NCBI RefSeq assembly: GCF_000426185.1
Contig: NZ_AUEW01000001.1
Span: 868,001 to 932,000 of the forward strand
Source: Cellulomonas sp. URHD0024
GTDB lineage: Bacteria; Actinomycetota; Actinomycetes; Actinomycetales; Cellulomonadaceae
Direction: 5' to 3'
DNA length: 64,000 nucleotides
Shown: positions 1 through 64,000 of the stretch, one piece after another
How the letters are laid out: each line of letters opens with the position of its first letter
Position numbering within the stretch: position 1 is the first letter of the stretch
Made by a program: the position numbers and the translations under genes
Notes under the pieces: model-generated
Seen by the model: only the letters and a program-made list of their open reading frames with translations
Told to the model about the DNA's origin: nothing
The model's database searches: none

Positions 1-377
1 TCGACGGCGTGGTCCTCATGGTCACGCTCGGGACCGGCATCGGCTCGGCACTCATCGTCGACGGTCATCTCGTTCCCAACACCGAGCTCGGCCACCTCGA
101 GATCGACGGCCACGACGCCGAGTCACGCGCCGCCGAGAGCGCGCGCGACCGCGACGACCTCTCCTGGGAGGCGTGGGGAGAACGGTTGCAGCGGTACTTC
201 ACGGTCGTCGAGAACCTGTTCTGGCCGGACCTCATCGTGGTCGGCGGCGGCGTCAGCAAGCACCACGAGAAGTTCCTGCCGCTGCTCGACCTCCGCACGA
301 AGATCATCCCCGCCGAGCTGCGCAACGCTGCCGGGATCATCGGCGCCGCGGCGCTCGCCGCCGACTATCGCGGCTGA
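1..377 (+). CDS. ppgK: Polyphosphate glucokinase, C-terminal part (ROK family)
   Basis: The last ~125 residues of a ROK-family sugar kinase; the 5' end lies outside the window and the reading frame is open from base 3. The glycine-rich phosphate-binding stretch VTLGTGIGSAL is followed by VPNTELGHLEI, the part of ROK proteins that contacts glucose. Near the C-terminus are PDLIVVGGGVSK and GIIGAAALAA. These segments match actinobacterial polyphosphate/ATP-dependent glucokinase (PpgK) rather than ROK repressors, since no DNA-binding region is visible. The enzyme makes glucose 6-phosphate in the cytoplasm using polyphosphate or ATP. The next gene starts two bases after this stop, so they may be co-transcribed. 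Confidence 0.92.
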   Translation, partial: DGVVLMVTLGTGIGSALIVDGHLVPNTELGHLEIDGHDAESRAAESARDRDDLSWEAWGERLQRYFTVVENLFWPDLIVVGGGVSKHHEKFLPLLDLRTKIIPAELRNAAGIIGAAALAADYRG

Positions 378-379
378 CC

Positions 380-1141
380 TTGTCCGTCCTGGTCGAGGTC
401 GCAGACGGAGTACACGTCGCGACGAGTGCCGTGTACATCACGACGTCGACGGTGGTCGTCGCGCCCGACCGGTCCTGCCTCGTCGTCGATCCCGGCGTCA
501 CGGCGCACGAGATCGACCTTCTCTCGTCGTCGATCCGCGTCCACGGCTGGCGGCCGGTCGCGGTCTGGTCGACGCACGGGCACTGGGACCACCTCCTGGA
601 CGGCGGCATGTTCACGGGACTGCCGCGCTGGTCGGGGGGCTGGCCCGTGGACGTCGAGACCCTCATGACCGAGCGCGACGAGGACGACGAGCTGGCCCGC
701 GTGCTGCTCGCCTCGCACGGCGACTCCCCCGCACCCGTCGTCGTCCCGCCGCCGGTGCGGTACCCGTCGAAGGACGGCTGGCTCGACTGGGACGGTCCGT
801 TGGTCCGGGTCGTCGAGCATGCCGCGCACGCCCCTGGCAGCACGTCGCTGGTCGTGCCGTCTGCGGACGCGCTCGTCGCCGGAGACGTGCTCTCGGACAT
901 CGAGATCCCACTGCTCGACCTGTCGGCACCGGACCCGGTCGGGACGTATCGCGCCGCCCTGGACCTGCTGGCCGGAACCGCGTCCCTCGTGGTCCCCGGC
1001 CACGGGCACGTCGGTCCCCTGTCTCCTCGGGTCGCCGCCGACCGCGCCTACCTCGACGGCTCCTTCGCCGGCGACGCACGCCTGCTCGACCCGTGGCTCG
1101 CGGCCGTTCACGAGGCGCAGAGGGCCGTCCTCGCCGGCTGA
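380..1141 (+). CDS. Metallo-beta-lactamase-fold hydrolase
   Basis: About 253 residues of MBL-fold metallohydrolase. The metal-binding motif appears as STHGHWDHLLDGG (H-x-H-x-D-H), with later metal positions in the APGSTSLVV/VAGDVL segment and in VVPGHGHVG near the end. The substrate cannot be told from sequence; glyoxalase II-like or general hydrolase roles are possible. The conserved part begins SVLVEVADGVHV, so I place the start at the TTG at 380, just after the ppgK stop; a longer frame open upstream would overlap ppgK and is not homologous to the family. No signal peptide, so cytoplasmic. Confidence 0.8.
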   Translation: MSVLVEVADGVHVATSAVYITTSTVVVAPDRSCLVVDPGVTAHEIDLLSSSIRVHGWRPVAVWSTHGHWDHLLDGGMFTGLPRWSGGWPVDVETLMTERDEDDELARVLLASHGDSPAPVVVPPPVRYPSKDGWLDWDGPLVRVVEHAAHAPGSTSLVVPSADALVAGDVLSDIEIPLLDLSAPDPVGTYRAALDLLAGTASLVVPGHGHVGPLSPRVAADRAYLDGSFAGDARLLDPWLAAVHEAQRAVLAG

Positions 1142-1161
1142 CCGCGTGCGACGATGGCGGC

Positions 1162-1449
1162 ATGGTCTGGTCCCTGGTCGGCGGCGGCGCGATCCTCGCA
1201 CTCGCCCTGTTCGCCATCGACCGGATGGTCGCGCGGGGCTGGTTCGACCGGCGGACCCCCCGGGAGCGGCCCGCGGCGTCCTCCGGAACCGGATCCGGGT
1301 TCCTCGGTGACCTGATCGACGTCTTCCAGCCCAACCACGTGCACCTCACGGCTGAGCAGGAGCGTCAGGAGGCTGACATCCAGCACGCCGAGGACGCCTG
1401 CCTGCCCATCGACCTCGACTCCGGCCACGTCCGCCTCGATCCCCGGTAG
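1162..1449 (+). CDS. Small membrane-anchored protein, DUF6191-like
   Basis: A 95-residue protein starting at ATG 1162 with one N-terminal membrane segment (about residues 3-19, LVGGGAILALALFAID). A short basic linker and a Ser/Gly stretch lead to a soluble tail containing FLGDLIDVFQPNHVHL followed by TAEQERQEAD. The tail resembles the short actinobacterial family DUF6191; that assignment is from memory of the pattern and is only moderately sure. Function is unknown. It lies 20 bases after the MBL-fold gene on the same strand. Confidence 0.6.
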   Translation: MVWSLVGGGAILALALFAIDRMVARGWFDRRTPRERPAASSGTGSGFLGDLIDVFQPNHVHLTAEQERQEADIQHAEDACLPIDLDSGHVRLDPR

Positions 1450-1482
1450 CGGGCCCCCGAGTCGGCGCCTAGCGTGCCTGGC

Positions 1483-1890
1483 ATGCCTCCTGTGATCTCC
1501 CAGCTGGTGATCGACTCCGCGAACCCCTACGCCCTGGCCGCATGGTGGCGCGACGTCCTCGACTGGACCTACGTGTGGGACCCGGCGGCCGGGGACGACG
1601 AGATCGAGCTCGCACCGCCCGACGGCTCCGCGACCAACCTGCTGTTCGTCAAGGTCGACGACACCAGGTCCGTGAAGAACCGCCTCCACCTCGACCTCCG
1701 CCCGCCGAACGGCTCCACCCAGCAGTCCGAGCTCGACCGCCTGCAGGCCCTGGGCGCCGTCCCTCTCGACATCGGCCAGGGCGACGTCCCCTGGCGCGTG
1801 CTCGCGGACCCGGAAGGCAACGAGTTCTGCCTGCTGGGCCGCACACCCGCCGAGCAGGCCGCCCGCGAGGCTGAGGAAGCCAGCGACTGA
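1483..1890 (+). CDS. VOC-superfamily (glyoxalase-like) protein
   Basis: A 135-residue protein of the vicinal oxygen chelate fold. It begins with QLVIDSANPYALAAWWRDVLDW, the usual first strand and helix. A central segment reads RLHLDLRP, and the C-terminus has WRVLADPEGNEFCLLGR, the typical last strand (ADPEGNEF). Members include glyoxalase, dioxygenase and antibiotic-binding proteins; the substrate here is not predictable. The ATG at 1483 is preferred; a GTG nine bases earlier is an alternative. It ends 100 bases before the 3' end of the RNase P RNA gene, which is on the opposite strand. Confidence 0.8.
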   Translation: MPPVISQLVIDSANPYALAAWWRDVLDWTYVWDPAAGDDEIELAPPDGSATNLLFVKVDDTRSVKNRLHLDLRPPNGSTQQSELDRLQALGAVPLDIGQGDVPWRVLADPEGNEFCLLGRTPAEQAAREAEEASD

Positions 1891-1990
1891 TCCGGCTGGC
1901 GCACGCTCGGACCGGGCGGAGAACCGCGCGAAGACCGGCGAGCAGGTGAGTGTCGAGGTGTCGACCCACCTGGTCGGTTCGAGCTGTTGT

Positions 1991-2386
1991 GCGCGGATGA
2001 GTCAGTCGATACGCCGGGTTCTGTCCTCGCGCGCGGTTGCCCGCAGCTGCGCGAGTGGCGGCCATCCCTCTACGACGTACGTTGCCGCACGCCTCCAGCG
2101 GCCTACCCGGGAGCTCGGGCGAGCAGCCCTCGAACGCTCCCTGTCTGACCTTGCTCCGGGTGGGGTTTACCGAGCCGCACCGGTCACCCGGCACGCTGGT
2201 GGTCTCTTACACCACCGTTTCACCCTTACCTCCTCGGCCGAGGCCGAGAAGGCGGTCTGTTCTCTGTGGCACTTTCCCGCGGGTCACCCCGGGTGGGTGT
2301 TACCCACCACCCTGCTCTGCGGAGCCCGGACGTTCCTCGGCGGGCCCGGAGGCCCGACGCGGCCGCCTGACTGACTCATCCGCGCC
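1991..2386 (-). ncRNA. rnpB: RNase P RNA (bacterial type A)
   Basis: About 396 nt on the minus strand. The two ends form a long P1 helix: bases 1991-2007 (gcgcggatgagtcagtc) are complementary to the block at 2371-2386. Near the 5' end the transcript reads GAGGAACGTCCGGGCTCC (rc of about 2323-2340), the conserved CR-I element with one change. The 3' part reads GGACAGAACCCGGCGTAT, the conserved CR-V region. Length and GC-rich helices fit actinobacterial RNase P RNA, the catalytic subunit that trims tRNA 5' ends. It sits about 20 bases downstream of the tautomerase stop, so its promoter probably overlaps the end of that gene. Confidence 0.96.
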
Positions 2387-2406
2387 GCAAGCGTAGCCGC
2401 AACTGC

Positions 2407-2790
2407 CTAGACGTCGACCCGGTAGTCCAGGGAGAGCTCGTCGCCGGAGACCCCGCGAATGCCCCAGTTCTGCGGTGGGCTCTCGATGATGATGATCTCG
2501 AGGTCGTCGGCGGCCAGGCCGAGCGTGGGCGCGACGTCGTCGTAGAACGCGGCGATCAGGGCCCGACGAGCAGCGACCGACCGTCCCGTGAAGCACAGGA
2601 TCTCAACGACCAGGTAGTCCTTCGATCGGGGCGCGACCAGGTCGTCCGCGTCGAGCAGGAGGAACCGGTGGAACCGCTTCTCCGGCGGAAGGCCCCACGT
2701 CCCGACGATCACCCGGTGCACGGCATCCGACACCGAGCCGCGGCGGTCCTGCCAGACGTCACGCCGGCCGTAGATCTTCACGTGCGCCAT
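2407..2790 (-). CDS. Tautomerase-family protein
   Basis: A 127-residue protein of the 4-oxalocrotonate tautomerase-like family (Tautomerase_2 type). Recognisable blocks are VHRVIVGTWGLPPEKRFHRF, LVVEILCFTGRSVAARRALI and ESPPQNWGIRGVSGDEL near the C-terminus. The mature N-terminus would be Ala (MAHVKIYG) rather than the catalytic Pro1 of classical tautomerases, so enzymatic tautomerase activity is uncertain; relatives I recall begin MAQVKIYG, so this looks like a subfamily trait. The start ATG at 2790 is 47 bases from the divergent yaaA gene. Cytoplasmic. Confidence 0.8.
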   Translation of the reverse strand: MAHVKIYGRRDVWQDRRGSVSDAVHRVIVGTWGLPPEKRFHRFLLLDADDLVAPRSKDYLVVEILCFTGRSVAARRALIAAFYDDVAPTLGLAADDLEIIIIESPPQNWGIRGVSGDELSLDYRVDV

Positions 2791-2837
2791 GCGGTCCTCC
2801 TCGCGTTGCCTCGTCGCGCGGAGCCTACAGTTCAGGC

Positions 2838-3620
2838 GTGCTCGTGCTCCTGCCGCCCTCCGAGGGCAAGACGCCGCCGCGCGCCCGCGGCCCCCTTCTG
2901 GACCTCGACGCCCTGTCCGCCCCGGGTCTGACCCCGATGCGCGAGAAGGTGCTCGACGCGCTCGCCGCGGTCAGCGCGTCGCCGGACGCGCTCGACATCT
3001 TGGGCGTCGGGCCGAGCATCGCCGACGACGTCGCCCGGAACGTCGCGCTGCGCACCGCAACGACGGCGCCGGCCACGAAGGTCTACACGGGGGTCCTCTA
3101 CGCGGCGGCCGGGATGGACCGGCTGACACCGACGGCACGGGTGCGGGCGGCGGACTCGGTCCGCATCGTGTCCGGGCTGTGGGGTCTGGTGGCACCCGAC
3201 GACCACATCCCGGCGTACCGGCTGTCGATGGGCACGGACCTGCCCGGCATCGGCCCGCTCGCGGGTGCGTGGAGGGCGGCGCTCGGAGTCGAGCTGCAGG
3301 GACGCGCCGAGGGCGAGCTGGTCGTCGACTGCCGGTCGGCGACCTACCTGGCGGCGTGGCACCCGCCGAGGACCGCCGACTGGGTGGCGGTGCGCGTGCT
3401 CCGTCAGGAGAGGGACGGATCGCGATCGGTGGTGTCGCACAGCGCCAAGCACACGCGCGGGGTGCTGACCCGGCACCTGCTCACCCGTCGCGGAAAGGCG
3501 CCGCACGACGCGACGACCCTGGCCCGGGTCGCGGGTGAGCTCGTCGGCACGGACCTGCTCGCCGTCGAGCTCGGCCCGCCGGCCCGAGGTGCGCGGACGC
3601 TGTCGCTCGTCGTCGCGTGA
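2838..3620 (+). CDS. yaaA: Peroxide-stress protein YaaA (DUF328)
   Basis: 260 residues from GTG 2838. The N-terminus LVLLPPSEGKTPP is the hallmark of the YaaA/DUF328 family, followed by LYAAAGMDRLTP, RIVSGLWGLVAPDDHIPAYRL and the C-terminal SHSAKHTRG block. In E. coli YaaA limits intracellular iron during hydrogen peroxide stress and binds DNA; the same role here is inferred. The family is usually about 250 residues, so this is full length. The last four bases (GTGA) overlap the start of the downstream permease, showing translational coupling. Confidence 0.9.
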   Translation: MLVLLPPSEGKTPPRARGPLLDLDALSAPGLTPMREKVLDALAAVSASPDALDILGVGPSIADDVARNVALRTATTAPATKVYTGVLYAAAGMDRLTPTARVRAADSVRIVSGLWGLVAPDDHIPAYRLSMGTDLPGIGPLAGAWRAALGVELQGRAEGELVVDCRSATYLAAWHPPRTADWVAVRVLRQERDGSRSVVSHSAKHTRGVLTRHLLTRRGKAPHDATTLARVAGELVGTDLLAVELGPPARGARTLSLVVA

Positions 3621-4777
3621 GGCGCGTTCCGTGGTGGCTGGTCGCCGTCCTCGCGACGGTGCTGGTGGTGGCTACCGGCTGGCTCCCCCACGACGATGCC
3701 GTCGAGCTGGCCGAGCGCACGTTGCCCATCCTGGCCTTCGTGGCGGGTCTGACCGTGGTCGCCGAGATGTGCGCCGGTGCCGGCCTGTTCGAACAGGCGG
3801 CCGGACTGGCCGCGCGACTCGCCCGGAACCGGCGCTGGGCGCTCTGGTCGCTGGTCGTCATGCTCGCGATCCTGAGCACGACGGTCCTGTCGCTGGACAC
3901 GACGGCGGTGCTGCTGACGCCGGTCGTCATCGCGCTCGCCCGACGCACCCACACACCGCCGCTGCCCTTCGCGATGGCCGTGCTCGCGCTGGCGAACACC
4001 GCGTCGCTCGTGCTGCCGGTGTCCAACCTGACCAACCTGCTGGCCGACCACGTGCTCGAAGAGGCCGGCGTCGGCTACCTGGGCCTGATGTGGGCGCCCG
4101 CCCTCGTGGCGATCGTGGTCACGGTCGCGGCCCTCGCACTCCGCGACAGACGAGTGCTGCGCGGCTCGTTCGACCCGAACCTGCCCAGGCGCCCGCGCGA
4201 CAAGCCGCTGCTCCTCGTCTCGGCCGTGACGGTCATCGTTCTCGGCGTGGCGTTCGCGCTCGGTGCGCCGACGGCACCCACGGCGATCGCTGCGGCGGTC
4301 GTCCTGCTCTTCGTGACGCTGGCCAGGCACCAGAAGCTGCCCGTGAGGGCCCGGGAGCTCGTGCCGTGGCGCACCCTGCTCGTCGTCCTCGGCCTGTTCG
4401 CCGTCGTCGAGACGCTGCACTCCCACGGGCTGGGCACCCTGCTCGCCGACGCGTCCGGCACCGGCCACGGCGCGACGGACCTCCTGCGGGTGGCCGGCGT
4501 CGGCGCGCTCGCCGCGAACGGGCTCAACAACCTGCCCGCCTACCTCGCCCTGGAACCCGCGATGGGCGGCGACCCGCTGCGCGTCGGCGCCCTGCTCATC
4601 GGGACGGGCGTGGGACCGCTGGTCACACCCTGGGGATCATTGGCGACGGTCCTGTGGTGGCAGCGCTGCCGCACGGTGATGCTGGACGTGCCGACCGGGA
4701 CGATCGTGCGACAGGGTCTCCTGCTGGCGCCGGTGGCCGTCGTGCTGTCGACGCTGGCCCTCGTCGCGACGCACTAG
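3617..4777 (+). CDS. ArsB/SLC13-type membrane permease
   Basis: 386 residues, overwhelmingly hydrophobic with roughly ten membrane helices, starting at GTG 3617 inside the yaaA stop. The segments LSTTVLSLDTTAVLLTPV, LANTASLVLPVSNLTNLL and AANGLNNLPAYLAL are the two re-entrant/permease signatures of the ArsB/NhaD (ion transporter) superfamily; the second half-repeat ends in GVGPLVTPWGSLATVLWW. Arsenite, citrate or sodium/proton exchange are all known in the superfamily and no ars genes are nearby, so the substrate is open. Its stop overlaps the stop of the convergent RNase H gene by four bases. Confidence 0.82.
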   Translation: MRRVPWWLVAVLATVLVVATGWLPHDDAVELAERTLPILAFVAGLTVVAEMCAGAGLFEQAAGLAARLARNRRWALWSLVVMLAILSTTVLSLDTTAVLLTPVVIALARRTHTPPLPFAMAVLALANTASLVLPVSNLTNLLADHVLEEAGVGYLGLMWAPALVAIVVTVAALALRDRRVLRGSFDPNLPRRPRDKPLLLVSAVTVIVLGVAFALGAPTAPTAIAAAVVLLFVTLARHQKLPVRARELVPWRTLLVVLGLFAVVETLHSHGLGTLLADASGTGHGATDLLRVAGVGALAANGLNNLPAYLALEPAMGGDPLRVGALLIGTGVGPLVTPWGSLATVLWWQRCRTVMLDVPTGTIVRQGLLLAPVAVVLSTLALVATH

Positions 4778-5916
4778 GGGCGGCCGCCCCAGCCCTCGCT
4801 CGGTGCACCGACGACCGCGACCTCGTTGCGGCGGTCCTCGAAGAGCCGGACGATGCTCACCGACGCAGGCGCCACCCTCAGCTGGCTCCACGACGACGGC
4901 TGCGCGCCCATGGTGACGCCGAGCACCGCACGGATCGACACCGCGTGGCTCACCACGACGACGGTGCGGTCGACCCCCTCCGCCAGGAGGCCTTCGAGCC
5001 CGCGGCGCACCCGGCCACCCACGTCCTCGATCGACTCCCCGCCCGGCGGGCGGAGGTTCGCCTGCGTGTGCCAGGGCTCGAGCTGCCCGGGCCAGCGCTC
5101 CTCGATCTGCTCCGAGGTCAGGCCCTCCCAGTCGCCGAAGTTCGCCTCCTGGAACGTCGGGTCCGTCCGGACCGGCAGGCCGAGCCGCTCGGCGATGATC
5201 GAACCGGTCATCTGCGTGCGGACCATCGGGGAGGCGATCACCAGGCTCGGGTAAGGGATGTCGCCCCACAGGTCGCGACCGACGCGGTCGACAAGGTCCG
5301 CCGCGGCGTGCGCCTGTCGGACACCCGTCTCGTCGAGCGGCGGCCCGGGAACGCCCGACCCCGAGTAGCCGCGCGACACGGTCATCGTCGTCTGCCCGTG
5401 CCGGACGAGCACCACGGTGACGGGCTGCTCGTCGTCGAACCGGACGCCAGCGCCGGACGGTCGAGGTGCCCGGCCGAGGGGCGGTGCGGCGACGTCGCTC
5501 ACGTGGGAGGTCTTGCGGTCCATGGCCAGGTTCGCGAGGCGGTCGGCGGCGCCGTTCTGGGCGCGAGGCACCCAGGTCCAGGTGACGCGCGCGGGGTCGA
5601 CGATCTCGGAGGCGAGTCGAGCGAGCCGACGCATGTCCTCGTGCTTGATCTGCCACACACCGCGCATCTGCTCGATCACGAGCCGCGAGTCCATCCGGAC
5701 CTCGATGTCGGCGGACGGGTCGATCGCGACGGCAGCACGCAGCCCGGCGACGAGCCCGGAGTACTCGGCGACGTTGTTGGACACGACGCCGAGGTACTCG
5801 GCCCGCTCCGCGAGGACCGCGCCGGTGTCGGCGTCGCGTACCAGCGCGCCGTATCCCGCCGGACCCGGGTTCCCCCGGGATCCGCCGTCGGCCTCGACGA
5901 CGAGCCGGCGCGCCAC
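4774..5916 (-). CDS. Bifunctional RNase HI / acid phosphatase (CobC-like)
   Basis: 380 residues from GTG 5916. Residues about 1-135 are RNase HI: VVEADGGSRGNPGP, NNVAEYSGLVAGL, VRMDSRLVIEQM and NGAADRLANLAM carry the catalytic D-E-D-D set. Residues about 170-375 are a histidine phosphatase: VVLVRHGQTTM with the catalytic His, later ASPMVRTQMT and VVVVSHAVSIRAVL. This fusion is characteristic of actinobacteria (the mycobacterial Rv2228c type), where the first domain degrades RNA in RNA/DNA hybrids and the second dephosphorylates alpha-ribazole phosphate or similar. It starts two bases after the zinc-ribbon gene, completing a three-gene operon with it and Nif3. Confidence 0.93.
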   Translation of the reverse strand: MARRLVVEADGGSRGNPGPAGYGALVRDADTGAVLAERAEYLGVVSNNVAEYSGLVAGLRAAVAIDPSADIEVRMDSRLVIEQMRGVWQIKHEDMRRLARLASEIVDPARVTWTWVPRAQNGAADRLANLAMDRKTSHVSDVAAPPLGRAPRPSGAGVRFDDEQPVTVVLVRHGQTTMTVSRGYSGSGVPGPPLDETGVRQAHAAADLVDRVGRDLWGDIPYPSLVIASPMVRTQMTGSIIAERLGLPVRTDPTFQEANFGDWEGLTSEQIEERWPGQLEPWHTQANLRPPGGESIEDVGGRVRRGLEGLLAEGVDRTVVVVSHAVSIRAVLGVTMGAQPSSWSQLRVAPASVSIVRLFEDRRNEVAVVGAPSEGWGGRP

Positions 5917-5918
5917 GG

Positions 5919-6665
5919 TCAGCCGCGCGGCTGCTCGGGCAGCCGCACCAGGATCCGCCCGCACTCCTCGCACCGCACCACCTGGTCCTCGGGCGCCTTG
6001 CGGATGGCCTCGACGTCCAGCGGGTTCAGCTCGAGCCGGCAGCTCTCGCAGCGGGCACCGCGCAGCGCACCGGCCCCGCGACCTCCCAGCTGCGCCCGAA
6101 GCTTCTCGTACAGGGCGACCAGTGCCGCGTCGAGGCCCTGGACCGCAACAGCTCGCTCCGCGCGGATCTTCTCGGCGTCGGTGTCCAGCGCTGCGAACGC
6201 CGCATCCCGCTCCTCCACGACGGCGGCCCGACGCGACGCCAGCGAGTCGTGCGCGCTCGTGACCTCGGCCAGCGCCTTCTCGTGCGCCTCGAGCCGCTCC
6301 ATGACGTCCAGCTCGACCTCCTCGAGGTCCGACTGCCGACGACCGAGCGCGACCAGCTCGTGCTGCAGCGCCTGCAGGTCCTTCGGGCTCCCCTGACCGG
6401 AGTCGAGCCGCGCCTGGTCCCGCGCGGCGCGGTTGGCGACCTGCTCGACGTCGGCCTCGGCCTTGGTCAGCTCTCGCTTGAGGTCGCCGACCGCGGTCCT
6501 GCTGGTCACCAACGCGGTGTGCAGGTCGTCCACCTGCGAGTCGAGCTCCACCAGGCGTGCCAGCTCCGGCAGGGTCCGTCGCTTGTGCGCGATCTGGTCC
6601 AGCCGGGTGTCGAGCTCCTGGACGTCGAGCAGTCGGCGCTGGTCCGCTGCGGGGGCTGTGGTCAC
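5919..6665 (-). CDS. Coiled-coil protein with C-terminal C4 zinc ribbon
   Basis: 248 residues starting at GTG 6665, whose first bases overlap the Nif3 stop (GTGA). The first ~190 residues are charged heptad-rich helices (LLDVQELDTRLDQIAHKRR... and later helical stretches), predicted to form a long hairpin coiled coil. The C-terminus has a zinc ribbon, CESCRLELNP with RCEECGRILVRL. This is the CT398/CdsZ-like family found beside nif3 in many actinobacteria and other phyla. Proposed roles involve nucleic acid or secretion partners but none is proven here. Cytoplasmic; not an enzyme by any visible motif. Confidence 0.88.
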   Translation of the reverse strand: MTTAPAADQRRLLDVQELDTRLDQIAHKRRTLPELARLVELDSQVDDLHTALVTSRTAVGDLKRELTKAEADVEQVANRAARDQARLDSGQGSPKDLQALQHELVALGRRQSDLEEVELDVMERLEAHEKALAEVTSAHDSLASRRAAVVEERDAAFAALDTDAEKIRAERAVAVQGLDAALVALYEKLRAQLGGRGAGALRGARCESCRLELNPLDVEAIRKAPEDQVVRCEECGRILVRLPEQPRG

Positions 6666-7858
6666 GGGTGTCCTTCGGTCGAGGCGTGTGGTGCGGTCTG
6701 CTCGGGGCTCGCGACGCGACCCGTCCACGGGTCGGTGCTCAACGTGCTGACGCGCACCTCAACCGTAGTCCCCGCGGCGGCGGCATCGTGCTGCAGGGCC
6801 CGAGCGGCGTGCTCGAGCCACGGCCACTCGGACGCGAAGTGGGCGACGTCGACAAGGTACGGGAGCCCGTCCTCGTGCTCCGCGCGTTCCCGAAGCTCGG
6901 ATGCCGGGTGGTGGCGCAGGTCGGCCGTCACGTAGGCGTCGACGCCGGACCGACGCACCGCGTCGAACAGCGAGTCGCCAGACCCCCCCACCACGGCGAC
7001 GCGTTCCACCCGGCCGTCCGGGTCGCCGGCGAACCTCACACCCTGTTCCGTGAACGGCAGAGCCTTCGCGACGACGTCCGCGAACCCACGCAGAGTCGTC
7101 GGCACCGCCAGCCGTCCGACCCGGCCGATGCCGGTCGACCCCGGCCAGGACGCGAGCTCCAGCACGTCGAACGCAGGCTCCTCGTAGGGGTGCGCCTGTC
7201 TCATGGCGGCGACCACGGCTGCGCGCAACCGGCGCGGGGCGACCATCTCGACGCGGGCCTCGACGACCCTCGACGCGACGCCTGCGGTGCCGATCGCGGG
7301 GTTCGCCTGCTCCGACGGCGTGAACGTGCCTTCGCCGGTCGACGTCCACGCGCACCGCGAGTACTCCCCGATCGCCCCGGCACCCACGGCGGCGAGCGCG
7401 TCGACGACCCGCTCGGCGCCCGCGACCGGCACGAAGACCACGTGCTTGTCGAGCGCCTCGCCCGGTGCGGCGTCCAGCGGCGAGGTCTCGACGAGCCCGA
7501 GCGCCTGCGCGAGCGCGTCTGCGACGCCGCCCGAGGCCGCATCGGCGTTGGTGTGTGCCGTGTAGAGCCCGATCCCGCCGAGCACCAGGCGGTGCAGCAG
7601 CGCGCCCTTGAAGGTCGTCGCCGCGATCGAGTGGACCGGCTTGAGGAGCAACGGGTGGTGGGTCACCACGAGGTCCGCCCCCCATGCCGCGGCCTCGTCG
7701 ACGACCGTCGCGACCGGGTCGACGGCGAACAGGACGCGTGCGACGGGCTGCGACGGGTCGCCCGTCACGAGCCCGACCGCGTCCCAGGACTGCGCCGTGG
7801 AGGGCGGGTAGCGACGTTCGAGCAGCTGCACGACGTCGGCCAGGGTCGCTGCGGTCAC
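6662..7858 (-). CDS. Nif3-like dinuclear metal centre protein
   Basis: 398 residues from GTG 7858. N-terminal ADVVQLLERRYPPSTAQSWDAVGLVTGD, metal-binding VVTHHPLLL, HTNADAA and the C-terminal DLRHHPASEL and DVAHFASEW blocks supply the His/Asp/Glu ligands of the hexameric NIF3/YbgI family. The length, with an insertion between the two metal-binding halves, is usual for the longer Gram-positive form. Suggested activity is GTP cyclohydrolase I type 2-like or a phosphatase-like hydrolase; function in vivo is not settled. First gene of the operon Nif3, zinc-ribbon, RNase HI/phosphatase. Confidence 0.92.
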   Translation of the reverse strand: MTAATLADVVQLLERRYPPSTAQSWDAVGLVTGDPSQPVARVLFAVDPVATVVDEAAAWGADLVVTHHPLLLKPVHSIAATTFKGALLHRLVLGGIGLYTAHTNADAASGGVADALAQALGLVETSPLDAAPGEALDKHVVFVPVAGAERVVDALAAVGAGAIGEYSRCAWTSTGEGTFTPSEQANPAIGTAGVASRVVEARVEMVAPRRLRAAVVAAMRQAHPYEEPAFDVLELASWPGSTGIGRVGRLAVPTTLRGFADVVAKALPFTEQGVRFAGDPDGRVERVAVVGGSGDSLFDAVRRSGVDAYVTADLRHHPASELRERAEHEDGLPYLVDVAHFASEWPWLEHAARALQHDAAAAGTTVEVRVSTLSTDPWTGRVASPEQTAPHASTEGHP

Positions 7859-7867
7859 GCCTGCACG

Positions 7868-8722
7868 TTACCCAACGCGGGCCACGTCGCCGACGCCGAT
7901 CGAGCCCGTCCGGACGGGCACCATCTGGATCCCGAACCACACCTCGCCGTCGCGGCGCCGGTGACGGGCCAGCGTGCGCAACGGCTCCTTGCCCTTGTGC
8001 TGCGTGTCCGGGTCGATCGTGGTCAGCACGCACCGCCCGCAGGTGTCCGCGAACCGGAGGAGGACGTCTCCGATGGTCACGGTCGGCCAGCCGTCCTCCT
8101 CGAAGGGCTCGAGGTCTCCGTCGAGGACGATGTTGGGCCGGAACCGGCGCATGTCGAGCGTCGGGCGAGGCTCCGGCGGCACCCGCCCGGCGTCGAGCGC
8201 CTGCTGCACCAGCTCGTCGTGGACCTCGTCGGCCCAGCGGTTCAGCCGGGCCAGCGACGCGGTCGTCGTGACGTGCACGGGGCCGGTGTCCGTGAACGCC
8301 AGCGGGTCGTCGAGCGTGCCGCCGTGCCGCTCGGACATCCCCCGACGCCGCGGGTCGTCGAGCCACACGAACCGCACCGACCGCCCCAGCAGCTCGGAGC
8401 ACCACTGCGCGGCCTCGGCGCCCGCATGGGTCGCGACCGGCAGGCGCGTCATCTCGATCGGCACATCGGGCGCTCCCTGCGGCTCAGCCACGGTGATCGT
8501 CGGCAGACCGGCGCCGGACAGCTCCACGCCTCCGTCGACGGTCCTCGCGTGCGCCGCCAGCATCCGCGGGAACCTGCGCGCGGTCAGGGTGGCACCGTCG
8601 TCCTCGACCAGCATCCAGCGCCGGTCGCCCCGCGGTCCGGCGACGTCGACGGCCATCCTCGACAGCGGGGTGCCGGCGAAGGACTTCACCGGGAACACGG
8701 TCAGCGCGGAGACGACGGGCAC
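7868..8722 (-). CDS. MOSC-domain protein (YcbX-like)
   Basis: 284 residues with an N-terminal MOSC beta-barrel (VSALTVFPVKSFAG, GPRGDRRWMLVEDDG, RRFPRML) and a C-terminal MOSC domain (RFRPNIVLDG, FEEDGWPTVTIG, FADTCGRCVLTTIDPDTQHKG). The conserved Cys of CGRCVLTTID is the residue associated with molybdenum-cofactor sulfur transfer or binding. YcbX-type proteins detoxify N-hydroxylated bases in E. coli with a molybdenum cofactor. The GTG at 8722 is chosen because homology starts there and a -10-like TGTTAT lies just upstream, suggesting an almost leaderless message; a GTG at 8767 would add 15 unconserved residues. Confidence 0.85.
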   Translation of the reverse strand: MPVVSALTVFPVKSFAGTPLSRMAVDVAGPRGDRRWMLVEDDGATLTARRFPRMLAAHARTVDGGVELSGAGLPTITVAEPQGAPDVPIEMTRLPVATHAGAEAAQWCSELLGRSVRFVWLDDPRRRGMSERHGGTLDDPLAFTDTGPVHVTTTASLARLNRWADEVHDELVQQALDAGRVPPEPRPTLDMRRFRPNIVLDGDLEPFEEDGWPTVTIGDVLLRFADTCGRCVLTTIDPDTQHKGKEPLRTLARHRRRDGEVWFGIQMVPVRTGSIGVGDVARVG

Positions 8723-8778
8723 CAGCGGACCATAACAATCAGGCAACCTCGGCACAGGTTCCGCCACGTTCTGCCAGC

Positions 8779-9294
8779 ATGTGCCGCATGCTCCGTGGCC
8801 TCACCGTCGCCGTGTCCGTCGTCGCACTCACCTGCATGCTGAGCGCATGCGCGAGCACGCTCGACCCCGAGACCCCGTCACCGACGTCCTCGTCGAGCGA
8901 TGCACCGAATGCCTCACCCGCCGCTGCCGCGAGCAGCACACCGGCCGGACCCTCCGCCCAGTGGCCGACCGCCGTGTCGGAAGAAGACTTCATGTCGGGC
9001 ACAGAGGCCGCCGCCGTCTGGCTGGTCACGGGGCCTGAGGACGACGCCGAGTCGTGGAACCCGATCGAGACCGCCGCTGCCGAGGCCGGGTACGACGTCG
9101 CCTCGATGCCGGTCGGCTGCCACGACACGTCCGACGCCCTCCTCGAAGCTCCCGGGACGGACATCTGGTCGGACGCCTGGGGTCTGGCGGTGTTCTTCTC
9201 GTCCGACGCGGACGCCGCCGCGTTCGTGGCCAGGTGGACCGGAGACGCACCCGTGGTCGCCGGGATGGGCCACGTGCAGTGCGACTTCGGCTGA
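8779..9294 (+). CDS. Putative lipoprotein of unknown function
   Basis: 171 residues (or 168 from the second ATG at 8788). A short basic start, hydrophobic core and lipobox LLSAC-type end (CMLSAC) mark a lipoprotein signal peptide, then a Ser/Pro/Ala-rich tether of about 35 residues. The folded part (about residues 60-171) contains two cysteines (VGCHDTSDA and VQCDFG) that could form a disulfide outside the membrane. I do not recognise the family. It is transcribed away from the MOSC gene and converges on hipA with an eight-base gap. Confidence 0.75.
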   Translation: MCRMLRGLTVAVSVVALTCMLSACASTLDPETPSPTSSSSDAPNASPAAAASSTPAGPSAQWPTAVSEEDFMSGTEAAAVWLVTGPEDDAESWNPIETAAAEAGYDVASMPVGCHDTSDALLEAPGTDIWSDAWGLAVFFSSDADAAAFVARWTGDAPVVAGMGHVQCDFG

Positions 9295-9301
9295 TCCGCG
9301 C

Positions 9302-10543
9302 CTAGCGGAGCCGCTGCACGCGGCTCTCCACGTGGTCCCACGCCGCCGCGGAGACGCCTGGGTGCACCGACCGGTCGATGTCGACCAGCGCGGCCGAGGT
9401 CGCTTCGACGGTCTGGGTCACCGCCCGCCGCGCGCGGACGGGCGGGAGACCCCAGGAGACACCCTCCGCGACGAGGTCGTCGACGGTGATGTCGGCGATG
9501 GCCCGCCGGCCGGCGACGTCGAGCGCCAGGAGGCCCGACGAGACCCCGGTGTGCTCGTGCATCGACACGTCGTACGCCGGTGCCAGACGGACCCTCGCCC
9601 CGTCGTCCTGGCGCACGAACGAGTGGTTCTTGGCGTGCGCGTCGGTGTTGCCGACCAGCACGGTGAAGGTGGCGAGCCGCAGCAGCGGGTCGGTGGTGGA
9701 TCCGCCGTCCGTGAGCACGCGAGCAGCCGCCGCGTAGGACGGGAGGGCGCGCCCACGCTGGAACTTGCGGTCGGGGTCCGCCGTGGACAGGCCGAGCGCC
9801 TGAGCGAGGTCTTCCTGGTGGACGCGACGCACCGAGCCGCCGTCGGTGACGCGGTCGTACCGCTCCACGACGATCGCTCGCACGTCCGCGAACCGCTCGA
9901 CCCGTGCCTGCACGCTGGTCAGCCCGACGCGCCGAGCCAGGTCGAGCGCGGCCGCCTCGGTGTCGATGAGGTCACGCGTCGCCGACCGGTCCGGCCGGGA
10001 CAGCTTGAGGATGTGGGTCGACGGTGCACCGCCACGCACCCGGGCCCACCCGCCGGGCGTCTTCGCGAGCGCGACCTTGGGTTCCAGCCCGGCGAGGGAC
10101 GTCAGGGAGTCCAGTCGCTCGCCACCTCCGCCGTGCCGTGCCGCATGGGTCAGCATCGCGGCGATCTCGTCGGCGTCGACGGGCTCGAGCCGGCCGGTCG
10201 TTGCCGGGTCCGGGGCCCCCTCGTCGACGAGCACGACGGCGCCGGCGGTGTCCTTGCCGTACACCGCCAGCATCGCCAGCGTGTCGTCGGGGTCGATGCG
10301 GTGCTCGGCAGCCATGGTGCTGCGGGCGCGTCCTTCCGGGAGCAACCCCTCGAGCCAGACCCGGACGCGGGTGGGCTGCCGACCCTCGGGCGTCCCCACG
10401 GGCAGCAGGTGGGAGAGGACCCGGGAACCGTTCCCCCAACGGCGCAGGGCCTCGTCGCTCCACCTCAGCGCGATGCCCGACCGCTCCGGGCGCACGGTGG
10501 CGGCCAGCGTGCCGTAGAGCCAGACGTCCAGGGCGCCGGTCAC
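9302..10543 (-). CDS. hipA: HipA-type serine/threonine kinase toxin
   Basis: 413 residues, the usual length for HipA. The N-terminal subdomain has GIALRWSDEALRRWG and VWLEGLLPEG. The central P-loop-like region reads TSLAGLEPKVALAK, followed by GGAPSTHILKLSRPD. The catalytic loop is GNTDAHAKNHSF and the metal-binding LAPAYDVSMHEH equals the DFG position. In E. coli HipA phosphorylates glutamyl-tRNA synthetase and induces persistence; the target of this homologue is not known. The GTG start overlaps the antitoxin stop (GTGA), so the pair is translationally coupled. Confidence 0.9.
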   Translation of the reverse strand: MTGALDVWLYGTLAATVRPERSGIALRWSDEALRRWGNGSRVLSHLLPVGTPEGRQPTRVRVWLEGLLPEGRARSTMAAEHRIDPDDTLAMLAVYGKDTAGAVVLVDEGAPDPATTGRLEPVDADEIAAMLTHAARHGGGGERLDSLTSLAGLEPKVALAKTPGGWARVRGGAPSTHILKLSRPDRSATRDLIDTEAAALDLARRVGLTSVQARVERFADVRAIVVERYDRVTDGGSVRRVHQEDLAQALGLSTADPDRKFQRGRALPSYAAAARVLTDGGSTTDPLLRLATFTVLVGNTDAHAKNHSFVRQDDGARVRLAPAYDVSMHEHTGVSSGLLALDVAGRRAIADITVDDLVAEGVSWGLPPVRARRAVTQTVEATSAALVDIDRSVHPGVSAAAWDHVESRVQRLR

Positions 10544-10770
10544 CGTTGCTCGACCCGCAGGACGACCCCCAGCTCGCGCAGCACCGCGAACAGCCGGTCG
10601 GTGTACAGGCTCGGCTTGCCCTGCTCGATCTCGTTGACGTACCTGCGGGAGATGCCGAGCTCGTCGGCCAGCTCGGCCTGCGTCAGCCCGCGGGCCGTGC
10701 GCGTCTCCCGCAGGAACTGGCCGAGGTCACTGGGGCGGGTCACCCACGCCCACGGCAGCTCGTCGCTCAT
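10540..10770 (-). CDS. hipB: HipB-like XRE antitoxin/repressor
   Basis: 76 residues from ATG 10770, supported by a GGAGG ribosome-binding site five bases upstream; an in-frame ATG further up has no such site. The helix-turn-helix is LGQFLRETRTARGLTQAELA followed by DELGISRRYVNEIEQGK, a standard XRE fold of the HipB type. HipB neutralises HipA and represses the operon; here the palindromic block 27 bases upstream is the obvious target. Both genes lie downstream of tRNA-Val on the same strand. Confidence 0.88.
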   Translation of the reverse strand: MSDELPWAWVTRPSDLGQFLRETRTARGLTQAELADELGISRRYVNEIEQGKPSLYTDRLFAVLRELGVVLRVEQR

Positions 10771-10796
10771 GAGGGCCTCCATGTCACCATATCCGC

Positions 10797-10852
10797 ACAT
10801 CGGGCGGTGGTAACGATATCGTTACTCATGCCCGATGTCACCATATGGTGAC
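10797..10852 (-). promoter_or_regulatory. Nested palindromic operators upstream of hipBA
   Basis: Two perfect 16-bp palindromes: gtaacgatatcgttac at 10810-10825 and gtcaccatatggtgac at 10837-10852. The first is embedded in a larger symmetric unit because acatcgggc (10797-10805) and gcccgatgt (10830-10838) are exact reverse complements with the same centre (10817.5). A half copy, gtcaccatat, recurs at 10783-10792 next to the hipB ribosome-binding site. The most likely role is autoregulatory binding by HipB (with HipA). No T-run follows, so these are not terminators for the tRNA. Confidence 0.75.
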
Positions 10853-10866
10853 GCACGAGAGAGGGG

Positions 10867-10940
10867 TGGGCCCGGCCGGTTTCGAACCGGCGACCTCCGC
10901 GGTGTAAACGCGGCGCTCTGACCAGCTGAGCTACAGGCCC
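10867..10940 (-). tRNA. tRNA-Val (anticodon TAC)
   Basis: On the minus strand the sequence begins gggcctgtagctcagctggt and ends in ggttcgaaaccggccgggccca. The acceptor stem closes with a single G-U pair, the anticodon stem-loop is cgcgTTTACACcgcg with anticodon UAC, and the T-loop is standard ttcgaaa. 74 nt, no encoded CCA. hipBA follows on the same strand. Confidence 0.95.
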
Positions 10941-10969
10941 CTGACGACGACGGGCGCTCAGCCTACCGG

Positions 10970-11437
10970 TCAGGCAGCGACGAGTGCTGCGACCGCGGCC
11001 CGGTAGTCGGACAGCTCGCGCGCACGACCGGGTGGGTTCACGACGGACCAGCGCAGGATGCCGTCACCGTCGACGAGGAAGCTGCCCCGGACCGCGTGCC
11101 CCTTGGCCTCGTCGAAGACGCCGTAGGCCCGCGCGACCTCGCCGTGCGGCCAGAAGTCCGACAGCAGGTCGAACCCGAACCCCTCCTGGGTGGCCCAGGC
11201 GCGCAGCGAGTGCTGGGGGTCGCAGGAGATGACCGCCACGTGCACCCCGGCACTCTCGAAGTCGGCGATGTTGTCGCGCAGCTCGCACAGCTCGCCGGTG
11301 CACGTGCGCGAGAACGCGAACGGGACGAAGACCAGGACCGTGGGACCACCACGCAGGCCGCTCAGGGTGACCGGCGTCCCGTGCGTGTCCGGCAGGGAGA
11401 AGTCCGGGGGCGCTTCACCGAGCGCGGGGGTCGTCAT
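10970..11437 (-). CDS. Thiol peroxidase of the AhpE/BCP group
   Basis: 155 residues. The peroxidatic motif PFAFSRTCTGELC fits P-x3-(T/S)-x2-C, and a second Cys follows five residues later as in atypical two-Cys BCP proteins. N-terminal PPDFSLPDTHGTPVTLSGLRGGPTV-type strands and the later AYGVFDEAKGHAVRGSF segment complete the peroxiredoxin fold. It reduces hydrogen peroxide and organic hydroperoxides in the cytoplasm using thiols. The actinobacterial AhpE is closest in pattern. It begins 20 bases from the stop of the DUF3052 gene and is on the same strand. Confidence 0.9.
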   Translation of the reverse strand: MTTPALGEAPPDFSLPDTHGTPVTLSGLRGGPTVLVFVPFAFSRTCTGELCELRDNIADFESAGVHVAVISCDPQHSLRAWATQEGFGFDLLSDFWPHGEVARAYGVFDEAKGHAVRGSFLVDGDGILRWSVVNPPGRARELSDYRAAVAALVAA

Positions 11438-11456
11438 GGAGCGACCCTAACAACCG

Positions 11457-11876
11457 TCAACGCCCGCGGCCTCTGGCGGCAAGTCGGGTTGCCGACCAGT
11501 CGGTGGCGATCGACAGGGTGCTCATCGCGTGCAGGCCGGACGTCGTCGCGGCCTCCTCGATGTCGCTGTGCGACACGTGGCCGGTGCGACCTGCCTTCGG
11601 GGTGAGCACCCAGATGGGGCCGTTGTCGTCGAGCACGGTGAGGGCGTCGACGAGCGCGTCCGTGAGGTCCCCGTCATCCTGCCGGAACCAGATCACGGCA
11701 CCGTCGGTGACGTCGTCGTAGTCCTCGTCGACAAGCTCGGTACCGGTGATGGCCTCGAGCCCGGACCGCAGCGTGTCGTCGACGTCGTCGTCGTAGCCGA
11801 ACTCCTGGATCACCTGTCCCGCGGCGAAACCCAGACGAGAAGCCGCGTTCGCGGCGTCGTCCGTGGTGGATGACAC
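11457..11876 (-). CDS. DUF3052-family protein
   Basis: 139 residues from GTG 11876; the longer open frame upstream is not conserved. The sequence [57 protein letters not shown] and [17 protein letters not shown] is the standard DUF3052 pattern, acidic and cytoplasmic. The function is unknown. The gene is characteristically placed divergently from aceE in actinobacteria (as Rv2239c beside Rv2241), which is also the case here. Confidence 0.88.
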
Positions 11877-12187
11877 GTCCTGACCGATCCCTTCCCTCGC
11901 TCGCCCCGGGCCGGGACGACGCAACCTGTTGCCAAACCGTAGCCCACCGCACGGGCACGTGGCCTGGCAAGACACGAGGTCGGAGACAACCGCACGACCG
12001 GTGTCACGGACGTCACGTGTCGCTTCGGGACGCTCGGTGTGACTTTCAGGCCGTCGGGGTCCGAGAATGGGTCGACTACCCGCACCTCGTCACCGCGCCC
12101 AGGCAGGCGTACGCGACGGGGCAGGGCACAGATGCGCCGCCGATGCCGACCGGGCTCGTGCGCGCGGACGAGACGCTAGGAGCGCAG
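11877..12187. other. Divergent control region between DUF3052 gene and aceE
   Basis: 311 bases without a convincing gene. A reading frame is open on the plus strand into aceE but its translation has no similarity to the E1 N-terminus. The region must hold both promoters and a long aceE leader. I see no clear sigma-70 boxes or RNA structure. Just before aceE, CTAGGAGCGCAG carries the ribosome-binding site (AGGAG, five bases from the GTG). Confidence 0.5.
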
Positions 12188-14932
12188 GTGGCTTCGATCG
12201 ACGAGACGGGACCGCTCATCGGCGGCCTGCTCAGCCAGGTCCCGGACATCGATCCGGACGAGACCGGCGAATGGGTGGAGTCCCTCGACGGACTCATCGA
12301 CGAGAAGGGCGGACCGCGCGCGCGGTACGTGCTGCTGAGCATGCTGCGGCACGCCCGACAGCGGAACGTGGCCATCCCGGCCTCGCTCAACACGCCGTAC
12401 GTGAACACCATCGCGGTGCACGACGAGCCGTACTTCCCGGGCGACGAGGCGCTCGAGCGTCGCTACCGATCCTGGATCCGCTGGAACGCCGCCGTGATGG
12501 TGACGCGCGCGCAGCGGCCCGGTGTGGGCGTCGGCGGGCACATCTCCTCGTACGCGTCCGTCGCGACGCTGACCGAGGTGGGCCTCAACCACTTCTTCCG
12601 CGGCAAGGACCACCCGGGCGGCGGTGACCAGGTCTACTTCCAGGGCCACGCCTCCCCCGGCGTGTACGCCCGCGCCTTCCTGGAGGGGCGGCTGTCCGAG
12701 CACCAGCTCGACGGGTTCCGTCAGGAGCTGTCCCACCCGGGCGGCGGGCTGCCGTCCTACCCGCACCCGCGCCTGGCGCCGGACCTGTGGGAGTTCCCCA
12801 CGGTCTCGATGGGCCTCGGCCCGTCGTCGGCGATCTACCAGGCCTGGACCAACCGGTACCTGCACCTGCGCGGCATCAAGGACACCAGCCAGCAGGACGT
12901 GTGGGCGTTCCTCGGCGACGGCGAGATGGACGAGCCTGAGTCCCGCGGCATGCTCCAGCTGGCCGGCCAGCAGGGCCTGGACAACCTCACCTTCGTCGTC
13001 AACTGCAACCTGCAGCGGCTCGACGGCCCGGTGCGCGGCAACGGCAAGATCATCCAGGAGCTCGAGGCGCAGTTCCGCGGCGCCGGCTGGAACGTCATCA
13101 AGGTCGTCTGGGGCCGCGAGTGGGACGCCCTGCTCAACGCCGACAAGGACCGCGCGCTGGTCAACCTGATGAACACGACCCCGGACGGCGACTTCCAGAC
13201 GTTCCGGGCCGAGAACGGCGCGTTCATCCGCGAGCACTTCTTCGGCCGCGACCCGCGCACCAAGCAGCTGGTCGAGAAGATGACCGACGACGAGATCTGG
13301 GCGCTCAAGCGCGGCGGGCACGACTACCGCAAGATCTACGCCGCCTACAAGGCCGCCCGCGAGCACACGGGTCAGCCGACGGTCATCCTCGCGCACACCA
13401 TCAAGGGCTACGGCCTGGGCTCGGGCTTCGCCGGGCGCAACGCCACGCACCAGATGAAGAAGCTCAAGGGCGACGACCTCAAGACCCTGCGCGACTCGCT
13501 GCACATCCCGATCACGGACGAGCAGATCGACGCCAACCCGTACGTCCCGCCGTACTACCACCCCGGCACCGAGGACGAGGGCATCCGGTACATGCTCGAC
13601 CGCCGCCGCCAGCTCGGCGGGTTCGTGCCCGAGCGTCGGACCACCCACAAGACCCTCGTCCTCCCGGAGGACAAGGTCTACGAGGGCCTGGCGAAGGGCT
13701 CGGGTCACCAGGAGGTCGCCACGACCATGGCGCTCGTGCGCCTGTTCAAGGACCTGGTGCGCGACAAGGAGTTCGGTCACCGCCTGGTCCCGATCATCCC
13801 CGACGAGGCCCGCACGTTCGGCCTGGACTCGATCTTCCCGAGCGCCAAGATCTTCAACACGAACGGCCAGAACTACATGGCCGTGGACCGCGAGCTCATG
13901 CTCTCCTACAAGGAGTCCGAGTCCGGCCAGATCATGCACACGGGCATCAACGAGGCAGGGAGCGCGTCGGCGTTCCAGGCCGTCGGCACGTCCTACGCGA
14001 CGCACGGCGAGCCGCTGATCCCGTTCTACTTCTACTACTCGATGTTCGGGTTCCAGCGCACCGGCGACCAGTTCTGGGCCGCCGGCGACCAGATGGCCCG
14101 GGGGTTCCTCATCGGCGCCACCGCCGGCCGCACCACCCTCACGGGCGAGGGTCTGCAGCACGCCGACGGACACTCCCCGCTGCTGGCCGGGACCATGTCG
14201 CACGTCGTGCACTACGACCCGGCGTACGGGTACGAGATCCGGCACATCGTCCGCGACGGCATCCACCGGATGTACGGCGAGAACGACGACCGCGACCCGA
14301 ACGTCATCTACTACCTCACGGTCTACAACGAGCCGATGCGGCAGCCGGCCGAGCCGGAGAACGTCGACGTCGAGGGCATCCTGCGCGGCATCCACCTGAT
14401 CTCGCCGATCGAGGGTGACGGGCCGCGTGCCCAGATCCTGGCGTCGGGCGTGGCGGTGCCGTGGGCGCTCGAGGCCAAGCAGCTGCTCGCCGACGACTGG
14501 GGTGTCCAGGCAGCCGTCTGGTCAGTGACGAGCTGGAACGAGCTCCGTCGCGACGGTCTGGCCGCCGACCAGCGGGCCTACCTGCACCCCGGCGAAGAGG
14601 AACGCGTCCCGTACCTCACGCAGAAGCTGCAGGGCGCCGAGGGTCCGTTCGTCGCGACGACGGACTACGACCACCTCGTCGCCGACCAGGTCCGCGCCTG
14701 GATCCCCGGCACGTACGCGACGCTCGGCGCCGACGGCTTCGGCTTCTCGGACACCCGCGCGGCGGCCCGTCGTCACTTCAAGATCGACGGCCCGTCCACG
14801 GTCGTGCGCGTGCTGCAGCAGCTGGCCCGTTCGGGCGCGGTCGACCCCGCGGTGGTCGGACAGGCGATCGATCGCTACCGCCTGCACGACGTCACCGCCG
14901 GCACGTCCGGCAATGCGGGCGGCGAGAGCTGA
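12188..14932 (+). CDS. aceE: Pyruvate dehydrogenase E1 component (homodimeric type)
   Basis: 914 residues from GTG 12188, chosen because AGGAG lies five bases upstream and the protein then begins [13 protein letters not shown], matching actinobacterial AceE; in-frame starts at 12143 and 12158 exist. The thiamine diphosphate motif is [14 protein letters not shown] ending in [15 protein letters not shown]. The transketolase-like half has [19 protein letters not shown], and [11 protein letters not shown] is the active-site loop. It decarboxylates pyruvate and acetylates E2 lipoyl domains. In actinobacteria this E1 works in a complex shared with 2-oxoglutarate dehydrogenase; no E2/E3 gene is nearby. 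Confidence 0.96.
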
Positions 14933-14950
14933 CCGCTGACGCATGACGAT

Positions 14951-14972
14951 GGCCCGGGCGCTCGCCCGGGCC
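14951..14972 (+). terminator. Strong hairpin after aceE
   Basis: Arms ggcccgggcg and cgcccgggcc are perfectly complementary (10 bp) with a minimal loop, 18 bases after the aceE stop and followed by ttcg. It lies between convergent aceE and the minus-strand gene at 15000, so it can stop transcription in both directions, though the T-run is weak. Confidence 0.75.
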
Positions 14973-14999
14973 TTCGTCGTCGGTGCCCGAGCGGGTGGA

Positions 15000-15680
15000 T
15001 CAGTTGTTCTGCTCGGCCCGCGCCAGCTCATGCGCGAGCTCGAGCTTGAGCTCGGCGGTCGCCGCCGTGTCGGGATGCAGGTCGAGGGCGGCGAGGTGCT
15101 GCTTGGCCTCGAGCGGCCGGCCCGCCTCGATCGACGCGAGGACCAGCTGCCGGCCCACCTCCGGGTCGTGCTCACGCGGGCGCCAGTGCCCGACGCCGAG
15201 GCCGACTGCGTCGACCGGCATGTCCGCACTGCGCAGCAGTGCCAACGCCTCGACCAGGGCCCGCCCGGACGGGTCCCGCTCCGCTGCGGTCGTGAGCCGG
15301 CGCAGAGTTCCCTCGTGGTCGTCGGCGACCGACAGTCGCGCGACCTCGATGAGCGGGTACCAGGCGCGCGGGTTCCCGGCGAGCTCCTCGCCCAAGGCCC
15401 AGACAGCGAGGTCCGCGGCACGCCGGCGTTCACCGTCGTCGGTCGGGGCTGCGAGCGGGTCCTCGTCGGCGATGGTGGCCTCGGCAGCCCTGCGGCGGAC
15501 GATCTCGGCCAGCGCGACGAAGGCCCGTTCGTTGTTCGGGTCGTCGCTCAACATCGAGCGCAGCGCGTCCTCATGGAGCGTGTCCCCACGCCGCGCGGCG
15601 GTGGTCGGCCGACGCGCGCCAACCCGCGAGGCCGAAGACGGCCGTCGCATGAGCTGACGCAAGCGGGGCAGGAGTGCCAT
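15000..15680 (-). CDS. Hypothetical protein with TPR-like helices
   Basis: 226 residues from ATG 15680. After a basic N-terminus (LLPRLRQLMRRPSS) the rest is helical with spacing typical of tetratricopeptide-like arrays: DDPNNERAFVALAEIVRRRA, GNPRAWYPLIEVARLSVADD, RDPSGRALVEALALLRSAD and EVGRQLVLASIEAGRPLEA. No catalytic motif or membrane segment. It could be a scaffold or binding protein; the function is not known. Divergent from fasR. Confidence 0.75.
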   Translation of the reverse strand: MALLPRLRQLMRRPSSASRVGARRPTTAARRGDTLHEDALRSMLSDDPNNERAFVALAEIVRRRAAEATIADEDPLAAPTDDGERRRAADLAVWALGEELAGNPRAWYPLIEVARLSVADDHEGTLRRLTTAAERDPSGRALVEALALLRSADMPVDAVGLGVGHWRPREHDPEVGRQLVLASIEAGRPLEAKQHLAALDLHPDTAATAELKLELAHELARAEQNN

Positions 15681-15794
15681 GAAACGACCATATCCCGTAA
15701 GGGAGGAATCACACCGGCCGAGGGTGCCCCCGACACGGCTGTGCACGGGGCAACGTTTGTCGACTTCCCACAACCCGGACCCTATGCTCGGCCC

Positions 15795-17039
15795 ATGTCC
15801 AGCACCCTCGACGGGCCCACGAAGGCTCCCCCGGCACGCCCGCGACGGACACCGCCGGCTCGGTTGACGACGCCCGCGTCGGACGCGCGCGGCGGACCTG
15901 AGACGCAGCGCCGCGTACGGGAAGGCGCCGGCCTGCTGTCAGCGGCGGCGATGCGCAGGCTCGACGAGGACCTGGAGTGGTACCGCGCGCTCCCCGCCGA
16001 GGACCGCTCCTGGGTCGGCCTGATCGCGCAGGCCGGGATCACCGCGTTCGTCACGTGGTTCGCCGAGCCGACGCGTCCCCCGCACGGCGTCGGTGACATC
16101 TTCGCGACCGCACCGCCTGAGCTCACGCGGTCGATCTCCCTGCAGCACACCCTGCAGCTCGTGCGTGTGGTGGTCGACGTGGTCGAGACGAACAGCGACC
16201 GTCTGGCCGCACCCGGCGACGAGCGGGAGGTCCGTGAGGCAGTTCTTCGCTACTCCCGGGAGGTCGCGTTCTCGGCAGCCGAGGTCTACGCCAGAGCGGC
16301 TGAGATGCGCGGCGCGTGGGACGCCCGGCTCGAGGCGCTGGTCGTGGACGCCCTGGTCCGCGGGGACGCGGACGACGCGCTGCGGTCGCGGATCGCGGCG
16401 CTGGGATGGAGCGGACGAGGATCGACGCTGGTCATGGTGGGCACGACGACCTCCGCACTCGACGACGTCCGCGCCGCCGAGCTGCGCAGAGCGACCCGTC
16501 GTGCGGCCGGCGACGCGCTCGTCGGCATCCAGGGGGACCGTCTCGTCGTCTTCCTCGGTGGGGAGGGTGACCTCCGTGCGGCGGCGTCGACCCTGCTCCC
16601 CCGGTTCGGCCCGGGACCCGTCGTGATCGGGCCGGTGGTCGGCGATCTCACCGACTCGGCGAGGTCCGCCCGAGCAGCGCTGTCCGGCTTGCTCGCCGCG
16701 CCCGCCTGGGAGGAGGCTCCGCGACCCGTGCAGGCCGACGAGCTCCTGCCCGAGCGGGTGCTGATCGGTGACGAGACCGCTCGTCGGACGCTGGTCGCGC
16801 AGGCGTACGGCCCGCTCGCCGCCAGCCAGGGCTCGCTGCTCGAGACGCTCTCCGCCTATCTCGGCACGGGACGCTCCCTGGAGGCCGCTGCGCGCACGCT
16901 GTACGTGCACCCGAACACCGTCCGGTACCGCCTGCGCCGGGTCGCCGACGTGACCGGCTGGGATCCGCTCGACGCCCGCGAGTCCTACGTCCTGCAGATC
17001 GCGTTGGCGCTCGGCCGCCTGGACGCGGCCTCTTTGTAG
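15795..17039 (+). CDS. fasR: PucR-type regulator of fatty acid synthesis (FasR)
   Basis: 414 residues from ATG 15795. A Pro/Ala-rich N-terminus precedes a helical domain (WYRALPAEDRSWVGLIAQAGI, HTLQLVRVVVDVVE, VLRYSREVAFSAAEVYARAAE). A degenerate GGDEF-like segment follows, and at the C-terminus the PucR helix-turn-helix SLEAAARTLYVHPNTVRYRL with RRVADVTGWDP. In Streptomyces and mycobacteria FasR activates the adjacent fabD-fabH-acpP-fabF operon according to acyl-CoA supply. Its position immediately upstream of fabD, same strand, supports this role. Confidence 0.9.
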   Translation: MSSTLDGPTKAPPARPRRTPPARLTTPASDARGGPETQRRVREGAGLLSAAAMRRLDEDLEWYRALPAEDRSWVGLIAQAGITAFVTWFAEPTRPPHGVGDIFATAPPELTRSISLQHTLQLVRVVVDVVETNSDRLAAPGDEREVREAVLRYSREVAFSAAEVYARAAEMRGAWDARLEALVVDALVRGDADDALRSRIAALGWSGRGSTLVMVGTTTSALDDVRAAELRRATRRAAGDALVGIQGDRLVVFLGGEGDLRAAASTLLPRFGPGPVVIGPVVGDLTDSARSARAALSGLLAAPAWEEAPRPVQADELLPERVLIGDETARRTLVAQAYGPLAASQGSLLETLSAYLGTGRSLEAAARTLYVHPNTVRYRLRRVADVTGWDPLDARESYVLQIALALGRLDAASL

Positions 17040-17118
17040 GAGAGGTACAAGGCCGCCCGGGAAGGTTGGTGGACGCCGTGACCGGGTGATGCGGCGCCGG
17101 GACGGCAGAGTTGGGGGC

Positions 17119-18111
17119 GTGCTCGTCGTCGTCTGCCCTGGTCAGGGCGCCCAGTCCCCCGGCATGCTCGCCCCGTGGCTCGAGCTGTCGTCCGTCGCCG
17201 AGTCGATCGCGAGGGCCGGTGCCACCACGGGCCTGGACCTGGTAGCCCACGGCACCACGTCCGACGCCGACACGATCCGTGACACGGCCGTGGCCCAGCC
17301 GCTGCTGGTGGCGTCCGCGCTCGCCAGCCTGCGCGCGGTCCTCGACATCGACGCCGGCGCCCCGCTCGCCATGGCTGCCGCGCCGTTGCTCGACGCCACC
17401 GCGGGCCACTCCGTCGGGGAGCTGGCCGCCGCCGCGATCGCTGGTGTGCTGACGGACGACGAGGCCCTGCGCCTGGTGACGATCCGCGGCGCTGCGATGG
17501 CCCGCGCGGCCGCCACGACGCCCACCGGGATGAGCGCGGTGCTGGGTGGCGACCCCGACGAGGTCCTTGCCCTGCTTGCGCAGCACGGGCTCGTCCCCGC
17601 GAACGTCAACGGCGGCGGGCAGGTAGTCGCAGCCGGGACGCTCGACGCACTGGCCGCGTTCGCCGCGGCCCCGCCTGCGAAGGCACGCGTGATCACCCTG
17701 CAGGTTGCCGGCGCGTTCCACACGCAGCACATGGCCTCGGCGGTCGCCGAGCTGCGAGCGGCGGCCGAGGACGTGACACCGGGCGAGCCGATGGTGCCGC
17801 TGCTCACCAACTCCGACGGGTCCGTGACGGCCTCCGGCGCCCGGGCCGTCGAGCTCATCGTCGCCCAGGTCGCCAACCCCGTCCGCTGGGACCTCTGCCA
17901 GGCGACACTGCAGCGGCTCGGGGTCACCGGGCTGCTCGAGCTCGCGCCCGGCGGCGTGCTCACGGGGCTGGCGCGGCGTACGCTGCCCGGGGTCGAGACC
18001 GTCGCCGTCAAGACCCCCGCCGACCTGGACGCAGCACGCGACCTCATCCGTCGGCACGGCGGTACCGCCGCGAACACCATCCCCGCGAACAGCCTGGAGA
18101 ACCCGTCGTGA
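17119..18111 (+). CDS. fabD: Malonyl-CoA:ACP transacylase
   Basis: 330 residues from GTG 17119, preceded by a G-rich ribosome-binding stretch. The N-terminal CPGQGAQSPGML, the nucleophile elbow GHSVGELAAAA (catalytic Ser) and AGAFHTQHM (catalytic His) are all present, with VNVNGGGQVVAAG-type strand ANVNGGGQVVAAG. It transfers malonyl groups from CoA to ACP for FAS II. First gene of the type II fatty acid synthesis operon; its stop overlaps the fabH start by four bases. Confidence 0.95.
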   Translation: MLVVVCPGQGAQSPGMLAPWLELSSVAESIARAGATTGLDLVAHGTTSDADTIRDTAVAQPLLVASALASLRAVLDIDAGAPLAMAAAPLLDATAGHSVGELAAAAIAGVLTDDEALRLVTIRGAAMARAAATTPTGMSAVLGGDPDEVLALLAQHGLVPANVNGGGQVVAAGTLDALAAFAAAPPAKARVITLQVAGAFHTQHMASAVAELRAAAEDVTPGEPMVPLLTNSDGSVTASGARAVELIVAQVANPVRWDLCQATLQRLGVTGLLELAPGGVLTGLARRTLPGVETVAVKTPADLDAARDLIRRHGGTAANTIPANSLENPS

Positions 18112-19112
18112 CCCGTCCCACCCTCACGCAGGCCACCGGACCGGCGCACACCCGCATCCTCGGCCTCGGCGGCGTCCGCGGCGAGAACGTGGTCACGAAC
18201 GACGACATCGCCGGCCCGATCGACTCGTCGGACGAGTGGATCCGCCAGCGCACCGGCATCGTGACGCGTCGCCGTGCGGGGGCGGGCACCGACGTGATCG
18301 ACCTCGCCACGGACGCCGCCAACCTCGCGCTCAAGGACGCGGGCCTGACCGGCGCGGACATCGACGTCGTGATCCTGTCCACGGTCACGTACTTCCACCA
18401 GACCCCGGCGGGCGCCGCGATCATCGCTGACCGCATCGGCGCCTCCCCCGCGGCCGCGTTCGACATCTCCGCGGCGTGCGCCGGGTACTGCTACGGCATC
18501 GGCCAGGCAGACGCCCTGGTGCGCGCCGGAACCGCGCGCAACGTGCTGGTCATCGGAGCCGAGAAGATGAGCGACTTCGTCGACCCCACCGACCGCTCGA
18601 TCTCCTTCCTGCTCGGCGACGGAGCCGGCGCGGTCGTCGTCGGCCCCTCGGACACCCCGGGGATCGGCCCGACGATCTGGGGCTCCGACGGTGCCCAGGC
18701 GCACGCGATCCGTCAGACGCACTCGTGGCTCGCGACGCGCGACGAGGGTCTCGGCTGGCCCACGCTGCGCCAGGAGGGCCAGAGCGTCTACAAGTGGGCC
18801 GTCTGGCAGATGGCACCCGTCGCGCAGAAGGCGATGGACGCCGCGGGCGTGACGGCCGACCAGATCGAGGCGTTCATCCCGCACCAGGCGAACATGCGGA
18901 TCATCGACCAGATGATCAAGACCCTGAAGCTTCCGGAGTCCGTCGTCGTCGGCCGGGACATCGCCGACACCGGCAACACGTCTGCGGCCTCGATCCCGCT
19001 CGCGACCGAGCGACTGCTCCGCGAGGGACAGGTGTCCAGCGGCGCGCTCGCCCTGCAGATCGGCTTCGGCGCCGGTCTGGTCTATGCGGCGCAGGTCGTG
19101 GTCCTGCCCTGA
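18108..19112 (+). CDS. fabH: Beta-ketoacyl-ACP synthase III
   Basis: 334 residues, GTG at 18108 inside the fabD stop. The Cys-His-Asn triad is visible: DISAACAGYCYG (Cys), FIPHQANMRIID (His) and DTGNTSAASIPLA (Asn). N-terminal SSDEWIRQRTGIVTRR and FLLGDGAGAVVVG are also typical. It condenses an acyl-CoA starter with malonyl-ACP to begin fatty acid synthesis; actinobacteria often use branched starters, which cannot be read from the sequence. Confidence 0.96.
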   Translation: MTRPTLTQATGPAHTRILGLGGVRGENVVTNDDIAGPIDSSDEWIRQRTGIVTRRRAGAGTDVIDLATDAANLALKDAGLTGADIDVVILSTVTYFHQTPAGAAIIADRIGASPAAAFDISAACAGYCYGIGQADALVRAGTARNVLVIGAEKMSDFVDPTDRSISFLLGDGAGAVVVGPSDTPGIGPTIWGSDGAQAHAIRQTHSWLATRDEGLGWPTLRQEGQSVYKWAVWQMAPVAQKAMDAAGVTADQIEAFIPHQANMRIIDQMIKTLKLPESVVVGRDIADTGNTSAASIPLATERLLREGQVSSGALALQIGFGAGLVYAAQVVVLP

Positions 19113-19190
19113 GTCATCTGTCGGTGCGGCCCCCCCTGTACCGTTCGTCCGACCCCACACAGCACGAACCCGACTAACGAGGAGATACCG

Positions 19191-19439
19191 ATGGCGTACA
19201 GCGAGCAGGAGATCCTGGCCGGACTGGCCGAGATCGTCAGCGAGGAGACCGGCCTTCCGACGGACTCCGTCCTGCCCGAGAAGTCCTTCACCGACGACCT
19301 CGACATCGACTCGCTGTCGATGATGACGATCGTCACGCTGGCCGAGGAGAAGTTCGAGGTCACCATCCCGGACGACGAGGTCAAGAACCTCGCGACCGTC
19401 GGCGACGCCGTCAGCTTCATCGCGGGTGCGCAGGCCTGA
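19191..19439 (+). CDS. acpP: Acyl carrier protein
   Basis: 82 residues, acidic. The phosphopantetheine site is in DDLDIDSLSMMTIV (Ser of DSL), with VTIPDDEVKNLATVGDAV in the third and fourth helices. A strong AGGAG ribosome-binding site lies at about 19181-19185. It carries growing acyl chains as thioesters in FAS II. Lies between fabH and fabF, 78 and 96 bases from its neighbours. Confidence 0.97.
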   Translation: MAYSEQEILAGLAEIVSEETGLPTDSVLPEKSFTDDLDIDSLSMMTIVTLAEEKFEVTIPDDEVKNLATVGDAVSFIAGAQA

Positions 19440-19535
19440 GCCTGTCCCACCCCGGGTCCGTCCGGGCCGGCGCATCCCGTGCCCGCCCGGGCGGTCCACA
19501 CCTGAACAGCCCCCAAGATCCGACCTGGAGCACCG

Positions 19536-20798
19536 ATGAGCCACGTACCTGATGTCGTCGTCACGGGACTGGGCGCGACCACCCCGCTGGGTGGGGACGT
19601 GACCAGCACCTGGGCCGCCGCACTGAACGGCGAGTCCGGTGCGCGGCGCTTCGACGACGCCTGGTTCGAGCGGGCCGGGACCTTCGGCATCCCCGTCGAG
19701 TTCGCGGCGACCATCAAGGTCGACCCCGGGGAGGTCCTGACCCGTCCCGAGCAGAAGAAGATGGACCCGTCCGCGCAGTACGCGATCATCGCGGCCCGCG
19801 AGGCCTGGGCCGACGCCGGTTCGCCCGAGGTCGACGGTGACCGGCTCGGGTCGGTCGTCTCGTCCGGCATCGGCGGCCTGCAGACCATCCTCGACGCGTG
19901 GGAGAAGCTCCTCACCAACCCGGACGGGGGCGCCCGTCGCGTCCTGCCGATGACCGTCCCCATGCTCATGCCCAACTCGCCGACCGCCTACGTCTCGCTG
20001 GAGTTCGGTGCCCGGGCCGGCGCGCACGCGCTCGTCTCGGCCTGCGCGTCGGGCGCCGAGGCGATCGGCTACGGGGTCGAGATGATCCGCAGCGGACGCG
20101 CGGACGTCGTCATCGCCGGTGGTACCGAGGCAACGATCCACCCGATGCCCGTCGCCGCCTTCGCCGCGTCGCGCACCCTCTCGCTCCGCAACCACGACCC
20201 CGAGGGCGCGTCCCGCCCGTACGACGTCGACCGCGACGGCTTCGTGATCGGCGAGGGCTCCGGCATCGTCATCCTCGAGAGCGCCGAGCACGCCGCCGCG
20301 CGTGGCGCCCGCGTCTACGCGCGGATCGCCGGCATCGGTCTGTCCGCCGACGGTTACCACATCACCTCCCCCGAGCCGTCGGGCGACGGTCAGATCCGCG
20401 CCATGAAGGCCGCGCTCGAGGAGTCAGGGATCGCGCGGACCGACATCGTGCACGTCAACGCGCACGCGACGTCGACCGTGGTCGGTGACCTCATCGAGGC
20501 CCGCTCGATCCGCGGTCTGCTGGGTGACGAGGCCGACCACGTCGCCCTCTCGGCCACCAAGTCGATGACCGGCCACCTGCTGGGTGGCGCGGGCGCTCTG
20601 GAGACGATCTTCACCGTGCTGGCGCTGCACGAGCGGCAGGCACCGCCGACGATCAACGTCGAGAACCCCGACCCCGAGCTGGTGCTGGACCTGGTCCGCG
20701 ACAAGCCCCGCGCGCTGCGGGACGGCCAGATCGGTGCCGTGAACAACTCGTTCGGGTTCGGCGGACACAACGTCGCCCTGGTCGTCGCCTCGGTCTGA
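19536..20798 (+). CDS. fabF: Beta-ketoacyl-ACP synthase II
   Basis: 420 residues. The Cys-His-His triad is intact: ALVSACASGAEAIGYG (Cys), HVNAHATSTVVGD (His) and KSMTGHLLGGAGALE (His). The C-terminal AVNNSFGFGGHNVALV is the family signature. It elongates acyl-ACP with malonyl-ACP. It closes the fasR-fabD-fabH-acpP-fabF block. The normal actinobacterial His-x-Thr segment reads HATST, slightly different from the HGTST common elsewhere. Confidence 0.96.
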   Translation: MSHVPDVVVTGLGATTPLGGDVTSTWAAALNGESGARRFDDAWFERAGTFGIPVEFAATIKVDPGEVLTRPEQKKMDPSAQYAIIAAREAWADAGSPEVDGDRLGSVVSSGIGGLQTILDAWEKLLTNPDGGARRVLPMTVPMLMPNSPTAYVSLEFGARAGAHALVSACASGAEAIGYGVEMIRSGRADVVIAGGTEATIHPMPVAAFAASRTLSLRNHDPEGASRPYDVDRDGFVIGEGSGIVILESAEHAAARGARVYARIAGIGLSADGYHITSPEPSGDGQIRAMKAALEESGIARTDIVHVNAHATSTVVGDLIEARSIRGLLGDEADHVALSATKSMTGHLLGGAGALETIFTVLALHERQAPPTINVENPDPELVLDLVRDKPRALRDGQIGAVNNSFGFGGHNVALVVASV

Positions 20799-20842
20799 CG
20801 CCCGGGTGACGCTCAGCGCCGCTGACCGTCAGCAGCGGACCG

Positions 20843-22354
20843 TCAGTACCCGCTGAACGTGTCCGTCCGGACACGCCGGACGCCTGCGCCACGCAGGACC
20901 TTGCGGGCGTGGTCGACCATGCCGGGCGAGCCCGAGACGTAGCCGACCCGGCTCGCGGCGTCCGGGACCTGCGCCCGCAGCAGCTCTGCGTCGAGCAGGG
21001 GCGCGGACACGTGGGTCCAGCACTGGGGCAGGTCGTCGGGGATCGCCGGCGACACGACGACGACGCGCGCGCCCGAGGCGAGCAGCACGTCCGGGTACGC
21101 GGGGGGGTCACCAGGACCCAGGAGCAGGACGACCACGACGTCGCGCGGGTCGCCGGAGCGCACGAGGGACGCGAGGTGGCTGACGAACGGGGTCACGCCG
21201 ATCCCGCCCGCGACGAGCAGCAGCGGCACCGAGGCGTCGCGCGGGAGCAGGAAGTCGCCACCGACGGCCGTGGCCCGTACGAGGCCCCCCTCGGGGACGG
21301 AGCTCAGGGCGGCCTTGAAGGTGCTCGGTGCGTCCGAGAGCCGGAACGCCACGGTCAGCTCGTCGCCGGGCGCGCTGGACATCGAGAACACCCGCCGGGA
21401 GCCACGCCCGTCGGCGTCGGCGTGCGGGATGTGCAGCTCGATCCACTGCCCAGGCTCCCAGCGCACCGGGTTCTCGGGCGCGAAGGCGACCTCGCGCACG
21501 CCGGGGACGACGGTCCGGTGCCCCTGCACCCGGAGGTGGACCGCACGACGCTGACCGAACAGGAACGCCAGGACGTTCCCCACCAGCAGCGCCAGCTCCG
21601 GCGAGCTGTACACCGAGCCGAAGTGGAACGGCACGAACGTCAGCGCACCGACCACAGCCGCCTCGGCGAGCTGCTGTCGTCGTCGCGGCGGCAAGGTCAG
21701 CGGCTCGGTGAGCATGAAGCACGCGGCAAACACGAGGGGGTAGGACTGGAACGCGGTGACGAGGGCGTCGAGCGGCGGGGACCCGTCGGAGACGAGCCGG
21801 GAAACCACGACCGCCAGCGACGCGACGAGATAGGTGGCCACCAGCAGTGCGCGCCGCGTGCGCAGGACGACGGCGAGCCCGGCGAGGGCGACCACCGGCA
21901 GCAGCGCCGGCGTCGCGACCCACCACGCTGCAGGGAAGCCGCCGAACGGCACGGCGACGAGCCCCCCGAGAAAGGCGCCGGCCGCCGCGGGGTTGAGCAG
22001 GTGCCGGGCCCGTACCGCGATCAGGAACTTGGAGAGGCCGGCGACGACGGCGGCAGCCGCGATCGTGAGGAACGAGGCCACGTTCAGCTGTGGCCAGAAC
22101 AGGAGCGCGAGGATGAGCCCGGTGATCACCGAGGACTCGACGTGCACGCGCGTCCGCCACAGGGCGCCGCACAGTCGGCTCGTGAGGGCCGTGACGGCGA
22201 CGGCCACGACCGCGCCCAGGAAGATCGCCAGGGGGTCCTGATGCACCGAGCCGACCAGTGCCAGCACGATCGCGGACAGGAGGATCGCCCCGAGGGCCCA
22301 CGTCGTGACGCGGTACATCGTGGTCTTCCCGAGGGATCCGGACAGGCCGCTCAT
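20843..22354 (-). CDS. RnfD-like membrane protein fused to FAD/NAD(P) reductase
   Basis: 503 residues from ATG 22354, whose ATGA overlaps the apbE stop. Residues about 10-250 form some eight membrane helices resembling RnfD/NqrB (LILALLFWPQLN, HLLNPAAAGAFLGGL, YPLVFAACFMLTEPLTLPP). Residues about 265-500 are a ferredoxin-NADP reductase module: FAD-binding SRRVFSMSSAP, nucleotide-binding LLLVAGGIGVTPFVSHL and the C-terminal GYVSGSPGMVDHARK. It probably passes electrons from cytoplasmic NAD(P)H through the membrane to the flavinylated lipoprotein encoded upstream. Last gene of a three-gene operon. Confidence 0.87.
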   Translation of the reverse strand: MSGLSGSLGKTTMYRVTTWALGAILLSAIVLALVGSVHQDPLAIFLGAVVAVAVTALTSRLCGALWRTRVHVESSVITGLILALLFWPQLNVASFLTIAAAAVVAGLSKFLIAVRARHLLNPAAAGAFLGGLVAVPFGGFPAAWWVATPALLPVVALAGLAVVLRTRRALLVATYLVASLAVVVSRLVSDGSPPLDALVTAFQSYPLVFAACFMLTEPLTLPPRRRQQLAEAAVVGALTFVPFHFGSVYSSPELALLVGNVLAFLFGQRRAVHLRVQGHRTVVPGVREVAFAPENPVRWEPGQWIELHIPHADADGRGSRRVFSMSSAPGDELTVAFRLSDAPSTFKAALSSVPEGGLVRATAVGGDFLLPRDASVPLLLVAGGIGVTPFVSHLASLVRSGDPRDVVVVLLLGPGDPPAYPDVLLASGARVVVVSPAIPDDLPQCWTHVSAPLLDAELLRAQVPDAASRVGYVSGSPGMVDHARKVLRGAGVRRVRTDTFSGY

Positions 22355-23214
22355 GCGAAGACCTCCCCCTGGAGGCCCAGCGAGTAGCGCAGCCGCCCGT
22401 CGGACCCGAGCCGCGCGTACGTATGCGGAATCGCGGCTTCGAGCAGGTCTGCATCGGCGAAGAAGTGCGCGGTCGCCAGACCGTCGGCGACCATCGCGCA
22501 CGGCGCCACCACCCACGTGGCAGCCACGCGCTTCGTGGGCATGCCCGTCCTCGCGTCGAGGACGTGGTGCAACCCGTCACCCCAAGCCCGTCGGTCCACC
22601 GCCGAGCCGCACAGCGCGGCGTCGGCAAGCTCCACCACACCGACGGCACGCGTCGCGTCGCCGGGCTGCTGCAACGCGACCCGGAACGCCTCACCCCCGC
22701 GGTGCACCAGGTCGCCGCCGGCGTCGACGACGTACTGCTCGATCCCGCACGCCCTCAGCTCGGCGGCGACGAGATCCACGAGCTGACCCTTCCCGGCAGC
22801 GCCGACGTCGAGCAGCACGGGTTCTCGAACGACCAGCACATCGCCGTCGCGCTCGAGCACGGCATCCCAGGCGGGTGCCGCCTCGGGTGCGCCGGAGGGT
22901 CGCAGGGAGTAGTCGGCGTCGTAGCCGAGGCGAACGAGGCTCCGCCCCACCAGGGGTGAGACCGCCCCGTCCGTGACTCGACCCAGCAGCGCGTAGAGGT
23001 CGAGCAGTGGCCCGGCCTCGGCGGGCAGGCGGTAGGTGCCCGCCTCCCGCGCCATCAGGCTGACCAGCGAGTCGGCTCGGAACCGCGACCAGACGGCGTC
23101 GTACGCGTCGATCCGGTCACGGACCCGCCGCAACGTGACGACGTCGAGCGGTCCGTCGAGGTAGATCGACCAGCGGGTACCTATCGCGTCGAACGACGCA
23201 TCAGGCGTGCGCAT
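22351..23214 (-). CDS. apbE: FAD:protein FMN transferase
   Basis: 287 residues, ATG 23214. Family blocks are FDAIGTRWSIYL, AYDAVWSRFRADSLVSLM, DVGAAGKGQLVDLVA, VVDAGGDLVHRG and the Mg/FAD-binding HHVLDARTGMPTKR. ApbE attaches FMN through a phosphoester bond to Ser/Thr of partner FMN-binding domains. The partner is the lipoprotein just upstream, whose reading frame overlaps this one by 14 bases. The downstream redox protein overlaps by four, so the three are one transcription unit. A typical secretion signal is not evident, so the side of the membrane where it acts is unclear. Confidence 0.92.
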   Translation of the reverse strand: MRTPDASFDAIGTRWSIYLDGPLDVVTLRRVRDRIDAYDAVWSRFRADSLVSLMAREAGTYRLPAEAGPLLDLYALLGRVTDGAVSPLVGRSLVRLGYDADYSLRPSGAPEAAPAWDAVLERDGDVLVVREPVLLDVGAAGKGQLVDLVAAELRACGIEQYVVDAGGDLVHRGGEAFRVALQQPGDATRAVGVVELADAALCGSAVDRRAWGDGLHHVLDARTGMPTKRVAATWVVAPCAMVADGLATAHFFADADLLEAAIPHTYARLGSDGRLRYSLGLQGEVFA

Positions 23215-23656
23215 CGGACGCGATCTGCGCCAGCGCCGCGTTGAAGCCCTCCGGCGTGAGGGACGCGCCGGAGACGACGTCGACGTCCGCGTCGGCGACA
23301 GCCTTCCCGACGACCACGCCGGACACCGCGGAGGCGAACGCGCTCTGGAACTTCTGGCTCATCGGGTTGGTCGCCGCGGGCGTCACGGCGACAGCGGTGA
23401 TCACGCCGTCCGCGAGCGTGACGGAGACCCCGATCGACTCGTCACCTGCCGGGGACGTGTAGGCCCCGGTCGCGGTGTAGGTGCCGTTCTTGTAGTCCGA
23501 GACGTTCGTGGAGGAGGGTGCTGACTCCGTCGCGGTCGTGCTCGCGGCCACGTCCGCGCCGGTCCCGTGGTCCGTCGACTGCGAGCAGGACGCGAGTGCC
23601 GCGACCAGTGACGCTCCGGAAACGAGCGCGACCGTGTGCCTGTGGGGTGTCCTCAT
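23201..23656 (-). CDS. FMN-binding lipoprotein, probable ApbE substrate
   Basis: 151 residues from ATG 23656. Signal peptide with lipobox ALASC (Cys24), a Ser/Thr-rich tether to about residue 53, then an FMN_bind domain: YKNGTYTATGAYTSPAG, GVITAVAVTPAATNPMS, and the flavinylation motif VVSGASLTPEGF (candidate acceptor Ser132; the family more often has Thr at this place). It should sit outside the membrane carrying covalent FMN and accept electrons from the RnfD-like reductase. The terminal acceptor is not indicated by any neighbour. Confidence 0.88.
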   Translation of the reverse strand: MRTPHRHTVALVSGASLVAALASCSQSTDHGTGADVAASTTATESAPSSTNVSDYKNGTYTATGAYTSPAGDESIGVSVTLADGVITAVAVTPAATNPMSQKFQSAFASAVSGVVVGKAVADADVDVVSGASLTPEGFNAALAQIASDAHA

Positions 23657-23904
23657 GGGAAGTGCTCCAAGTTCGTGCCGACCAGCGGCGTGAGATCGCG
23701 ACTCTGGAAGCACTGTAGAGAATTTCACCCGCTCGCCGCCAAGCCGGTCCAGCACCCGGGCGATCCAGGCATCCCGGGCATCCACCCGCGAACCAGGTTC
23801 AGCCCAGGCGGGTGGGCCCTCCGGCCCAGCACACGGAGCTCTCCCTACGGAGCTCGGCCCACGGTGGCCCTGCAGCAGTTCGACGTGCCGGACGAGCGGC
23901 GCGC

Positions 23905-24405
23905 TCAGCCGACGCGGTGCAACCAGCGCACCGGTGCGCCTGCGCCGGCGTACCTGAACGGCTCGAGCTCGTCGTCCCACGCCTGCCCGAGCGCGAGGTC
24001 CAGCTCGGTGCGCAGCCGGACCGGGTCGGCCGCGTGCTCGAGCGCGGCACGGATGCGGTCCTCGGGAACGACGATGTTGCCGTGCACGTCCGTCGCGGCG
24101 TGGAAGATGCCGAGCTCCGGGGTGTGGCTCCAGCGCGACCCGTCGACCCCGTGGCTCGCTTCCTCGGTCACCTCGTAGCGCAGGTGCGCCCAGCCTCGCA
24201 GCGCAGAGGCGAGCCGCGCGCCGGTGCCCTGGGCGCCCTGCCACGAGTGCTCGGCGCGGTAGAAGTCGGGTCCGGCCGGCTGCTCCGTCCAGTCGAACGC
24301 CGCGCGTCCGCCCAGCACGTTGCCCGCCGCCCACTCGATGTGGGGGCACAGCGCGCGGGGTGCGGAGTGCACAAAAAGAACACCGCGGGTGATCGCACCT
24401 GCCAT
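23905..24405 (-). CDS. DUF3145-family protein
   Basis: 166 residues from ATG 24405. It begins MAGAITRGVLFVHSAPRALC and continues with HIEWAAGNVLG, SWQGAQGTGARLASALRGW, LRYEVTEEAS and HAATDVHGNIVVPEDRIRAA, the standard DUF3145 pattern restricted to actinobacteria. Often found near fatty acid synthesis genes, as here (about 3 kb from fabF). The function is unknown; no membrane or catalytic motif seen. The 248 bases between this gene and the FMN-binding lipoprotein hold no recognisable gene. Confidence 0.87.
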   Translation of the reverse strand: MAGAITRGVLFVHSAPRALCPHIEWAAGNVLGGRAAFDWTEQPAGPDFYRAEHSWQGAQGTGARLASALRGWAHLRYEVTEEASHGVDGSRWSHTPELGIFHAATDVHGNIVVPEDRIRAALEHAADPVRLRTELDLALGQAWDDELEPFRYAGAGAPVRWLHRVG

Positions 24406-24571
24406 GTCGTCCTCCTGAACGGGCTTCGAGGTTCGTCTTCCCCAACGACCTCAGAGCGTCCAAGCAACGGCACCCAGATGAACACGGTCTCGCGGCGTGC
24501 TGGTCACAGCATGCACGACGCCTGCCCCGCGCGCCAGCCTGACGCCCGGCGAGCCTGCGACCTCGCCGCCC

Positions 24572-25060
24572 TCAGAGCTGGTCGCGGATCGTCCGCATGG
24601 CCTTCTTGCGGACGGACCGCTCGAGGCGGTCCAGGTAGAGCATCCCGTCGAGGTGGTCCACCTCGTGCTGCAGGCAGCGGGCCATGAGCTCCGTGCCCTC
24701 GACGACCACCTCGTTGCCGTCGAGGTCGGTGCCGACGACGCGGGCGTACCAGGCGCGCTTCGTCGGGTACCACAGTCCGGGGACCGAGAGACAGCCCTCG
24801 TCGCCGTCCTGGTACTCGTCCTCGGACAGCTCGACGATCACCGGGTTGAGCACGTAGCCCACCTCGTCGTCGATGTTCCAGGAGAACGCGCGCAGGCCGA
24901 CCCCGATCTGGTTGGCCGCCAGGCCGGCGCGCCCGTCGGTGTCCACGGTCTCCACGAGGTCCTCGACGAGCCCACGGACGCGGGCGTCGATCGTCGTGAT
25001 CGGGTCACAGGGAGTGCGCAGGACGGGGTCCCCGACGGTCCGGATCTCTCGCATGGCCAT
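24572..25060 (-). CDS. def: Peptide deformylase
   Basis: 162 residues. All three motifs are present: [11 protein letters not shown] (motif 1), EGCLSVPGL (motif 2, Cys metal ligand) and [12 protein letters not shown] (motif 3, HExxH). It removes the formyl group from nascent proteins using Fe2+ or another divalent metal. Two ATGs (25060, 25054) are possible starts. It is monocistronic in this window, and about 165 bases downstream of it, before DUF3145, contain no visible gene. Confidence 0.95.
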
Positions 25061-25170
25061 GCGGTGATCCTTTCATGGCCGCCGCCCTCCCGAGGCGCGG
25101 GGCGATCCAGGTTGTGACCAGGCTGACACCGCCTGCCGACGTCCGTGCGTCCCACTGGCGTTATCTTTGT

Positions 25171-25184
25171 ACTGACCAGTCAGT
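25171..25184 (+). promoter_or_regulatory. TetR-type operator before the ABC/YhgE operon
   Basis: A perfect inverted repeat actgac-ca-gtcagt lies 12 bases before the GTG of the ATPase gene and just upstream of its AAGGAG ribosome-binding site. A TTATCT box at 25161-25166 could be the -10 element, placing the palindrome at the transcription start. The TetR regulator encoded at the end of the operon is the likely binder. Confidence 0.65.
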
Positions 25185-25196
25185 CTAAGGAGCCTC

Positions 25197-25859
25197 GTGT
25201 CGACCATGACCCCACCCCTCGCCGCACACGCGCGTGCCCTCGGGCTGACGGGAGATCGCGGAACCGTGTACGGGCCGCTCGACCTCGACATCACCGAGGG
25301 GTCGCTCTCCGTCCTGCGCGGTCCCCAGGGGTCAGGCAGGACCAGCATCCTGCTCACTCTGGCGGGTCGGATGATCCCTGACCCGTCGTCCCGGCTCGTC
25401 GTGCTCGGGCACCGGCTTCCCGCCGATCGTCCAGCACTGCAGAAGGAGGCGGCGCTCGCAGGCTTCGCCGGGATCGACGAGCTCGACGACTCCGTGACCG
25501 TCGCGCAGCACGTGCGCGAACGCCTGGCGTGGCTCTCCCCGTGGTACCGGCGAATGCGCCGGCCGAACCAGTCCGTCGTCGACGCAGTCCTCGCACCCGT
25601 CTACGGCGACGTGCCGGTCCCGGCAGCGGAGACGGTGGTGTGGCATCTCGACGAGGTCGACGCCCTCCTGCTGCGCATCGCCCTCGCGATGGCCCAGCGG
25701 CCGCGCCTGCTCCTCGTCGACGACCTCGACCAGGTCCACGACCCGGCTCGTCGGCGCCTCGTCTGGGATCGGCTCGACGCCCTCACCGGCGACGGGCTGA
25801 CCGTCGTCGCCGCCAGCGCAGCCCAGGCGCCGCACACCGTCCTCGACCTCTCCATCTGA
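25197..25859 (+). CDS. ABC transporter ATP-binding protein with degenerate motifs
   Basis: 220 residues from GTG 25197 with AAGGAG upstream. Walker A is GPQGSGRTSIL. The Walker B stretch RLLLVDDLDQ has Asp where the catalytic Glu normally stands. The LSGGQ signature is not recognisable; its place is taken by VWHLDEVDALLLRIALAMAQRP. Thus it probably binds ATP but hydrolysis may be weak. It is followed 10 bases later by the YhgE-type membrane protein and then a TetR regulator, a common actinobacterial three-gene arrangement. Cytoplasmic, associated with the membrane partner. Confidence 0.8.
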   Translation: MSTMTPPLAAHARALGLTGDRGTVYGPLDLDITEGSLSVLRGPQGSGRTSILLTLAGRMIPDPSSRLVVLGHRLPADRPALQKEAALAGFAGIDELDDSVTVAQHVRERLAWLSPWYRRMRRPNQSVVDAVLAPVYGDVPVPAAETVVWHLDEVDALLLRIALAMAQRPRLLLVDDLDQVHDPARRRLVWDRLDALTGDGLTVVAASAAQAPHTVLDLSI

Positions 25860-25869
25860 AGGACTCCAC

Positions 25870-27834
25870 ATGCTCTCCTTGACCTCCGGATCCGAGCTCC
25901 GCCGCTTCCGCCGCGGACGGCTCCCCCGGGTCGCGGTCGCCGTGATGCTGCTCGTCCCCCTGCTGTACGGCGCGCTGTACCTCTGGGCGTTCTGGAGCCC
26001 GACCGCGCACCTGGATCGTCTGCCGGTCGCGCTCGTGAACTCGGACACGGGAGGCACGCGGACAGACGGCGGGCGACTCACGGCCGGCGCCGACCTGACG
26101 GACCAGCTGACCGGTGCGGACGCACTGGACTGGCATCTCACGGGCGCCTCGGACGCGGCGTCGGGCGTGCGGGACGGCACGTACTACTTCTCGGTCACGA
26201 TCCCCGACGACTTCTCGGCGGCACTGCTGTCGGCGGGCGGGGACGCGCCGACGAGCGCCCGGATCGACGTGACCTACAACGACGCCAACTCGTTCATCGG
26301 CACGACGCTGGGCCGCGCCGCGATGACTCAGGTGCGGGACGCGGTCGCGGCGACCGCGGGTCAGGAGGCGGTCGACCAGGTGCTCGTAGGGCTCGGCTCC
26401 GCCCGGGACGGCCTCTCCGAGGCGTCCGATGCCGCCGTCTCGCTGCACGACGCCGCGAGGACGCTCGGCGACGGCGCGACACGGGTCGCTGACGCGGCCG
26501 GGCAGGCGCGCGCCGGGTCGGCACAGCTTGCGGCCGGCTCCGTCACGCTCAGGTCCGGCGCGGCACAGGTGGCCGACGGCAGCGCCGCGGTGGCCGACGG
26601 AGCCGGGAGGCTCTCCGAAGGCGCCCAGGCGGCGAGCGGGTCCAGCGTGGCCCTCGCCGCCGGGACCCGGCAGGTCGCCGACGGTGTCCACGAGGCGGTC
26701 GGGCAGGTCGACACCGTGAGCTCGGGCCTCGCACAGGTCGGCGGCTACCTGCAGGGCCGCGCTGCCGCGGGCGACCCTGAGGCGGCCGCACTGCTCGCCG
26801 CGCTCGGCTCGGCCGACCTACCCGGCATGGCGACCCGGCTGCACCAGCTCGACGCGGGCGCTGCGCAGGTCGACTCCGGGGCGACGGCGCTGCGCGACGG
26901 CCTCACGACCCTGGCCGGGAGCGCTCAGACGCTGTCGACGGGCGCGACCTCCGTGGCGGACGGGGCGTCACGGCTCTCCGACGGCACGGCGGACGCTGCC
27001 GTCGGCGCCGCGACGCTGGCCGCAGGCACCGCCGCGCTCGCCGACGGAGCGTCGCACGTGGCGAGCGGTACCACCCAGGTGAGCGACGGCACGCGGCAGC
27101 TCGCGGAGGGACTCGACGCCGGTACCGCGCAGATCCCCGACGACTCGTCGGCCCAACGGACCGCCCGCGCCAGGACGATCGCCAACCCCGTCGCCCTCGA
27201 GTCGACCGACCTCGCCACGGCGGACAGCCTCGGCGAGGGCTTCGCCCCGATGTTCCTGCCGATGGCGCTCTTCGTGGGCGGCATCGTCACCTGGCTCCTG
27301 ATGCGTCCGCTGCCCACCCGGGCGCTCGCCACCCCGGCGGCCGGCTGGCGGGTCGCCATCGCCGGGTACCTGCCCGCGCTGGCCATCGGCACAGGTCAGG
27401 TCCTGTTCCTTCTCGGCGTCGTCGGACTCGGGCTCGGCCTGCACGTCGGTCACCCCGTCGGTACGGCCGCGTTCCTGGTCCTCGTCGCCGCGACGTTCCT
27501 GGCCGTGCAGCAGATGCTCATCGCGGTGCTGGGGCCGGCGGCGGGCAAGGTGGCGACGATCGCGCTGCTGATGCTCCAGATCACCTCGGCCAGCGGCACG
27601 TACCCGGTGCAGACGACGCCCGCGTTCTTCCAGGCGCTCCACCCGATCCTGCCGATGACGTACGCCGTCCAGGGTCTGCGCGACCTCGTCACCGGATCCC
27701 CGGACGCCCGGCTGTGGTTCGCCGTCGGATATCTGGTTGCCGTCCTGCTGGCCTCGCTGGCTGTCACCTCGTGGAAGGCCGGCCGGATGCGCACCTGGAC
27801 GATCGCCCGGCTTCACCCGGCATTGACCCTATGA
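25870..27834 (+). CDS. YhgE/Pip-family membrane protein
   Basis: 654 residues. One N-terminal membrane helix (VAVAVMLLVPLLYGALYLWAF) is followed by the YhgE N-terminal domain (LPVALVNSDTGG, YYFSVTIPDDFSAALLS). A long extracytoplasmic region then has many repeats of the form L-x-x-G-x-x-x-V-A-D-G (about residues 190-425), and about five helices end the protein (ABC-2-like). Relatives include the Lactococcus phage infection protein Pip and ESX-associated YhgE proteins; transport of a hydrophobic compound or cell-surface work is inferred. The stop overlaps the TetR start by four bases. Confidence 0.88.
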   Translation: MLSLTSGSELRRFRRGRLPRVAVAVMLLVPLLYGALYLWAFWSPTAHLDRLPVALVNSDTGGTRTDGGRLTAGADLTDQLTGADALDWHLTGASDAASGVRDGTYYFSVTIPDDFSAALLSAGGDAPTSARIDVTYNDANSFIGTTLGRAAMTQVRDAVAATAGQEAVDQVLVGLGSARDGLSEASDAAVSLHDAARTLGDGATRVADAAGQARAGSAQLAAGSVTLRSGAAQVADGSAAVADGAGRLSEGAQAASGSSVALAAGTRQVADGVHEAVGQVDTVSSGLAQVGGYLQGRAAAGDPEAAALLAALGSADLPGMATRLHQLDAGAAQVDSGATALRDGLTTLAGSAQTLSTGATSVADGASRLSDGTADAAVGAATLAAGTAALADGASHVASGTTQVSDGTRQLAEGLDAGTAQIPDDSSAQRTARARTIANPVALESTDLATADSLGEGFAPMFLPMALFVGGIVTWLLMRPLPTRALATPAAGWRVAIAGYLPALAIGTGQVLFLLGVVGLGLGLHVGHPVGTAAFLVLVAATFLAVQQMLIAVLGPAAGKVATIALLMLQITSASGTYPVQTTPAFFQALHPILPMTYAVQGLRDLVTGSPDARLWFAVGYLVAVLLASLAVTSWKAGRMRTWTIARLHPALTL

Positions 27835-28406
27835 GTGCTCGAGCGATCTGCGAGGCTGCCGACATGCGTGCCACGGACACCAAGCAGCAGATCGTCGACG
27901 CTGCGCTCGGGCTGGTCGCCGAGCGCGGCTTCTCGGCCACGTCCGTCGACGACATCGCCGCGGCCGCCGGCGTCGCCAAGGGCAGCGTCTTCTACAACTT
28001 CGGTTCCAAGGCCGGACTGTTCGACTCGATCATCAGCGAGGGCGTCGGGCGCCTCACCGCAGCCCTGCGATCAGCGGCCGAGGGGCTGCACGGCCGCGAT
28101 GCGCTGGAGGCGCTCGTGACCGAGCTGCTCGCCCAGATCGAGGCCCATCCGAACTTCGCGAAGCTGATGGCCGCCGAGTCCTTCCGCACGGGTCGCAGCT
28201 GGCAGCACGCGATCCAGCAGCTGCGCGACGAGTCGATCGGCACCTTCGCCGACGTCGTCGCGGAGGCCTGGCCCGAGCGCAACGCGCTCCTCGCGGCTGC
28301 CGCGCTCTTCGGGGCGACGCTGCTGGCCGGGCTCGAGTGGCTGGTCTTCGAGCCCTACCGCACGCTCGCGGAGGTCCGCGAGGCGGTCTTGGCGACCATC
28401 GCCTGA
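27831..28406 (+). CDS. TetR-family regulator of the ABC/YhgE operon
   Basis: 191 residues from the ATG at 27831 (ATGA overlap with yhgE), or 180 from ATG 27864. The N-terminal helix-turn-helix is clear: QQIVDAALGLVAERGFSATS, DDIAAAAGVAKGSVFYNFGS. The C-terminal helical domain (LLAQIEAHPNFAKLMAAESF) would bind the effector. Self-regulation through the palindrome at 25171-25184 is inferred from position and symmetry. Confidence 0.9.
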   Translation: MSARAICEAADMRATDTKQQIVDAALGLVAERGFSATSVDDIAAAAGVAKGSVFYNFGSKAGLFDSIISEGVGRLTAALRSAAEGLHGRDALEALVTELLAQIEAHPNFAKLMAAESFRTGRSWQHAIQQLRDESIGTFADVVAEAWPERNALLAAAALFGATLLAGLEWLVFEPYRTLAEVREAVLATIA

Positions 28407-28432
28407 TCCGTCGCCCCACCCCGGACATGCAA

Positions 28433-28458
28433 GAAGCCCGCCGTTCCCGGCGGGCTTC
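28433..28458. terminator. Bidirectional terminator between tetR and bldC
   Basis: Perfect 11-bp arms gaagcccgccg / cggcgggcttc with a ttcc tetraloop, preceded by aa and followed by ctgcgtc. It separates the plus-strand TetR gene from the convergent bldC gene. Confidence 0.88.
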
Positions 28459-28494
28459 CTGCGTCGTCCCGTGGGACGTCAGTGTGTGTCGAGA

Positions 28495-28710
28495 TCACTC
28501 GCCACGCTGCGTGGGAACACCCGTGAGCAGCGAGCGGACCTCGGACTCGTGGAAGCGGCGGTGGCCGCCCAGGGTACGGACCGCCGAGAGCTTGCCGGCC
28601 TGGGCCCAGCGCGTGACCGTCTTGGGGTCGACGCGGAAGAGGACCGCAACCTCACCGGGGGTGAGAAGGGCGCCCTGCGAGAGGGGGGCTTCGATGGTGG
28701 GAACAGCCAT
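28495..28710 (-). CDS. bldC: BldC-type MerR-like DNA-binding regulator
   Basis: 71 residues from ATG 28710, with an AGGAGAAC ribosome-binding site seven bases upstream. Core sequence LLTPGEVAVLFRVDPKTVTR, WAQAGKLSAVRTLGGHRRF, HESEVRSLL is almost the whole protein and matches BldC, a winged-helix protein that binds direct repeats cooperatively. In Streptomyces BldC holds back entry into development. In this non-sporulating-type background it probably controls growth-phase or surface genes. The message carries a riboswitch-like leader (28724-28806), see there. The upstream non-coding stretch is unusually long. Confidence 0.92.
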   Translation of the reverse strand: MAVPTIEAPLSQGALLTPGEVAVLFRVDPKTVTRWAQAGKLSAVRTLGGHRRFHESEVRSLLTGVPTQRGE

Positions 28711-28723
28711 GATCGTTCTCCTG

Positions 28724-28806
28724 TCGTTCGGTAGCTCGGCTGGCCTCGTGGGCCCCGTGGCTTTGCGTCCCCGCCTTGCAGCGGGTTTGCCGTTTGTCGC
28801 TGACAA
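28724..28806 (-). ncRNA. Class I cyclic di-GMP riboswitch (GEMM-I) in bldC leader
   Basis: Read on the minus strand the leader contains GGCAAACC, a stem CCCGCU-GCAA-GGCGGG with a GNRA tetraloop, then GGGACGCAAAGCC, a short GGCC/GGCC hairpin, and finally AGCCGAGCTACCG. This order and these blocks are the conserved core of the GEMM-I motif: the bases around GGACGCAAAGCC form the ligand pocket, and the GCAA tetraloop docks into a receptor in the second helix. The 3' edge ends about two bases from the AGGAGAAC ribosome-binding site of bldC, so control of translation initiation is the simplest model; no separate terminator is visible. Confidence 0.88.
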
Positions 28807-29299
28807 GGGGAACTATGCCCGGATCTGGACAGGTGTGCAACAGGCGGAAACGGCGGTTTCGCGCGCAAACGGGTGATTCAAACCCTCCAAAACCGGGCGG
28901 ACGGCCCCCTTCACCTTCCCTCGGAGAGGGGTCGTGTGTCAGCACCTGGCGGACGGTGCTGGCGCCGCGTCGCCACGGCGGCTCCCCTGCCAGATGCCGT
29001 CTGACCAGGAGTTATGTCGAGGGGCGAAGGAACCCGACACCTGTCCGTTTCGTCACGCGCGTCCCGCGCGGCGCGCCGTCCCGCCGCCTCCTGGGCACCT
29101 GTCCAACTTCCTCCCGGGACAGATGCGACAGACCCGGGCAGACTTCCCGACATGTGACGCGTTTCACCCGTTTGCCGTAGAGATGGGGCGCCTGCGAGGG
29201 GCGCGCGTCGTCGCGAGGCAGTCCGTCGACGGCGCTCGAGCCCGACTCGGAGGGGATCCTGCGCCGCCGGTTCGCGAGCTCCTTCGGTAGTGTTCCACT
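28807..29299. other. Long non-coding region upstream of bldC
   Basis: About 490 bases between the riboswitch and tRNA-Met. Open frames here have no plausible start context or similarity. The stretch is slightly less GC-rich than its surroundings near 28810-28900 and should carry the bldC promoter. I see repeated cacctg/ctgtccgttt-like and cctgtcc pieces but no clear inverted repeat or RNA structure. Confidence 0.45.
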
Positions 29300-29374
29300 G
29301 CCCCAGTAGCTCAGCCGGTCAGAGCGCCAGACTCATAATCTGAGAGGTCGTCGGTTCAAGCCCGACCTGGGGCA
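29300..29374 (+). tRNA. tRNA-Met (anticodon CAT, elongator type)
   Basis: Acceptor arms GCCCCAG (29300-29306) and CTGGGGC (29367-29373) pair perfectly, D-arm agctcagccggtcagagc, anticodon loop ctCATaa within cagact...agtctg-like stem, T-loop ttcaagc. The first acceptor pair is G-C, so this is not the initiator. A CAT-anticodon tRNA-Ile2 (needing lysidine) cannot be fully excluded by eye. Confidence 0.9.
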
Positions 29375-29400
29375 CTGCGCCACGCGGGTACCGTGCTGCC

Positions 29401-29913
29401 GTGGCCTTGTTCTCCCGTCGACGACTCCCCGACGCCGTTCGCGCGCGCCTCGAGCTGCGCCCCGGCGACGCCGTCCTGGTCAGCACCGAGCTGACCGACG
29501 AGCGGTGGGTCGTCGCCAGCCGCCTGGCGCTGCACGTGCTGGACGCCGGACAGGATGCCGTCCGCTACCCGTGGTCGGACGTCGACCACGGCGCCATGGA
29601 CCCGGCGACCAGGACGCTGAGCGTCCGGTGGGTCTGGGGGCGCACCTCCCGGTTCGTCTTCACCGACGCTCCCGGGTCGACCGCGTTCGCGCAGACCTTC
29701 CGTGAGCGGGTCCAGCAGTCCGTGGTCCACGCCGTCGCCATTACGCTCCCCGACGGGCAGCGCGTCCGAGTCGCCCTGCGCCGCGGCGAGGACGGCGAGC
29801 TGTTCACGCAGGTCCTCGGCGAGGGCTCCGTCGACCTGTCCGACCCGGCGGTCGCCGCGGTCGTCGACGCGGCGGAGGACGAGGTCCGCGATGCCGTCGG
29901 GCTCCCCCGCTGA
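29401..29913 (+). CDS. Conserved actinobacterial protein of unknown function
   Basis: 170 residues from GTG 29401, between two tRNA genes. It begins VALFSRRRLPDAVRARLELRPGD, then beta-rich ERWVVASRLALHVLD and YPWSDVDHGAMDPATRTLSV, and an acidic C-terminus (DPAVAAVVDAAEDEVRDAVG). No membrane segment and no known catalytic motif. Codon use is normal and the frame is well preserved, so it is a real gene; I do not recognise a named family. Confidence 0.75.
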   Translation: MALFSRRRLPDAVRARLELRPGDAVLVSTELTDERWVVASRLALHVLDAGQDAVRYPWSDVDHGAMDPATRTLSVRWVWGRTSRFVFTDAPGSTAFAQTFRERVQQSVVHAVAITLPDGQRVRVALRRGEDGELFTQVLGEGSVDLSDPAVAAVVDAAEDEVRDAVGLPR

Positions 29914-29958
29914 ATGCAAGAGCAGCCCCCGACGGCTGCTAGAGTTTTCCCCGCACGA

Positions 29959-30031
<73 letters not shown>

Positions 30032-30048
30032 CCACTATCAGCGCAGGT

Positions 30049-30072
30049 AAGGCCGCCTCTCGAGGCGGCCTT
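30049..30072 (+). terminator. Terminator after tRNA-Asn
   Basis: Perfect 10-bp arms aaggccgcct / aggcggcctt with a ctcg loop, followed by cgtgctttcg. A degraded version (agggccccct...gggcggctt) is found after the right-end repeat at about 51472-51496. Confidence 0.85.
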
Positions 30073-30088
30073 CGTGCTTTCGTGCCCA

Positions 30089-30549
30089 CTACGTGCCCAA
30101 CACGGGACGACACTCCGTTCCGCCTGGGGAGCATCCGGGCACTCAACTTCGGGCCTTCAGTCGAGGCCGGACCCAACGGTCGCCACGGAGCCACGCATAG
30201 CCGAACTCTCTCTGCGGCAGCGTCCGAGCAGCGCGTCCGACGTCACGCGCACGATCTCGCACAGGTCCACAACGTAGTGGCTTGAAGCGCACGGCCACGT
30301 CTGAGGCGTCGGGATGCACACGCACGTCGAACGCCGCACCTGGGGCAACACAGCGGCTACGTTCTCCACGTGGATGCGCCCGGCGCGATCGCGTTGGCCC
30401 TCGGGCTCCTCGGAGCGTTCGTCGGGCAGCCACCTCGGCGGCGAAGGCTGTGGCCGGGCCTGGCCACTGCGCTCGTCGCATCAGAGCGCTCGAGCCCTCG
30501 CCGCTGCTGCGACAGAGCGGCAATGGCGTCGCCGAGGTCGACCAGGCTA
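30089..30549. other. Decayed left edge of the island, no intact gene
   Basis: About 460 bases. The tandem words cgtgcccac and cgtgcccaac at 30081-30100 resemble repeats near phage attachment sites. Minus-strand translations (for example VVDLCEIVRVTSDALLGR in one frame and FDVRVHPDASDVAVRFKP in another) look like pieces of one frameshifted gene, but I do not recognise it. This would be the expected place for an integrase gene; none is readable. Confidence 0.45.
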
Positions 30550-30804
30550 GCCTGCGCGCTGCCCGGCGCGGTGGGCGACGTCTGCCTGCGGTACTTGGAC
30601 GCGGCCGGCAACCTGGTGACCTCGGACTTCGACGAGCGCGTCCTCGGCACCTCCCCGGAGGCTCTGCTGTCGATCCCGCGACACATCGCCGTGGCCGGCG
30701 GCACGCGCAAGGTCGCCGCCATCCGGGGGGCGCTGCGCGGCCGCTGGGACAACGTGCTTGTCACCGACGTACTCAGCGCTCGAGCACTCGTCTACGGCGC
30801 GTGA
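30550..30804 (+). pseudogene. SorC-family sugar-binding regulator, C-terminal remnant
   Basis: Only the last ~85 residues remain: VGDVCLRYLDAAGNLVTSD, RVLGTSPEALLSIPRHIAVA and GGTRKVAAIRGALRGRWDNV followed by LVTDVLSARALV. This matches the C-terminal effector domain of SorC/DeoR-like sugar regulators. The preceding in-frame sequence has no SorC similarity and the helix-turn-helix is missing, so the gene is truncated. Its stop overlaps the GTG of the ribB remnant by four bases, hinting that both were once an operon. Confidence 0.75.
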
Positions 30805-31330
30805 CCGGATCGCGGGTCCCGGAGGCGGTCGCCCCGATCCGGGCGGGTCGTCCGGTCGTCGTCACCGACCGCCGACCACCCCGGCCGGGAGGACGAGGGC
30901 GGCCTCGTCGTCGCCGCCCGGAACGCGAGCCCCGGAATCGTCGCGTTCATGATGGACCGGTGCAGGGCGCTTCTGATGTGTCCCGGTCACGGCCGACTCC
31001 CGGCTCCTCGACCTTGCTCCGATGGTGGCCGACAACCGGGACGGTCTGCGCACCGCGTTCACCGTCTCGGTCGACGCCACGGTCGACATCACGACGGGTA
31101 TCTCTGCCGCCGACCGGGCCGCGACCACCGCCGTGCTGTGGCGGCCCGGCTCGACCGCCGCCGACCTCGTCCGCCCCGGACACATGTTGCCCCTGGTCGC
31201 CCATCCGGGCGGCGTCGCCGCGCGCCCGCGTCACACCGAAGCGGCAGTCGACCTCGCCATCCTCACCGGACTGGAGCCCGCCGGGTCATCTGCGAGATCG
31301 CCGACTGCGACGGCGTGACGCTGCGCGGCG
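30801..31330 (+). pseudogene. ribB: Frameshifted 3,4-dihydroxy-2-butanone-4-phosphate synthase (ribB-like)
   Basis: Homology to RibB runs through at least three frames. First IRAGRPVVVTD from GTG 30801, then EGGLVVAARNASPGIVAFMM in another frame, then MVADNRDGLRTAFTVSVDA, TTGISAADRAATTAV and PLVAHPGGVAARPRHTEAAV up to about 31290. VICEIADCDGVTLRG then follows in a further frame. The catalytic DRENEGD region is destroyed. It is clearly a dead gene. Whether it served riboflavin synthesis or a pathway using a RibB-like enzyme with SorC control cannot be told. Confidence 0.82.
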
Positions 31331-31399
31331 TCCGGCCGCGCCGCTTCCCGTCGGCACGGGTTCGTGCAGGCGGCAGCCCCGTCGAGCGCCGCCGGGTCG

Positions 31400-32227
31400 T
31401 CAGTGGACCCAGCGGGAGTCGATGTTGAACTCGCGGGCGACGGACCCGATCTGCTCGAGGGTCAGGCCCTCGGCGCGTCCGCCGGCCACGAGATCCATGT
31501 ACTCGTAGCGGGCACCGGTCTCGGCGTACTCGACCCGGTCGACGGCCCGGGTGACGGACACGTCCGAGCGGGCCATCACGCCGTGCTTGGACCAGAGCAC
31601 GATCTCGAACTCACGCAGGCCCTCGACGTTGGCGGCCATCAGCTCGGCGGACCCCGGGATCATGAACTCCAGGACGCCCACACCGGCCGACAGGGACACG
31701 ATCGACTCGGGTTCCCAGCGCAGGATGCGGGCGTTCATGGCGGCGGTGTCCCGGTAGGCGGGGATGTGCGACAGGTAGGTCAGGTTCATCGGCTGGGCGT
31801 GCACGACTGCCTGGAACTCGACACCTCGGCGCCGGACCTGGTCCTGGTGGACCCCGAGGTGGGAGTTGAACTCGCTGGTCAGCTTCTCGAACAGTCGGCG
31901 CGGCGAGGTGTGCAGGGTCGCGGTGAGGCCGTCGGCGTGGACCAGGACGGCGCCGATGTTGGCTTCCGGGTCGTCCTGGATCTGCCGCAGACGGCGCCCG
32001 GAGCCGGTGACCAGGATCGTGTGACCCGCCAGGGCCGGTGCGGGGGCGGGCAGATCGATCCGTTCGGTGATGGGGAACCGGCGGCGCACCTCGATGTCCC
32101 AGCCGACGTAGATCGAGAGGTTCCCGGCGCCGGCCTCGGAGGCGTCGATCTCGCAGATCCGGGCGCCGGCGGCACCCATGGACACGAGGAGCTCCTCGAG
32201 GTCGGGGCGCGGCGGGGTCGAGTACAT
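31400..32227 (-). CDS. rhaD: Rhamnulose-1-phosphate aldolase (class II aldolase)
   Basis: 275 residues from ATG 32227. Class II aldolase/adducin fold with EAGAGNLSIYVG, GHTILVTGSGRRL, GAVLVHADGLTATLH, FNSHLGVHQDQ and LWSKHGVMARS (metal-binding histidines), ending FNIDSRWVH. It resembles E. coli-type RhaD of about 275 residues. It cleaves L-rhamnulose 1-phosphate to dihydroxyacetone phosphate and L-lactaldehyde. It lies 14 bases after rhaB. The bifunctional protein at 37497-39533 contains a second aldolase domain for the same step, so this enzyme is redundant or serves another substrate. Confidence 0.88.
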   Translation of the reverse strand: MYSTPPRPDLEELLVSMGAAGARICEIDASEAGAGNLSIYVGWDIEVRRRFPITERIDLPAPAPALAGHTILVTGSGRRLRQIQDDPEANIGAVLVHADGLTATLHTSPRRLFEKLTSEFNSHLGVHQDQVRRRGVEFQAVVHAQPMNLTYLSHIPAYRDTAAMNARILRWEPESIVSLSAGVGVLEFMIPGSAELMAANVEGLREFEIVLWSKHGVMARSDVSVTRAVDRVEYAETGARYEYMDLVAGGRAEGLTLEQIGSVAREFNIDSRWVH

Positions 32228-32241
32228 GGTGTTCCTCACTG

Positions 32242-33726
32242 TCAGGGCTGCGGTCGTGTCCGCAGTCGGTGTTCGGCCTGCTCCCAGGCCGTGCTGGTAC
32301 CGGTGGGTTCCCACCGGACGAGTTCGGTGGAGGCGGCGACGACCTCCCGGATCGCCGGCAGACCACCTGCCAGGTCCCCCAGTGCCCACGCCTGCACGAG
32401 CAGGTTGCCCATGGCGGTGCCCTCGGCCGGTCCGGCCAGGACGGGCAGCCCCGTGGCGTCGGCGGTCAGCTGGCACAGCAGACCGTTGCGCGATCCCCCG
32501 CCGACGACGTGAAGGACCCGCACGTCGCGGCCCGAGAGCTCCGCGACGGTGCGCAGCGCACGGCGGTAGGCCAGCGCCAGGGAGTCCAGGATGCAGCGGG
32601 TGATCGACGCCTCGTCCTCGGGGACCGGCTGCCCGGACGCGCGTGCGGCGTCGCGGATCCGGGCGGGCATGTCGCCAGGAGCAGCGAAGACCGGGTCGTC
32701 GACGTCGATCACGGTCCGGCAAACCGGCACGTCCGCGGCAGCTGCCAGGAGCTCGACCAGCGAGGACGTGTGCCCCTGGGCGCGCCAGGTGCGTTGCGAC
32801 TCGGTGAGCAGCCAGAGGCCGGCCACGTTCTTCAGGTAGCGCACGGTCCCGTCGACACCCAGCTCGTTGGTCACGTTCGCCAGCCGCGACGCCTCCGTGC
32901 GGACCGGCGCGGTCAGCTCGACCCCCACGAGCGACCAGGTTCCCGAGGAGATGTAGGCGGCGTGCTGCGGGTCGGCCATCGGGACGGCGGCGACCGCCGA
33001 GGCGGTGTCGTGCGATCCGACGGCCACGACCAGTCCATCGCCCCAGCCGAGGTCCGCCCGCAGATGGCCGAGAACGGCGCCGGGTTCGACGAGGGGAGGC
33101 AGCAGCAACGAGACGCTCGCGCCGACCGCCTTCTCCAGATGGCCGAGGACCTGTGCGCTCCAGGCGCGCGCGCCGACGTCGAGCAAGCCCGTGGTCGAGG
33201 CGTTGGTGACTTCGGCGACCCGGCCGCCGCCGAGCCACGCCGTCACGAGGTCCGGGACGAGCAGTGCCTGCTCAGCAGCGCGCAGCTGCACGGTTCCCGC
33301 GGCCGACAGCAGCTGGAACACGGTGTTGAACGGCTGCACCTGGGCACCCGTGAGGCCGTAGTGCTCCGCCGCGGGCATCGTCGCGAAGAACCGGTCCGAC
33401 GCCCCGAGGGTGCGTTCGTCGCGGTAGTGCACCGGGTTGCCGAGCAGCGCACCGTCCGCGTCGAGCAGGCCGTAGTCCACGGCCCACGTGTCGACGCCGA
33501 CCGAGTCGAACCCGCCCCGCCGATGGGCGGCCTGCAGCCCGGCTCGGATGCCCGACCACAGCGAGAGGACGTCCCACTGCAAGACCTGGCGTCCGCCCGC
33601 AGGCACCCTCACCGGTGTGTTGTCGAAGCGGGCGACCTCGTCCGTCAGCAGCCGGCCCCCGGACAGCCGCCCGGTCAGGACTCGACCACTGGTGGCGCCC
33701 AGGTCGACCGCGGCGTAGGTGTTCAT
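32242..33726 (-). CDS. rhaB: Rhamnulokinase
   Basis: 494 residues of the FGGY kinase family. The ATP-binding N-terminus is AVDLGATSGRVLTGRL, the substrate region SVGVDTWAVDYGLLDADG, then NPVHYRDERT, AYISSGTWSLVGVEL and the C-terminal VLHVVGGGSRNGLLCQLTAD. It phosphorylates L-rhamnulose at C1. Length agrees with RhaB proteins (about 490). It starts 21 bases after rhaI and is followed by rhaD. Confidence 0.94.
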   Translation of the reverse strand: MNTYAAVDLGATSGRVLTGRLSGGRLLTDEVARFDNTPVRVPAGGRQVLQWDVLSLWSGIRAGLQAAHRRGGFDSVGVDTWAVDYGLLDADGALLGNPVHYRDERTLGASDRFFATMPAAEHYGLTGAQVQPFNTVFQLLSAAGTVQLRAAEQALLVPDLVTAWLGGGRVAEVTNASTTGLLDVGARAWSAQVLGHLEKAVGASVSLLLPPLVEPGAVLGHLRADLGWGDGLVVAVGSHDTASAVAAVPMADPQHAAYISSGTWSLVGVELTAPVRTEASRLANVTNELGVDGTVRYLKNVAGLWLLTESQRTWRAQGHTSSLVELLAAAADVPVCRTVIDVDDPVFAAPGDMPARIRDAARASGQPVPEDEASITRCILDSLALAYRRALRTVAELSGRDVRVLHVVGGGSRNGLLCQLTADATGLPVLAGPAEGTAMGNLLVQAWALGDLAGGLPAIREVVAASTELVRWEPTGTSTAWEQAEHRLRTRPQP

Positions 33727-33747
33727 GGGTAATCGGTCCGGCGTCTC

Positions 33748-34917
33748 TCAGGCACCCCAGCCGGCCTGCGCGCCGCCGACCCGCTCGTCGGCGATCCGCC
33801 GCCCGTACCCGGACACCGCGTACGCGGCCATGGGGTCCGCCGGCAGACCGCGCTCCTCGCGCCACGCCGCCAGCGCGGGACGCACGTCGGTGTAGAACGC
33901 GTCCATGAACATCCCGTTCGCGGTCAGGACGTCACCAGCGTCCTGCGCGACCCGCAGCTCGGCCAGGTCGACCAGCAGCGCCCGGGCGGTCATCTCCTGG
34001 ACGTTGAGCACCGAGCGGATCTGCCCGGGGATCTTGTCCTCGATGTTGTGGCACTGGTCGAGCATGAACCGCACGGGCGACCCGGCGTCCAGGCCTCCCC
34101 CACGGACGACCTCGAACAGGATCCGGAAGAGCTGGAACGGGTCGGCGGCACCCACGATCAGGTCGTCGTCGGCATAGAACCGCGAGTTGAAGTCGAACGA
34201 CCCCAGCCGACCCAGGCGCAGCAGCTGCGCCACGATGAACTCGATGTTCGTGCTCGGAGCGTGGTGGCCGGTGTCCAGGCAGACCAACGCCCGCTCGCCC
34301 AGCGCCGTCACGTGCGCGTAGGACGTGCCCCAGTCCGGGACGTCCATCGTGTAGAAGTACGGCTCGAAGATCTTGTACTCCAGGACCAGGCGCTGCTCCA
34401 CCGACAGGCGCGCGTAGATCGTCGCCAACGACTCGGCGAGCCGGTCCTGGCGGCCGCGGATGTCGCCCTGACCCGGGTAGTTGGTGCCGTCCGGGAGCCA
34501 GATCTTCAGGTCCTGCGAGCCCGTCGCATCCATGACGTCGATGCACGCGAAGTGGTGGTCGATCGCCTTCTGGCGAATCCGCGGGTCCGCGTGCGTCAGC
34601 GAGCCGAACTTGTAGTCGTCGTCCTGGAACGTGTTCGAGTTGATCGTCCCCAGCCGAACACCGAGGCCCTGCGCGTAGTCCGCCAGCTCGGCGTAGTCCT
34701 CGACCACGTCCCACGGGATGTGCAGCGCGACGCTCGGGGCCAGCCCGGTCAGGCGGTTCACCTCGGCCGCGTCGGCGAGCTTCTCCCGGATCGTGCGAGG
34801 CGTGCCCGGGGTGCTGAAGACCTTGAACCGCGTGCCGGCGTTGCCGAACGCCCACGAGGGCAGCTCGATCGCCTGCGCGGCGAGAACGTCGAGCTGGTCG
34901 GTGCTGAGGGTGGTCAT
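33748..34917 (-). CDS. rhaI: L-rhamnose isomerase (RhaI type)
   Basis: 389 residues from ATG 34917. Pattern of the Pseudomonas stutzeri-type enzyme, not E. coli RhaA: ELPSWAFGNAGTRFKVF, LAPSVALHIPWDVVEDY, GTINSNTFQDDDYKFG, CLDTGHHAPSTNIEFIV and FDFNSRFYADDDLIVG with the metal ligands (Glu, Asp, His, Asp). It interconverts L-rhamnose and L-rhamnulose. First of the three-gene run rhaI-rhaB-rhaD, 96 bases after fucO. Confidence 0.94.
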   Translation of the reverse strand: MTTLSTDQLDVLAAQAIELPSWAFGNAGTRFKVFSTPGTPRTIREKLADAAEVNRLTGLAPSVALHIPWDVVEDYAELADYAQGLGVRLGTINSNTFQDDDYKFGSLTHADPRIRQKAIDHHFACIDVMDATGSQDLKIWLPDGTNYPGQGDIRGRQDRLAESLATIYARLSVEQRLVLEYKIFEPYFYTMDVPDWGTSYAHVTALGERALVCLDTGHHAPSTNIEFIVAQLLRLGRLGSFDFNSRFYADDDLIVGAADPFQLFRILFEVVRGGGLDAGSPVRFMLDQCHNIEDKIPGQIRSVLNVQEMTARALLVDLAELRVAQDAGDVLTANGMFMDAFYTDVRPALAAWREERGLPADPMAAYAVSGYGRRIADERVGGAQAGWGA

Positions 34918-35013
34918 GGCTTCTCGTTTCGCTCGGGTCTTCAGTCGTGGTGCGCACTGCATGGCCGTCGACGGACGGACGCGGCCGGCGGGAGCCGACC
35001 GCGCCCTGGTCCC

Positions 35014-36165
35014 TCACAGCAGGTCGTGAAGCAGTTGCTCGATGTCGGCGATCGACGCCTCGCGCGGGTTCCCGCCGGCGCACACGTCCTCGAACGCGGC
35101 CTTCGCGAGCGCCGGCACATCGGCCTTCGTCGCGCCGACCTCGCTGATGCTGGTCGGGTTTCCCAGGGCTTGCGTCAGACCGGCGACCGCGCTGACGGCC
35201 GCCTCGCGCGCCTCGTCGATCGGCATCACGTGTGCGCCCTCGACGCCGAACGCCGCGGCGATGTCGCGGTACTTCTCACCCGTGGCCGGGGCGTTGAACG
35301 CCATCACCGGCGCCAGCAGGATGCCGTTGGCCACGCCGTGCGGCGCGGAGTAGAAGGCGCCGAGGGGGTGCGCCATCGCGTGCACGAGCCCGAGGCCGAC
35401 GTTGGAGTAGCCCATCCCGGCGACGTACTGGGCGAGGGCCATCCGGTCCATCGCTGCTTCGTCGCCGTCCGCGGCCGCGGCCAACGATCCGGCGATCACC
35501 TGGATCGCCTTGAGGTGGAACAGGTCCGACAGCTCCCACGCCCCCTGGGTGACGTACCCCTCGATCGCGTGCGTCAGCGCGTCCAGGCCGGTGGCGACCT
35601 TGAGCGCGCGCGGGGCCGTCGCCATCATCTTCGGGTCCACCACCGCGAGCACCGGGATGTCGTGGGGGTCCACGCAGACGAACTTCCGCTGCCGTTCCAC
35701 ATCGGTGAGGACGTAGTTGATCGTCGTCTCCGACGCGGTGCCGGCCGTGGTCGGCACCGCGATGATCGGCACGCTGGGGTGCTTCGTGGGCGCGACGCCC
35801 TCGAGCGAGCGGATGTCCGAGAACTCGGGATTGGTGACGACGATGCCGATCGCCTTGCAGGTGTCCTGCGGGGAGCCGCCGCCGATCGCGATGAGGACGT
35901 CCGCGCCCGCAGCCTGGAACGCGGCCACGCCCGACTGCACGTTCTCGATCGACGGGTTGGGCTGGACGTCGCTGTACACCGTGTACGGGAACCCCGCCGA
36001 GTCCAGCAGGTCGGTGACCCGTGCCGTCACGCCGGTGTCTACCAGGACCCGGTCCGAGACCACGAACGCCTTCCCGAAGCCCCGGTGTGCGAGCTCGTCG
36101 GGGATCACCTCGATCGCGTCCGGACCGAAGTACGCCGTCTGGTTCCAGACCATTCGCTGCGCCAC
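35014..36165 (-). CDS. fucO: Iron-dependent lactaldehyde reductase
   Basis: 383 residues from GTG 36165; the start AQRMVWNQTAYFGPDAI aligns with FucO (MANRMILNETAWFG-like), which supports this start over the ATG four codons inside. Group III alcohol dehydrogenase motifs: IAIGGGSPQDTCKAIG (NAD), TTAGTASETTINYVL, GLDALTHAIEGYVT and HAMAHPLGAFYSAPHG (iron ligands). It reduces L-lactaldehyde to 1,2-propanediol when electron acceptors are short. A TGTATCGATTCA operator-like word lies 35 bases upstream. Confidence 0.92.
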   Translation of the reverse strand: MAQRMVWNQTAYFGPDAIEVIPDELAHRGFGKAFVVSDRVLVDTGVTARVTDLLDSAGFPYTVYSDVQPNPSIENVQSGVAAFQAAGADVLIAIGGGSPQDTCKAIGIVVTNPEFSDIRSLEGVAPTKHPSVPIIAVPTTAGTASETTINYVLTDVERQRKFVCVDPHDIPVLAVVDPKMMATAPRALKVATGLDALTHAIEGYVTQGAWELSDLFHLKAIQVIAGSLAAAADGDEAAMDRMALAQYVAGMGYSNVGLGLVHAMAHPLGAFYSAPHGVANGILLAPVMAFNAPATGEKYRDIAAAFGVEGAHVMPIDEAREAAVSAVAGLTQALGNPTSISEVGATKADVPALAKAAFEDVCAGGNPREASIADIEQLLHDLL

Positions 36166-36199
36166 CGTGCACCCGCTTTCGTCGTGTCGACCTCGTCGT

Positions 36200-36211
36200 T
36201 GTATCGATTCA
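36200..36211 (-). promoter_or_regulatory. LacI-type operator before fucO
   Basis: The 12-mer tgtatcgattca matches the rhamnose-island consensus TGAAACGNTTCA at nine positions and keeps the central CG. It is in the 108-base gap between lldD and fucO. No confident -10/-35 pair was found beside it. Confidence 0.5.
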
Positions 36212-36273
36212 ATCTGCCGCGAACCCCAGCGGTAAGGGTCGAAGGTCCTGCAGTCGCTGGCCTCGGCCGCCTC

Positions 36274-37485
36274 TCATGGCAGCCGCACGTGCTGGGGGCC
36301 GAGCTCGTCGACCCGGGTGACGCCGAGCAGCGCCATGGTGCGGCGGACCTCGCGGGTCAGGATCTCCGCGGCGCGGTCGACGCCGCGTTCGCCGCCTGCC
36401 ATGAGCCCGTACAGGTAGGCGCGCCCCACCATGGTGGCGTCTGCCCCCAGCGCCAGGGCGGCCACGATGTCGGCGCCGGACATGATCCCGGTGTCCACCC
36501 AGACCTCGGTCCGGTCGCCGACCGCCTCCACGACGTCGGGCACCAGCCGGAGCGGCACGGGCGCCCGGTCGAGCTGCCGGCCGCCGTGGTTGGACAGCAC
36601 GATCGCGTCCGCCCCCGCGTCCGTGACCCGCCGCGCATCCTCGATGGTCTGGATGCCCTTGATGATCAGCGGCCCGTCCCAGGACGCCCGAAGCCACTCG
36701 AGGTCGGCGATCGTCATGGTGGCGTCGAACAGCTTGTCGAGCAGGTCGGCGACCGTGCCGGACCACTCGGACAGGGACGCGAAGGTCAGCGGCTCCGTGG
36801 TGAGCAGGTTCATCCACCACGCCGGGTGCGTCGCGGCGTCGAGCACGGTCTTCACCGTGAGCGCCGGTGGGATCGCGAAGCCGTTGCGCGCGTCGCGCAG
36901 CCTCGCCCCCGCGACCGGGACGTCGACGGTCAGCTGCAGGGCCTCGTAGCCTGCGGCCTTCGCGCGGCCCATCAGGTCCTCGCCCGCGGAGCGGTCCTTC
37001 CAGACGTAGAGCTGGAACCACTTGCGAGCCTCGGGTGCCGCCTCCGCGACGTCCTCGATCGAGGTCGTGCCCATGGTCGACAGTGCGTACGGGATGCCTC
37101 GACGCTCGGCGACCCGGGCGACAGCCCTCTCGCCCTCGTGGTGCATCAGCCGCGTGAAGCCCGTCGGGGCGAACGAGAACGGCACGGCCGCGGGCTTGCC
37201 GAGCATGTCGGTCGTCGTGTCGACGGCTGACACGTCGTGCAGGATCGACGGACGCAGCTCAAGGTTCCGGAACAGCGACCGGGCACGGCCGAGGGTGATC
37301 TCGGCCTCGGCCGCTCCGTCGGTGTAGTCGAACACCGACCGCGGTGTCCGATGTCGGGCGACCGTCCGCAGGTCGGCGATCGTCAACGCATCGGCGAGCC
37401 GGCGCTCCGTCGCGTCGAACCGGAGGGGCTTGGGTCGCATGAGCGGCTTGAGCTCGGACCACTTCGGGATCTGGCGCTGGGTCAT
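36274..37485 (-). CDS. lldD: L-lactate dehydrogenase / alpha-hydroxy-acid oxidase (FMN)
   Basis: 403 residues. FMN-dependent alpha-hydroxy acid dehydrogenase pattern: SVFDYTDGAAEAEITL, FAPTGFTRLMHHEGE, FQLYVWKDR, LQLTVDVPVAGARLRD, PLIIKGI, AIVLSNHGGRQLD (catalytic His, Arg), VWVDTGIMSGADIVAALALG and VGRAYLYGLMAGGE. It oxidises L-lactate to pyruvate at the membrane or in the cytoplasm, the final step after lactaldehyde oxidation. It starts 11 bases downstream of the bifunctional aldolase/dehydrogenase stop, so the two form an operon. Confidence 0.92.
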   Translation of the reverse strand: MTQRQIPKWSELKPLMRPKPLRFDATERRLADALTIADLRTVARHRTPRSVFDYTDGAAEAEITLGRARSLFRNLELRPSILHDVSAVDTTTDMLGKPAAVPFSFAPTGFTRLMHHEGERAVARVAERRGIPYALSTMGTTSIEDVAEAAPEARKWFQLYVWKDRSAGEDLMGRAKAAGYEALQLTVDVPVAGARLRDARNGFAIPPALTVKTVLDAATHPAWWMNLLTTEPLTFASLSEWSGTVADLLDKLFDATMTIADLEWLRASWDGPLIIKGIQTIEDARRVTDAGADAIVLSNHGGRQLDRAPVPLRLVPDVVEAVGDRTEVWVDTGIMSGADIVAALALGADATMVGRAYLYGLMAGGERGVDRAAEILTREVRRTMALLGVTRVDELGPQHVRLP

Positions 37486-37496
37486 GGCGTGGCCCT

Positions 37497-39533
37497 TCAG
37501 CGCAGGAAGGCGGCGGCGACGCCGGAGTCGACAGGGATGTGCAGGCCGGTCGTCTGAACGAGGTCGGGTCCGGTCAGCGCAAAGACCGCGGCGGCCACGT
37601 GCTCGGGCAGGACCTCGCGCTTGAGCAGCGTCCGCTGCGCGTAGTACGCGCCCAGCTCGGCCTCCGGCACGCCGTAGGTGGCCGCGCGCTGCGCGCCCCA
37701 GCCGCCGGCGAAGATCCCCGAGCCGCGCACAACCCCGTCGGGGTTGACCCCGTTGACGCGGATCCCGTGCTCTCCCAGCTCGGCCGCCAGCAGGCGGACC
37801 TGGTGCGCCTGGTCCGCCTTGGTGGCCGAGTAGGCGATGTTGTTCGGGCCCGCGAACAGCGAGTTCTTGGACGCGATGTACACGATGTCGCCGCCCAGCT
37901 TCTGGGCGATCATCGCCCGGGCGGCCTCACGAGCCACCAGGAACGAGCCGCGCGCCATGACGTCGTGCTGCAGGTCCCAGTCCCGGGCGGTGGTGTCCAG
38001 CAGAGGTTTGGAGATGGACAGACCCGCGTTGTTCACGACCAGGTCGACCCCGCCGAACGCCAGGCACGCCGCGTCGATCATCTCGGTGATCGCGTCCTCG
38101 TCGGTGACGTCGGCGTGCACGGCGACGGCGACGTCTGGTCCGCCCAGGGCGGTGGCGACCTCCTGCGCACCCTCCAGGTTCACGTCCGCGACCACGACGC
38201 ACGCTCCTTCGGCGGCGAGGCGTTCGGCGATCGCCCGCCCGATCCCGGAACCGGCGCCGGTGACGACCGCGACCCGGGTGGCCAGCGGCTTGGGCGCCGG
38301 CATGCGGGCGAGCTTGGCCTCCTCGAGGGACCAGTACTCGATGCGGAACTTCTCGGCCTCGTCGATCGGGTCGTAGGTGCTGATCGCCTCGGCGCCGCGC
38401 ATCACGTTGATCGCGTTGACGTAGAACTCCCCGGCCACCCGGGCCGTCTGCTTGTCCTTGCCGAAGGAGAACATCCCCACGCCGGGGACCAGCACGATGG
38501 CCGGGTCCGCGCCCCGGATCGCCGGGCTCTCCGGGGTGGCGTTGCGGTCGTAGTAGCCCTGGTAGTCCGCCCGGTAGGCAGCGTGCAGCTCGGCCAGCCG
38601 CGCCACCACGTCCTGCAGAGGAGCGTCGGCGGGCAGGTCCACCACCAGCGGCTTGACCTTGGTCCGCAGGAAGTGGTCCGGGCACGACGTGCCCAGCGCC
38701 GCGAGCCGGCCCAGCTCGGCGCGGGACACGAAGTCGAGCACCACGTCGGAGTCGGTGAAGTGGCCGATCTGCGGGCGGTCCGTGGAGGCGAGCCCGCGGA
38801 TCACCGGGGCCAGGGCCGCGGCCCGGGCGCGCCTGTCGCCGTCGGGCAGAGCCGGGTGCACGACCGGGCCGAACGGATGCCGGTCCGTGGAGCGCGAGGT
38901 GATGAACGCCTCGGCGGCGCCGATGATCCGGAGCGAGCGCTCCTCGGCCTCCCGCGACGTGTCGCCCCACGCGGTGATTCCGTGCCCGCCCAGGATGCAG
39001 CCGATCGCCTGCGGGTTCGCCTGCTTGATCGCCGCGATGTCGAGCCCGAGCTGGAACCCGGGCCTGCGCCACGGCACCCAGACGACCGTCTCACCGAAGA
39101 TCTCGCGCGTCAGAGCCTCGCCGTCCGCCGCGGTCGCCAGAGCGATACCCGCGTCGGGGTGCAGGTGGTCTACGTGGGCGGCGTCCACCAGCGCGTGCAT
39201 GGCGGTGTCGATCGACGGTGCGGCGCCACCACGACCGTGCAGGCAGTAGTCGAACGCTGCGACCATCTCGTCCTCGCGCTCGACGCCGGGGTACACGCCG
39301 GTCAGCGCGCGCACCCGGTCGAGCCTCAGGACGGCCAGACCCTTCTCGGTCAGCGTGCCGAGGTCTCCCCCGGATCCCTTGACCCACAGCACCTCGACGT
39401 CCGCGCCGGTCACCGGATCGAGCGTCGTGCCCTTGGCCGATGTGTTGCCGCCTGCGTAGTTGGTGGTGCGCGGGTCGGCTCCGAGGCGGTTCGAACGCGC
39501 GACCAGGGACTCGACGACGGGGTGGGACATCAT
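37497..39533 (-). CDS. Bifunctional rhamnulose-phosphate aldolase / lactaldehyde dehydrogenase
   Basis: 678 residues from ATG 39533 (AGAGG six bases upstream; ATGs at 39539 and 39530 are close alternatives). The N-terminal ~400 residues form a class II aldolase (TTNYAGGNTSAKGT, VLWVKGSGGDLGTL, HVDHLHPDAGIAL, GCILGGHGITAWGD). The C-terminal ~250 residues are a short-chain dehydrogenase (VVTGAGSGIGRAIAERL, NNAGLSISKP, catalytic YSATK). This is the RhaEW-like fusion that turns rhamnulose 1-phosphate into dihydroxyacetone phosphate and L-lactate. Two LacI-type operators directly precede it. Confidence 0.92.
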   Translation of the reverse strand: MMSHPVVESLVARSNRLGADPRTTNYAGGNTSAKGTTLDPVTGADVEVLWVKGSGGDLGTLTEKGLAVLRLDRVRALTGVYPGVEREDEMVAAFDYCLHGRGGAAPSIDTAMHALVDAAHVDHLHPDAGIALATAADGEALTREIFGETVVWVPWRRPGFQLGLDIAAIKQANPQAIGCILGGHGITAWGDTSREAEERSLRIIGAAEAFITSRSTDRHPFGPVVHPALPDGDRRARAAALAPVIRGLASTDRPQIGHFTDSDVVLDFVSRAELGRLAALGTSCPDHFLRTKVKPLVVDLPADAPLQDVVARLAELHAAYRADYQGYYDRNATPESPAIRGADPAIVLVPGVGMFSFGKDKQTARVAGEFYVNAINVMRGAEAISTYDPIDEAEKFRIEYWSLEEAKLARMPAPKPLATRVAVVTGAGSGIGRAIAERLAAEGACVVVADVNLEGAQEVATALGGPDVAVAVHADVTDEDAITEMIDAACLAFGGVDLVVNNAGLSISKPLLDTTARDWDLQHDVMARGSFLVAREAARAMIAQKLGGDIVYIASKNSLFAGPNNIAYSATKADQAHQVRLLAAELGEHGIRVNGVNPDGVVRGSGIFAGGWGAQRAATYGVPEAELGAYYAQRTLLKREVLPEHVAAAVFALTGPDLVQTTGLHIPVDSGVAAAFLR

Positions 39534-39550
39534 TGCCATCCTCTGGGTGG

Positions 39551-39609
39551 TGAAACGATTCAAGGCTGAAACGTTTCAGAGCGTACGAGCGCCGCACCGG
39601 ACGCGTCAA
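39551..39609 (-). promoter_or_regulatory. Promoter with two LacI-type operators
   Basis: On the minus strand TTGACG (rc of 39604-39609), an 18-base spacer and TACGCT (rc of 39580-39585) form a sigma-70-like promoter. Directly after the -10 lie tgaaacgtttca (39568-39579, a perfect palindrome) and its partner tgaatcgtttca (rc of 39551-39562), with 17 bases between their starts. Binding of a LacI repressor here would block the start of the bifunctional aldolase-lldD operon. Confidence 0.75.
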
Positions 39610-39621
39610 GTTGCCACCCGT

Positions 39622-40644
39622 TCAGGTGACGAGCGATGAGCTTCGCACGACCAGCTCGGGCCGGAACACGACGTCGTCGATCTCGCCGCTGTCGGCCTGG
39701 CGCAGGAGGAGCTCCGCCGCCGCGTGGCCCATCTCGTGCGTCGGCTGCCGTACCGACGTCAGCGGCAGCGCCAGCTCCCCGGCGACGTCGATGTCGTCGT
39801 ATCCGACGATGGCCGTCCGCGCGAGCAGTGCGGTGCCACCCTGGCGTCGCAGGCAGCGCTGCACCCCGATCGCGACAAGGTCGTTCACACAGAAGATCGC
39901 TCGGGGCGCCGAACCGTCGTGCGCGGCGAGCCACCGCGTGAGCGCGTCGTCGGCCCCGGACGCGTCGAGGGTCGCGAGCGTGACCTCGTCGACGACCTGA
40001 TCTGGTTCGAGCCCGGCTGCGGCCACCGCGCGGTCGACGCCCACCCGGCGCGCCTCGCACTGCCGGATCTCGTGCGGGCCGTTCAGGAACACGATCGACT
40101 GATGTCCCTGCTCGAGCAGGTGAGCTGCGGCGAGCTCGCCGCCGGTCACGTCGTCCACCGACACCGAGGAGAGCCCGGAGGCGGCGGACGCCGCATCGAG
40201 GAGCACCACGGCAACGCCGCGGCGCTGGATCTCCAGGAGGTGGTCGACGGATCGCCCGGTCGGCACGACGAGCAGGCCTAGGACCCCGTGCTCCTCGAAC
40301 AGCCGCAGGTACTTGGCCTCGCGCGCCGGGTCATCGTCCGAGCTCGCCAGCATCAAGGTGAGGTCGTCGACGGCGAGACGGTCCTCGATCCCGCGCGCGA
40401 CATCGGTGAAGAACGGGTTCCGGATGTCCAGCAGGATTGCCCCGACGGTGCTGATCGAACCCTGACGAAGCTGCCGAGCCGACCCGTTGCGGACGAAGGA
40501 CAGCTCAGCGATGGCGCTCTCGACCCGCTCGCGCGTCGGCGGCGCGACCGTATCGGGCCGGTTGAGGACGTTCGAGACCGTACCGACAGACACGCCTGCC
40601 GTGCGCGCCACGTCGGCGATCGACGGCCGTCGGCGCCCGTTCAC
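39622..40644 (-). CDS. LacI-family transcriptional regulator 1
   Basis: 340 residues from GTG 40644, preceded by a G-rich ribosome site. Helix-turn-helix and hinge: PSIADVARTAGVSVGTVSNV, LNRPDTVAPPTRERVESAI. The effector domain has ISTVGAILLDIRNPFFTDVA, VLGLLVVPTGRS, VDDVTGGELAAAHLLEQG and IFCVNDLVAIGVQRCL, VGYDDIDVAGELALPLTSV, PTHEMGHAAAELLL. It likely controls the rhamnose genes through the TGAAACGNTTCA sites; the effector may be L-rhamnose or rhamnulose. Located between the catabolic operon and regulator 2. Confidence 0.92.
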   Translation of the reverse strand: MNGRRRPSIADVARTAGVSVGTVSNVLNRPDTVAPPTRERVESAIAELSFVRNGSARQLRQGSISTVGAILLDIRNPFFTDVARGIEDRLAVDDLTLMLASSDDDPAREAKYLRLFEEHGVLGLLVVPTGRSVDHLLEIQRRGVAVVLLDAASAASGLSSVSVDDVTGGELAAAHLLEQGHQSIVFLNGPHEIRQCEARRVGVDRAVAAAGLEPDQVVDEVTLATLDASGADDALTRWLAAHDGSAPRAIFCVNDLVAIGVQRCLRRQGGTALLARTAIVGYDDIDVAGELALPLTSVRQPTHEMGHAAAELLLRQADSGEIDDVVFRPELVVRSSSLVT

Positions 40645-40666
40645 GACGTACCCCCGTCCGATCTCG

Positions 40667-41704
40667 TCATCGCCGGGACGAGCTCTGACGGACAACCAGC
40701 TTGGGCGGCAGGACGACGGCCGAGTGCTCGTGCGGTCCACCACCGTGGGCGGCTTCCTCGGCGAGGAGGATGGCACCAAGACGCCCCACCTCGTCGCCGG
40801 GTTGGGCGATCGTCGAGATCGGGATCGGGCTGTCCCAGGCCGCCTGGTTGTTGTCGTAGCCGACGATCGCGACGTCCTCAGGAACACGCACGTGTCCGGC
40901 GACCGTCAGCGCCTGGACGATTCCTGCCGCCAGCAGGTCGGAGGCCGCGAAGATCCCGTCGATCTCCCCGGCGGCGACCCGTGGCGCGAGGTCGACACCG
41001 ACGGCCCAGCCGTCAGACCGGTTGATCCATTCGGGAGTGATCACTTCGGAACTGACCTCTGGGTGCTCGCCGACCGCCTGATGGAAGCCCTTGCCGCGAT
41101 CGACCACCGGCTGGAGCTCGGCCGGTCCTCCGACGAATGCCAGCTTGCGCCGGCCGGAGTCGATGAGGTGCTTGGTGGCGAGATAGCCGCCGAGCGCGTT
41201 GTCGACGTCGACGCTGCAGTACTGGGACACGGGTGCACTGAAGTTCAGCAGGACGAGAGGGACGCCGGCGGGCGCGCGGCGGGCCACGGCAGCGAAGTGC
41301 GCGGCGTCGTTCAACGTCATCAGCACGCCCGTCACCCGGGCCTGCGCGAACATCGCCAAGTAGTTCGACTCACGTTCGATCTGTGCATCGCTGTTGGCGA
41401 TCAGCAGCGTCAGGCCACCGTGCTCCGCGCCGTTCTCGGCGCCCCGTGCGATGTCGACGAACAAGGAGTTGCTGAGGTCGGAGACGATGAGGCCGATCGA
41501 CTTGCTCGATCCGGACTTCAACGACCGCGCAGCGGTGTTGGGGACGTACCCCAACATGACGATCGCGCGCTCGACCCGCTCCCGCGTCGCGGCCGCAACC
41601 TTGTCGGGATGGTTCAGCACATTGGAGACGGTGCCCAGCGATACCCCGGCGAGAGACGCGACGTCGTCCACGCTCGGGCGCGCCCTGACGGTCGGACGGC
41701 TCAT
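40667..41704 (-). CDS. LacI-family transcriptional regulator 2
   Basis: 345 residues from ATG 41704, with GGAG six bases upstream. DNA-binding part PSVDDVASLAGVSLGTVSNV followed by LNHPDKVAAATRERVERAIV; sensor domain with SIGLIVSDLSNSLFVDIARG, TGVLMTLNDAA, VDVDNALGGYLATKHLIDSG and GIFAASDLLAAGIVQAL. It lies upstream of regulator 1 by 22 bases and divergent from the ABC importer operon, whose promoter carries a perfect operator. The two regulators differ in their recognition helices only slightly, so they may share sites or respond to different sugars. Confidence 0.92.
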   Translation of the reverse strand: MSRPTVRARPSVDDVASLAGVSLGTVSNVLNHPDKVAAATRERVERAIVMLGYVPNTAARSLKSGSSKSIGLIVSDLSNSLFVDIARGAENGAEHGGLTLLIANSDAQIERESNYLAMFAQARVTGVLMTLNDAAHFAAVARRAPAGVPLVLLNFSAPVSQYCSVDVDNALGGYLATKHLIDSGRRKLAFVGGPAELQPVVDRGKGFHQAVGEHPEVSSEVITPEWINRSDGWAVGVDLAPRVAAGEIDGIFAASDLLAAGIVQALTVAGHVRVPEDVAIVGYDNNQAAWDSPIPISTIAQPGDEVGRLGAILLAEEAAHGGGPHEHSAVVLPPKLVVRQSSSRR

Positions 41705-41913
41705 CGGCTCTCCGGGAGGCAACGACGGCTCCTTCTGTGATCGAGTGATCTGGCGCGAGTCGAGAGTAGCCGTCGAAGCGAGCGACCGTCCGCACGCTGT
41801 CCGAGCCTCCCCGCCCGTGTTGAACCGAACCAACCCGAGCGGTGACTTCAGCACACGCGGCCGAGCCGACGGGTGGCGAAGGACCTGCCCACGTCACAGT
41901 TCGGCAACGCGAG

Positions 41914-41955
41914 TTGACCGACCGGAAGCGAGGGTCTACGTTTTGAAACGCTTCA
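41914..41955 (+). promoter_or_regulatory. Promoter and LacI operator of the rhamnoside importer operon
   Basis: TTGACC (41914-41919), a 17-base spacer and TACGTT (41937-41942) form a near-ideal promoter, and tgaaacgcttca (41944-41955) sits at the expected transcription start. The following AAGGAGGAACT is a strong ribosome-binding site for the GTG at 41987. Repression in the absence of inducer is the simplest reading. Confidence 0.8.
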
Positions 41956-41986
41956 ATCCACACTTTTCGCACTTCAAGGAGGAACT

Positions 41987-43324
41987 GTGAACTCGATGCT
42001 GAAGCGTCGGCGGACGCTGCTGGTCGGCGCCCTCGGACTGAGCGCAACATTGGCGCTCGCGGCGTGCAGCGGGTCGGACTCGGGCTCGTCCGGCAAGTCG
42101 TCCGACGGCGGGTCGGGGAAGTCGGCGTCCAAGCTGTCGTTCCTCGCCATCAACGAGAACGAGACCATCCCGACCACCCTGACCACGCTGAGCAAGGACG
42201 AGTGCAAGGCGCAGGACGCGGCCCAACCGCTTGAGATCACCAAGCAGGCGCAGTCCACACTCGACCAGCAGCTCCAGCTCCTCGCGGGGCAGGATGCGCT
42301 GCCGCAGCTCTTCATCAGCGCGAACGCCCCGTCGCTGAACGCTCAGCTCGCGGAGCAGGGCACGCTGCAGGACGCCGGCGAGGCACTCAAGACGCTCGGC
42401 ATCTCAGACAGCGTCCTGCCTGCGGCGACGTCAGTCATCGAGAACCTCTACGACGGGAAGCAGCTGGTGCTGCCCACCGAGCTGAACATCGAGGGGATCT
42501 GGTACAACAAGAAGATCTTGGCCGACAACGGCATCGAGGTCCCCGCGACCTGGACCGAGCTCACCGATGCGTTCGCCAAGCTCAAGGCCGCAGGCATCCA
42601 GCCGATCTCCCAGGCCGGCAAGGGTGGGGACGGGTGGGGCGTGACCCGCTGGGTGGGCAACTACATCGCCCGGGACCTCGGTGCGACCGCGCTGCAGGAC
42701 GTGCGCGACGGCAAGGCCAAGCTCACCGACTCCGAGTACGTCAAGGCGGCCGACGCGATCGCGGACCTCGGCAAGCAGGGCTACTTCGGCCAGTCGCCCA
42801 CGTCGATCGACTACACGACGGCGCTGAACACGTTCCTGACCGGGGATGCGGCGTTCATCTACATGGGCTCGTGGGCGGTCTCCAACTTCTCGGACGAGAC
42901 GCAGAACAAGGTCGGTGCCGACAACATCGGCTTCATGCACTTCCCCGCCGTCGACGGGGGCAAGGGTTCCGCCGACCAGATGCCGGCGAACGTCGGCACC
43001 GCCGTGGCGATCTCCGCCAAGGGGTTCAAAGACACCGCGACGCAGGACTGGGTCAAGTGCATCGCGGCGAACTACGGCACGGTCGCCCTGCGCGACAGCG
43101 GCCAGGTCACCGGCTTCGAGGTGAGCGGCGACACCAACGTGGCACCGCTGAGCCAGCTGGTCCAGGACGAGATCGGTAAGACGAAGGAGAGCATCCTGTG
43201 GTTCGAGGCGTACTTCAGCCCGCAGGCGACCACAACCAGCCAGAACGACGGAGGCCTGCTGGGCTCCGGACAGCTGAGCGGTGAGGAATTCATGAAGCAG
43301 GTCCAGGCGAGCCTGGGTTCCTGA
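41987..43324 (+). CDS. CUT1 ABC transporter sugar-binding lipoprotein
   Basis: 445 residues from GTG 41987 with a perfect AAGGAGG site. Basic start KRRRT, hydrophobic core and lipobox LALAAC, then a Gly/Ser tether. The family 1 binding protein fold shows ELNIEGIWYNKKILADNGIE, PATWTELTDAFAKLKAAGI, PISQAGKGGDGWG and FLTGDAAFIYMGSWAV. It captures the oligosaccharide outside the membrane. Context suggests rhamnose-containing disaccharides or small rhamnosides, since a cytoplasmic rhamnosidase follows. Confidence 0.93.
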   Translation: MNSMLKRRRTLLVGALGLSATLALAACSGSDSGSSGKSSDGGSGKSASKLSFLAINENETIPTTLTTLSKDECKAQDAAQPLEITKQAQSTLDQQLQLLAGQDALPQLFISANAPSLNAQLAEQGTLQDAGEALKTLGISDSVLPAATSVIENLYDGKQLVLPTELNIEGIWYNKKILADNGIEVPATWTELTDAFAKLKAAGIQPISQAGKGGDGWGVTRWVGNYIARDLGATALQDVRDGKAKLTDSEYVKAADAIADLGKQGYFGQSPTSIDYTTALNTFLTGDAAFIYMGSWAVSNFSDETQNKVGADNIGFMHFPAVDGGKGSADQMPANVGTAVAISAKGFKDTATQDWVKCIAANYGTVALRDSGQVTGFEVSGDTNVAPLSQLVQDEIGKTKESILWFEAYFSPQATTTSQNDGGLLGSGQLSGEEFMKQVQASLGS

Positions 43325-43416
43325 TCCCCTGACAGGCGCGTGGTGGGCCGATAGGCATCCATCGGCCCACCACCGCACCCTTCGCTACCCCTCGACGATG
43401 AGAGACAGCTCCTGCC

Positions 43417-44301
43417 ATGAACCGTGTCCTGGGCGACAAGCGCGCCATCCTGCTGCTGCTCGGCCCAGCCCTGCTCGTGTACTCGGTCGTCATGCTGATG
43501 CCGATGCTGTGGTCCCTGGGGTACACGCTCTTCAGCGGCAGCGTCGTCACCGGGTTCACCTGGGTAGGCCTGGACAACTTTCAGAAGCTGTTCACCGACC
43601 CGGCCGCACGTGAGGCGCTCCTCTTCACCCTCAAGTACGCGGTGGTCATCACCATCGGCCAGGTCACCGTCGGCTATGGCCTCGCACTGCTCTATGTCTT
43701 CTTCCTGCGCAAGGCCTCGGCCACCATCCGCACGCTGGTGTTCTTCCCCGTGGTCCTGCCCACCGTCGCGGTCTCGCTGCTCTTCCAGAAGTTCTTCGAG
43801 TTCGCGCCTCAGACCGGGCCGGTCAACGCCCTCCTGGAGGCCGTCGGACTGCACGCGGTCGACTGGTTCGGCACCGCCGGCACCGCGTTCTGGGTGATCG
43901 CGTTGATGGACATCTGGCGCTCGATGGGCTTCTACGCCGTGCTGCTGTACGCCGGTCTTGTCGACGTGCCCGACGAGCTCCTCGAGTCCGCCCGCCTCGA
44001 CGGCGCGGCCGGCTGGCGCCTGGTCCGCAGCATCGTGCTGCCGCTGTCCCTTCCCGTGCTGGTCTCCTCCATCATCTTCAGCATCAACGGCACCCTCAAG
44101 GTCTTCGACTCGATCTACGCCCTGACCGGCGGAGGCCCAGGCAGCGGGACCACACCGCTGACCTTGTTGATGTACCGCACGTCGTTCTTCTACGGCGACT
44201 ACGGCTACGGCTCCACGATCGCCCTGGCGCTGACGATCCTGTGCCTGATCGTCACCCTCTTCATCTTCCGCGCGAACCGTCGCGACCTCACCCAGGACTG
44301 A
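43417..44301 (+). CDS. ABC sugar permease (MalF type)
   Basis: 294 residues, six membrane helices. N-terminal LLLLGPALLVYSVVMLMPML, and the EAA loop LLESARLDGAAGWRLVRSIVL that contacts the ATPase, followed by LPLSLPVLVSSII. Works with the next gene as the membrane pair of the importer. Separated from the binding-protein gene by 92 bases that contain no clear terminator. Confidence 0.92.
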   Translation: MNRVLGDKRAILLLLGPALLVYSVVMLMPMLWSLGYTLFSGSVVTGFTWVGLDNFQKLFTDPAAREALLFTLKYAVVITIGQVTVGYGLALLYVFFLRKASATIRTLVFFPVVLPTVAVSLLFQKFFEFAPQTGPVNALLEAVGLHAVDWFGTAGTAFWVIALMDIWRSMGFYAVLLYAGLVDVPDELLESARLDGAAGWRLVRSIVLPLSLPVLVSSIIFSINGTLKVFDSIYALTGGGPGSGTTPLTLLMYRTSFFYGDYGYGSTIALALTILCLIVTLFIFRANRRDLTQD

Positions 44302-44304
44302 GCC

Positions 44305-45192
44305 ATGACCACCCTGACGCGCACCAACCCCGTGACCACGGCCAACCCGACCCGCCCCGGGCGGGCACGCAAGCGCCTCCGCCGCATCCCTCTCTATGCC
44401 GGCGTGACCGTCCTGCTGGTCGTGATGGTCTACCCGCTCCTGTGGCTCCTGCTGGGATCCTTCAAGACGCAGGACGAGTTCCTGAACAACCCCACCTGGT
44501 CGCTGCCGGACAGCTTCGCCAACTTCAGCAACTACGCCGAGGCCTGGTCGAGCATCGCGCTCTACCTGCGCAACTCGATCCTGGCCGTGTTCCCGGCGCT
44601 CGCCCTGGTCATCGTGCTGGGAACGGCCGCCGGGTACGCGCTGGAGGTCATGGTCTTCCGCGGCCGTGGCGGAGTCCTGCTGCTCTTCCTGGCGGGCATC
44701 ATGATTCCCGGCCAGATGATCCTGCTGCCGCTGTTCACCGTGTACTTCAAGCTGCACCTGACCAGCACCTTGTGGCCGCTGATCATCACCTACACGGCGA
44801 TCGGCCTGCCCCTGACCGTGTTCATGATGGCCACCTACTTCCGGTCGATACCCCGCGAGGTCTTCGAGGCGTCCACCCTCGACGGGGCCTCCGCGATCCG
44901 CTCGTTCTGGTCGATCGGCTTCCCGATGATGCGCAACGCCGTCTTCACGATCGCTCTGGTCCAGTTCTTCTTCCTCTGGAACGACCTGCTGATCGCGCTG
45001 ACTTTCACCACCCAGGACTACCTGCGGACGGTCCAGGTCGGCCTGCTCAACTTCACCGGGCAGTTCGGCGCGGTCGACTACGGGCCGACCTTCGCGGCCA
45101 TCTGCATCAACATGTTCATCGTCCTGGTGCTGTACATCTTCCTGAACCAGCGAGTCATGCGCGGCCTGGCCGCCGGGGCGGTCAAGGGCTGA
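44305..45192 (+). CDS. ABC sugar permease (MalG type)
   Basis: 295 residues with six membrane helices; starts three bases after the MalF-type gene. After a basic cytoplasmic start come LYAGVTVLLVVMVYPLLWLL and SFKTQDEFLNNPTWSLP. The EAA loop is VFEASTLDGASAIRSFWSIG. The last helix LVLYIFLNQRVMRGLAAGA is typical of MalG proteins. No ATP-binding subunit is encoded in the island. Confidence 0.92.
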   Translation: MTTLTRTNPVTTANPTRPGRARKRLRRIPLYAGVTVLLVVMVYPLLWLLLGSFKTQDEFLNNPTWSLPDSFANFSNYAEAWSSIALYLRNSILAVFPALALVIVLGTAAGYALEVMVFRGRGGVLLLFLAGIMIPGQMILLPLFTVYFKLHLTSTLWPLIITYTAIGLPLTVFMMATYFRSIPREVFEASTLDGASAIRSFWSIGFPMMRNAVFTIALVQFFFLWNDLLIALTFTTQDYLRTVQVGLLNFTGQFGAVDYGPTFAAICINMFIVLVLYIFLNQRVMRGLAAGAVKG

Positions 45193-45195
45193 GGC

Positions 45196-47847
45196 GTGCT
45201 CACAGAACCACGACCGGTCGCGGCGCCGGACCGTTCCCGCACGTCGTCCGACGGCGACATCGCCCTGTCGGCCCCCCGGATCGAGCACCACGTGCACGCG
45301 CTCGGAATCGGCGAGGCGCGACCACGCATCTCGTGGACGATCGACCACGCGCCCACCGACTGGGGGACGTCGGACTACCAGCTTCGCGTCCGCGCCGACG
45401 GCCGTGCGGACGAGACCTCCGACTGGCTGGCCGGTGCCGGACAGTCGCTGGTCGCGTGGCCCTTCGGGGCGCTGCGGTCCCGTGAGCGCGTGCACATCGC
45501 CGTGCGCGTACGCGCCGCTGACGGAACGGTGTCGGCCTGGTCCCCCGCCACGGCCGCCGAGATCGGCCTCCTCGAGGCCACCGACTGGGTCGCCCGACCC
45601 ATCACGCCGCTCGAGCCACCCGAGGACTGCGAACTGCGACGCCCACCGCTCATGCGGCACGAGTTCGACCTGCGGGGACGCCCGGTCTCGGCGCGCTTGT
45701 ACCTGACTGCGCACGGGCTCGTTGAGCCGTACCTCAACGGCATCCGGGTGGGCGACGAGGACCTCGCACCCGGCTGGACCGTCTACCCTCACCGGCTGCG
45801 CTACTCCACCTACGACGTCACCGACCTGCTGCAGGCCGGCCCCAACGCGCTCGGCGCGTTCCTGGGTGACGGCTGGTACCGCGGACGCCTCGGGTTCGAC
45901 GGCGGGAACCGCGACATCTACGGCGACCGTCTGGCCCTGCTCGCGCAGCTGGAGGTCGAGCTCGCCGATGGGACACGTCAGGTCGTCGCCACTGGGCCGA
46001 GCTGGCGCGCCGGGCTCGGGCCCGTCCTCAGCTCTGGCCTGTACGAGGGCGAGCGCTACGACGCCCGCCTGCTGGAGCCGGGCTGGTCCTCGGCGGGCTT
46101 CGACGACGCAGACTGGTCGAGCGTCGAGGTCGTCCACCGTGACCCTGCAACACTCGTCGCGCCGGAGGGACCGCCGATCCGGTGCACCGAGGAGGTCGCA
46201 CCGGCCTCGATCTCCCCGACCGACCGTGGGACCACGCTCCTGGACTTCGGCCAGAACCTCGTCGGCCGACTGCGCATCCGCGTCGACGGGCCCGAGGGCA
46301 CCGTGGTCCGGCTGCGGCACGCCGAGGTGCTCCAGGACGGACACGTCTACGTGCGCCCGCTGCGCGGTGCACAGTCCGTCGACGAGTACGTGCTGGGGAC
46401 CGCCGGCGAGCAGGAGTGGGAGCCGCGGTTCACCATCCACGGGTTCCGCTACGTCGAGGTCGAGGGCTGGCCCGGCCGGCTGCGACCGGGAGACGTCGTC
46501 GCGCGGGTCCTGCACACCGACATGCGTCGCACGGGGGGCTTCAGTTCCTCCGACACCAGGCTGAACCGCCTGCACGCGAACGTCGTGTGGAGCATGCGGG
46601 GCAACTTCGTGGGGCTGCCGACCGACTGCCCGCAGCGGGACGAACGGCTCGGCTGGACGGGCGACATCCAGGTGTTCGGCCCGACCGGGACGTTCCTGTA
46701 CGACAGCGCCGGACTGCTCTCGTCCTGGCTACGGGACCTGGCACTGGAGCAGCTTCCCGACGGCACCGTCCCGTGGTTCGTCCCCGCGATCTACGGCAAC
46801 CCCATGTGGTCACCACCGCGGCCCGGAGCCGCCTGGGGGGACGCAGCGGTGATCGTCCCCTGGACCCTCTACGAGCGGTACGGGGACCTCGACGTGCTCG
46901 CCCGGCAGTACGACTCCGCACGTGCGTGGGTGGACTGCGTCGAACGGCTCGCCGGCCCGGAACGGCTCTGGAACACCGGGTTCCAGCTCGGCGACTGGCT
47001 CGACCCCGCCGCACCTCCGGACGACCCGGCGGACGCTCGGACCGACCGCTACCTGGTCGCCACGGCGTACTTCGCGCGATCGAGCTCGCTGCTCGCCCGC
47101 ATGGCCGAGGTCGTCGGTCGGCCCCAGGATGCCGACCGGTACGGAGCCTTGGCCACCGAGGTCCGCGAGGCATTCGTCCGCCGGTACGTCATGCCGGCCG
47201 GACGTCTGACAAGCGACGCCCCGACCGCCTACGCGCTCGCGCTCGCGTTCGATCTGCTTCCACCCGACCTGCGAGACGCCGCCGGCGAGCGCCTCGCCAC
47301 CCTCATCCAGGACGGCGGCGACGTGGTCGGCACCGGATTCGTCGGGACACCGGTCGTCCTCGACGCCCTGTCCAGCACCGGGCACCTCGATCGCGCATAC
47401 GCGCTGCTCATGCAGACAGCCTGCCCCTCCTGGCTCTACATGGTCGGCCAGGGCGCCACGACGATGTGGGAACGCTGGGACTCGATCCTTCCGGACGGGA
47501 CCGTGAACCCCGGAGACATGACCTCGTTCAACCACTACGCGCTCGGCTCGGTCGCGGACTGGTTGCACGGCACCGTCGCCGGCCTGCGGCAGTCCTCTCC
47601 GGCGGGCGACGTCTTCGACATCGCGCCGCGCCCGGGTGGCGGACTGTCCTGGGCGCAGGCCTGGCTGCAGACGGCGTTCGGTCGTGCGGAAGTCACCTGG
47701 AAGGTCGACGGCGGAACGGTGGCTATCACCGCGACCGTTCCGATCGGCGCTCGCGCACGAGTCGACCTCGGTTCGGCAGGCATCGTCGACCTGACCGCCG
47801 GACACCACGAGCTCTCGACAGCACTCGACCATGTGACTGCCACCTGA
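45196..47847 (+). CDS. GH78 alpha-L-rhamnosidase, cytoplasmic
   Basis: 883 residues from GTG 45196, three bases after the permease. Domain order follows GH78: an N-terminal Ig-like domain (HVHALGIGEARPRISW), beta domains (RPVSARLYLTAHGLVEPYLN, LGDGWYRGRLGF), the (alpha/alpha)6 core with GNFVGLPTDCPQRDERLGWT and LPDGTVPWFVPAIYG, and a C-terminal beta domain. The acidic residues of RDERLGW and the later Glu in MWERWDS are the usual catalytic/binding positions. No signal peptide, so it hydrolyses rhamnosides after import and releases L-rhamnose for the pathway. Confidence 0.93.
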   Translation: MLTEPRPVAAPDRSRTSSDGDIALSAPRIEHHVHALGIGEARPRISWTIDHAPTDWGTSDYQLRVRADGRADETSDWLAGAGQSLVAWPFGALRSRERVHIAVRVRAADGTVSAWSPATAAEIGLLEATDWVARPITPLEPPEDCELRRPPLMRHEFDLRGRPVSARLYLTAHGLVEPYLNGIRVGDEDLAPGWTVYPHRLRYSTYDVTDLLQAGPNALGAFLGDGWYRGRLGFDGGNRDIYGDRLALLAQLEVELADGTRQVVATGPSWRAGLGPVLSSGLYEGERYDARLLEPGWSSAGFDDADWSSVEVVHRDPATLVAPEGPPIRCTEEVAPASISPTDRGTTLLDFGQNLVGRLRIRVDGPEGTVVRLRHAEVLQDGHVYVRPLRGAQSVDEYVLGTAGEQEWEPRFTIHGFRYVEVEGWPGRLRPGDVVARVLHTDMRRTGGFSSSDTRLNRLHANVVWSMRGNFVGLPTDCPQRDERLGWTGDIQVFGPTGTFLYDSAGLLSSWLRDLALEQLPDGTVPWFVPAIYGNPMWSPPRPGAAWGDAAVIVPWTLYERYGDLDVLARQYDSARAWVDCVERLAGPERLWNTGFQLGDWLDPAAPPDDPADARTDRYLVATAYFARSSSLLARMAEVVGRPQDADRYGALATEVREAFVRRYVMPAGRLTSDAPTAYALALAFDLLPPDLRDAAGERLATLIQDGGDVVGTGFVGTPVVLDALSSTGHLDRAYALLMQTACPSWLYMVGQGATTMWERWDSILPDGTVNPGDMTSFNHYALGSVADWLHGTVAGLRQSSPAGDVFDIAPRPGGGLSWAQAWLQTAFGRAEVTWKVDGGTVAITATVPIGARARVDLGSAGIVDLTAGHHELSTALDHVTAT

Positions 47848-47964
47848 CCACCAACAGGTCCACTCTTCCGCGTCAGCCGCGTCGGTGGAGCGTTTCATCC
47901 TGTCTTCGCGCTGGATGCGCCTCCGGCGACGCTCCGAGTCGGTACACGTCATCAGCGGCCCCGC

Positions 47965-48019
47965 TTGCGGCAACTGACGCGATCTGGGTAGTTTCGGACG
48001 CGCGATTTGAAACGCTTCA
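47965..48019 (+). promoter_or_regulatory. Promoter and LacI operator before the GH3 gene
   Basis: TTGCGG (47965-47970), 18-base spacer, TAGTTT (47989-47994), then tgaaacgcttca at 48008-48019, the same word as before the ABC operon. A weaker copy, tggagcgtttca, lies at 47886-47897. The 275 bases between GH78 and GH3 hold no gene. Confidence 0.7.
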
Positions 48020-48122
48020 TCGACTCGTGAAGCGCGGACGTAGTCCTCCGCCGTGACCGCGCGACCGCGGCTGCGCAGCTGATCGAGAATTCCCCGTGTC
48101 CGTCTCTCAATGAGGAGAACCG

Positions 48123-50390
48123 ATGCACGTCTCGCTATCCCCCTTCCGTCTCTCCGGTTCGCGCCGGCCGGTTGCCTTCGCAGCCGTGGCCGCCGTCCTC
48201 GTGACGTTCGGCCTCGGCATACCGCTGGCCCGGTCCGCCGAGGCGGCCGGCCCTCGCCAGGCGTGCCCCTGGATGGACACGAGCAAGACAGCCGACCAGA
48301 GGGCGAACCTCCTGCTGAAGGCCAGCACGCTCGACCAGGAGCTGCGCTGGCTGGACGAGCAGGCGGCGAACAACCCGACCCGGACGACGTTCCCCGGTGG
48401 CTTCTTCGGCGGCGGGGCGACGTATCCCGTGCAGGTGGACTGCACTCCCAAGGTCGTCTACACCGACGGCCCCGACTACGTGCGCGGCACGGCCGGTGTC
48501 ACGATCTTCCCCGACCAGATCGGGCTCGCCGCCACGTTCGACGAGCAGCTGGCCTACGACAAGGGTGTCGCCCAGGCGGACGAGGCATTCCGGTCCGGGA
48601 AGAACGTCATCCTCGGCCCGGGCGTCTCGGCGAGCCGCACCGCGTTGTCAGGAAGGACACCGGAGTACCTCGGCGAGGACTCGCTGCTGTCCGGCAACAT
48701 GGCCGCCGCCACCGTCAACGGCATGCAGAAGGGCAACGCGAACCAGCCAGTCATGGCCGTCATCAAGCACTACATCGCCAACGAGCAGGAGCTCGACCGC
48801 CAGACCAGCTCGTCGAACCTGGACGGCCGGACTCTGCGCGAGACGTACAACCTGCCGTTCAAGATCCTCATCGACAAGTCGAACCCCGGCGGGGTCATGT
48901 GCTCGTACAACCAGGTCAACGGGGTGTACGGGTGCGAGAACCCCATCCTCAACAACGTCCTCAAGGGCGACACCGGCTTCCAGGGCTTCGTCACGTCCGA
49001 CTTCGGTGCTGTGCACAGCACCGCACCGTCACTGGCCGCCGGACTGGACCAGGAGCTGAACGCTCCGAAGTTCTACACGCCGGCGAACATCGGTGCGGCC
49101 ATCGACAACGGCTCCGTCACCAGGGCACAGATCGACGAGGCCGCGTTCCGGGTCGTGCGCGCCTACATCGCCCACGGGCTGTTCGACCACCCGCTGCCCG
49201 CCGTCCCCTCGACGAGCTCCTCGACGGACGCTCACAAGGCGTTGGCGGCGCAGATCGCCTCGGAGAGCTCCGTGCTGCTCAAGAACGACAAGAACGTGCT
49301 CCCGCTGACCGCGTCGACCAAGAGGATCGCGATCATCGGCCCGACCGCCTCGAACACCCCGACCAACGGAGTCAGCGCAGGGACGGTGTGCCAGCAGGCG
49401 GCCGGCCCGTTCGGTGGAGGCGGCAACGCCTGCCCAACCCCGGTCGCACCGCTCGACGCCATCACCGCTCGCGCCGCACAAGCCGGAGCATCCGTCACGT
49501 TCGACAACGGCGCCGACGCCACCAGCGCGGCAGCGACCGCCGCAGCGGCAGACGTCGCGATCGTCTTCGGCTACTCCAAGCAGGGTGAGTTCGCCGACCG
49601 CACGACGCTGGACCTGGACAACAACGGCGACACGCTCATCGCCGCGGTCGCCGCCGCCAATCCCAGGACCGTCGCCATCCTCGAGACGGGCACAGCAACC
49701 CCGATGCCCTGGCTCGCCGACGTCAAGAGCGTGGTGGAGGCCTGGTACCCGGGCGAGCAGCAGGGCACGGCGATCGCTCGCCTGCTCTACGGCGACGACA
49801 ACTTCGTCGGTCGGCTGCCCATGACGTTCCCCAAGTCGCTCGCCGACACCCCGACGAACAGCCCGCAGCAGTACCCGGGCACGTTCGCCAACGGGAGCAC
49901 GACCCGACCCACCGGCAGCACCGAGATCCGCCAGGTCAACTTCAGCGAAGGTCTCCTTGTCGGCTACAAGTGGTACGCCGCGAAGAACATCGCACCCCTG
50001 TTCCCGTTCGGGCACGGCCTGTCCTACACGGGGTTCGCGTACAACAACCTCAAGGTGACGGCGAAGACCAACGGCAAGAAGCCGGTCGACGTCAGATTCC
50101 TCGTGACCAACACCGGCCCCAAGCCAGGGACGGAGACGGCGCAGGTCTACCTGACCCTTCCGTCGACGACCGGTGAGCCGAAGCGCCTCGTCGGGTACGC
50201 CAAGGTCTCGCCGAAGGTGGGACGCGGCGACAAGGTCACCCTCACGATCGACCCGCAGTCGCCCGACCTGCCCCTGTCGTACTACGACACGGCCAGCCAC
50301 GCCTGGACGATCGCGCCCGGCACCTACACGGTCGAGGTCGGCCCGTCGGCGGCGACCGCGACTCTGACCGGCACCTTCTCGGTCGGGTAG
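48123..50390 (+). CDS. Secreted GH3 glycoside hydrolase (beta-glucosidase-like)
   Basis: 755 residues from ATG 48123 (AGGAGAA upstream). Signal peptide to about residue 42 (VAFAAVAAVLVTFGLGIPL then RSAEAAG). The GH3 N-terminal barrel has IFPDQIGLAATFDEQLAYD, MAVIKHYIANEQELDR and the nucleophile in GFVTSDFGAVHS. The C-terminal sandwich has ESSVLLKNDKNVLPL, VAIVFGYSKQGEFADR and AWYPGEQQGTAIARLLYG, and a fibronectin-III-like domain closes it (VRFLVTNTGPKPGTETAQVYL). It probably removes beta-linked glucose (for example from rutinosides or saponins) outside the cell, complementing the cytoplasmic rhamnosidase. Substrate is an inference. Confidence 0.9.
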   Translation: MHVSLSPFRLSGSRRPVAFAAVAAVLVTFGLGIPLARSAEAAGPRQACPWMDTSKTADQRANLLLKASTLDQELRWLDEQAANNPTRTTFPGGFFGGGATYPVQVDCTPKVVYTDGPDYVRGTAGVTIFPDQIGLAATFDEQLAYDKGVAQADEAFRSGKNVILGPGVSASRTALSGRTPEYLGEDSLLSGNMAAATVNGMQKGNANQPVMAVIKHYIANEQELDRQTSSSNLDGRTLRETYNLPFKILIDKSNPGGVMCSYNQVNGVYGCENPILNNVLKGDTGFQGFVTSDFGAVHSTAPSLAAGLDQELNAPKFYTPANIGAAIDNGSVTRAQIDEAAFRVVRAYIAHGLFDHPLPAVPSTSSSTDAHKALAAQIASESSVLLKNDKNVLPLTASTKRIAIIGPTASNTPTNGVSAGTVCQQAAGPFGGGGNACPTPVAPLDAITARAAQAGASVTFDNGADATSAAATAAAADVAIVFGYSKQGEFADRTTLDLDNNGDTLIAAVAAANPRTVAILETGTATPMPWLADVKSVVEAWYPGEQQGTAIARLLYGDDNFVGRLPMTFPKSLADTPTNSPQQYPGTFANGSTTRPTGSTEIRQVNFSEGLLVGYKWYAAKNIAPLFPFGHGLSYTGFAYNNLKVTAKTNGKKPVDVRFLVTNTGPKPGTETAQVYLTLPSTTGEPKRLVGYAKVSPKVGRGDKVTLTIDPQSPDLPLSYYDTASHAWTIAPGTYTVEVGPSAATATLTGTFSVG

Positions 50391-50402
50391 TTCTCCGAAG
50401 CC

Positions 50403-50439
50403 CTGACGCCCGCCCCCGACGACCGGGGGTGGGCGTCAG
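50403..50439 (+). terminator. Terminator after the GH3 gene
   Basis: A 16-bp stem, ctgacgcccgcccccg / cgggggtgggcgtcag with one G-U pair and an acgac loop, 12 bases after the GH3 stop. No T-run follows, as is common in high-GC genomes. Confidence 0.8.
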
Positions 50440-50485
50440 GCCGGCTCCTCCTCACCCAGGCGTAGCCCGAGAAAGGCGGTGGATC

Positions 50486-51541
50486 GTGAGCGTCCTGCTC
50501 GGGGATGCACGCGTCGCCCTTGGCGGTGCCGGCTTCTCCTTGCGTGATGACCGCGACGACGGCAGTTCGGTCGCGACCATCCGCGCCGGTCTCGATGCGG
50601 GGATCCGCTCATTCGACACCGCTCGCGCCTATGCCCCCGTCGGTGATCCCGTCCACAACGAACGACTGTTCGCCCGGGCGCTCGGGCCATCGATCCTCGA
50701 CGTCACAACCGCGACGAAAGGTGGCCACTACCGCCGCGATCACGACCACTGGGGCACGGACAACTCACCGGAGCGACTTCGTCGTGACGTGCTCGACAGC
50801 CTCGGCGCGCTCGGCGTAGACCGCCTCGACCTGTTCTACCTGCACCGCGCGGATGACGAAACCGTGCCTACCCGGGAGAGCATGGAAGCGCTCGCCGAGA
50901 TGCGCTCAGAAGGCCTCACCGCGGCCATCGGCATCTCGAACGCGTCGATCGACCAGCTCGAACGGCTGACGAGCCACGTGAGCATCGACGCCGTGCAGAA
51001 CCAATACGACCTGGCACACCCCGACTCGCCCGTCTTGGCCTGGTGCGAAGCGAACGGTGCGAGGTTCGTGGCCTACTCCCCGCTGGGTGGCGCGTCGAAT
51101 GCTCATCGACTCGCGTCGCTCTTCCCTGCGTTGGCATCGCGGGCCGAGCTTCGTGGGATCTCCGTCCAACGCCTGGTTCTTCGCGCTGTACTGGCCACGT
51201 CCCCGGCGATGGACGTCGTCGTCGGGGCAGGCCGCCCGAAGACGGCTGTCGAGGCCGCTTCCGTGCTCGACGAGCCCTGGACGGCCGATGACGCAAGTGC
51301 TGTCGATGCCGATGTTCATGAGTGCGTGCGGTCGCTGGCCGGCCTTCGCGGCACCAACGGCTCCGCGACCGTGGCACGTACATGCACTCGCGCGCGCCGC
51401 TCAGAACAGTCACCGGAAACCCTGGCCGCTACTGGTTCCAGTCCAGTCGAGGGAGCCAGCACGAGCGCAGGTAGGGCCCCCTCTCGAGGGCGGCTTCGTG
51501 TTTCCGTGCCAGATCAGCGCGACATCCTGATTTCGCTGTGA
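50486..51541 (+). CDS. Aldo/keto reductase with read-through C-terminus
   Basis: 351 residues from GTG 50486. The catalytic set is present: Asp/Tyr in SFDTARAYAPVGD, Lys in TTATKGGH, His in LFYLHRADD; GVDRLDLFYLHR and AIGISNASIDQLER are typical AKR segments. Similarity ends around residue 290. The last part is translation of the duplicated tRNA-Asn end (ATGSSPVEGAS) and the sequence beyond it, so the normal stop has been lost. It may act on sugars or aldehydes of the rhamnose pathway, but no direct evidence links it. Confidence 0.83.
   Translation: MSVLLGDARVALGGAGFSLRDDRDDGSSVATIRAGLDAGIRSFDTARAYAPVGDPVHNERLFARALGPSILDVTTATKGGHYRRDHDHWGTDNSPERLRRDVLDSLGALGVDRLDLFYLHRADDETVPTRESMEALAEMRSEGLTAAIGISNASIDQLERLTSHVSIDAVQNQYDLAHPDSPVLAWCEANGARFVAYSPLGGASNAHRLASLFPALASRAELRGISVQRLVLRAVLATSPAMDVVVGAGRPKTAVEAASVLDEPWTADDASAVDADVHECVRSLAGLRGTNGSATVARTCTRARRSEQSPETLAATGSSPVEGASTSAGRAPSRGRLRVSVPDQRDILISL
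51430..51458 (+). repeat. Right attachment-type repeat (attR), displaced tRNA-Asn end
   Basis: Copy of tRNA-Asn bases from the T-arm to the 3' end plus three flanking bases, with one mismatch (C51439 in the T-loop). Similarity continues at roughly 85 percent to about 51511, including a damaged copy of the tRNA terminator. No tRNA 5' half precedes it. Confidence 0.85.
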
Positions 51542-51600
51542 CAGCGATCGACGCTCCAGAACCTCGAGGCCGGCTGGTGTGGGGCGTGGACGACCTCCGA

Positions 51601-52683
51601 TCAGGCGACGGCTGGGGCCGAGGCCGCCGACAGTCGCGACCAGGTGCCCGGCGCGGCGTCCGGGTCGTCAGCGGCGGACGTTGCACGCAGCACCTCGAGC
51701 GGCTCGACCAGGCCCCCACCAGCGAACCGAGACCAGTAGGCGGCCGTGATGCGGACGCCCTTGGCGTCCGGGTGGCTCCCCGACCCCTGCGCGTCGTACG
51801 CCGCGAGCATCTCGAGCTTCACGGGCATGAACGCCCGGATCGCGACGAACTCGGTCGGCTGGAACCGAACCGAGGACGAGCGCGACTGGTAGGCCGCCAC
51901 GGTCCGCACCCCGTCGACGGCGATGCAGGTCGAGTCGTGCACCGCCCGGTGGTGAGGGTCCTGGTCCTCGGCGGCATGGACGTAGACGACCGTCGGGCGC
52001 ACCTCGTCCACGACTGCCGCGATCCGGTCCACGAGGTCGCTCGTGGACGCCAACCGGGCGGCAGGGACAGGGTCGAGGAACAGGCGCGCCCTGATGACGG
52101 CCGCCGCGGCGCGCGCTTCCTGCCCGGTCGAGCCGGCGTGCCCGTCCTGCCCGAGCGTGAGGATCGCGACGTCGTCGCCGGCGAAGACGTGCGCCGCCAA
52201 GATGCCGCCGACCCCGACCTCGACGTCCTCCGGGTGTGCGCCGATCGCCAGGACCACCTCGCGCGGACCGGGCATCCGCCGCGCTGCTCGGCTCTGACGA
52301 GCTTCGGTCACGACGGTCTGGATGAACGCGTCGTCGACCACGCTCGCGAACTTCACGAACCCCAGCAACGGTGCGAGCGGATCCGGTCCTGCCTCAGGGT
52401 CCAGCGGGGGGCGCACCACGAAGCACGGGACGATCGAGGCAAGCTCCGCGGCACGCGCCGTGACGTTCTGCCCTTGGAGCGCCCACGTCCCGTGCGTGAC
52501 CAGGACACCGGCGTCCGCCGCGAGGAGGTCCGCGAAGTCGAGCGCCGTGATGGGTCTGCCGATGAGCTGGACAGTGACCATCTGCCGGGCGAGCTTCGCG
52601 AGAACCGCCATGGCGCCTGGCTTGTCGTCATAGATGATCACCACGTGCGGCAATTCGCCGGTGATGACCTTCCCCGTGTCCAC
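51601..52683 (-). CDS. PIG-L/LmbE deacetylase-fold protein with extra N-terminal domain
   Basis: 360 residues from GTG 52683. Residues about 1-115 form an alpha/beta domain I cannot name (HVVIIYDDKPGAMAVLAKLA, DLLAADAGVLVTHGTWAL, IVPCFVVRPPL). Residues about 130-350 are PIG-L: VLAIGAHPEDVEVGVGGILA, ILTLGQDGHAGSTGQEARA, VVYVHAAEDQDPHHRAVHD. The zinc/catalytic motif normally reads HPDD; here it is HPED, so the first acidic residue is Glu. Relatives deacetylate N-acetylglucosaminyl compounds such as the mycothiol precursor. It lies just outside the island and ends 59 bases from the AKR stop, convergent. Confidence 0.8.
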   Translation of the reverse strand: MDTGKVITGELPHVVIIYDDKPGAMAVLAKLARQMVTVQLIGRPITALDFADLLAADAGVLVTHGTWALQGQNVTARAAELASIVPCFVVRPPLDPEAGPDPLAPLLGFVKFASVVDDAFIQTVVTEARQSRAARRMPGPREVVLAIGAHPEDVEVGVGGILAAHVFAGDDVAILTLGQDGHAGSTGQEARAAAAVIRARLFLDPVPAARLASTSDLVDRIAAVVDEVRPTVVYVHAAEDQDPHHRAVHDSTCIAVDGVRTVAAYQSRSSSVRFQPTEFVAIRAFMPVKLEMLAAYDAQGSGSHPDAKGVRITAAYWSRFAGGGLVEPLEVLRATSAADDPDAAPGTWSRLSAASAPAVA

Positions 52684-53054
52684 GTGCCCCCTTCGTCGAT
52701 GAACCACTGCCCCCGCCCAGTCTCGTCCGAGGCGACGGCAAGACGCCAGCGGGGCTGGCTCCTCGGCTGCGGCGGAACGGAGCCGCCGTCGTCGTGTGCT
52801 GTCGCGCCCCACCGCCGTCGTCGAGATCGGTCGATCTCGTCTCCGTGAGACCGGCGACTACGGCGACGGGGACCGTGCGGGCCTGGCGCTGGTCGGCGCC
52901 CCGGCTGGCGGCCTGCTCTGAGCTCGGGCAGCCCTGTCCGGGCCGTCGACCCTCGAGACGTCCTGCCCGGAGACACGAGAGCGGGACCGACGAGGACCCG
53001 AGCCTCTGCCTCAGCGATCCGCGCCGCGCTGCTCGAGGGGCGCGGGTGCGCCGC
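52684..53054. other. Non-coding region with a palindrome
   Basis: About 370 bases between the PIG-L and DUF1206 genes. Open frames exist on both strands but show neither start signals nor similarity. The only structure noted is the perfect palindrome cgagatcg-gt-cgatctcg at 52822-52839, an operator-like element of unknown binder, about 140 bases upstream of the PIG-L start. Confidence 0.45.
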
Positions 53055-53834
53055 TCAGAGGCGGGCGTACCGCGCACGGGCGAAGGAGTAGATCCCGTAC
53101 GCCGCAAGGCCGATCGCGACCACCGTGAGCAGCCACGGTCCGGCCGGAAGCTTGAGGACCGACCGAAGCGCCCCGTCGAGACCCTGCGCCTTCGCGGGGT
53201 CGCTGGTCATCCCCGCCTGCACGAAGAACCAGCCGACCAGGCCCAGCGCGACGCCTTTCGTGACGTAGCCGATGCGGCCGGCCAGCACCGCCCACCGGCC
53301 GGGGTGCTCGACCAGGTCCCGCAGGAACCGCCGCCGCCAGCCCTTGACGACGTGGTACAGACCGACCCCGACGATCGCGACGCCGACAGCGACGACGAGG
53401 CCGCGGCCGAACGGCTGCTTCATCAGGGTGGCGCTGGCACTGGCCGCCTGGTTGCCGCCGTTCGACCCGGCACCTCGGAGCACGACCCCCGCTGTCCACG
53501 CCAGGACGCCGTAGAGAACAGCCTTCCCGACGGACTTCAGGCGGTCGCCCGCACCGTGCTGCAGGAACGCGTCCGCGACGTACCACAGGGCCAGCAACCC
53601 GAACCCGACGACCAGCGTCCAGAGCAGGAATCCGCCGACCGGCGTCGCCGCGAGCGTGCCCAGCGCACCGTTCTGGTCCGCTGAGGTGCTCGCGCCGCTC
53701 CAGGCGATCGTCACGGCGATCCACGCGATGACCAGGTGCAGGATGCCGCTCGCGGCGTACCCGATGCGGGCGCCGGAGCGCACGACCGGGTTGTCGCCCG
53801 TCCGGGCGGCAACATTCTTCACGGTGTCAGCCAC
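53055..53834 (-). CDS. DUF1206 membrane protein
   Basis: 259 residues from GTG 53834 with an AGGTGAGG-like ribosome site; a longer start (ATG 53861) is possible. Six membrane helices arranged as three similar pairs, each beginning with an ARIGYAASGILHLVI-like element (ARIGYAASG, VGKAVLYGVLAW, AGRIGYVTKGVALGLVGW), the internal threefold repeat of DUF1206. Function unknown; conserved in actinobacteria and often stress-linked in expression studies I recall only vaguely. Confidence 0.87.
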   Translation of the reverse strand: MADTVKNVAARTGDNPVVRSGARIGYAASGILHLVIAWIAVTIAWSGASTSADQNGALGTLAATPVGGFLLWTLVVGFGLLALWYVADAFLQHGAGDRLKSVGKAVLYGVLAWTAGVVLRGAGSNGGNQAASASATLMKQPFGRGLVVAVGVAIVGVGLYHVVKGWRRRFLRDLVEHPGRWAVLAGRIGYVTKGVALGLVGWFFVQAGMTSDPAKAQGLDGALRSVLKLPAGPWLLTVVAIGLAAYGIYSFARARYARL

Positions 53835-54110
53835 GGCCTCACCTTGGCACCGGCTGCGCATGCTCGCCACGCGTAGGACCGACGAGACCGACGCTCGGTG
53901 CGGGTCGTCGCAGGCGGGTGCACCGCAGCGCGCTGACCGCGTCCGTCTCTTGCCGCGGCGTGGCACGGCGAGGAGGTCGGGCTCGCCGCGCACGACCTCG
54001 TGCAGGACCCGGACGAGGCCAGCGGCTGGCCGGTCGGTCCAACGCGCGCCGGCGAGTTGCCGGACCTACGCTTCTTGTCCTTGCACAACCGATCAGACCG
54101 GGGGAAGACG

Positions 54111-54356
54111 ATGACCAGCAACGACGCTTCCGTTCCCGAGGTCCCGGACCACCGTGTGCCTGCCGGGGTCGCCGACGAGGTGACCGACGCAGAGAAGATC
54201 CGCGCGGACGGTCTCGGCGATGCCGGACTCGACCCCGTCGACGACACGACCGACGCAGAGAAGATCCGCGCGGACGGTCTCGACGACGAGGGACTCGACG
54301 CCGTCGACGACACGACGGAGGCCGAGAAGATCCGTTCCGACCGACTCGAGCTCTGA
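54111..54356 (+). CDS. Small acidic protein with three 22-residue repeats
   Basis: 81 residues from ATG 54111, with a GGGGAAG ribosome site. After a ~24-residue Pro/Val-containing start, three repeats follow. Units 1 and 2 are 66 bases each (54183-54248, 54249-54314), with the theme TDAEKIRADGL, GLD, VDDT. The third is partial (TEAEKIRSDRLEL, 54315-54356). Strongly acidic, no hydrophobic core, no Cys, so probably disordered or a simple helical binder. Family not recognised. It is divergent from DUF1206 and convergent with the GntR gene (18 bases). Confidence 0.7.
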   Translation: MTSNDASVPEVPDHRVPAGVADEVTDAEKIRADGLGDAGLDPVDDTTDAEKIRADGLDDEGLDAVDDTTEAEKIRSDRLEL

Positions 54357-54374
54357 CCCGTCGCGGGCCCTGCC

Positions 54375-55073
54375 CTACTCCTCGTCGAGCGGCAGGAGCT
54401 GCATAGCCTCCTCGACACCGAGCAGGTGGCTGGCCATGCGGATGCGGGCCGCTTCGGCGTTCCCGGCCTCGAGCGCCCGCCAGATGGCGTCGTGCTCGTG
54501 CCAGGTCCGCTCCTCGGCGCCCTCCTCGTGCAGCCCCCGCCAGAGCCGCGTGCGCGCCGTGCGGCTCGCGAGCGACTCGACGAAGGCCGCGAGCACCGGG
54601 TTCCCCGAGTTCTCGGCGACGATGCGGTGGAACTCGATGTCCGTCGCGATGAACGCCTCGTGGTCCACGGGCGTGCGACCGAGGATCTCGCGCACCTCGT
54701 CGAGCACCTCGCGGGCACGCGCGAGCGCCTCCGGCGTGATGCGCGTCGCGGCCAACCCGGCGGACTCGGTCTCCAGGAGGCGTCGCACGGCGTGGAACGG
54801 CTGGGCCGAGCCGTCCGCGTGCAGGTCGACGAAGAATCCCATCGACGAGAGCAGGCGGGACGGGTCCAGGCTGGTCACGTACGTGCCGTCGCCCTGACGC
54901 GTCTCGAGGATGCCGAGGGTCACGAGGGCGCGGACGCCCTCCCGCAGCGGGCCGCGGGAGACGCCGAGCTCGTCGGCCAGGTCCTTCTCGACGGGGAGCC
55001 GCGCCCCGGCCTGGAGACGGCCGTCGAGGATCATCGCCTTGATGGCCTCGACGACCTCGTCCGTGCGTGACAT
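54375..55073 (-). CDS. GntR-family regulator (FadR/FCD group)
   Basis: 232 residues. Winged helix at the N-terminus: VVEAIKAMILDGRLQAGARL, PVEKDLADELGVSRGPLREG, LGILETRQGDGTYVT. The FCD effector domain follows with metal-binding residues in DIEFHRIVAENSGNP and HEHDAIWRALEAGN. FCD regulators usually sense organic acids or sugar acids. The gene is 64 bases downstream of ppdK on the same strand; whether it controls that gene is unknown. Confidence 0.9.
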   Translation of the reverse strand: MSRTDEVVEAIKAMILDGRLQAGARLPVEKDLADELGVSRGPLREGVRALVTLGILETRQGDGTYVTSLDPSRLLSSMGFFVDLHADGSAQPFHAVRRLLETESAGLAATRITPEALARAREVLDEVREILGRTPVDHEAFIATDIEFHRIVAENSGNPVLAAFVESLASRTARTRLWRGLHEEGAEERTWHEHDAIWRALEAGNAEAARIRMASHLLGVEEAMQLLPLDEE

Positions 55074-55137
55074 GCGGCGAGTATCCCTTACCGGAGGCGG
55101 TCGCCTCGGACGCGCCCTGCCCTGGGAGAGCCCGGCG

Positions 55138-57813
55138 TCAGCCCGCGACCGATGCCCGGCCGGCCTCCAGCCGGGCGATCGGGACCCTGAACGGCGAGCA
55201 CGACACGTAGTCGAGCCCGACGTCGTGGAAGAACCGGATCGACTCGGGATCCCCGCCGTGCTCCCCGCACACCCCGAGGTGCAGGTCCGGCTTGGTGGCC
55301 CGCCCGCCGTCGACGCCGGCCTGCACGAGCTGGCCGACGCCGTCCGCGTCGAGAGTCTCGAACGGGGAGATGGTGAGCACGCCGTTCTGCAGGTAGGCGG
55401 CGAAGAACGCGCGCTCGACGTCGTCGCGGGAGAACCCCCACGTCGTCTGGGTCAGGTCGTTGGTGCCGAACGAGAAGAAGTCCGCCTCCTCCGCGATGCG
55501 GTGTGCGGTCAACGCGGCCCGAGGGAGCTCGATCATGCAGCCGATGGGGACGTCGAGCGGGACGCCGGACGCCTCAGAGACGTCCGCGAGCACCCGTTCC
55601 GCCTCCTCGCGGACCAGCTGGAGCTCACGGACCGAGCCGACGAGCGGCACCATGATCTCGGGCCGGGGGTCCTGTCCGGCGTTCTTGAGGAGGACGGTGG
55701 CCTCCGCGACCGCCCGGACCTGGAGCGCAAAGAGGCCGGGCAGGGTCAGCCCCAGCCGGACGCCCCTCAGCCCGAGCATCGGGTTCTGCTCGTGCATGCG
55801 CCGCACGGCGGCGAGCACCTCGACGTCGTGGGCGTCTCCCTCCCCCGTCGCGACCCGCACGGCCAGCTCGGTCACGTCCGGGAGGAACTCGTGCAGCGGC
55901 GGGTCGATGAGCCGGATCGTCGTCGGCAACCCGTCCATCGCGTCGAGCAGGCCGACGAAGTCCTCACGCTGCAGCGGGAGCAGCTCGGCCAGGGCCGCGT
56001 GGGCCTCGTCGGCGTCCGCGAGGACGAGCCGCTCGATGTACTGCCGGCGCTCGCCGAGGAACTGGTGCTCGGTCCGGCACAGCCCGATCCCCTGCGCGCC
56101 ACGGTCGCGAGCGCGCCGGGCGTCCTGCGCGGTGTCCGCGTTCGCCCGGACCTGCATCCTTCGCACCGAGTCGGCGTGCCGCAGGACCCGGTCGACGGCG
56201 GTCACCACGTGCTTCGCCTCGTCGTCGCGCGCGGCGGCCAGTCCGGCATCCAGCCCGTCGGAGACGTAGACCATGACCGGTGAGTCGACCACGGGGACGG
56301 CACCGAGGAACACCTCGCCGGTGGACCCGTCGACCGCGATCGTGTCGCCTGCGTGCAGCACCACGTCGCCGACGCGGACCTCGCCGAGACGGAGGTCGAC
56401 GTCGAGCTCCTCGGCACCGACGACCGCACACGTCCCCATGCCGCGCGCGACGACCGCCGCGTGCGACGTCTTGCCGCCGCGGGCGGTCAGGATCCCGTCG
56501 GCGGCGATCATCCCCTGCAGGTCGTCCGGGTTGGTCTCCTTGCGCACGAGGATGACGCGCACGCCCTGCGAGGAGCGCGCCAGCGCCTGGGCGTTGTCCA
56601 GGACGATCTCTCCGACAGCCGCACCCGGCGAGGCCGGCATCCCGGTGGTGAGCCGCCGACGGGCGGCCGATCCGTCGAACTGCGGGAACAGCAGCTGGCT
56701 GAGCTGGTCGCCGGTGCACCGCGTGATGGCCTCGTCCATCGTGATCAGGGACTCGTCGACGAGCTCGGTCGCGATCCGGAACGCCGCCGCAGCAGTCCTC
56801 TTGCCGACGCGCGTCTGCAGCAGCCAGAGCGTGCCGCGCTCGATCGTGAACTCGATGTCGCACAGGTCCCGGTAGTGCGTCTCCAGACGCCGCATCGCCT
56901 GGCGCAGCGACTCGTACGACGTCGGGTCGAGCAGCTCGAGCTCCGCCAGCGGCAGGGTGTTCCGGATGCCCGCCACCACGTCCTCGCCCTGCGCGTTGGG
57001 CAGGTAGTCGCCGTACACCCCCGACGCCCCGGTCGCGGGGTCACGGGTGAAGCAGACGCCCGTCCCGGACGTCTCGCCCAGGTTCCCGAACACCATGCTC
57101 ACCACGTTCACCGCCGTGCCCAGGTCGTGGGAGATGCGCTCGCGACGCCGGTAGAGCCGGGCACGGTCCGTGTTCCACGAGCCGAGGACCGCCTCGATCG
57201 CCATGTCGAGCTGCTCGCGGGGGTGCTGCGGGAACTCCCGGCCCGTCCGCTCGAGGACGATCTCCTTGAACGTGTGCACGAGGATCCGCAGGTCCTGCGC
57301 ACACAGGTCGACGTCCGTGGCAGCACCGACCGTGCGCTTGCGCTCGTCGAGCGCCTCCTCGAACACGTCGCCGGCGACACCGAGCACGGTCTTTCCGAAC
57401 ATCTGGATCAGCCGGCGGTACGAGTCCCACGCGAAGCGCTCGTCGCCGGAGAACTCTGCGAGTCCCTTCACGGACGCATCGTTCAGCCCGATGTTCAGGA
57501 CGGTGTCCATCATCCCGGGCATCGAGAACTTGGCGCCCGACCGCACCGAGACGAGCAGTGGCTCGTGGAAGTCCCCGAGCCGGCGCCCGAGCGTGTCCTC
57601 GATCTCGCGCACCGCGAGCGTCACCTCGACGCGCAGCTCGGGCGGTACGTGACCGTCACGCAGGTACGCCCGGCACGCCTCGGTCGTGATCGTGAAGCCC
57701 GGCGGTACGGGCAGGTCGAGGTTCGTCATCTCGGCGAGGTTGGCGCCCTTGCCGCCGAGCAGGTCCAGCTGGTCCTTGTCGCCGTCGCAGAACCTGGACA
57801 CGTACCTGGCCAT
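55138..57813 (-). CDS. ppdK: Pyruvate, phosphate dikinase
   Basis: 891 residues from ATG 57813. The N-terminal ATP-grasp domain shows DLLGGKGANLAEMTNLDLPV, GFTITTEACRAYL and FTRDPATGASGVYGDYLPNAQG. The swivelling phosphohistidine domain has GILTARGGKTSHAAVVARGM (Thr regulatory, His catalytic). The C-terminal PEP barrel has IGLCRTEHQFLG, NPMLGLRGVRLG and LGVCGEHGGDPESI with SFGTNDLTQTTWGFSRDD. It interconverts pyruvate and PEP, feeding gluconeogenesis or reversing glycolysis. Downstream of a ramB-type regulator, with a matching inverted repeat at 57905-57924. Confidence 0.97.
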   Translation of the reverse strand: MARYVSRFCDGDKDQLDLLGGKGANLAEMTNLDLPVPPGFTITTEACRAYLRDGHVPPELRVEVTLAVREIEDTLGRRLGDFHEPLLVSVRSGAKFSMPGMMDTVLNIGLNDASVKGLAEFSGDERFAWDSYRRLIQMFGKTVLGVAGDVFEEALDERKRTVGAATDVDLCAQDLRILVHTFKEIVLERTGREFPQHPREQLDMAIEAVLGSWNTDRARLYRRRERISHDLGTAVNVVSMVFGNLGETSGTGVCFTRDPATGASGVYGDYLPNAQGEDVVAGIRNTLPLAELELLDPTSYESLRQAMRRLETHYRDLCDIEFTIERGTLWLLQTRVGKRTAAAAFRIATELVDESLITMDEAITRCTGDQLSQLLFPQFDGSAARRRLTTGMPASPGAAVGEIVLDNAQALARSSQGVRVILVRKETNPDDLQGMIAADGILTARGGKTSHAAVVARGMGTCAVVGAEELDVDLRLGEVRVGDVVLHAGDTIAVDGSTGEVFLGAVPVVDSPVMVYVSDGLDAGLAAARDDEAKHVVTAVDRVLRHADSVRRMQVRANADTAQDARRARDRGAQGIGLCRTEHQFLGERRQYIERLVLADADEAHAALAELLPLQREDFVGLLDAMDGLPTTIRLIDPPLHEFLPDVTELAVRVATGEGDAHDVEVLAAVRRMHEQNPMLGLRGVRLGLTLPGLFALQVRAVAEATVLLKNAGQDPRPEIMVPLVGSVRELQLVREEAERVLADVSEASGVPLDVPIGCMIELPRAALTAHRIAEEADFFSFGTNDLTQTTWGFSRDDVERAFFAAYLQNGVLTISPFETLDADGVGQLVQAGVDGGRATKPDLHLGVCGEHGGDPESIRFFHDVGLDYVSCSPFRVPIARLEAGRASVAG

Positions 57814-57904
57814 CGCGAGCTCCTGTCGTCAGGGGCTGCGGGGTGGTGCAGCCGTTCCTCCAGACTTCAGGGCGTGTGCCGACGACCGCGACACCCGGAT
57901 GCCC

Positions 57905-57924
57905 GCAAGAACGGCGAATCTTGC
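57905..57924 (-). promoter_or_regulatory. Inverted-repeat site upstream of ppdK
   Basis: gcaagaacggcgaatcttgc: 6-bp arms gcaaga/tcttgc separated by eight bases. It lies in the 119-base gap between the ramB-type gene and ppdK. Identical at 17 of 20 positions to the site upstream of the regulator (59421-59440), which suggests a shared regulator, most simply the RamB-type protein. Confidence 0.7.
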
Positions 57925-57932
57925 GCCTGGCG

Positions 57933-59405
57933 TCAGGATTGCTCGGAATCCGCAGGCTGCGGCGCGTGCCTGTCCAGGAAGCCGTACACCTCGCGCGAGT
58001 CCACCCCGGGGAACGCACCGGTGGGCAGCGCCGTGAAGACGTGCTGGTGGACGCGCGCACTCGGCCACGACGCGTCCTGCCAGCGCGCGGTCGCCGACGC
58101 CCTGGGCCGACGGCAGCACGCCTCGTCCGGGCAGGTGGACTGGTGGCGGGTGGGCGTGTCCCGCCCGCGGAACCAGGACGCCGACGCGAACGGCACCCCG
58201 ATGGCGATCGCCAGCTGCCCCTCGGTCCCGGAGCCCGTCTGCGTCGAGCACCAGAACGTGCCGGCCGGGGTGTCGGTGTACTGGTAGGACTCCGACGAGC
58301 GGTCGCGTCGGGCCAGCGCGCGGCGCACCCCCCAGCTCCGGCACACGAGCTGGCCCTCGATCGCGCCCGTCACGTCGGTCGGCAGCGGCAGTCGGTCGTT
58401 CGCATAGGCGCGGTAGATCGCGCCGTCGCCGCCGATCCGCAGGAAGTGCACCGGGATCCCGAGGTGGTGCGTCGCGAGGCAGGTGAAGCGCTGGGCGGCC
58501 GCCTCGTGCGTCACACCGAACGCGTCACGCAGGTCCTCGATCGCCAGGTCCTTCTCGCGCTTCGCCTGCTGGAGGTGCTCGACGGCAGCCTTCTCGGGCA
58601 TCAGGGCGGCCGACGCGAAGTACGTGATCTCCATGCGCTGCCGCAGGAAGTCGGCGTACGAGGTCGGACGTTCGTGCCCGAGCACGCGGTGGGCGATCGC
58701 CTGCAGCGCCAGCGACCGCAGCCCGTGCCCGCCCGGGATCGATGCCGGCGGCAGGTAGATCCGCCCGTGCGCGAGGTCGGTCACCGTGCGCGTCGAGCTG
58801 GGCAGGTCGTCGACGTGCAGGATGGTGAACCCCAGCTGCTCGGCCATCCGGGAGACCGCCCGGTGGGTCAGCGCTCCCCCGGTGTACCCGGCCGCACGGG
58901 CCAGCTGCTCGGCGACCTTCTCGATCTCGGGGAGGTAGCTGTCCCGAGCCTGGCGCTCGAGGCGGATCTGCGTGTTCGCGCGTCGGGCCTCCTCCGGCGT
59001 CGCGATGGCCTCGAGGTCGCGCCGGGCGAGCTCGGAGTGCAGGCCGACCAGCTGCTCCAGCACAGGCAGGGGCAGCGTCCTGCCGGGGCGCACGGTCGGC
59101 AGCGCGAGCCGCTCGAACCCCGCCGACCGCTGGGCTCTGTCGAGTGCGATCTCCAGCCCCGCCCGGCGCGACGGCGGCTCGGCGTCGAGCAGGTCCGCGA
59201 CGCTGACGTCCAGGGCGTCGGCGAGGCTGCGCAGGAGCATGAGCCGCGGCTCCCGACGACCGTTCTCGACGAGCGAGAGCAGGCTCGGCGTGACCCCGAC
59301 CTGTCGGCCGAGAGCGTCCAGCGTCAGACCCCGCGACGTGCGCAGGTGCCGGACCCGTCGACCGATCGTGAGCGCATCGGGCTCCCGCGGACCGTCCATC
59401 GACAT
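57933..59405 (-). CDS. ramB: RamB-type short-chain fatty acid metabolism regulator
   Basis: 490 residues. The N-terminal XRE domain is TIGRRVRHLRTSRGLTLDAL, GRQVGVTPSLLSLVENGRRE. The middle has an IrrE/ImmA-like zinc-peptidase-type domain with GGHGLRSLALQAIAHRVLGHE, whose usual HExxH appears as HRVLGHE. A long C-terminal DUF2083 domain follows with a Cys-rich part (CPDEACCRRP). RamB controls acetate, propionate and glyoxylate-pathway genes in Corynebacterium and mycobacteria. Here its own promoter and that of ppdK share an inverted repeat, supporting control of the PEP-pyruvate node. Confidence 0.9.
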   Translation of the reverse strand: MSMDGPREPDALTIGRRVRHLRTSRGLTLDALGRQVGVTPSLLSLVENGRREPRLMLLRSLADALDVSVADLLDAEPPSRRAGLEIALDRAQRSAGFERLALPTVRPGRTLPLPVLEQLVGLHSELARRDLEAIATPEEARRANTQIRLERQARDSYLPEIEKVAEQLARAAGYTGGALTHRAVSRMAEQLGFTILHVDDLPSSTRTVTDLAHGRIYLPPASIPGGHGLRSLALQAIAHRVLGHERPTSYADFLRQRMEITYFASAALMPEKAAVEHLQQAKREKDLAIEDLRDAFGVTHEAAAQRFTCLATHHLGIPVHFLRIGGDGAIYRAYANDRLPLPTDVTGAIEGQLVCRSWGVRRALARRDRSSESYQYTDTPAGTFWCSTQTGSGTEGQLAIAIGVPFASASWFRGRDTPTRHQSTCPDEACCRRPRASATARWQDASWPSARVHQHVFTALPTGAFPGVDSREVYGFLDRHAPQPADSEQS

Positions 59406-59420
59406 GTTCGTGACCCCTCG

Positions 59421-59440
59421 TCAAGATCGGCGAGTCTTGC
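59421..59440 (-). promoter_or_regulatory. Inverted-repeat site upstream of ramB
   Basis: tcaagatcggcgagtcttgc, arms caaga/tcttg, 16 bases upstream of the ramB ATG; the same 20-bp pattern as 57905-57924 with three differences. Likely autoregulatory site. Confidence 0.7.
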
Positions 59441-59710
59441 ACGGGTTCAGGCGCTGCGTCCATCGTGCGTCTACCCGCTGCGTCCACGATCAGAGAAGCC
59501 GCGGCCGACTCGTTGACGTCGTCGCGACGCCGTGCTTCCCTGCGCGGGTCGATCGCCCTTGCGTACAGAACGGAGCAGCTCGTGTCGAGCACCACGCCGA
59601 CGCCGCTGCGTCCGTCGCGCTCTTGTCCGGCCCGCTGTCAGCACCTCTGACGCTCAGGCCCACCGACCGCCCTGCGCGGTCGCCGACAGACGCACCCGAG
59701 AGGCACGACC
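59441..59710. other. Leader region between ramB and the cysteine dioxygenase operon
   Basis: About 270 bases with the ramB promoter at its left end. It also carries a short leader-peptide frame (59582-59650) and a hairpin gaccgc-cctgc-gcggtc (59665-59681) just before the cysteine dioxygenase gene. Otherwise nothing recognised. Confidence 0.5.
59582..59650 (+). CDS. Candidate Cys-containing leader peptide
   Basis: A 22-residue frame from GTG 59582 with GGAG seven bases upstream, ending at TGA 59650, 60 bases before the cysteine dioxygenase ATG. The end reads RPSRSCPARCQHL. Both Cys codons are TGT, rare in this GC-rich genome. Short Cys-rich leader peptides controlling sulfur genes by ribosome stalling are known in actinobacteria (mycobacteria); placement before a cysteine-degrading enzyme fits. 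The small hairpin at 59665-59681 could be part of the switch. Translation is not proven. Confidence 0.5.
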   Translation: MSSTTPTPLRPSRSCPARCQHL

Positions 59711-60235
59711 ATGTCCCTGCTTTCCGCACCCTCTGCCCGTTCTGCCCTCCCTGCCGGTCCTCGTCGCCCCGCGCTGGACGTCCACCAGCTCAGCGCGCTC
59801 ACCCGCTCGATCGCCGCACGTCCGGAGCTCTGGCAGCCTCTGGTCCGTTTCCAGGAGAGCGGTCGCTGGTGGACCCGGCTCGACGCACCCGCCGGCGTCG
59901 ACGTCTGGCTGATCACCTGGCTCCCGGCGCAGGGCACCGAGCTCCACGACCACGGCGACTCGTCGGCGGCGTTCACGATCGCCGGCGGCACCGTCACGGA
60001 GATCCGGCCCGCGGTGGACGGGCGGCTCGTGCCGCAGGAGCTCACGGCGGGCCGGACGCAGACGGTGGAACCGCACGACCTGCACGACGTGCTCAACGCC
60101 GGCACGGAGCCGGCCGTCACCATCCACGCGTACTCGGTCCCGCTGACCCGGATGACCTACTGGAGCCGCACCGACGACGGCGTGCTGGTCCCGGCGCGCA
60201 CCGTCGTGACGGACGAACCGGAGTCGAACGCATGA
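59711..60235 (+). CDS. Cysteine dioxygenase
   Basis: 174 residues. Cupin iron ligands are seen in GTELHDHGDSSAAFTIAGG (two His) and VEPHDLHDVLNAG (third His), with IHAYSVPLTRMTYW near the end. It oxidises L-cysteine to cysteine sulfinate. The length fits bacterial type I enzymes. The stop overlaps the rhodanese start (ATGA), a pairing frequent in actinobacteria. Preceded by a candidate Cys leader peptide. Confidence 0.9.
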   Translation: MSLLSAPSARSALPAGPRRPALDVHQLSALTRSIAARPELWQPLVRFQESGRWWTRLDAPAGVDVWLITWLPAQGTELHDHGDSSAAFTIAGGTVTEIRPAVDGRLVPQELTAGRTQTVEPHDLHDVLNAGTEPAVTIHAYSVPLTRMTYWSRTDDGVLVPARTVVTDEPESNA

Positions 60236-60654
60236 GCGCGCGACGCCGGACGATCGACGACGTCCTCGCGGAGGCCCGCGCGGGCCTGCACCGACTCACC
60301 CCACGGCAGACCTGGGACGCGCTCGCCGACGGAGCACTGCTCGTCGACATCCGTCCAGCAGCGCAGCGGGCCGCCGAGGGCGAGGTGCCGCAGTCCGTCG
60401 TGATCGAGCGCAACGTTCTCGAGTGGCGCCTCGATCCGTCCAGCGCGCACCGCATACCGGCCGCGACGGGCTACGACCTGCAGATCGTCGTGCTCTGCTC
60501 CGAGGGGTACACCTCCAGCCTGGCTGCGGCCTCGCTGGCGGACCTCGGCCTGCACCGGGCCACGGACGTCATCGGCGGGTACCACGCCTGGGCCGCGGCC
60601 GGCCTGCCGGTGTCGTCGGCAGCCCGGCCTGCCCTCGCAGGCGCCGCCCACTAG
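60232..60654 (+). CDS. Rhodanese-like sulfurtransferase
   Basis: 140 residues from ATG 60232. Single rhodanese domain: ALLVDIRPAAQRAAEGEVPQ, and the active loop VVLCSEGYTSSLAAASLADL with the catalytic Cys in CSEGYTS. Ends IGGYHAWAAAGLPV. It probably handles persulfide or sulfite produced downstream of cysteine oxidation. Co-translated with cysteine dioxygenase. Confidence 0.92.
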   Translation: MSARRRTIDDVLAEARAGLHRLTPRQTWDALADGALLVDIRPAAQRAAEGEVPQSVVIERNVLEWRLDPSSAHRIPAATGYDLQIVVLCSEGYTSSLAAASLADLGLHRATDVIGGYHAWAAAGLPVSSAARPALAGAAH

Positions 60655-60681
60655 CCACCGTTCCCGGGCCAGGCGCGTCGT

Positions 60682-63252
60682 TCACGGCGTCCAGCCGACC
60701 CCGAGGCTCGCCGTCTCGTCCGAGGTACCGCCTTCGCTCGTCGCGGTCGCCCAGACGGACGCTCTCGCGCCCGACAGCGTCCACCCCTGCTGGCAGCGGC
60801 CGCTGAAGGACACGGTGAACGACGCGGACCCGGACGACGAGCTGGCGCTCGGACGGCCGACGAGGCCTGGCCCGACGTTCTGACCGATGTCTCCGTTGCG
60901 GCACGACCAGCCGATCGAGACGTAGATGTCGGTGCTCACGACGGCGCTCTCGGGATCGGTGGCGACGGCGGTGACCGTCAGGGTCGAGCCGAACCCGGTG
61001 AACGTGACCGCCTGGCCCGCGGAGCCGATCGAGACCGTCTTGCCACCCCCGGACAGCGTCACGGTGGGCGGCGTGCGGTCGACCGCGACGAAGCTCGCGC
61101 TCGCCGACGCCCCGCCGTCTGCCACCACCAGCGAGCACCCGCCGGTGCCGCCGCACCCACCACCCCAGCCTGCGAACCGGTCGCTGGTCTGCGCGCTCAG
61201 CGTCACCGGGGTCCCCGGGACGTAGACCCAGTCGCACCTGCCCGACGCGCAGGTCGCCGAACCGCCGTCGGGCGGCCCTGGGCTGACCTGGACCGAACCC
61301 GGCCCGCTGACGTCGACGCTCAGGGTCGCGACCGCGCCGAACGCGGCGGTGACGTCGTCGAGGTCGTCGAGCGGGAACGTGCAGCTGGTCGACGACACGT
61401 CGCACCCGGGAACGCCCCAGTCCACCAGTCGCTCCGCGCCGGCGACGCTCACGGACAGCTCGATCTGCGCGCCCGTCGACGCGTCGAGCGCGCACGGCGC
61501 GGTGTCGGTGCACTCGGTCGGGGGCCCGCCGGCGACCGCGGCGGACAACGTCCCAGGCCCGCCGGTACGACGGACCGTCACCGTGCGCGCATCGGCGCCG
61601 ACCACGACCGTCGCCGTCGCGACCTCGTCGGCGCCGCTCGCACGCCGGACGTCGATGCTGATGTCGTAGGAGCCGGTCCGCGTCCAGCGGTGCGAGAGCG
61701 CGATCCCTGAGTCCGACGGCGTGCCGTCACCGAACGACCAGGTGGCGGTCGTTATGGGGCTGCCGCGCAGGGTGCGGACCTGCAGCGGGATGTCCTGTCG
61801 GACGACGACGGCGGCCGGCACGACGATCTCGAGGTCCGTCGGTGCGTCGGGCTCGTCCGCCGGAGGCGGTGGCGCGGGTGCCGACGGCTGCACGTCGTGG
61901 GCGCGGGGAGCGGCCGGGTGGGACTTCTTCGGGTGGGTCGACGTTCCAGCCCGGTGCGGTGCCTGGACCCGTGCCTTGGGGTCGGCCGGCGTCTCGGGCT
62001 GCACGAGCGGGGCCGCCGGCTCCGGGGCAGCGGGCTGCGCATCCGGCGCCGCGGGCTGCGCGTCCGCGGCCGGGGTCTGGTCAGCGCCGTCCTGGACGTC
62101 GGCGGCCGGGTTCGAGGCGTCGAACTTCGCCACCGCCCGCACCTGGCCGTCGAGCTCGATGACCCCGGCCTTCTCGGTGCTGCGCTCGTTGTAGAACACG
62201 AACCCGTCGTGGCTGAACAGGTCGAACGACGAACCCGGGGCCACCACCGCGTCGGTCACGGCCAGCACCTTGTGCTCGTCGGGACGCACGACGACGACGC
62301 GACCGGTCGTGTAGTCGGGGACGAAGACCGTGCCGTCGACCTCCACCGGTGGGCCGAGCCGTGATCCCGGCACCGCGACGTCGGCGACGGTGCCACGGCA
62401 CGTGCCCTTGTCCAGGTCGGACGTGCGCAGGACCCCGGTGCGCCCGGACACCGCGTACAGCTTGTGCGTGGAGGCGGCCGCGGCGACCTGGATGGTGTCG
62501 TCGCTGGGATCGATGTCCACGCACGCCGACGCCCGCGAGAGCCGCCCCGTGCGGGTGTTCACGAGCTCGGCGCGACGCGACGCGAGGTCGACGACCACCG
62601 GGGTCCCGTCGGAGACGAGCAGCTGACCCGACCCGGCGTCGGATGCGGCAGGGTCGGTCACGCCGACCACGCCGTGGGCTGCCCGCAGGAGGTCTCCGGA
62701 GCGCGCGTCGAGCATCCAGAGCGCGCCGGACCGGTCGACCACGGGCGAACCCGGGGACGGGACGGCGGAGAGCGACGAGACCGACCCGCGCAAGCGGAGC
62801 GACCGAGGATCCGCCTCGACCATCAGCCCCCGTCCACGGTCGAACGCGTAGAGCGCGTCCGAGGACGTGACGGCGTCGAGCGACGCCTTCGTCCCGGACA
62901 GCAGATCGACCGGCGCGCTCTGCTCCCAGGTCGCCGCGTCGACACGGACCACGCCGCCGGTCGTGCGGTCGAGCGCGTACCCCGCTGCCCCGCCCTGGAC
63001 GGCCACGATGTCGTGACCCGGCGCCGCGACCGCCACGCGCACCGTGATCTCACCGGACGCACCGTCGAGGAGCGCGAGCTGTCCCGGGCCCGAGGACGCG
63101 AGCCAGATCGACCCTGAGCCCGACGCCAGCGCCCGCTCCGGGTAGCCGGACGGACTCGCGAACGACGCGGCCGCGCCGGCCACGCCCGCGCACGCGAGCA
63201 GCGCGACGACGGTCCGACCCCGTGCACCGCCGATCCTGCGAAGCTTCGCCAT
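60682..63252 (-). CDS. Large secreted propeller/PKD/repeat-domain protein
   Basis: 856 residues from ATG 63252 with a GGGAGG ribosome site. Signal peptide or anchor (TVVALLACAGVAGAAASFA). Residues about 40-385 look like a beta-propeller (repeats such as SGSIWLASSGPGQLALLDG, ALYAFDRGRGLMVEAD, GALWMLDARSGDLL). A Pro/Ala/Gln linker follows to about 470, then a PKD domain (TTATWSFGDGTPSDSG, SHRWTRTGSYDISIDV). Two Cys-containing InlB-B-like repeats come next (RLVDWGVPGCDVSSTSC and FAGWGGGCGGTGGCS), and a C-terminal beta domain. Function unknown, probably cell-surface binding. It shares its strand with a downstream-reading two-component system located upstream. Confidence 0.85.
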   Translation of the reverse strand: MAKLRRIGGARGRTVVALLACAGVAGAAASFASPSGYPERALASGSGSIWLASSGPGQLALLDGASGEITVRVAVAAPGHDIVAVQGGAAGYALDRTTGGVVRVDAATWEQSAPVDLLSGTKASLDAVTSSDALYAFDRGRGLMVEADPRSLRLRGSVSSLSAVPSPGSPVVDRSGALWMLDARSGDLLRAAHGVVGVTDPAASDAGSGQLLVSDGTPVVVDLASRRAELVNTRTGRLSRASACVDIDPSDDTIQVAAAASTHKLYAVSGRTGVLRTSDLDKGTCRGTVADVAVPGSRLGPPVEVDGTVFVPDYTTGRVVVVRPDEHKVLAVTDAVVAPGSSFDLFSHDGFVFYNERSTEKAGVIELDGQVRAVAKFDASNPAADVQDGADQTPAADAQPAAPDAQPAAPEPAAPLVQPETPADPKARVQAPHRAGTSTHPKKSHPAAPRAHDVQPSAPAPPPPADEPDAPTDLEIVVPAAVVVRQDIPLQVRTLRGSPITTATWSFGDGTPSDSGIALSHRWTRTGSYDISIDVRRASGADEVATATVVVGADARTVTVRRTGGPGTLSAAVAGGPPTECTDTAPCALDASTGAQIELSVSVAGAERLVDWGVPGCDVSSTSCTFPLDDLDDVTAAFGAVATLSVDVSGPGSVQVSPGPPDGGSATCASGRCDWVYVPGTPVTLSAQTSDRFAGWGGGCGGTGGCSLVVADGGASASASFVAVDRTPPTVTLSGGGKTVSIGSAGQAVTFTGFGSTLTVTAVATDPESAVVSTDIYVSIGWSCRNGDIGQNVGPGLVGRPSASSSSGSASFTVSFSGRCQQGWTLSGARASVWATATSEGGTSDETASLGVGWTP

Positions 63253-63302
63253 GACACGCCCCTCCCGCCGATATGAGGCAGCGGGTCCATGGCAGATACA
63301 CG

Positions 63303-63935
63303 TCAGTCCTCCGCCAGGTGCTCCTTGCCCCAGAGCGCCGCGCTCGTGCGGTCTGACACCCCGAGCTGGCGGAACACGTGCCCCACGTGCACCTTGACCG
63401 TCCGCTCGCTGATCCCGAGCGCACGACCGATCTGCTTGTTCGCCATGCCCTGGCCGAGGAGGCGCAGGACCTGCCGTTCGCGGGCGCTGAGACCGTCCGC
63501 CGGGGACGTGCTTGCAGAGGGCAGCAGGGCACGGGCCACCCGTGGGTCCAACGGCGCGTGGCCCTGGGCCGCAGACCGAACAGCCGCGACGAGGTCGCGC
63601 GGGTCGCAGTCCTTGAGCAGGTAGCCGACGGCCCCGGCCGCGAGCGCATCGGCGACCCGCCGCTGGTCCGAGAACGAGGTGAGCACGACGACGTGGGTCT
63701 CGGGTCGCGCAGCGACGATCCGACGGGTGGCCTCCACACCGTCCAGGACCGGCATCGACAGGTCCATGAGCACGACGTCGGGCTCGAGCTCCGCCACACG
63801 CTCGACCGCCTCGGCACCGTCCGCAGCCTGGCCGACGACGCGCAGGCCCTCGGCACCGTCGACGAGTCCGGCCAGCCCTGAGCGGACCAGGTGGTGGTCG
63901 TCGGCGAGCAGCACCGTCACGTCGTCGTGACTCAT
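63303..63935 (-). CDS. NarL/LuxR-type response regulator
   Basis: 210 residues from ATG 63935. Receiver domain with DD pair in VTVLLADDHHLVRSGLAGL, phospho-acceptor Asp in DVVLMDLSMPVLDGVE, Thr/Ser in VVLTSFSDQRRV and Lys in GYLLKDCDPRDL. C-terminal LuxR helix-turn-helix LSARERQVLRLLGQGMANKQ, IGRALGISERTVKVHV. Its start overlaps the stop of the histidine kinase gene by four bases. The large surface protein gene begins 51 bases after it on the same strand and is a possible target or part of the same transcript. Confidence 0.94.
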   Translation of the reverse strand: MSHDDVTVLLADDHHLVRSGLAGLVDGAEGLRVVGQAADGAEAVERVAELEPDVVLMDLSMPVLDGVEATRRIVAARPETHVVVLTSFSDQRRVADALAAGAVGYLLKDCDPRDLVAAVRSAAQGHAPLDPRVARALLPSASTSPADGLSARERQVLRLLGQGMANKQIGRALGISERTVKVHVGHVFRQLGVSDRTSAALWGKEHLAED

Positions 63936-64000
63936 CGGCCTGCTCCCACCGTCAACCGCCACGCCGTGCCGCATCCCGGCGCGGACCGCACCTTGAGCTC
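63932..64000 (-). CDS. Sensor histidine kinase, extreme C-terminus
   Basis: Only the last 22 residues fall inside the window: ELKVRSAPGCGTAWRLTV and four more, then TGA. The GCGTAWRLTV ending is the G2 box end of the HATPase domain in NarX/DegS-type kinases. The ATGA overlap with the response regulator confirms an operon. The 5' part is beyond base 64000. Confidence 0.8.
   Translation of the reverse strand, partial: ELKVRSAPGCGTAWRLTVGAGR

Follow-up and report, generated by a model that had tools for sequence, protein, structure and literature searches.

Three minus-strand genes within positions 20843-23656 of the window, the 64,000-nucleotide stretch of Cellulomonas sp. URHD0024 DNA that was analysed, probably encode a self-contained electron wire of the NQR/RNF-like class that runs one way across the membrane, a reading to which we assign a probability of about 0.75. 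The cassette is an NQR/RNF-like system as already described (Méheust et al. 2021, PMC8238504; Huang et al. 2024, PMC11334425) and not a new kind, and the available portions of those two accounts propose for the class that NAD(P)H drives electron transfer to FMN outside the cytosol. Judging from sequence comparison, the cassette and its closest relatives (lineage A) would add to this class a Ser flavin acceptor as a lineage trait and a separate lineage-A clade of the flavin transferase ApbE.

The cassette begins with an FMN_bind lipoprotein gene (151 aa, 23201..23656, minus strand), followed by an ApbE flavin transferase of lineage-A type (287 aa, 22351..23214, minus strand) and a membrane/reductase fusion (503 aa, 20843..22354, minus strand). 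Genes 1 and 2 overlap by 14 bases (23201..23214, minus strand) and genes 2 and 3 by the four bases ATGA (22351..22354, minus strand), confirming the preliminary description of three overlapping genes. The identities it gave to them, FMN-binding lipoprotein, ApbE and RnfD-like/reductase fusion, also held, with Pfam, profile and fold matches in agreement. The mechanical ORF start of the fusion lies at 22516; homologues and the ATGA overlap were used to place the start at 22354 instead. No promoter or terminator was picked up by scans upstream of the cassette. By gene starts, the three-gene order was retained in all 34 loci fetched from the same taxonomic order, indicating that the arrangement is more than chance. 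Scored by 3′ ends, one of the 34 fails (33 counted); this was taken to be L063, in order by gene starts, where no stop interrupts the ApbE frame before the fusion gene ends. The order was also found in 75 of 80 named loci, with the FMN_bind and ApbE genes adjacent, and in one of the 80 (L144) a full-length fusion stands without either partner close by.

The fusion joins an NqrB/RnfD-like membrane domain (residues ~1-270) to an FAD/NAD(P)H reductase (~271-503), as assigned from Pfam, an AlphaFold model, fold matches and conserved columns. Its N-terminal domain matched NQR2_RnfD_RnfE (PF03116) with 30.7 bits against a Pfam cut-off of 27.7, and the reductase carries the motifs RRVFS, GGIGVTPF and a C-terminal FSGY. 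The C-terminal NAD domain scored 16.5 bits with PF00175 (E 0.014), below the Pfam cut-off of 22, so that this fusion would escape a strict PF00175 screen. The same domain matched the flavohemoprotein model NF009805 at E 1.7e-12, below that model's own cut-off, and an alignment profile matched benzoate dioxygenase reductase 1krh at E 4.4e-17. The NqrF-type NAD-binding part expected of the class was recognised by alignment profile (NqrF 7qu3, E 5.2e-9) and by fold (Z ~22), with PF00175 itself below cut-off. Among the structural matches listed for the AlphaFold model (pLDDT 92, pTM 0.88) were RnfD (Z 23.5), NqrB (Z 22.3), the NqrF FAD domain (Z ~22) and NqrF and FNR-type domains (Z ~21-25). No 2Fe-2S domain was found in the fusion by Pfam.

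The membrane domain retains RnfD/NqrB landmarks, namely NPA and an FMLTEP aligned to FMATDP of NqrB. HMMER alignments of this domain omit RnfD 143-218 and NqrB 212-272, the stretch in which the covalent FMN-bearing Thr of NqrB (Thr236) should lie. By alignment, then, the covalent FMN Thr of NqrB/RnfD appears to be lost, as the published accounts, in the portions available, report for the membrane domain of the class. Covalent FMN at the WWVATP sequence of the window was rejected as a family feature, since the residue at its Thr varies (T, D, A, S, N).

PF02508, the family of the RnfA/E and NqrD/E pump subunits, had no match in the window's genome and has matches in 4 of 14 control genomes, and a full Rnf/Nqr complex was rejected on this absence. 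The route without Rnf or Nqr complexes put forward in the preliminary description is supported, and the domain order, the AlphaFold model and the structural matches all fit it. In such a route, the C-terminal part of the fusion, in the cytosol, would oxidise NAD(P)H with FAD, and a flavin bound non-covalently in the NqrB/RnfD-like membrane domain would relay the electrons to FMN on Ser132 of the lipid-anchored FMN_bind protein, presumably attached by the neighbouring ApbE. The final acceptor would be diffusible or at the surface and not encoded in the locus, for example ferric iron, quinone, free flavin or another redox protein; the window indeed encodes no terminal reductase nearby, as had been stated. 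The electron-wire reading is supported by the retention of the cassette as a unit, the fit of fold and domains, the landmarks and lost covalent site of the membrane domain, the intact Ser-His-Asp of ApbE and the absence of PF02508, and it is weakened by an ApbE without export signal, the Ser acceptor, the PF00175 score below cut-off and the lone fusion of L144. If correct, it would describe a minimal two-protein wire from NAD(P)H to the cell surface that is amenable to purification and assay.

Like Rnf and Na+-NQR, the cassette has an RnfD/NqrB-like membrane domain, an NqrF-like FAD domain, an FMN_bind partner (RnfG/NqrC-like) and maturation by ApbE, but those complexes comprise six redox polypeptides compared to two here, and the cassette has no 2Fe-2S domain in the fusion (Pfam), no RnfA/E-NqrD/E and no covalent flavin stretch in its membrane domain. 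Given the missing stretch, neither a return path nor ion pumping would be expected. The likeness to the NQR/RNF-like system, as far as the available text of the published accounts goes, extends to an FMN_bind subunit, ApbE, a single membrane protein of NqrB/RnfD type joined in one chain to a cytosolic NAD-binding reductase, the lack of any further pump subunit, a membrane domain without the covalent Thr, and occurrence in Actinobacteria and candidate phyla; in the window, the adjacent ApbE and FMN_bind genes and a lipidation site (lipobox LASC, by pattern) complete the resemblance. Neither the fixed Ser acceptor nor the separate lineage-A clade of ApbE comes up in those portions. The literature available to us holds genome surveys and models of the class, with no biochemistry found on any member, and the published structural model in it comes from Ktedonobacter racemifer. 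No locus among the 80 named ones bears the title Ktedonobacter, and the single Chloroflexota locus among them (Dictyobacter, L152) belongs to the related lineage B. A search of IMG/VR with six peptide patterns found no virus-borne copies. The preliminary description had included neither the published class, nor the missing export signal of ApbE, nor the lineage-wide Ser.

The lipoprotein was assigned by Pfam (FMN_bind, 27.6 bits, cut-off 22) and by alignment with 34 relatives, and its lipobox places the lipid-anchor Cys at residue 24. The predicted flavinylation motif, DVVSGAS-LT, puts the acceptor at Ser132. The preliminary description had numbered this position correctly and pointed out the Ser in place of the usual Thr; DVVSGAS matches the published ApbE substrate motif, D-x-x-[S/T]-G-A-[S/T], by which a Ser acceptor would be allowed but unusual, and tested ApbEs use Ser less well than Thr. 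The acceptor position was Ser in 103 of 103 partners, a count conditional on a search profile built from lineage A (lineage B was read separately by motif) and comprising 100 distinct partners (three duplicate pairs), among them the window's own and that of a lineage-B row (L134). The motif is usually [AS]GSS, and in 99 of the 103 Ser replaces the Ala before the acceptor, which takes them outside the published motif. Of 30 further FMN_bind domains from the same order, 29 have Thr at this position; this control, 30 of 60 places and mostly the best-scoring, leans to canonical domains. On these alignments, the predicted Ser acceptor is a lineage trait. A regular expression for the canonical motif had no match in the relatives because they lack that motif. 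Among the matches listed, the cassette's own FMN_bind was found in five of ten cassette-bearing genomes (G000, G024, G038, G097, G111), with other FMN_bind genes alone in G005, G041, G077, G085 and G099, which suggests that part of the cassette family is overlooked by the canonical motif and by the standard Pfam profile.

ApbE was identified by Pfam (127 bits, cut-off 25.6), by alignment to a solved ApbE and by its place in a tree. The catalytic residues Ser197, His210 and Asp237, assigned from that alignment and from residues named in a review, are retained and are invariant in 36 of 36 lineage-A rows. In the tree, the lineage-A enzymes form a separate clade with altered residues around the catalytic Ser, and lineage B has another ApbE branch paired with [ST]GA[ST]. 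From these sequences, lineage A seems to hold a natural enzyme-substrate pair with ApbE specificity shifted to Ser. The window's ApbE has no signal peptide: its open frame offers no earlier start, and at the earliest one there is no room for a signal before the core. None of 111 cassette ApbEs passed a hydrophobic N-terminus test (109 judgeable; L101 and L148 are fragments). Cytosolic ApbEs are known from the review, and the absent export signal therefore limits location and not membership of the ApbE family. The idea that ApbEs of the phylum generally lack a signal was unsupported, as 20 of 30 control ApbE places, the best-scoring of 53 matching genomes among 119, passed the same test; one further place of the 30 (L171) resembles a Tat lipoprotein. 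A signal-less ApbE stands in contrast to its presumed substrate, which is exported.

One doubtful account holds that lineage A is a Ser-specific pair, its ApbE clade and its lipoprotein having changed recognition together from [ST]GA[ST] with TS(G) enzymes to [AS]GSS with [AG]S(A) enzymes, and that the lipoprotein receives its flavin in the cytosol, ahead of or in the course of Sec export; if so, the cell would not have to provide flavin on its outside. Export through Tat of a lipoprotein that already carries flavin was unsupported as a rule, with RR near the signal start in only 19 of 103 partners on a rough count. The missing signal peptide, the Ser acceptor and the non-canonical [AS]GSS of relatives would fit an ApbE that acts on another cytosolic target and leaves Ser132 without flavin. 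We consider this quite improbable, given the adjacency of the FMN_bind and ApbE genes, a Ser that stays invariant while its flanks vary, an ApbE type and acceptor motif that differ together between lineages A and B, and the window's SGAS, which lies within the published motif.

Extracellular electron transfer, in which minerals, humic substances or electrodes would take up electrons from NADH in support of fermentation, is a tentative rival reading. The cassette is present in Patescibacteria and Saccharibacteria, which are fermenters, and this fits an electron sink. Listeria has a flavin-based system (PplA, FmnB, Ndh2, EetA/B) that would work alike, from NADH to a flavinylated surface lipoprotein, with membrane parts and a dehydrogenase that differ from those of the cassette. 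According to the available part of one report, four Cellulomonas strains produce current by a route its authors call unknown (PMC9611719), for which the cassette is a candidate; those authors, however, found no wall-localised flavoprotein. Four of seven listed Cellulomonas genomes, the window's included, carry the cassette, but three do not. An MsrQ-like flavinylation locus (L071) in the window's own genome could also serve this purpose instead. This actinobacterial system shares ApbE, FMN_bind and a membrane redox protein with the cassette, and its L071 ApbE is likewise without a signal peptide; it differs in its heme-binding membrane protein (published description) and, at L071, in a Thr acceptor (DTVSGAT) and another ApbE branch.

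A ferric or flavin reductase devoted to iron assimilation, in place of a respiratory or NADH-disposal wire, is unlikely. The fusion does resemble NAD(P)H-dependent reductases, and the available text of the published survey has the VIT1 iron transporter in 6 of 127 NQR/RNF-like clusters, but no iron gene lies beside the window's cassette, and no iron-transport family occurred in at least two relatives' neighbours (34 upstream-side proteins from 31 loci, 34 downstream from 34 loci). Among the 25 of 61 and 25 of 56 families listed, the single matches included one Nramp and one ZnuA. No fourth gene was common to different genera among the relatives' loci, and a conserved terminal partner was rejected, with none across genera. 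For 40 of the 80 named loci the choice of neighbour genes rested on a rough codon score, and the nature of the neighbour clusters was judged by eye and from mixed family scans. The recurring clusters were scattered ABC-type ATPases with no fixed place (57 ORFs, 30 loci), and two found mainly in Microbacterium: a gene of ~900 aa upstream, and a convergent histidine kinase immediately downstream that also occurs at L147 and at L134 (a fragment at a contig end).

The cassette runs from 23656 to 20843 on the minus strand as three genes with head-to-tail overlaps, encoding an FMN_bind lipoprotein of 151 aa (Pfam FMN_bind, 27.6 bits), an ApbE flavin transferase of 287 aa (Pfam ApbE, 127 bits), and a 503-aa fusion of an NqrB/RnfD-like membrane domain to a FAD/NAD(P)H reductase (Pfam NQR2_RnfD_RnfE, 30.7 bits), with all three scores above cut-off. 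The lipoprotein gene and apbE share 14 bases, and apbE and the fusion gene share ATGA at 22354-22351, which, with the Pfam matches, bears out the three overlapping genes of the preliminary description. The PF00175 score of the reductase domain falls under the Pfam cut-off, yet the domain is clear by other profiles. The lipobox cysteine of the lipoprotein is residue 24, and a position check on its sequence confirmed Ser132 as the correct number for the predicted FMN acceptor. A convergent fabF lies on the 3′ side of the cassette, and upstream are DUF3145, a peptide deformylase, an ABC ATPase alongside an ABC-2 membrane protein, and a TetR regulator.

As a whole, that earlier observation is sound, and the system is of an already known kind, the locus being an ordinary member of the NQR/RNF-like type. 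Excerpts of Méheust et al. 2021 (PMC8238504) define this class from 127 clusters, found mainly in Actinobacteria and candidate phyla, with VIT1 in six of them and a proposed one-way electron flow. Part of a 2022 study of current production by Cellulomonas calls the route unknown (PMC9611719). Three features merit a bench test: the serine acceptor shared across the lineage, an ApbE clade of its own, and the lack of an ApbE export signal.

Fusion matches (E 1e-20) occurred in 37 of 297 genomes of the order, our own included; in two of these, G130 and G016, only the reductase part matched, and the other 34, all fetched, carried lipoprotein, ApbE, and fusion in that order by gene starts and on one strand (34/34). 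Among named relatives, Cellulomonas sp. Root930 is the closest, with 70% fusion identity. From a wider scan covering at least 286 relatives, 80 named loci were kept, spanning Actinomycetota, Saccharibacteria and other Patescibacteria, along with a single Chloroflexota locus (Dictyobacter) and several records that carry no label beyond bacterium. The three genes were in order in 75 of the 80. The exceptions were L101, truncated within ApbE by the edge of its contig; L107 and L146, where the partners are absent and the fusion match lacks its first 41 and 49 residues, respectively; L144, also with partners absent; and L135, where FMN_bind is present and ApbE lies ~4 kb off on the opposite strand. 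At L063 (~6611-9409, minus), no stop interrupts the ApbE frame across the entire fusion gene (932 codons); the stop may have been lost, the sequence may contain an error, or the open frame may be chance in GC-rich DNA.

The acceptor position was serine in all 103 cassette FMN_bind proteins (100 distinct) found by the profile of lineage A, the cassette lineage that includes the window. Just before it stood Ser in 99 proteins and Ala in the other 4; at position -3, 80 had Ala, 21 Ser, and 2 Gly. The commonest motif, V[AS]GSS-LTS, is in register with SGAT-xTS, and the window has SGAS. In a control of 30 further FMN_bind domains from the order, drawn mostly as the best-scoring of 60 places and thus leaning to canonical domains, the acceptor was Thr in 29 and Ser in 1, preceded by Gly-Ala in all. 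Control domains from genomes that themselves carry a serine cassette (L001, L203, L206, L212, L214, L216, L217, L220) were Thr in 8 of 8, and in a further set of loci, FMN_bind was present in 9 of 12 and flavinylation-type sites were all Thr, a few low-complexity pattern matches in L183, L185, and L186 being discounted. Lineage B, a related cassette lineage (L120, L130, L134, L135, L137, L141, L143, L148, L152), reads as [ST]GA[ST], with Thr in seven loci and Ser in two. Serine is thus permitted by the published motif yet fixed in lineage A. A JBC 2025 review gives the ApbE motif and its Thr preference and records cytosolic ApbEs. A second FMN_bind-like ORF with [AS]GSS lies near the cassette at L085 (4678-6540) and L096 (2429-2896).

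In the ApbE tree (56 rows), a branch with support 100/99 separated the 36 lineage-A rows from the rest. The nine lineage-B rows joined 8 of 11 other actinobacterial ApbEs, a comparison set labelled as linked to MsrQ, another flavinylation system, although an MsrQ match was found in just 7 of its 11 loci; L184, L188, and L189 stood apart. Lineage-A ApbE retains Ser, His, and Asp and has a fixed R-x-W. Its catalytic-Ser region reads [CA][AG]S[AS], against ATSG in all B rows and ATS followed mostly by Gly in the comparison set. Since tree, residues, and acceptor motifs split alike, enzyme clade and substrate motif differ together; a single event may explain this split, which therefore counts as one data point for co-evolution. 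L139, L150, and the window pair a lineage-A ApbE with SGAS, which means that enzyme clade and the Ala-to-Ser change are not strictly coupled. The fusion tree (42 rows) separated 32 A from 10 B rows on one branch with support 100/98, L144, without partners, having been assigned to B beforehand. Six Patescibacteria-type loci (L115, L117, L139, L140, L142, L150) have lineage-A ApbEs and fusions that adjoin B, and a possible cause of these differing placements is an exchange of ApbE inside a single fusion family.

The lipoproteins appear exported, since 95 of the 103 show a lipobox pattern; most of the other 8 have a hydrophobic start, and L125 looks mis-started. With the ApbE core placed by HMM and a threshold of 15 residues over 1.8, an export-type hydrophobic N-terminus was found in 0 of 111 cassette ApbEs, including two fragments (L101, L148) that could not be judged. 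The highest values were 1.59 (L137) and 1.53 (L120), in stretches that take in part of the core, followed by 1.46 (L140), in an extension overlapping the preceding gene. The conserved core lies at most 20 residues from the earliest possible start in 87 of 111, a longer open frame precedes it in 17, and the core pattern was unmatched in 7. In a phylum sample of ApbEs, the best 30 places of 53 matching genomes, 20 of 30 passed the same threshold. A signal-less ApbE and an exported substrate could be reconciled by flavinylation before export or by ApbE export through another route. The portions of the NQR/RNF-like literature covered yielded no account of a cytosolic ApbE serving an exported substrate.

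An AlphaFold2 model of the fusion (28 sequences) had a mean pLDDT of 92 and a pTM of 0.88. In VIA-align comparisons, its N-terminal part matched RnfD 8rbq_D (Z 23.5, rmsd 3.8, 251 aligned) and NqrB 8acw_B (Z 22.3, rmsd 3.8, 252 aligned), and its C-terminal part matched NqrF 7qu5 (Z 22.6, rmsd 2.9, 230 aligned) and the flavohemoprotein-type FAD/NAD domain 4eh1_A (Z 24.6, rmsd 2.7, 222 aligned). The best 50 Foldseek matches held only reductase-containing proteins, RnfD/NqrB chains being absent among them. Residues invariant in the 28 sequences include N121-P122, W144-W145, F209, M214, E217-P218, T220, R320-R321, G384, G386, T388-P389, F500, and G502. A membrane-domain profile from both lineages aligned weakly to RnfD (E 8e-5) and NqrB (E 0.002), flanking both sides of RnfD 143-218 and NqrB 212-272 and never crossing them. 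The covalent Thr position of NqrB presumably falls within that 212-272 stretch, and the Thr of WWVATP in the window's fusion is not kept among relatives. This pattern agrees with the published absence of a covalent-Thr site from the membrane domain of the class, as stated in excerpts of Huang et al. 2024 (PMC11334425), where a modelled Ktedonobacter complex places the covalent flavin near a non-covalent membrane-domain site.

The genes around the cassette vary from genus to genus. On the upstream side, 34 proteins from 31 loci gave 61 Pfam families, led by arginyl-tRNA synthetase domains (6), and downstream, 34 proteins from 34 loci gave 56, led by histidine kinase domains (3). The window's own neighbours were found again in Cellulomonas-like relatives, plus one peptide-deformylase match in L144. 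Two neighbours recur in Microbacterium loci, a histidine kinase converging on the cassette from downstream and a ~900-aa protein on the upstream side. The kinase directly follows the fusion on the opposite strand at L112, L119, L128, L146, L147, and others, many of them Microbacterium loci, possibly as a regulator of the cassette or through plain synteny. The ~900-aa protein, in the same direction as the cassette (L109 3772-6516, L126, L132, L133, L138, L146), may be a cation-pumping P-type ATPase, judging from its size and an E1-E2_ATPase match in a mixed scan. L132 is a Microbacterium-like cassette on a contig filed under Stenotrophomonas maltophilia, a label that probably reflects contamination.

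Our own genome has two ApbE genes (three match rows, two being one gene) and three FMN_bind genes. An MsrQ-like locus (L071, C1:380000-399000, ORFs ~7536-10326) contains a membrane FNR protein, an FMN_bind protein with DTVSGAT, and the second ApbE, likewise without a signal peptide. The third FMN_bind protein (L072, C7, ~9787-10524, minus) has DTVSGAT and a proline-rich linker; its 19-kb locus gave no match to ApbE or MsrQ. Elsewhere, L186 ORF 1175-3619 encodes an FMN_bind protein carrying three SGATYTS sites; it neighbours MsrQ and ApbE and resembles published multi-flavinylated proteins.

Follow-up and report, generated by a model that had tools for sequence, protein, structure and literature searches.

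The leader of a BldC-family regulator gene in the window (the whole 64,000-nt stretch of DNA that was analysed) carries a class I cyclic di-GMP (c-di-GMP-I, GEMM-I) aptamer, a known riboswitch class joined to a new target gene. As judged from gene order, the aptamer is confined to an additional, lineage-specific copy of the gene, which we term bldC2. We consider it probable that the arrangement, taken as a whole, is a c-di-GMP-I riboswitch acting in cis on the bldC2 duplicate as a translational OFF switch. A full-text literature search on bldC with riboswitch or c-di-GMP, from which subscription papers were mostly absent, returned no paper with the aptamer–bldC pairing, and no description of it was found in the literature on c-di-GMP riboswitches in Cellulomonas or Streptomyces.

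The bldC2 leader and its aptamer

Comparison of the whole window with all Rfam models placed RF01051 (c-di-GMP-I) at 28801-28727 of the minus strand with 58.2 bits (E 8.4e-9; gathering score 35), the match covering the full length of the model (1-87). A first, sequence-only reading had pointed to GEMM-I motifs in the right order on this strand, ending at a ribosome-binding site, and had proposed the RF01051 search; all three points are borne out. From 28817 to 28495 the strand reads CATAGT, eight bases on GUCAGCGACAAACGGCAAACC, a stem closed by a GCAA loop, then GGGACGCAAAGCC, the short P3 stem, AGCCGAGCUACCGAACGAC, AGGAG and ATG, with the aptamer ending a few bases ahead of the AGGAG of the BldC-family gene. 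The interval of that reading, 28495-28806, has to be redrawn: the observation stands, but the limits are those of a mechanical 103-aa open reading frame with a TTG start that runs across the aptamer, and this start was rejected on account of the insertions and deletions of single bases that distinguish the leaders of relatives.

Within the c-di-GMP-I class this RNA is unremarkable, and automatic Rfam annotation would find it. We take G28791, A28764 and C28731 of the window to be G20, A47 and C92 in the numbering of Vc2, where A47 presumably sits between the two guanines of the ligand and C92 presumably pairs with the ligand; equivalents of all three are present in the window aptamer. In Vc2, G20 is the ligand selectivity base (PMC9262584). 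From its sequence, the bldC2 aptamer likely binds c-di-GMP.

Features of the bldC2 locus, in window coordinates, with the basis of each assignment
Feature	Position	Strand	Basis
-35 element TTGCAC, predicted promoter	28835..28840	-	position conserved in Cellulomonas leaders; some read TTGACT
TGTCC in the -35/-10 spacer, possible operator	28827..28831	-	conserved upstream motif
-10 element CATAGT, 17-nt spacer from -35	28812..28817	-	predicted promoter
P1, whole span	28804 to 28723	-	outer pairs reach beyond the Rfam match
P1 outer 5′ strand GUC	28802..28804	-	pairs with GAC 28725-28723
c-di-GMP-I (GEMM-I) aptamer	28727..28801	-	full Rfam match and covariation
G, presumed equivalent of Vc2 G20, ligand selectivity base	28791	-	G in 52/54 leaders
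P2 hairpin, GCAA tetraloop cap	28770..28785	-	4/6 pairs changed on both sides
A, presumed equivalent of Vc2 A47	28764	-	invariant, 54/54 leaders
P3 stem-loop	28733..28762	-	4/10 pairs changed on both sides
C, presumed equivalent of Vc2 C92, ligand-pairing base	28731	-	invariant, 54/54 leaders
P1 outer 3′ strand GAC	28723..28725	-	abuts the Shine-Dalgarno sequence
Shine-Dalgarno sequence AGGAG of bldC2	28718..28722	-	sequence; also in related leaders
bldC2, 71-aa BldC-family MerR-type regulator	28495..28710 (ATG at 28710, stop at 28495)	-	NF033787
GC-rich inverted repeat GAAGCCCGCCGGGAACGGCGGGCTTC, candidate terminator common to bldC2 and the convergent TetR gene	28431..28458	-	sequence

To follow the arrangement across the family, we used a pattern made up of the aptamer core, the ATG and BldC codons, which matched 76 of 200 family genomes, 54 of the 60 in the genus of the window among them, whereas the reversed control pattern matched none of the 200. 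With five further Cellulomonas genomes read by hand, in which substitutions at one or a few core positions hid the aptamer from the exact pattern, aptamer and bldC2 stand together in 59 of 60. The sixth exception, G175, lacks bldC2 itself, and the six genomes were accordingly rejected as cases of aptamer loss. The arrangement recurs in five further genera of the Cellulomonadaceae, the named genome records that carry it belonging mostly to Cellulomonas and Actinotalea species, and across genera the presence or absence of the aptamer tracks that of bldC2.

When 54 leaders were aligned, 95.2% of the cells were paired. Nine pairs were changed on both sides, compared with 3.4 ± 1.1 in shuffled alignments (0 of 500 as high), and sliding the pairing partners abolished the signal. 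RNAalifold alone recovered P2 and P3, in which eight pairs were altered on both sides. The P1 pairings GUC:GAC and CG:CG hold in 95% and 99% of the cells, and because P1 varies little, covariation speaks weakly for it; one clade has GUUG:CGAC in place of GUC:GAC, a change on both sides.

Ahead of the aptamer, 46 of 76 leaders have [CT]ATAGT, 6–9 nt from the GUC of P1; a generic consensus promoter scan did not report the TTGCAC-N17-CATAGT promoter of bldC2. The predicted mRNA start would fall about 7–8 nt past the -10 element, near 28804 and roughly at the first P1 base, which would make the leader almost entirely aptamer. Across genera, 55 of 76 leaders carry TGTCC at most 40 nt upstream, even where the -10 hexamer is missing. 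At the other end of the gene, the inverted repeat at 28431-28458 was not reported by a terminator scan, its T run being too short. The motif AAACGGGTGAA and its inverse also occur upstream of bldC2, at window positions 29162-29173 and 28866-28880, as a possible shared operator; motifs similar to AAACGGGTGAA, reading CGAACGGGTGA or TTCACCCG, stand ahead of other aptamer-controlled genes and of the bldC2 genes of relatives.

bldC2 and the bldC orthologue

The open reading frame of bldC2 scores 100.9 bits against the NCBIfam model HTH_BldC (NF033787, cut-off 77), and its winged HTH is wholly conserved relative to that of Streptomyces BldC (PDB 6amk, 6ama; 92.6 bits, residues 5-71). The genome of the window holds two BldC genes, of which the other (G000:C13:12203-12406) follows purF and purM and carries no aptamer. 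In 12 of 12 Actinomycetes regions, from 11 other genomes and the window's own, a bldC gene lies 1–5 kb from purF–purM; these regions came from other Actinomycetes families and from genomes in which BldC is a match to that of Streptomyces in PDB 6ama (L294). The window gene does not occupy the purF–purM position that marks bldC orthologues, where Streptomyces BldC sits. This synteny therefore identifies the riboswitch gene as a lineage-specific paralogue at another locus, not as the bldC orthologue. The bldC leader of the sequence-only reading is thus a BldC-family leader, as it had said, but not that of the orthologue of Streptomyces bldC.

All family genomes in which the locus was read show the same division: the BldC copy next to purM lacks an aptamer, which instead accompanies a further copy elsewhere. 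In about 15 sampled genera of the Cellulomonadaceae without the extra copy, no aptamer was found ahead of bldC. A survey of Cellulomonadaceae leaders, which had also been proposed, hence met the expected aptamer at bldC2 but not at the purM-linked bldC.

In a protein tree built on 58 columns only, the Cellulomonas bldC2 products fall in a 44-row riboswitch-linked branch apart from the orthologues (SH-aLRT 95), while 16 riboswitch-linked proteins, among them a 13-row group of the Actinotalea type, branch close to the orthologues in no firm position; a tree of so short a protein cannot prove a single origin of the bldC2 copies. Some Actinotalea-like genomes (L047 at G079:C31:119.7-120.3k, and G125) have two aptamer-linked copies, each with its own c-di-GMP-I aptamer. 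At L047 the bldC2-type genes form a tandem pair about 430 bp apart.

A duplicate with an aptamer, set against an orthologue without one, is a good example of duplication followed by regulatory specialisation. A structural paper has called the roles of BldC homologues unknown (PMC5859096), and culturable Cellulomonas would offer an entry point to BldC function outside sporulating actinomycetes.

Level and direction of control

In the model that we propose, the TTGCAC-N17-CATAGT promoter would start the mRNA at P1, and c-di-GMP, contacted by G28791 and C28731, would close P1. The GAC of the closed P1, touching the Shine-Dalgarno sequence, would keep the ribosome off, and at high c-di-GMP less BldC2 would be made. 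BldC2 would in turn bind BldC-type direct repeats, alone or jointly with BldC, because the DNA-reading region of BldC is kept. We infer control at the level of translation as the simplest reading, because the Shine-Dalgarno sequence follows the GAC of P1 at 0–4 nt in 68 of 69 leaders (6 nt in the remaining one) and leaves no room for a terminator.

Among known systems, Vc2, upstream of tfoY in Vibrio cholerae, is of the same RNA class and likewise sits on a regulator gene, although the target family and the phylum differ. It is described as switching translation OFF, with P1 as the deciding element (PMC9262584), as in the model favoured for bldC2. Vc2 is reported to mask a ribosome-binding site distant from the aptamer, whereas in bldC2 P1 and the Shine-Dalgarno sequence are in contact and a separate expression platform is missing. 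Cd1, ahead of flagellar genes in Clostridioides difficile, has the same aptamer class but is a transcriptional OFF switch that works through a terminator (PMC9262584), for which the bldC2 leader has no room. The sequence-only reading had presented a transcription factor placed under direct second-messenger control; the aptamer is indeed in the leader, but the principle is not new, given that Vc2 controls tfoY.

As to direction, we lean towards OFF. The family is no guide, because two class I switches of V. cholerae respond in opposite directions (PMC6366702), and the existence of both directions lends some credit to a translational ON switch, in which c-di-GMP would free the Shine-Dalgarno sequence and the start codon. 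We regard ON as possible but doubtful, and give the same tentative standing to its ligand-free state, in which the 5′ strand of P1 would be held in a UUGUC-AGC-GACAA hairpin or the leader would be misfolded over the Shine-Dalgarno sequence. Minimum-energy folding gives this hairpin in the window leader and in several others from Cellulomonas, but it is impossible in leaders reading GUCAGCGAAAA, and the abutment of P1 on the Shine-Dalgarno sequence also speaks against ON. Enforcing the aptamer lowered the openness of the Shine-Dalgarno sequence in 34 leaders and raised it in 16, which argues weakly for OFF, with the mean going from 0.44 to 0.38, a small shift in thermodynamic folding that includes no ligand energy. 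The start codon became slightly more open (0.56 to 0.62; up in 30 leaders, down in 14), as ON would have it. We also considered masking of the Shine-Dalgarno sequence by a longer P1, extended past GUC:GAC into AGGAG, and dropped it: the extension averaged 1.30 pairs against 1.32 for permuted partners, no gain over permuted flanks, and the masking therefore draws no evidence from covariation.

That the aptamer acts on mRNA stability or on transcription start instead of translation seems improbable to us. The mRNA probably begins at P1, and ligand binding would then structure its 5′ end; on the other hand, nearly all leaders retain the adjacency to the Shine-Dalgarno sequence although the rest of the linker varies, and no terminator lies between aptamer and Shine-Dalgarno sequence. 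RF01051 also takes in GEMM-Ib-type variants, which respond to 3′,3′-cGAMP, and two of the 54 leaders (L227 and L232) have A or C at the equivalent of G20. We nevertheless think it very unlikely that a different cyclic dinucleotide, 3′,3′-cGAMP for example, is the main ligand, since G occupies the selectivity position (role of the base, PMC9262584) in the window and in 52 of 54 leaders, and c-di-GMP enzymes are plentiful in the window's genome. The two exceptions, L227 (G194, 1390-1494) and L232 (G047, 1351-1452), are single bldC2 aptamers and may mark a change in ligand preference. A chance match or functionless relic is scarcely credible, excluded in our view by the conservation through the genus and the covariation, together with the invariant ligand-contact bases and the joint presence and absence with bldC2.

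c-di-GMP signalling and other aptamers of the family

With six GGDEF and seven EAL matches, the window's genome encodes enzymes that make and break c-di-GMP. In Streptomyces, c-di-GMP times development through its receptor BldD, which directly represses bldC among its targets (review PMC4255298), and BldC activates the diguanylate cyclase gene cdgE (PMC6428758). All three Streptomyces controls have the BldD-like_C domain, the C-terminal domain family of BldD, but a search of seven Cellulomonadaceae genomes, the window's included, did not find it. In the class sample, RF01051 is absent from the Streptomyces group (f37). Control of a bldC-family gene by c-di-GMP would be common to both systems (PMC4255298 for Streptomyces), but BldD is a protein sensor at the promoter and the bldC2 leader probably an RNA sensor; the signal thus reaches BldC-type regulators through a protein there and, it seems, through RNA here.

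Tentatively, we suggest that in the Cellulomonadaceae, seemingly without BldD, c-di-GMP control has moved from a promoter repressor to an RNA on a bldC duplicate, the original bldC being left signal-free, and that the dosage of BldC2 tunes nucleoprotein filaments shared by BldC and BldC2. If this is true, the link between c-di-GMP and BldC was kept while its sensor was exchanged, RNA for protein.

A role of bldC2 as a strict flagellar regulator under c-di-GMP was rejected, because 16 of the 17 Cellulomonas genomes (of 60) from which flhA is missing keep aptamer and bldC2, and the pair is absent from many Cellulomonadaceae genera that are flagellate; in some genera bldC2 may have a role in motility. 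In Actinotalea-like genomes (genus g9: G113, G066, G139, G107, G119, G157, G050, G008), some RF01051 sites lie about 11–27 kb from flhA, in the neighbourhood of the flagellar genes.

RF01051 sites number three in the window's genome, and at least one is present in 96 of 200 family genomes and in 43 of 395 genomes of the class. No aptamer with bldC was found in further families among 297 genomes of the order, nor did any of about ten readable RF01051 loci outside the family lie ahead of bldC. Other c-di-GMP-I aptamers of the family directly precede an orphan small protein of 38–57 aa in 21 of the 33 loci read; they include L001 (G000:C6:100762-100836) and L002 (G000:C1:603531-603605) in the window's own genome and L004-L033 elsewhere in the family. 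The small protein has no Pfam match; M1, P22, W29, A33, P43 and Q45 are invariant in 12 aligned sequences, and a reading of these frames as BldC fragments was rejected (profile comparison probability 0.9%). Downstream of it, the window's genome has a SHOCT/PLDc_N-like membrane protein once and an amino acid permease once. Elsewhere in the window, an ordinary bacterial RNase P class A RNA gene lies at 1994-2378 of the minus strand (298 bits).

What the first reader, a model, noticed from the sequence alone, without database searches (positions are those of the whole stretch)
57905..59440. Matching inverted repeats control ramB and ppdK
GCAAGA-N8-TCTTGC-type sites at 57905-57924 and 59421-59440 agree at 17 of 20 positions and each precedes one of the two genes. 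This differs from the corynebacterial RamB box as I recall it and could define the site for this lineage.
Basis: partly seen in the sequence, partly recalled or inferred. Interest (0 to 1): 0.6.

Follow-up and report, generated by a model that had tools for sequence, protein, structure and literature searches.

The report
Shared operator of a gluconeogenesis regulator
Two matching DNA sites next to a regulator gene and an enzyme gene are almost certainly the switches through which that regulator controls itself and the enzyme making phosphoenolpyruvate; related bacteria carry the same switch, usually on a different enzyme for the same job, and no description of it was found.

Summary
GCAAGAACGGCGAATCTTGC (57905-57924) and TCAAGATCGGCGAGTCTTGC (59421-59440) agree at 17/20 and are the only two CAAGA-N8-TCTTG matches in the 4.47-Mb genome. 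A weight matrix from orthologous promoters scores them 21.1 and 22.4 bits; the window's next best is 7.0. The regulator is not RamB (46 bits against a cut-off of 700; no RamB box found at either site). It belongs to an unnamed PrpR-fold family. In 78 of 80 relatives it is divergent from pckG (PEP carboxykinase, GTP) with this operator between them. A sister clade is divergent from ppdK and has the operator at unlinked pckG genes. One relative puts the operator on ppsA and, weaker, on a GAPDH gene. The window genome has no PEPCK; its pckG-type regulator now sits upstream of ppdK. Promoter geometry is strikingly constant: a leaderless-type TANNNT -10 touches the operator on the regulator side (89/95 loci), and an xANNNT -10 lies 46 bp from its centre on the enzyme side (59/87; also all 12 other targets examined). 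This suggests self-repression and enzyme activation. Binding and effector are untested. Verdict: a real, apparently undescribed regulon; a new variant of a known regulator kind.

The parts
57905..57924 (.). Operator 1 (ppdK operator), GCAAGAACGGCGAATCTTGC
   Evidence: Exact inverted repeat; 21.1 bits with the orthologue PWM, 18.7 with a PWM from non-Cellulomonas loci only; same position relative to the start codon as the operator of nine ppdK orthologues
59421..59440 (.). Operator 2 (regulator's own operator), TCAAGATCGGCGAGTCTTGC
   Evidence: 22.4 bits / 17.3 bits; aligns with the operator in the pckG-regulator intergenic region of relatives
57933..59405 (-). Regulator, 490 aa: Cro/C1-type HTH plus IrrE-like and PrpR-like sensor region
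   Evidence: Pfam HTH_31/HTH_3, weak Peptidase_M78, AlphaFold2 model with PrpR as best Foldseek hit; 100/100 support inside the pckG-linked clade
55138..57813 (-). ppdK, pyruvate phosphate dikinase, 891 aa
   Evidence: TIGR01828 1225 bits, cut-off 843; 86-88% identical to the ppdK that is divergent from the sister regulator in nine genomes, 68-84% to other ppdK of the genus
57862..57867 (-). Predicted ppdK -10 element AAGTCT, 47 bp from the operator centre
   Evidence: xANNNT at offset 46 in 59 and at 47 in 18 of 87 relatives, mean 3.2 per offset; inferred, not mapped
59413..59418 (-). Position of the regulator's -10 (AGGGGT), degenerate here
   Evidence: TANNNT at this place in 89 of 95 loci, start codon 6-7 nt later in 87; the window is one of six exceptions

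Best explanation
The two repeats are operators of the regulator encoded between them. The regulator is a PrpR-fold protein of an undescribed Actinomycetales subfamily whose job is to control enzymes that make phosphoenolpyruvate. Bound at site 2 it overlaps its own leaderless promoter and represses itself; bound at site 1, centred about 60 bp upstream of the predicted ppdK start point, it most likely activates ppdK. The subfamily normally controls pckG; in this lineage pckG and the ppdK-linked sister regulator are gone and the former pckG regulator sits upstream of ppdK, which carries the same operator. Shown by sequence: the sites, their uniqueness, conservation, constant geometry, and gene presence/absence. 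Inferred: binding, direction of regulation, an acyl-CoA-type effector, and the order of evolutionary events.
For: Only two exact sites in 4.47 Mb. PWM from 95 regulator promoters: 22.4 and 21.1 bits, next 7.0; without Cellulomonas 17.3 and 18.7, next 4.5. pckG divergent from the regulator in 78 of 80 loci and in 48 of 82 regulator-bearing genomes across the order. Regulator and PEPCK agree in presence or absence in 79 of 82 genus genomes; the only one with regulator but no PEPCK is the window genome; no ATP-type PEPCK either. Sister clade divergent from ppdK with operator; its unlinked pckG genes carry sites of 17.8-25.3 bits in 8 of 8 genomes; two genomes with pckG but no regulator have none, nor do nine other ppdK loci without a linked regulator. 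ppsA and GAPDH sites in L226. Geometry. Fold.
Against: No binding or expression data. Activation is inferred only from promoter geometry. The window's own regulator -10 is degenerate (AGGGGT). In the PWM, site 1 scores slightly better in the regulator orientation than in the enzyme orientation (21.1 against 17.4). Some genomes with only the third-clade regulator also have a good site at pckG (L218 25.3, L221 22.2 bits) while others do not (L216 10.1, L217 none), so site and regulator clade do not match perfectly.
Confidence: 0.86

Rival explanations
1. Same regulator and operators, but it represses ppdK as well as itself; an effector releases both.
For: RamB of C. glutamicum mostly represses its targets (PMC4448153). 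The ppdK transcription start is not mapped.
Against: The enzyme -10 sits 46-47 bp from the operator centre in very different genera and enzymes, so the operator lies upstream of -35 rather than over the promoter, and the -10 is usually xANNNT rather than TANNNT.
Confidence: 0.2
2. The sites belong to a true RamB regulon (acetate metabolism) of this lineage.
For: The protein is a distant relative of RamB; more distant homologues are divergent from aceA-aceB.
Against: 46 bits against a cut-off of 700; no RamB box at the sites; no exact third site in the genome; orthologues are pckG-linked.
Confidence: 0.04
3. RNA hairpins (terminator or attenuator) or chance repeats rather than protein-binding sites.
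For: Inverted repeats, one of them just behind a stop codon.
Against: The arms do not pair in the predicted RNA fold of the 96-nt stretch around site 1; conservation of arms and of spacing to -10 elements across families.
Confidence: 0.02

Closest known systems
PrpR of Mycobacterium tuberculosis (ScfR/IsaR family; PDB 6CYJ, 6CZ6, 6D2S; PMC6765138)
   Same: Best structural match (Foldseek E 1e-13, TM by target 0.66-0.78); same order of HTH, IrrE-like and GAF-like regions; the GAF-domain cysteine Cys363 aligns with Cys355 here; divergent from its target and, by its site, likely autoregulated.
   Different: About 19-20% identity; C-terminal C-X4-C-C in all members instead of C-X2-C-X4-C; operator CAAGA-N8-TCTTG instead of TTTGCAAA; targets are PEP-forming enzymes rather than the methylcitrate cycle.
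RamB of Corynebacterium glutamicum (NCBIfam NF038139; PMC4448153)
   Same: XRE-type HTH, same superfamily, carbon-metabolism targets, autoregulation.
   Different: 46 bits against a 700-bit cut-off; binding site given as AA/GAACTTTGCAAA in PMC4448153, absent here at the sites.
RamB of Paracoccus denitrificans (class 2 ScfR; PMC10370305)
   Same: ScfR-type regulator next to the genes it activates; ligand class CoA thioesters.
   Different: Two boxes separated by 18 bp and glyoxylate-cycle targets.
Homologues beside aceA-aceB in Actinomycetales (L229, L239, L236)
   Same: Same family (47-54% identity by tblastn), divergent from their target.
   Different: Isocitrate lyase and malate synthase neighbours. 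By identity they resemble the third clade of the tree, which is separate with 100/100 support, but these three loci were not in that tree; third-clade promoters have more GAAGA-like half-sites.

Membership tests
RamB equivalog (NCBIfam NF038139) | Score above the curated cut-off of 700 bits | tested here: not met
   46.4 bits, residues 14-330 only; all 24 members of A1 match it but only weakly, best E 2.3e-15
RamB equivalog (NCBIfam NF038139) | RamB-type binding site AA/GAACTTTGCAAA (or the PrpR TTTGCAAA) at target promoters | tested here: not met
   No match at or near 57905-57924 or 59421-59440 with up to 3 mismatches; no TTTGCAAA with up to 1 mismatch in the window
RamB equivalog (NCBIfam NF038139) | Linked to acetate/glyoxylate genes | tested here: not met
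   Orthologues divergent from pckG in 78 of 80 loci; the aceA-linked homologues examined are only 47-54% identical
ScfR family (PF09856) | ScfRs C-terminal domain | tested here: inconclusive
   4 of 24 members match, best E 0.035, not the window protein
PrpR / IsaR fold group | PrpR-like three-dimensional fold behind an XRE HTH | tested here: met
   Model pLDDT 80.8; Foldseek best hits 6CZ6/6CYJ/6D2S; profile search E 5e-10
PrpR / IsaR fold group | C-X2-C-X4-C motif for the [4Fe4S] cluster | tested here: not met
   Invariant C425, C430, C431 as C-X4-C-C; the first cysteine of the motif is absent in all members shown; Cys355, equivalent to Cys363, is kept
PrpR / IsaR fold group | Binds CoA thioesters and regulates transcription accordingly | not testable with these tools
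   Needs purified protein

The most novel reading that the evidence does not exclude
A conserved Actinomycetales regulator follows the metabolic function rather than the enzyme: one operator and one fixed promoter geometry are attached to whichever enzyme makes phosphoenolpyruvate (pckG, ppdK or ppsA, and in one genome a GAPDH gene), so lineages have exchanged the gluconeogenic entry enzyme while keeping the switch. The window genome is a case in which the pckG regulator was taken over by ppdK after loss of pckG.
Probability: 0.6. Interest if true: 0.7.

Novelty: new variant of a known kind. Interest (0 to 1): 0.6.

Why it matters
Control of the step that makes PEP decides between sugar breakdown and sugar synthesis. 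If right, this gives a transcription factor, its operator and a predicted promoter logic for pckG/ppdK/ppsA in many Actinomycetales (Cellulomonas, Oerskovia, Isoptericola, Microbacterium, Leifsonia). No description was found in the literature searched. It also offers a clean natural example of enzyme replacement under a retained regulator, testable with two short DNA probes.

Tried and rejected
RamB identity (score, box and gene context fail). RNA hairpin: arms do not pair in the predicted fold. Wider regulon in the own genome: only two exact sites; 2-3-mismatch hits are fewer than in the reversed control. A pckG remnant between the regulator and cdo: none found by tblastn. Recent duplication of site 2 giving site 1: by eye no similarity beyond the site, so left open; the shared centre CGGCGA also fits the family consensus. 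Viral contigs searched with one relative of the regulator: no match. My simple gene calls in relatives were rough, so neighbours were confirmed with tblastn or HMMs. Literature searches for PckR, PPDK in Cellulomonas and ScfR with PEP found nothing on this regulator, within an open-access library only.

Full report
OBSERVATION. The two sites exist as described: GCAAGAACGGCGAATCTTGC at 57905-57924 and TCAAGATCGGCGAGTCTTGC at 59421-59440, 17 of 20 identical. Pattern CAAGA-N8-TCTTG has exactly two matches in the 4,467,545-base genome, both here; the reversed control has none. Composition predicts about 0.6. Across 82 genomes of the genus it has 14 matches in nine genomes: two here, six between a regulator of this family and ppdK or pckG (G025, G028, G040, G042, G075, G081), and six in two other genomes, G052 and G053.

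GENES. The gene between the sites encodes a 490-aa protein with a Cro/C1-type helix-turn-helix. It is not RamB by the NCBIfam model (46.4 against 700 bits). ppdK (891 aa) is a clear pyruvate phosphate dikinase (1225 bits). Both genes are on the minus strand, regulator first. The regulator has no close paralogue in its genome.

RELATIVES. Eighty related loci were fetched. pckG, the GTP-dependent PEP carboxykinase, lies divergently within 600 bp upstream of the regulator in 78 of 80. The intergenic region holds the repeat, full consensus about GTSAAGAWTCGCSGAWTCTTSAC. In random 290-bp pieces of the same loci none of 2,876 had 0 or 1 arm mismatches; about half of the regulator promoters did. A weight matrix from 95 regulator promoters gives site 2 22.4 bits and site 1, which was not in the training set, 21.1; the third best place in 64 kb has 7.0. 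A matrix from non-Cellulomonas loci alone gives 17.3 and 18.7, next 4.5.

GENE EXCHANGE. In 82 genus genomes regulator and PEPCK occur together in 51, neither in 28, PEPCK alone in two, and regulator alone in one: the window genome (Fisher P 2e-18, ignoring shared ancestry; the regulator count includes third-clade copies). It lacks ATP-type PEPCK as well. It has a malic-enzyme-type domain, so malate to pyruvate to PEP through ppdK is plausible (inference). A sister clade of the regulator (64-68% identity) is divergent from ppdK in nine genomes, and that ppdK is the one 86-88% identical to the window's. The tree puts the window regulator inside the pckG-linked clade with 100/100 support and the ppdK-linked regulators in their own clade with 100/99. 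Genome G006 holds both systems a few kb apart: regulator B and ppdK, rhodanese and cdo, pckG and regulator A. The window has cdo-rhodanese, regulator A and ppdK but neither pckG nor regulator B. The simplest reading is loss of pckG and regulator B and relocation so that regulator A serves ppdK; the order of events is inferred.

INDEPENDENT TESTS OF THE OPERATOR. In eight genomes of the ppdK-linked type, a pckG gene lies elsewhere without a regulator gene beside it; all eight have a site of 17.8-25.3 bits upstream. Two genomes with pckG and no regulator have no site, nor do nine ppdK loci without a linked regulator. Of the genomes that have only the third-clade regulator, some have a good site at pckG (L218, L221) and others do not (L216, L217); this is unexplained. 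In L226, from another family without PEPCK, a relative (58.6%) is divergent from ppsA (PEP synthase, 1156 bits) with a 17.6-bit site between them, and a tandem downstream GAPDH gene has a 12.0-bit site, the same layout as regulator-site-ppdK here.

GEOMETRY AND MECHANISM. On the regulator side TANNNT begins 12.5 bp from the operator centre in 89 of 95 loci and the start codon follows 6-7 nt later in 87, the layout of a leaderless actinobacterial promoter, so the operator covers the -35 region. On the enzyme side xANNNT lies at offset 46 in 59 of 87 loci (mean per offset 3.2). The same offset 46 appears in all ten unlinked pckG sites checked, in ppsA and in the GAPDH gene, none of which was used to find it. 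The window's site 1 has AAGTCT at offset 47, as in the ppdK orthologues. The operator centre is thus about 25 bp upstream of the regulator's predicted start and about 60 bp upstream of the enzyme's: occlusion on one side, a typical activator position on the other. Direction of regulation is inference.

THE PROTEIN. The model (pLDDT 80.8) matches M. tuberculosis PrpR best, a CoA-thioester-binding [4Fe4S] regulator (PMC6765138). Cys355 aligns with its cluster ligand Cys363, but the C-terminal motif is C-X4-C-C instead of C-X2-C-X4-C in every member shown. It works like a PrpR-type regulator; it fails one defining feature of the IsaR group as published and is not filed as a member. Homologues divergent from isocitrate lyase and malate synthase A (identity 47-54% by tblastn; L229, L239, L236) resemble the third clade of the tree, though they were not in it; that would be the branch that corresponds in function to RamB.

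VERDICT. A real operator pair of a regulator-plus-PEP-enzyme system not described in the literature searched; new variant of a known kind.

Noticed in passing
L226:2051-7771: A relative of the regulator sits between divergent ppsA and a tandem GAPDH gene (PRK08289 type); both promoters carry the operator with -10 at offset 46, in a genome without PEPCK.
   Followed up: partly
window 59711-60654: Cysteine dioxygenase-like gene overlapping a rhodanese gene, divergent from the regulator; the same pair lies between ppdK and pckG in L158.
   Followed up: partly
window 54375-55073: GntR/FCD-family regulator gene 64 bp downstream of ppdK on the same strand, possibly co-transcribed.
   Followed up: no
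window 54000-54356: Small ORF whose product contains three copies of a DAEKIRADGL-like repeat.
   Followed up: no
L218 2236, L221 2365: Genomes with only the third-clade regulator still have 22-25 bit sites upstream of pckG, which may mean the third clade binds a similar operator.
   Followed up: no
L158, L159, L161-L167: Second ppdK subfamily (86-88% to the window) with its own divergent regulator, distinct from the 72-74% ppdK found in most genomes of the genus.
   Followed up: yes
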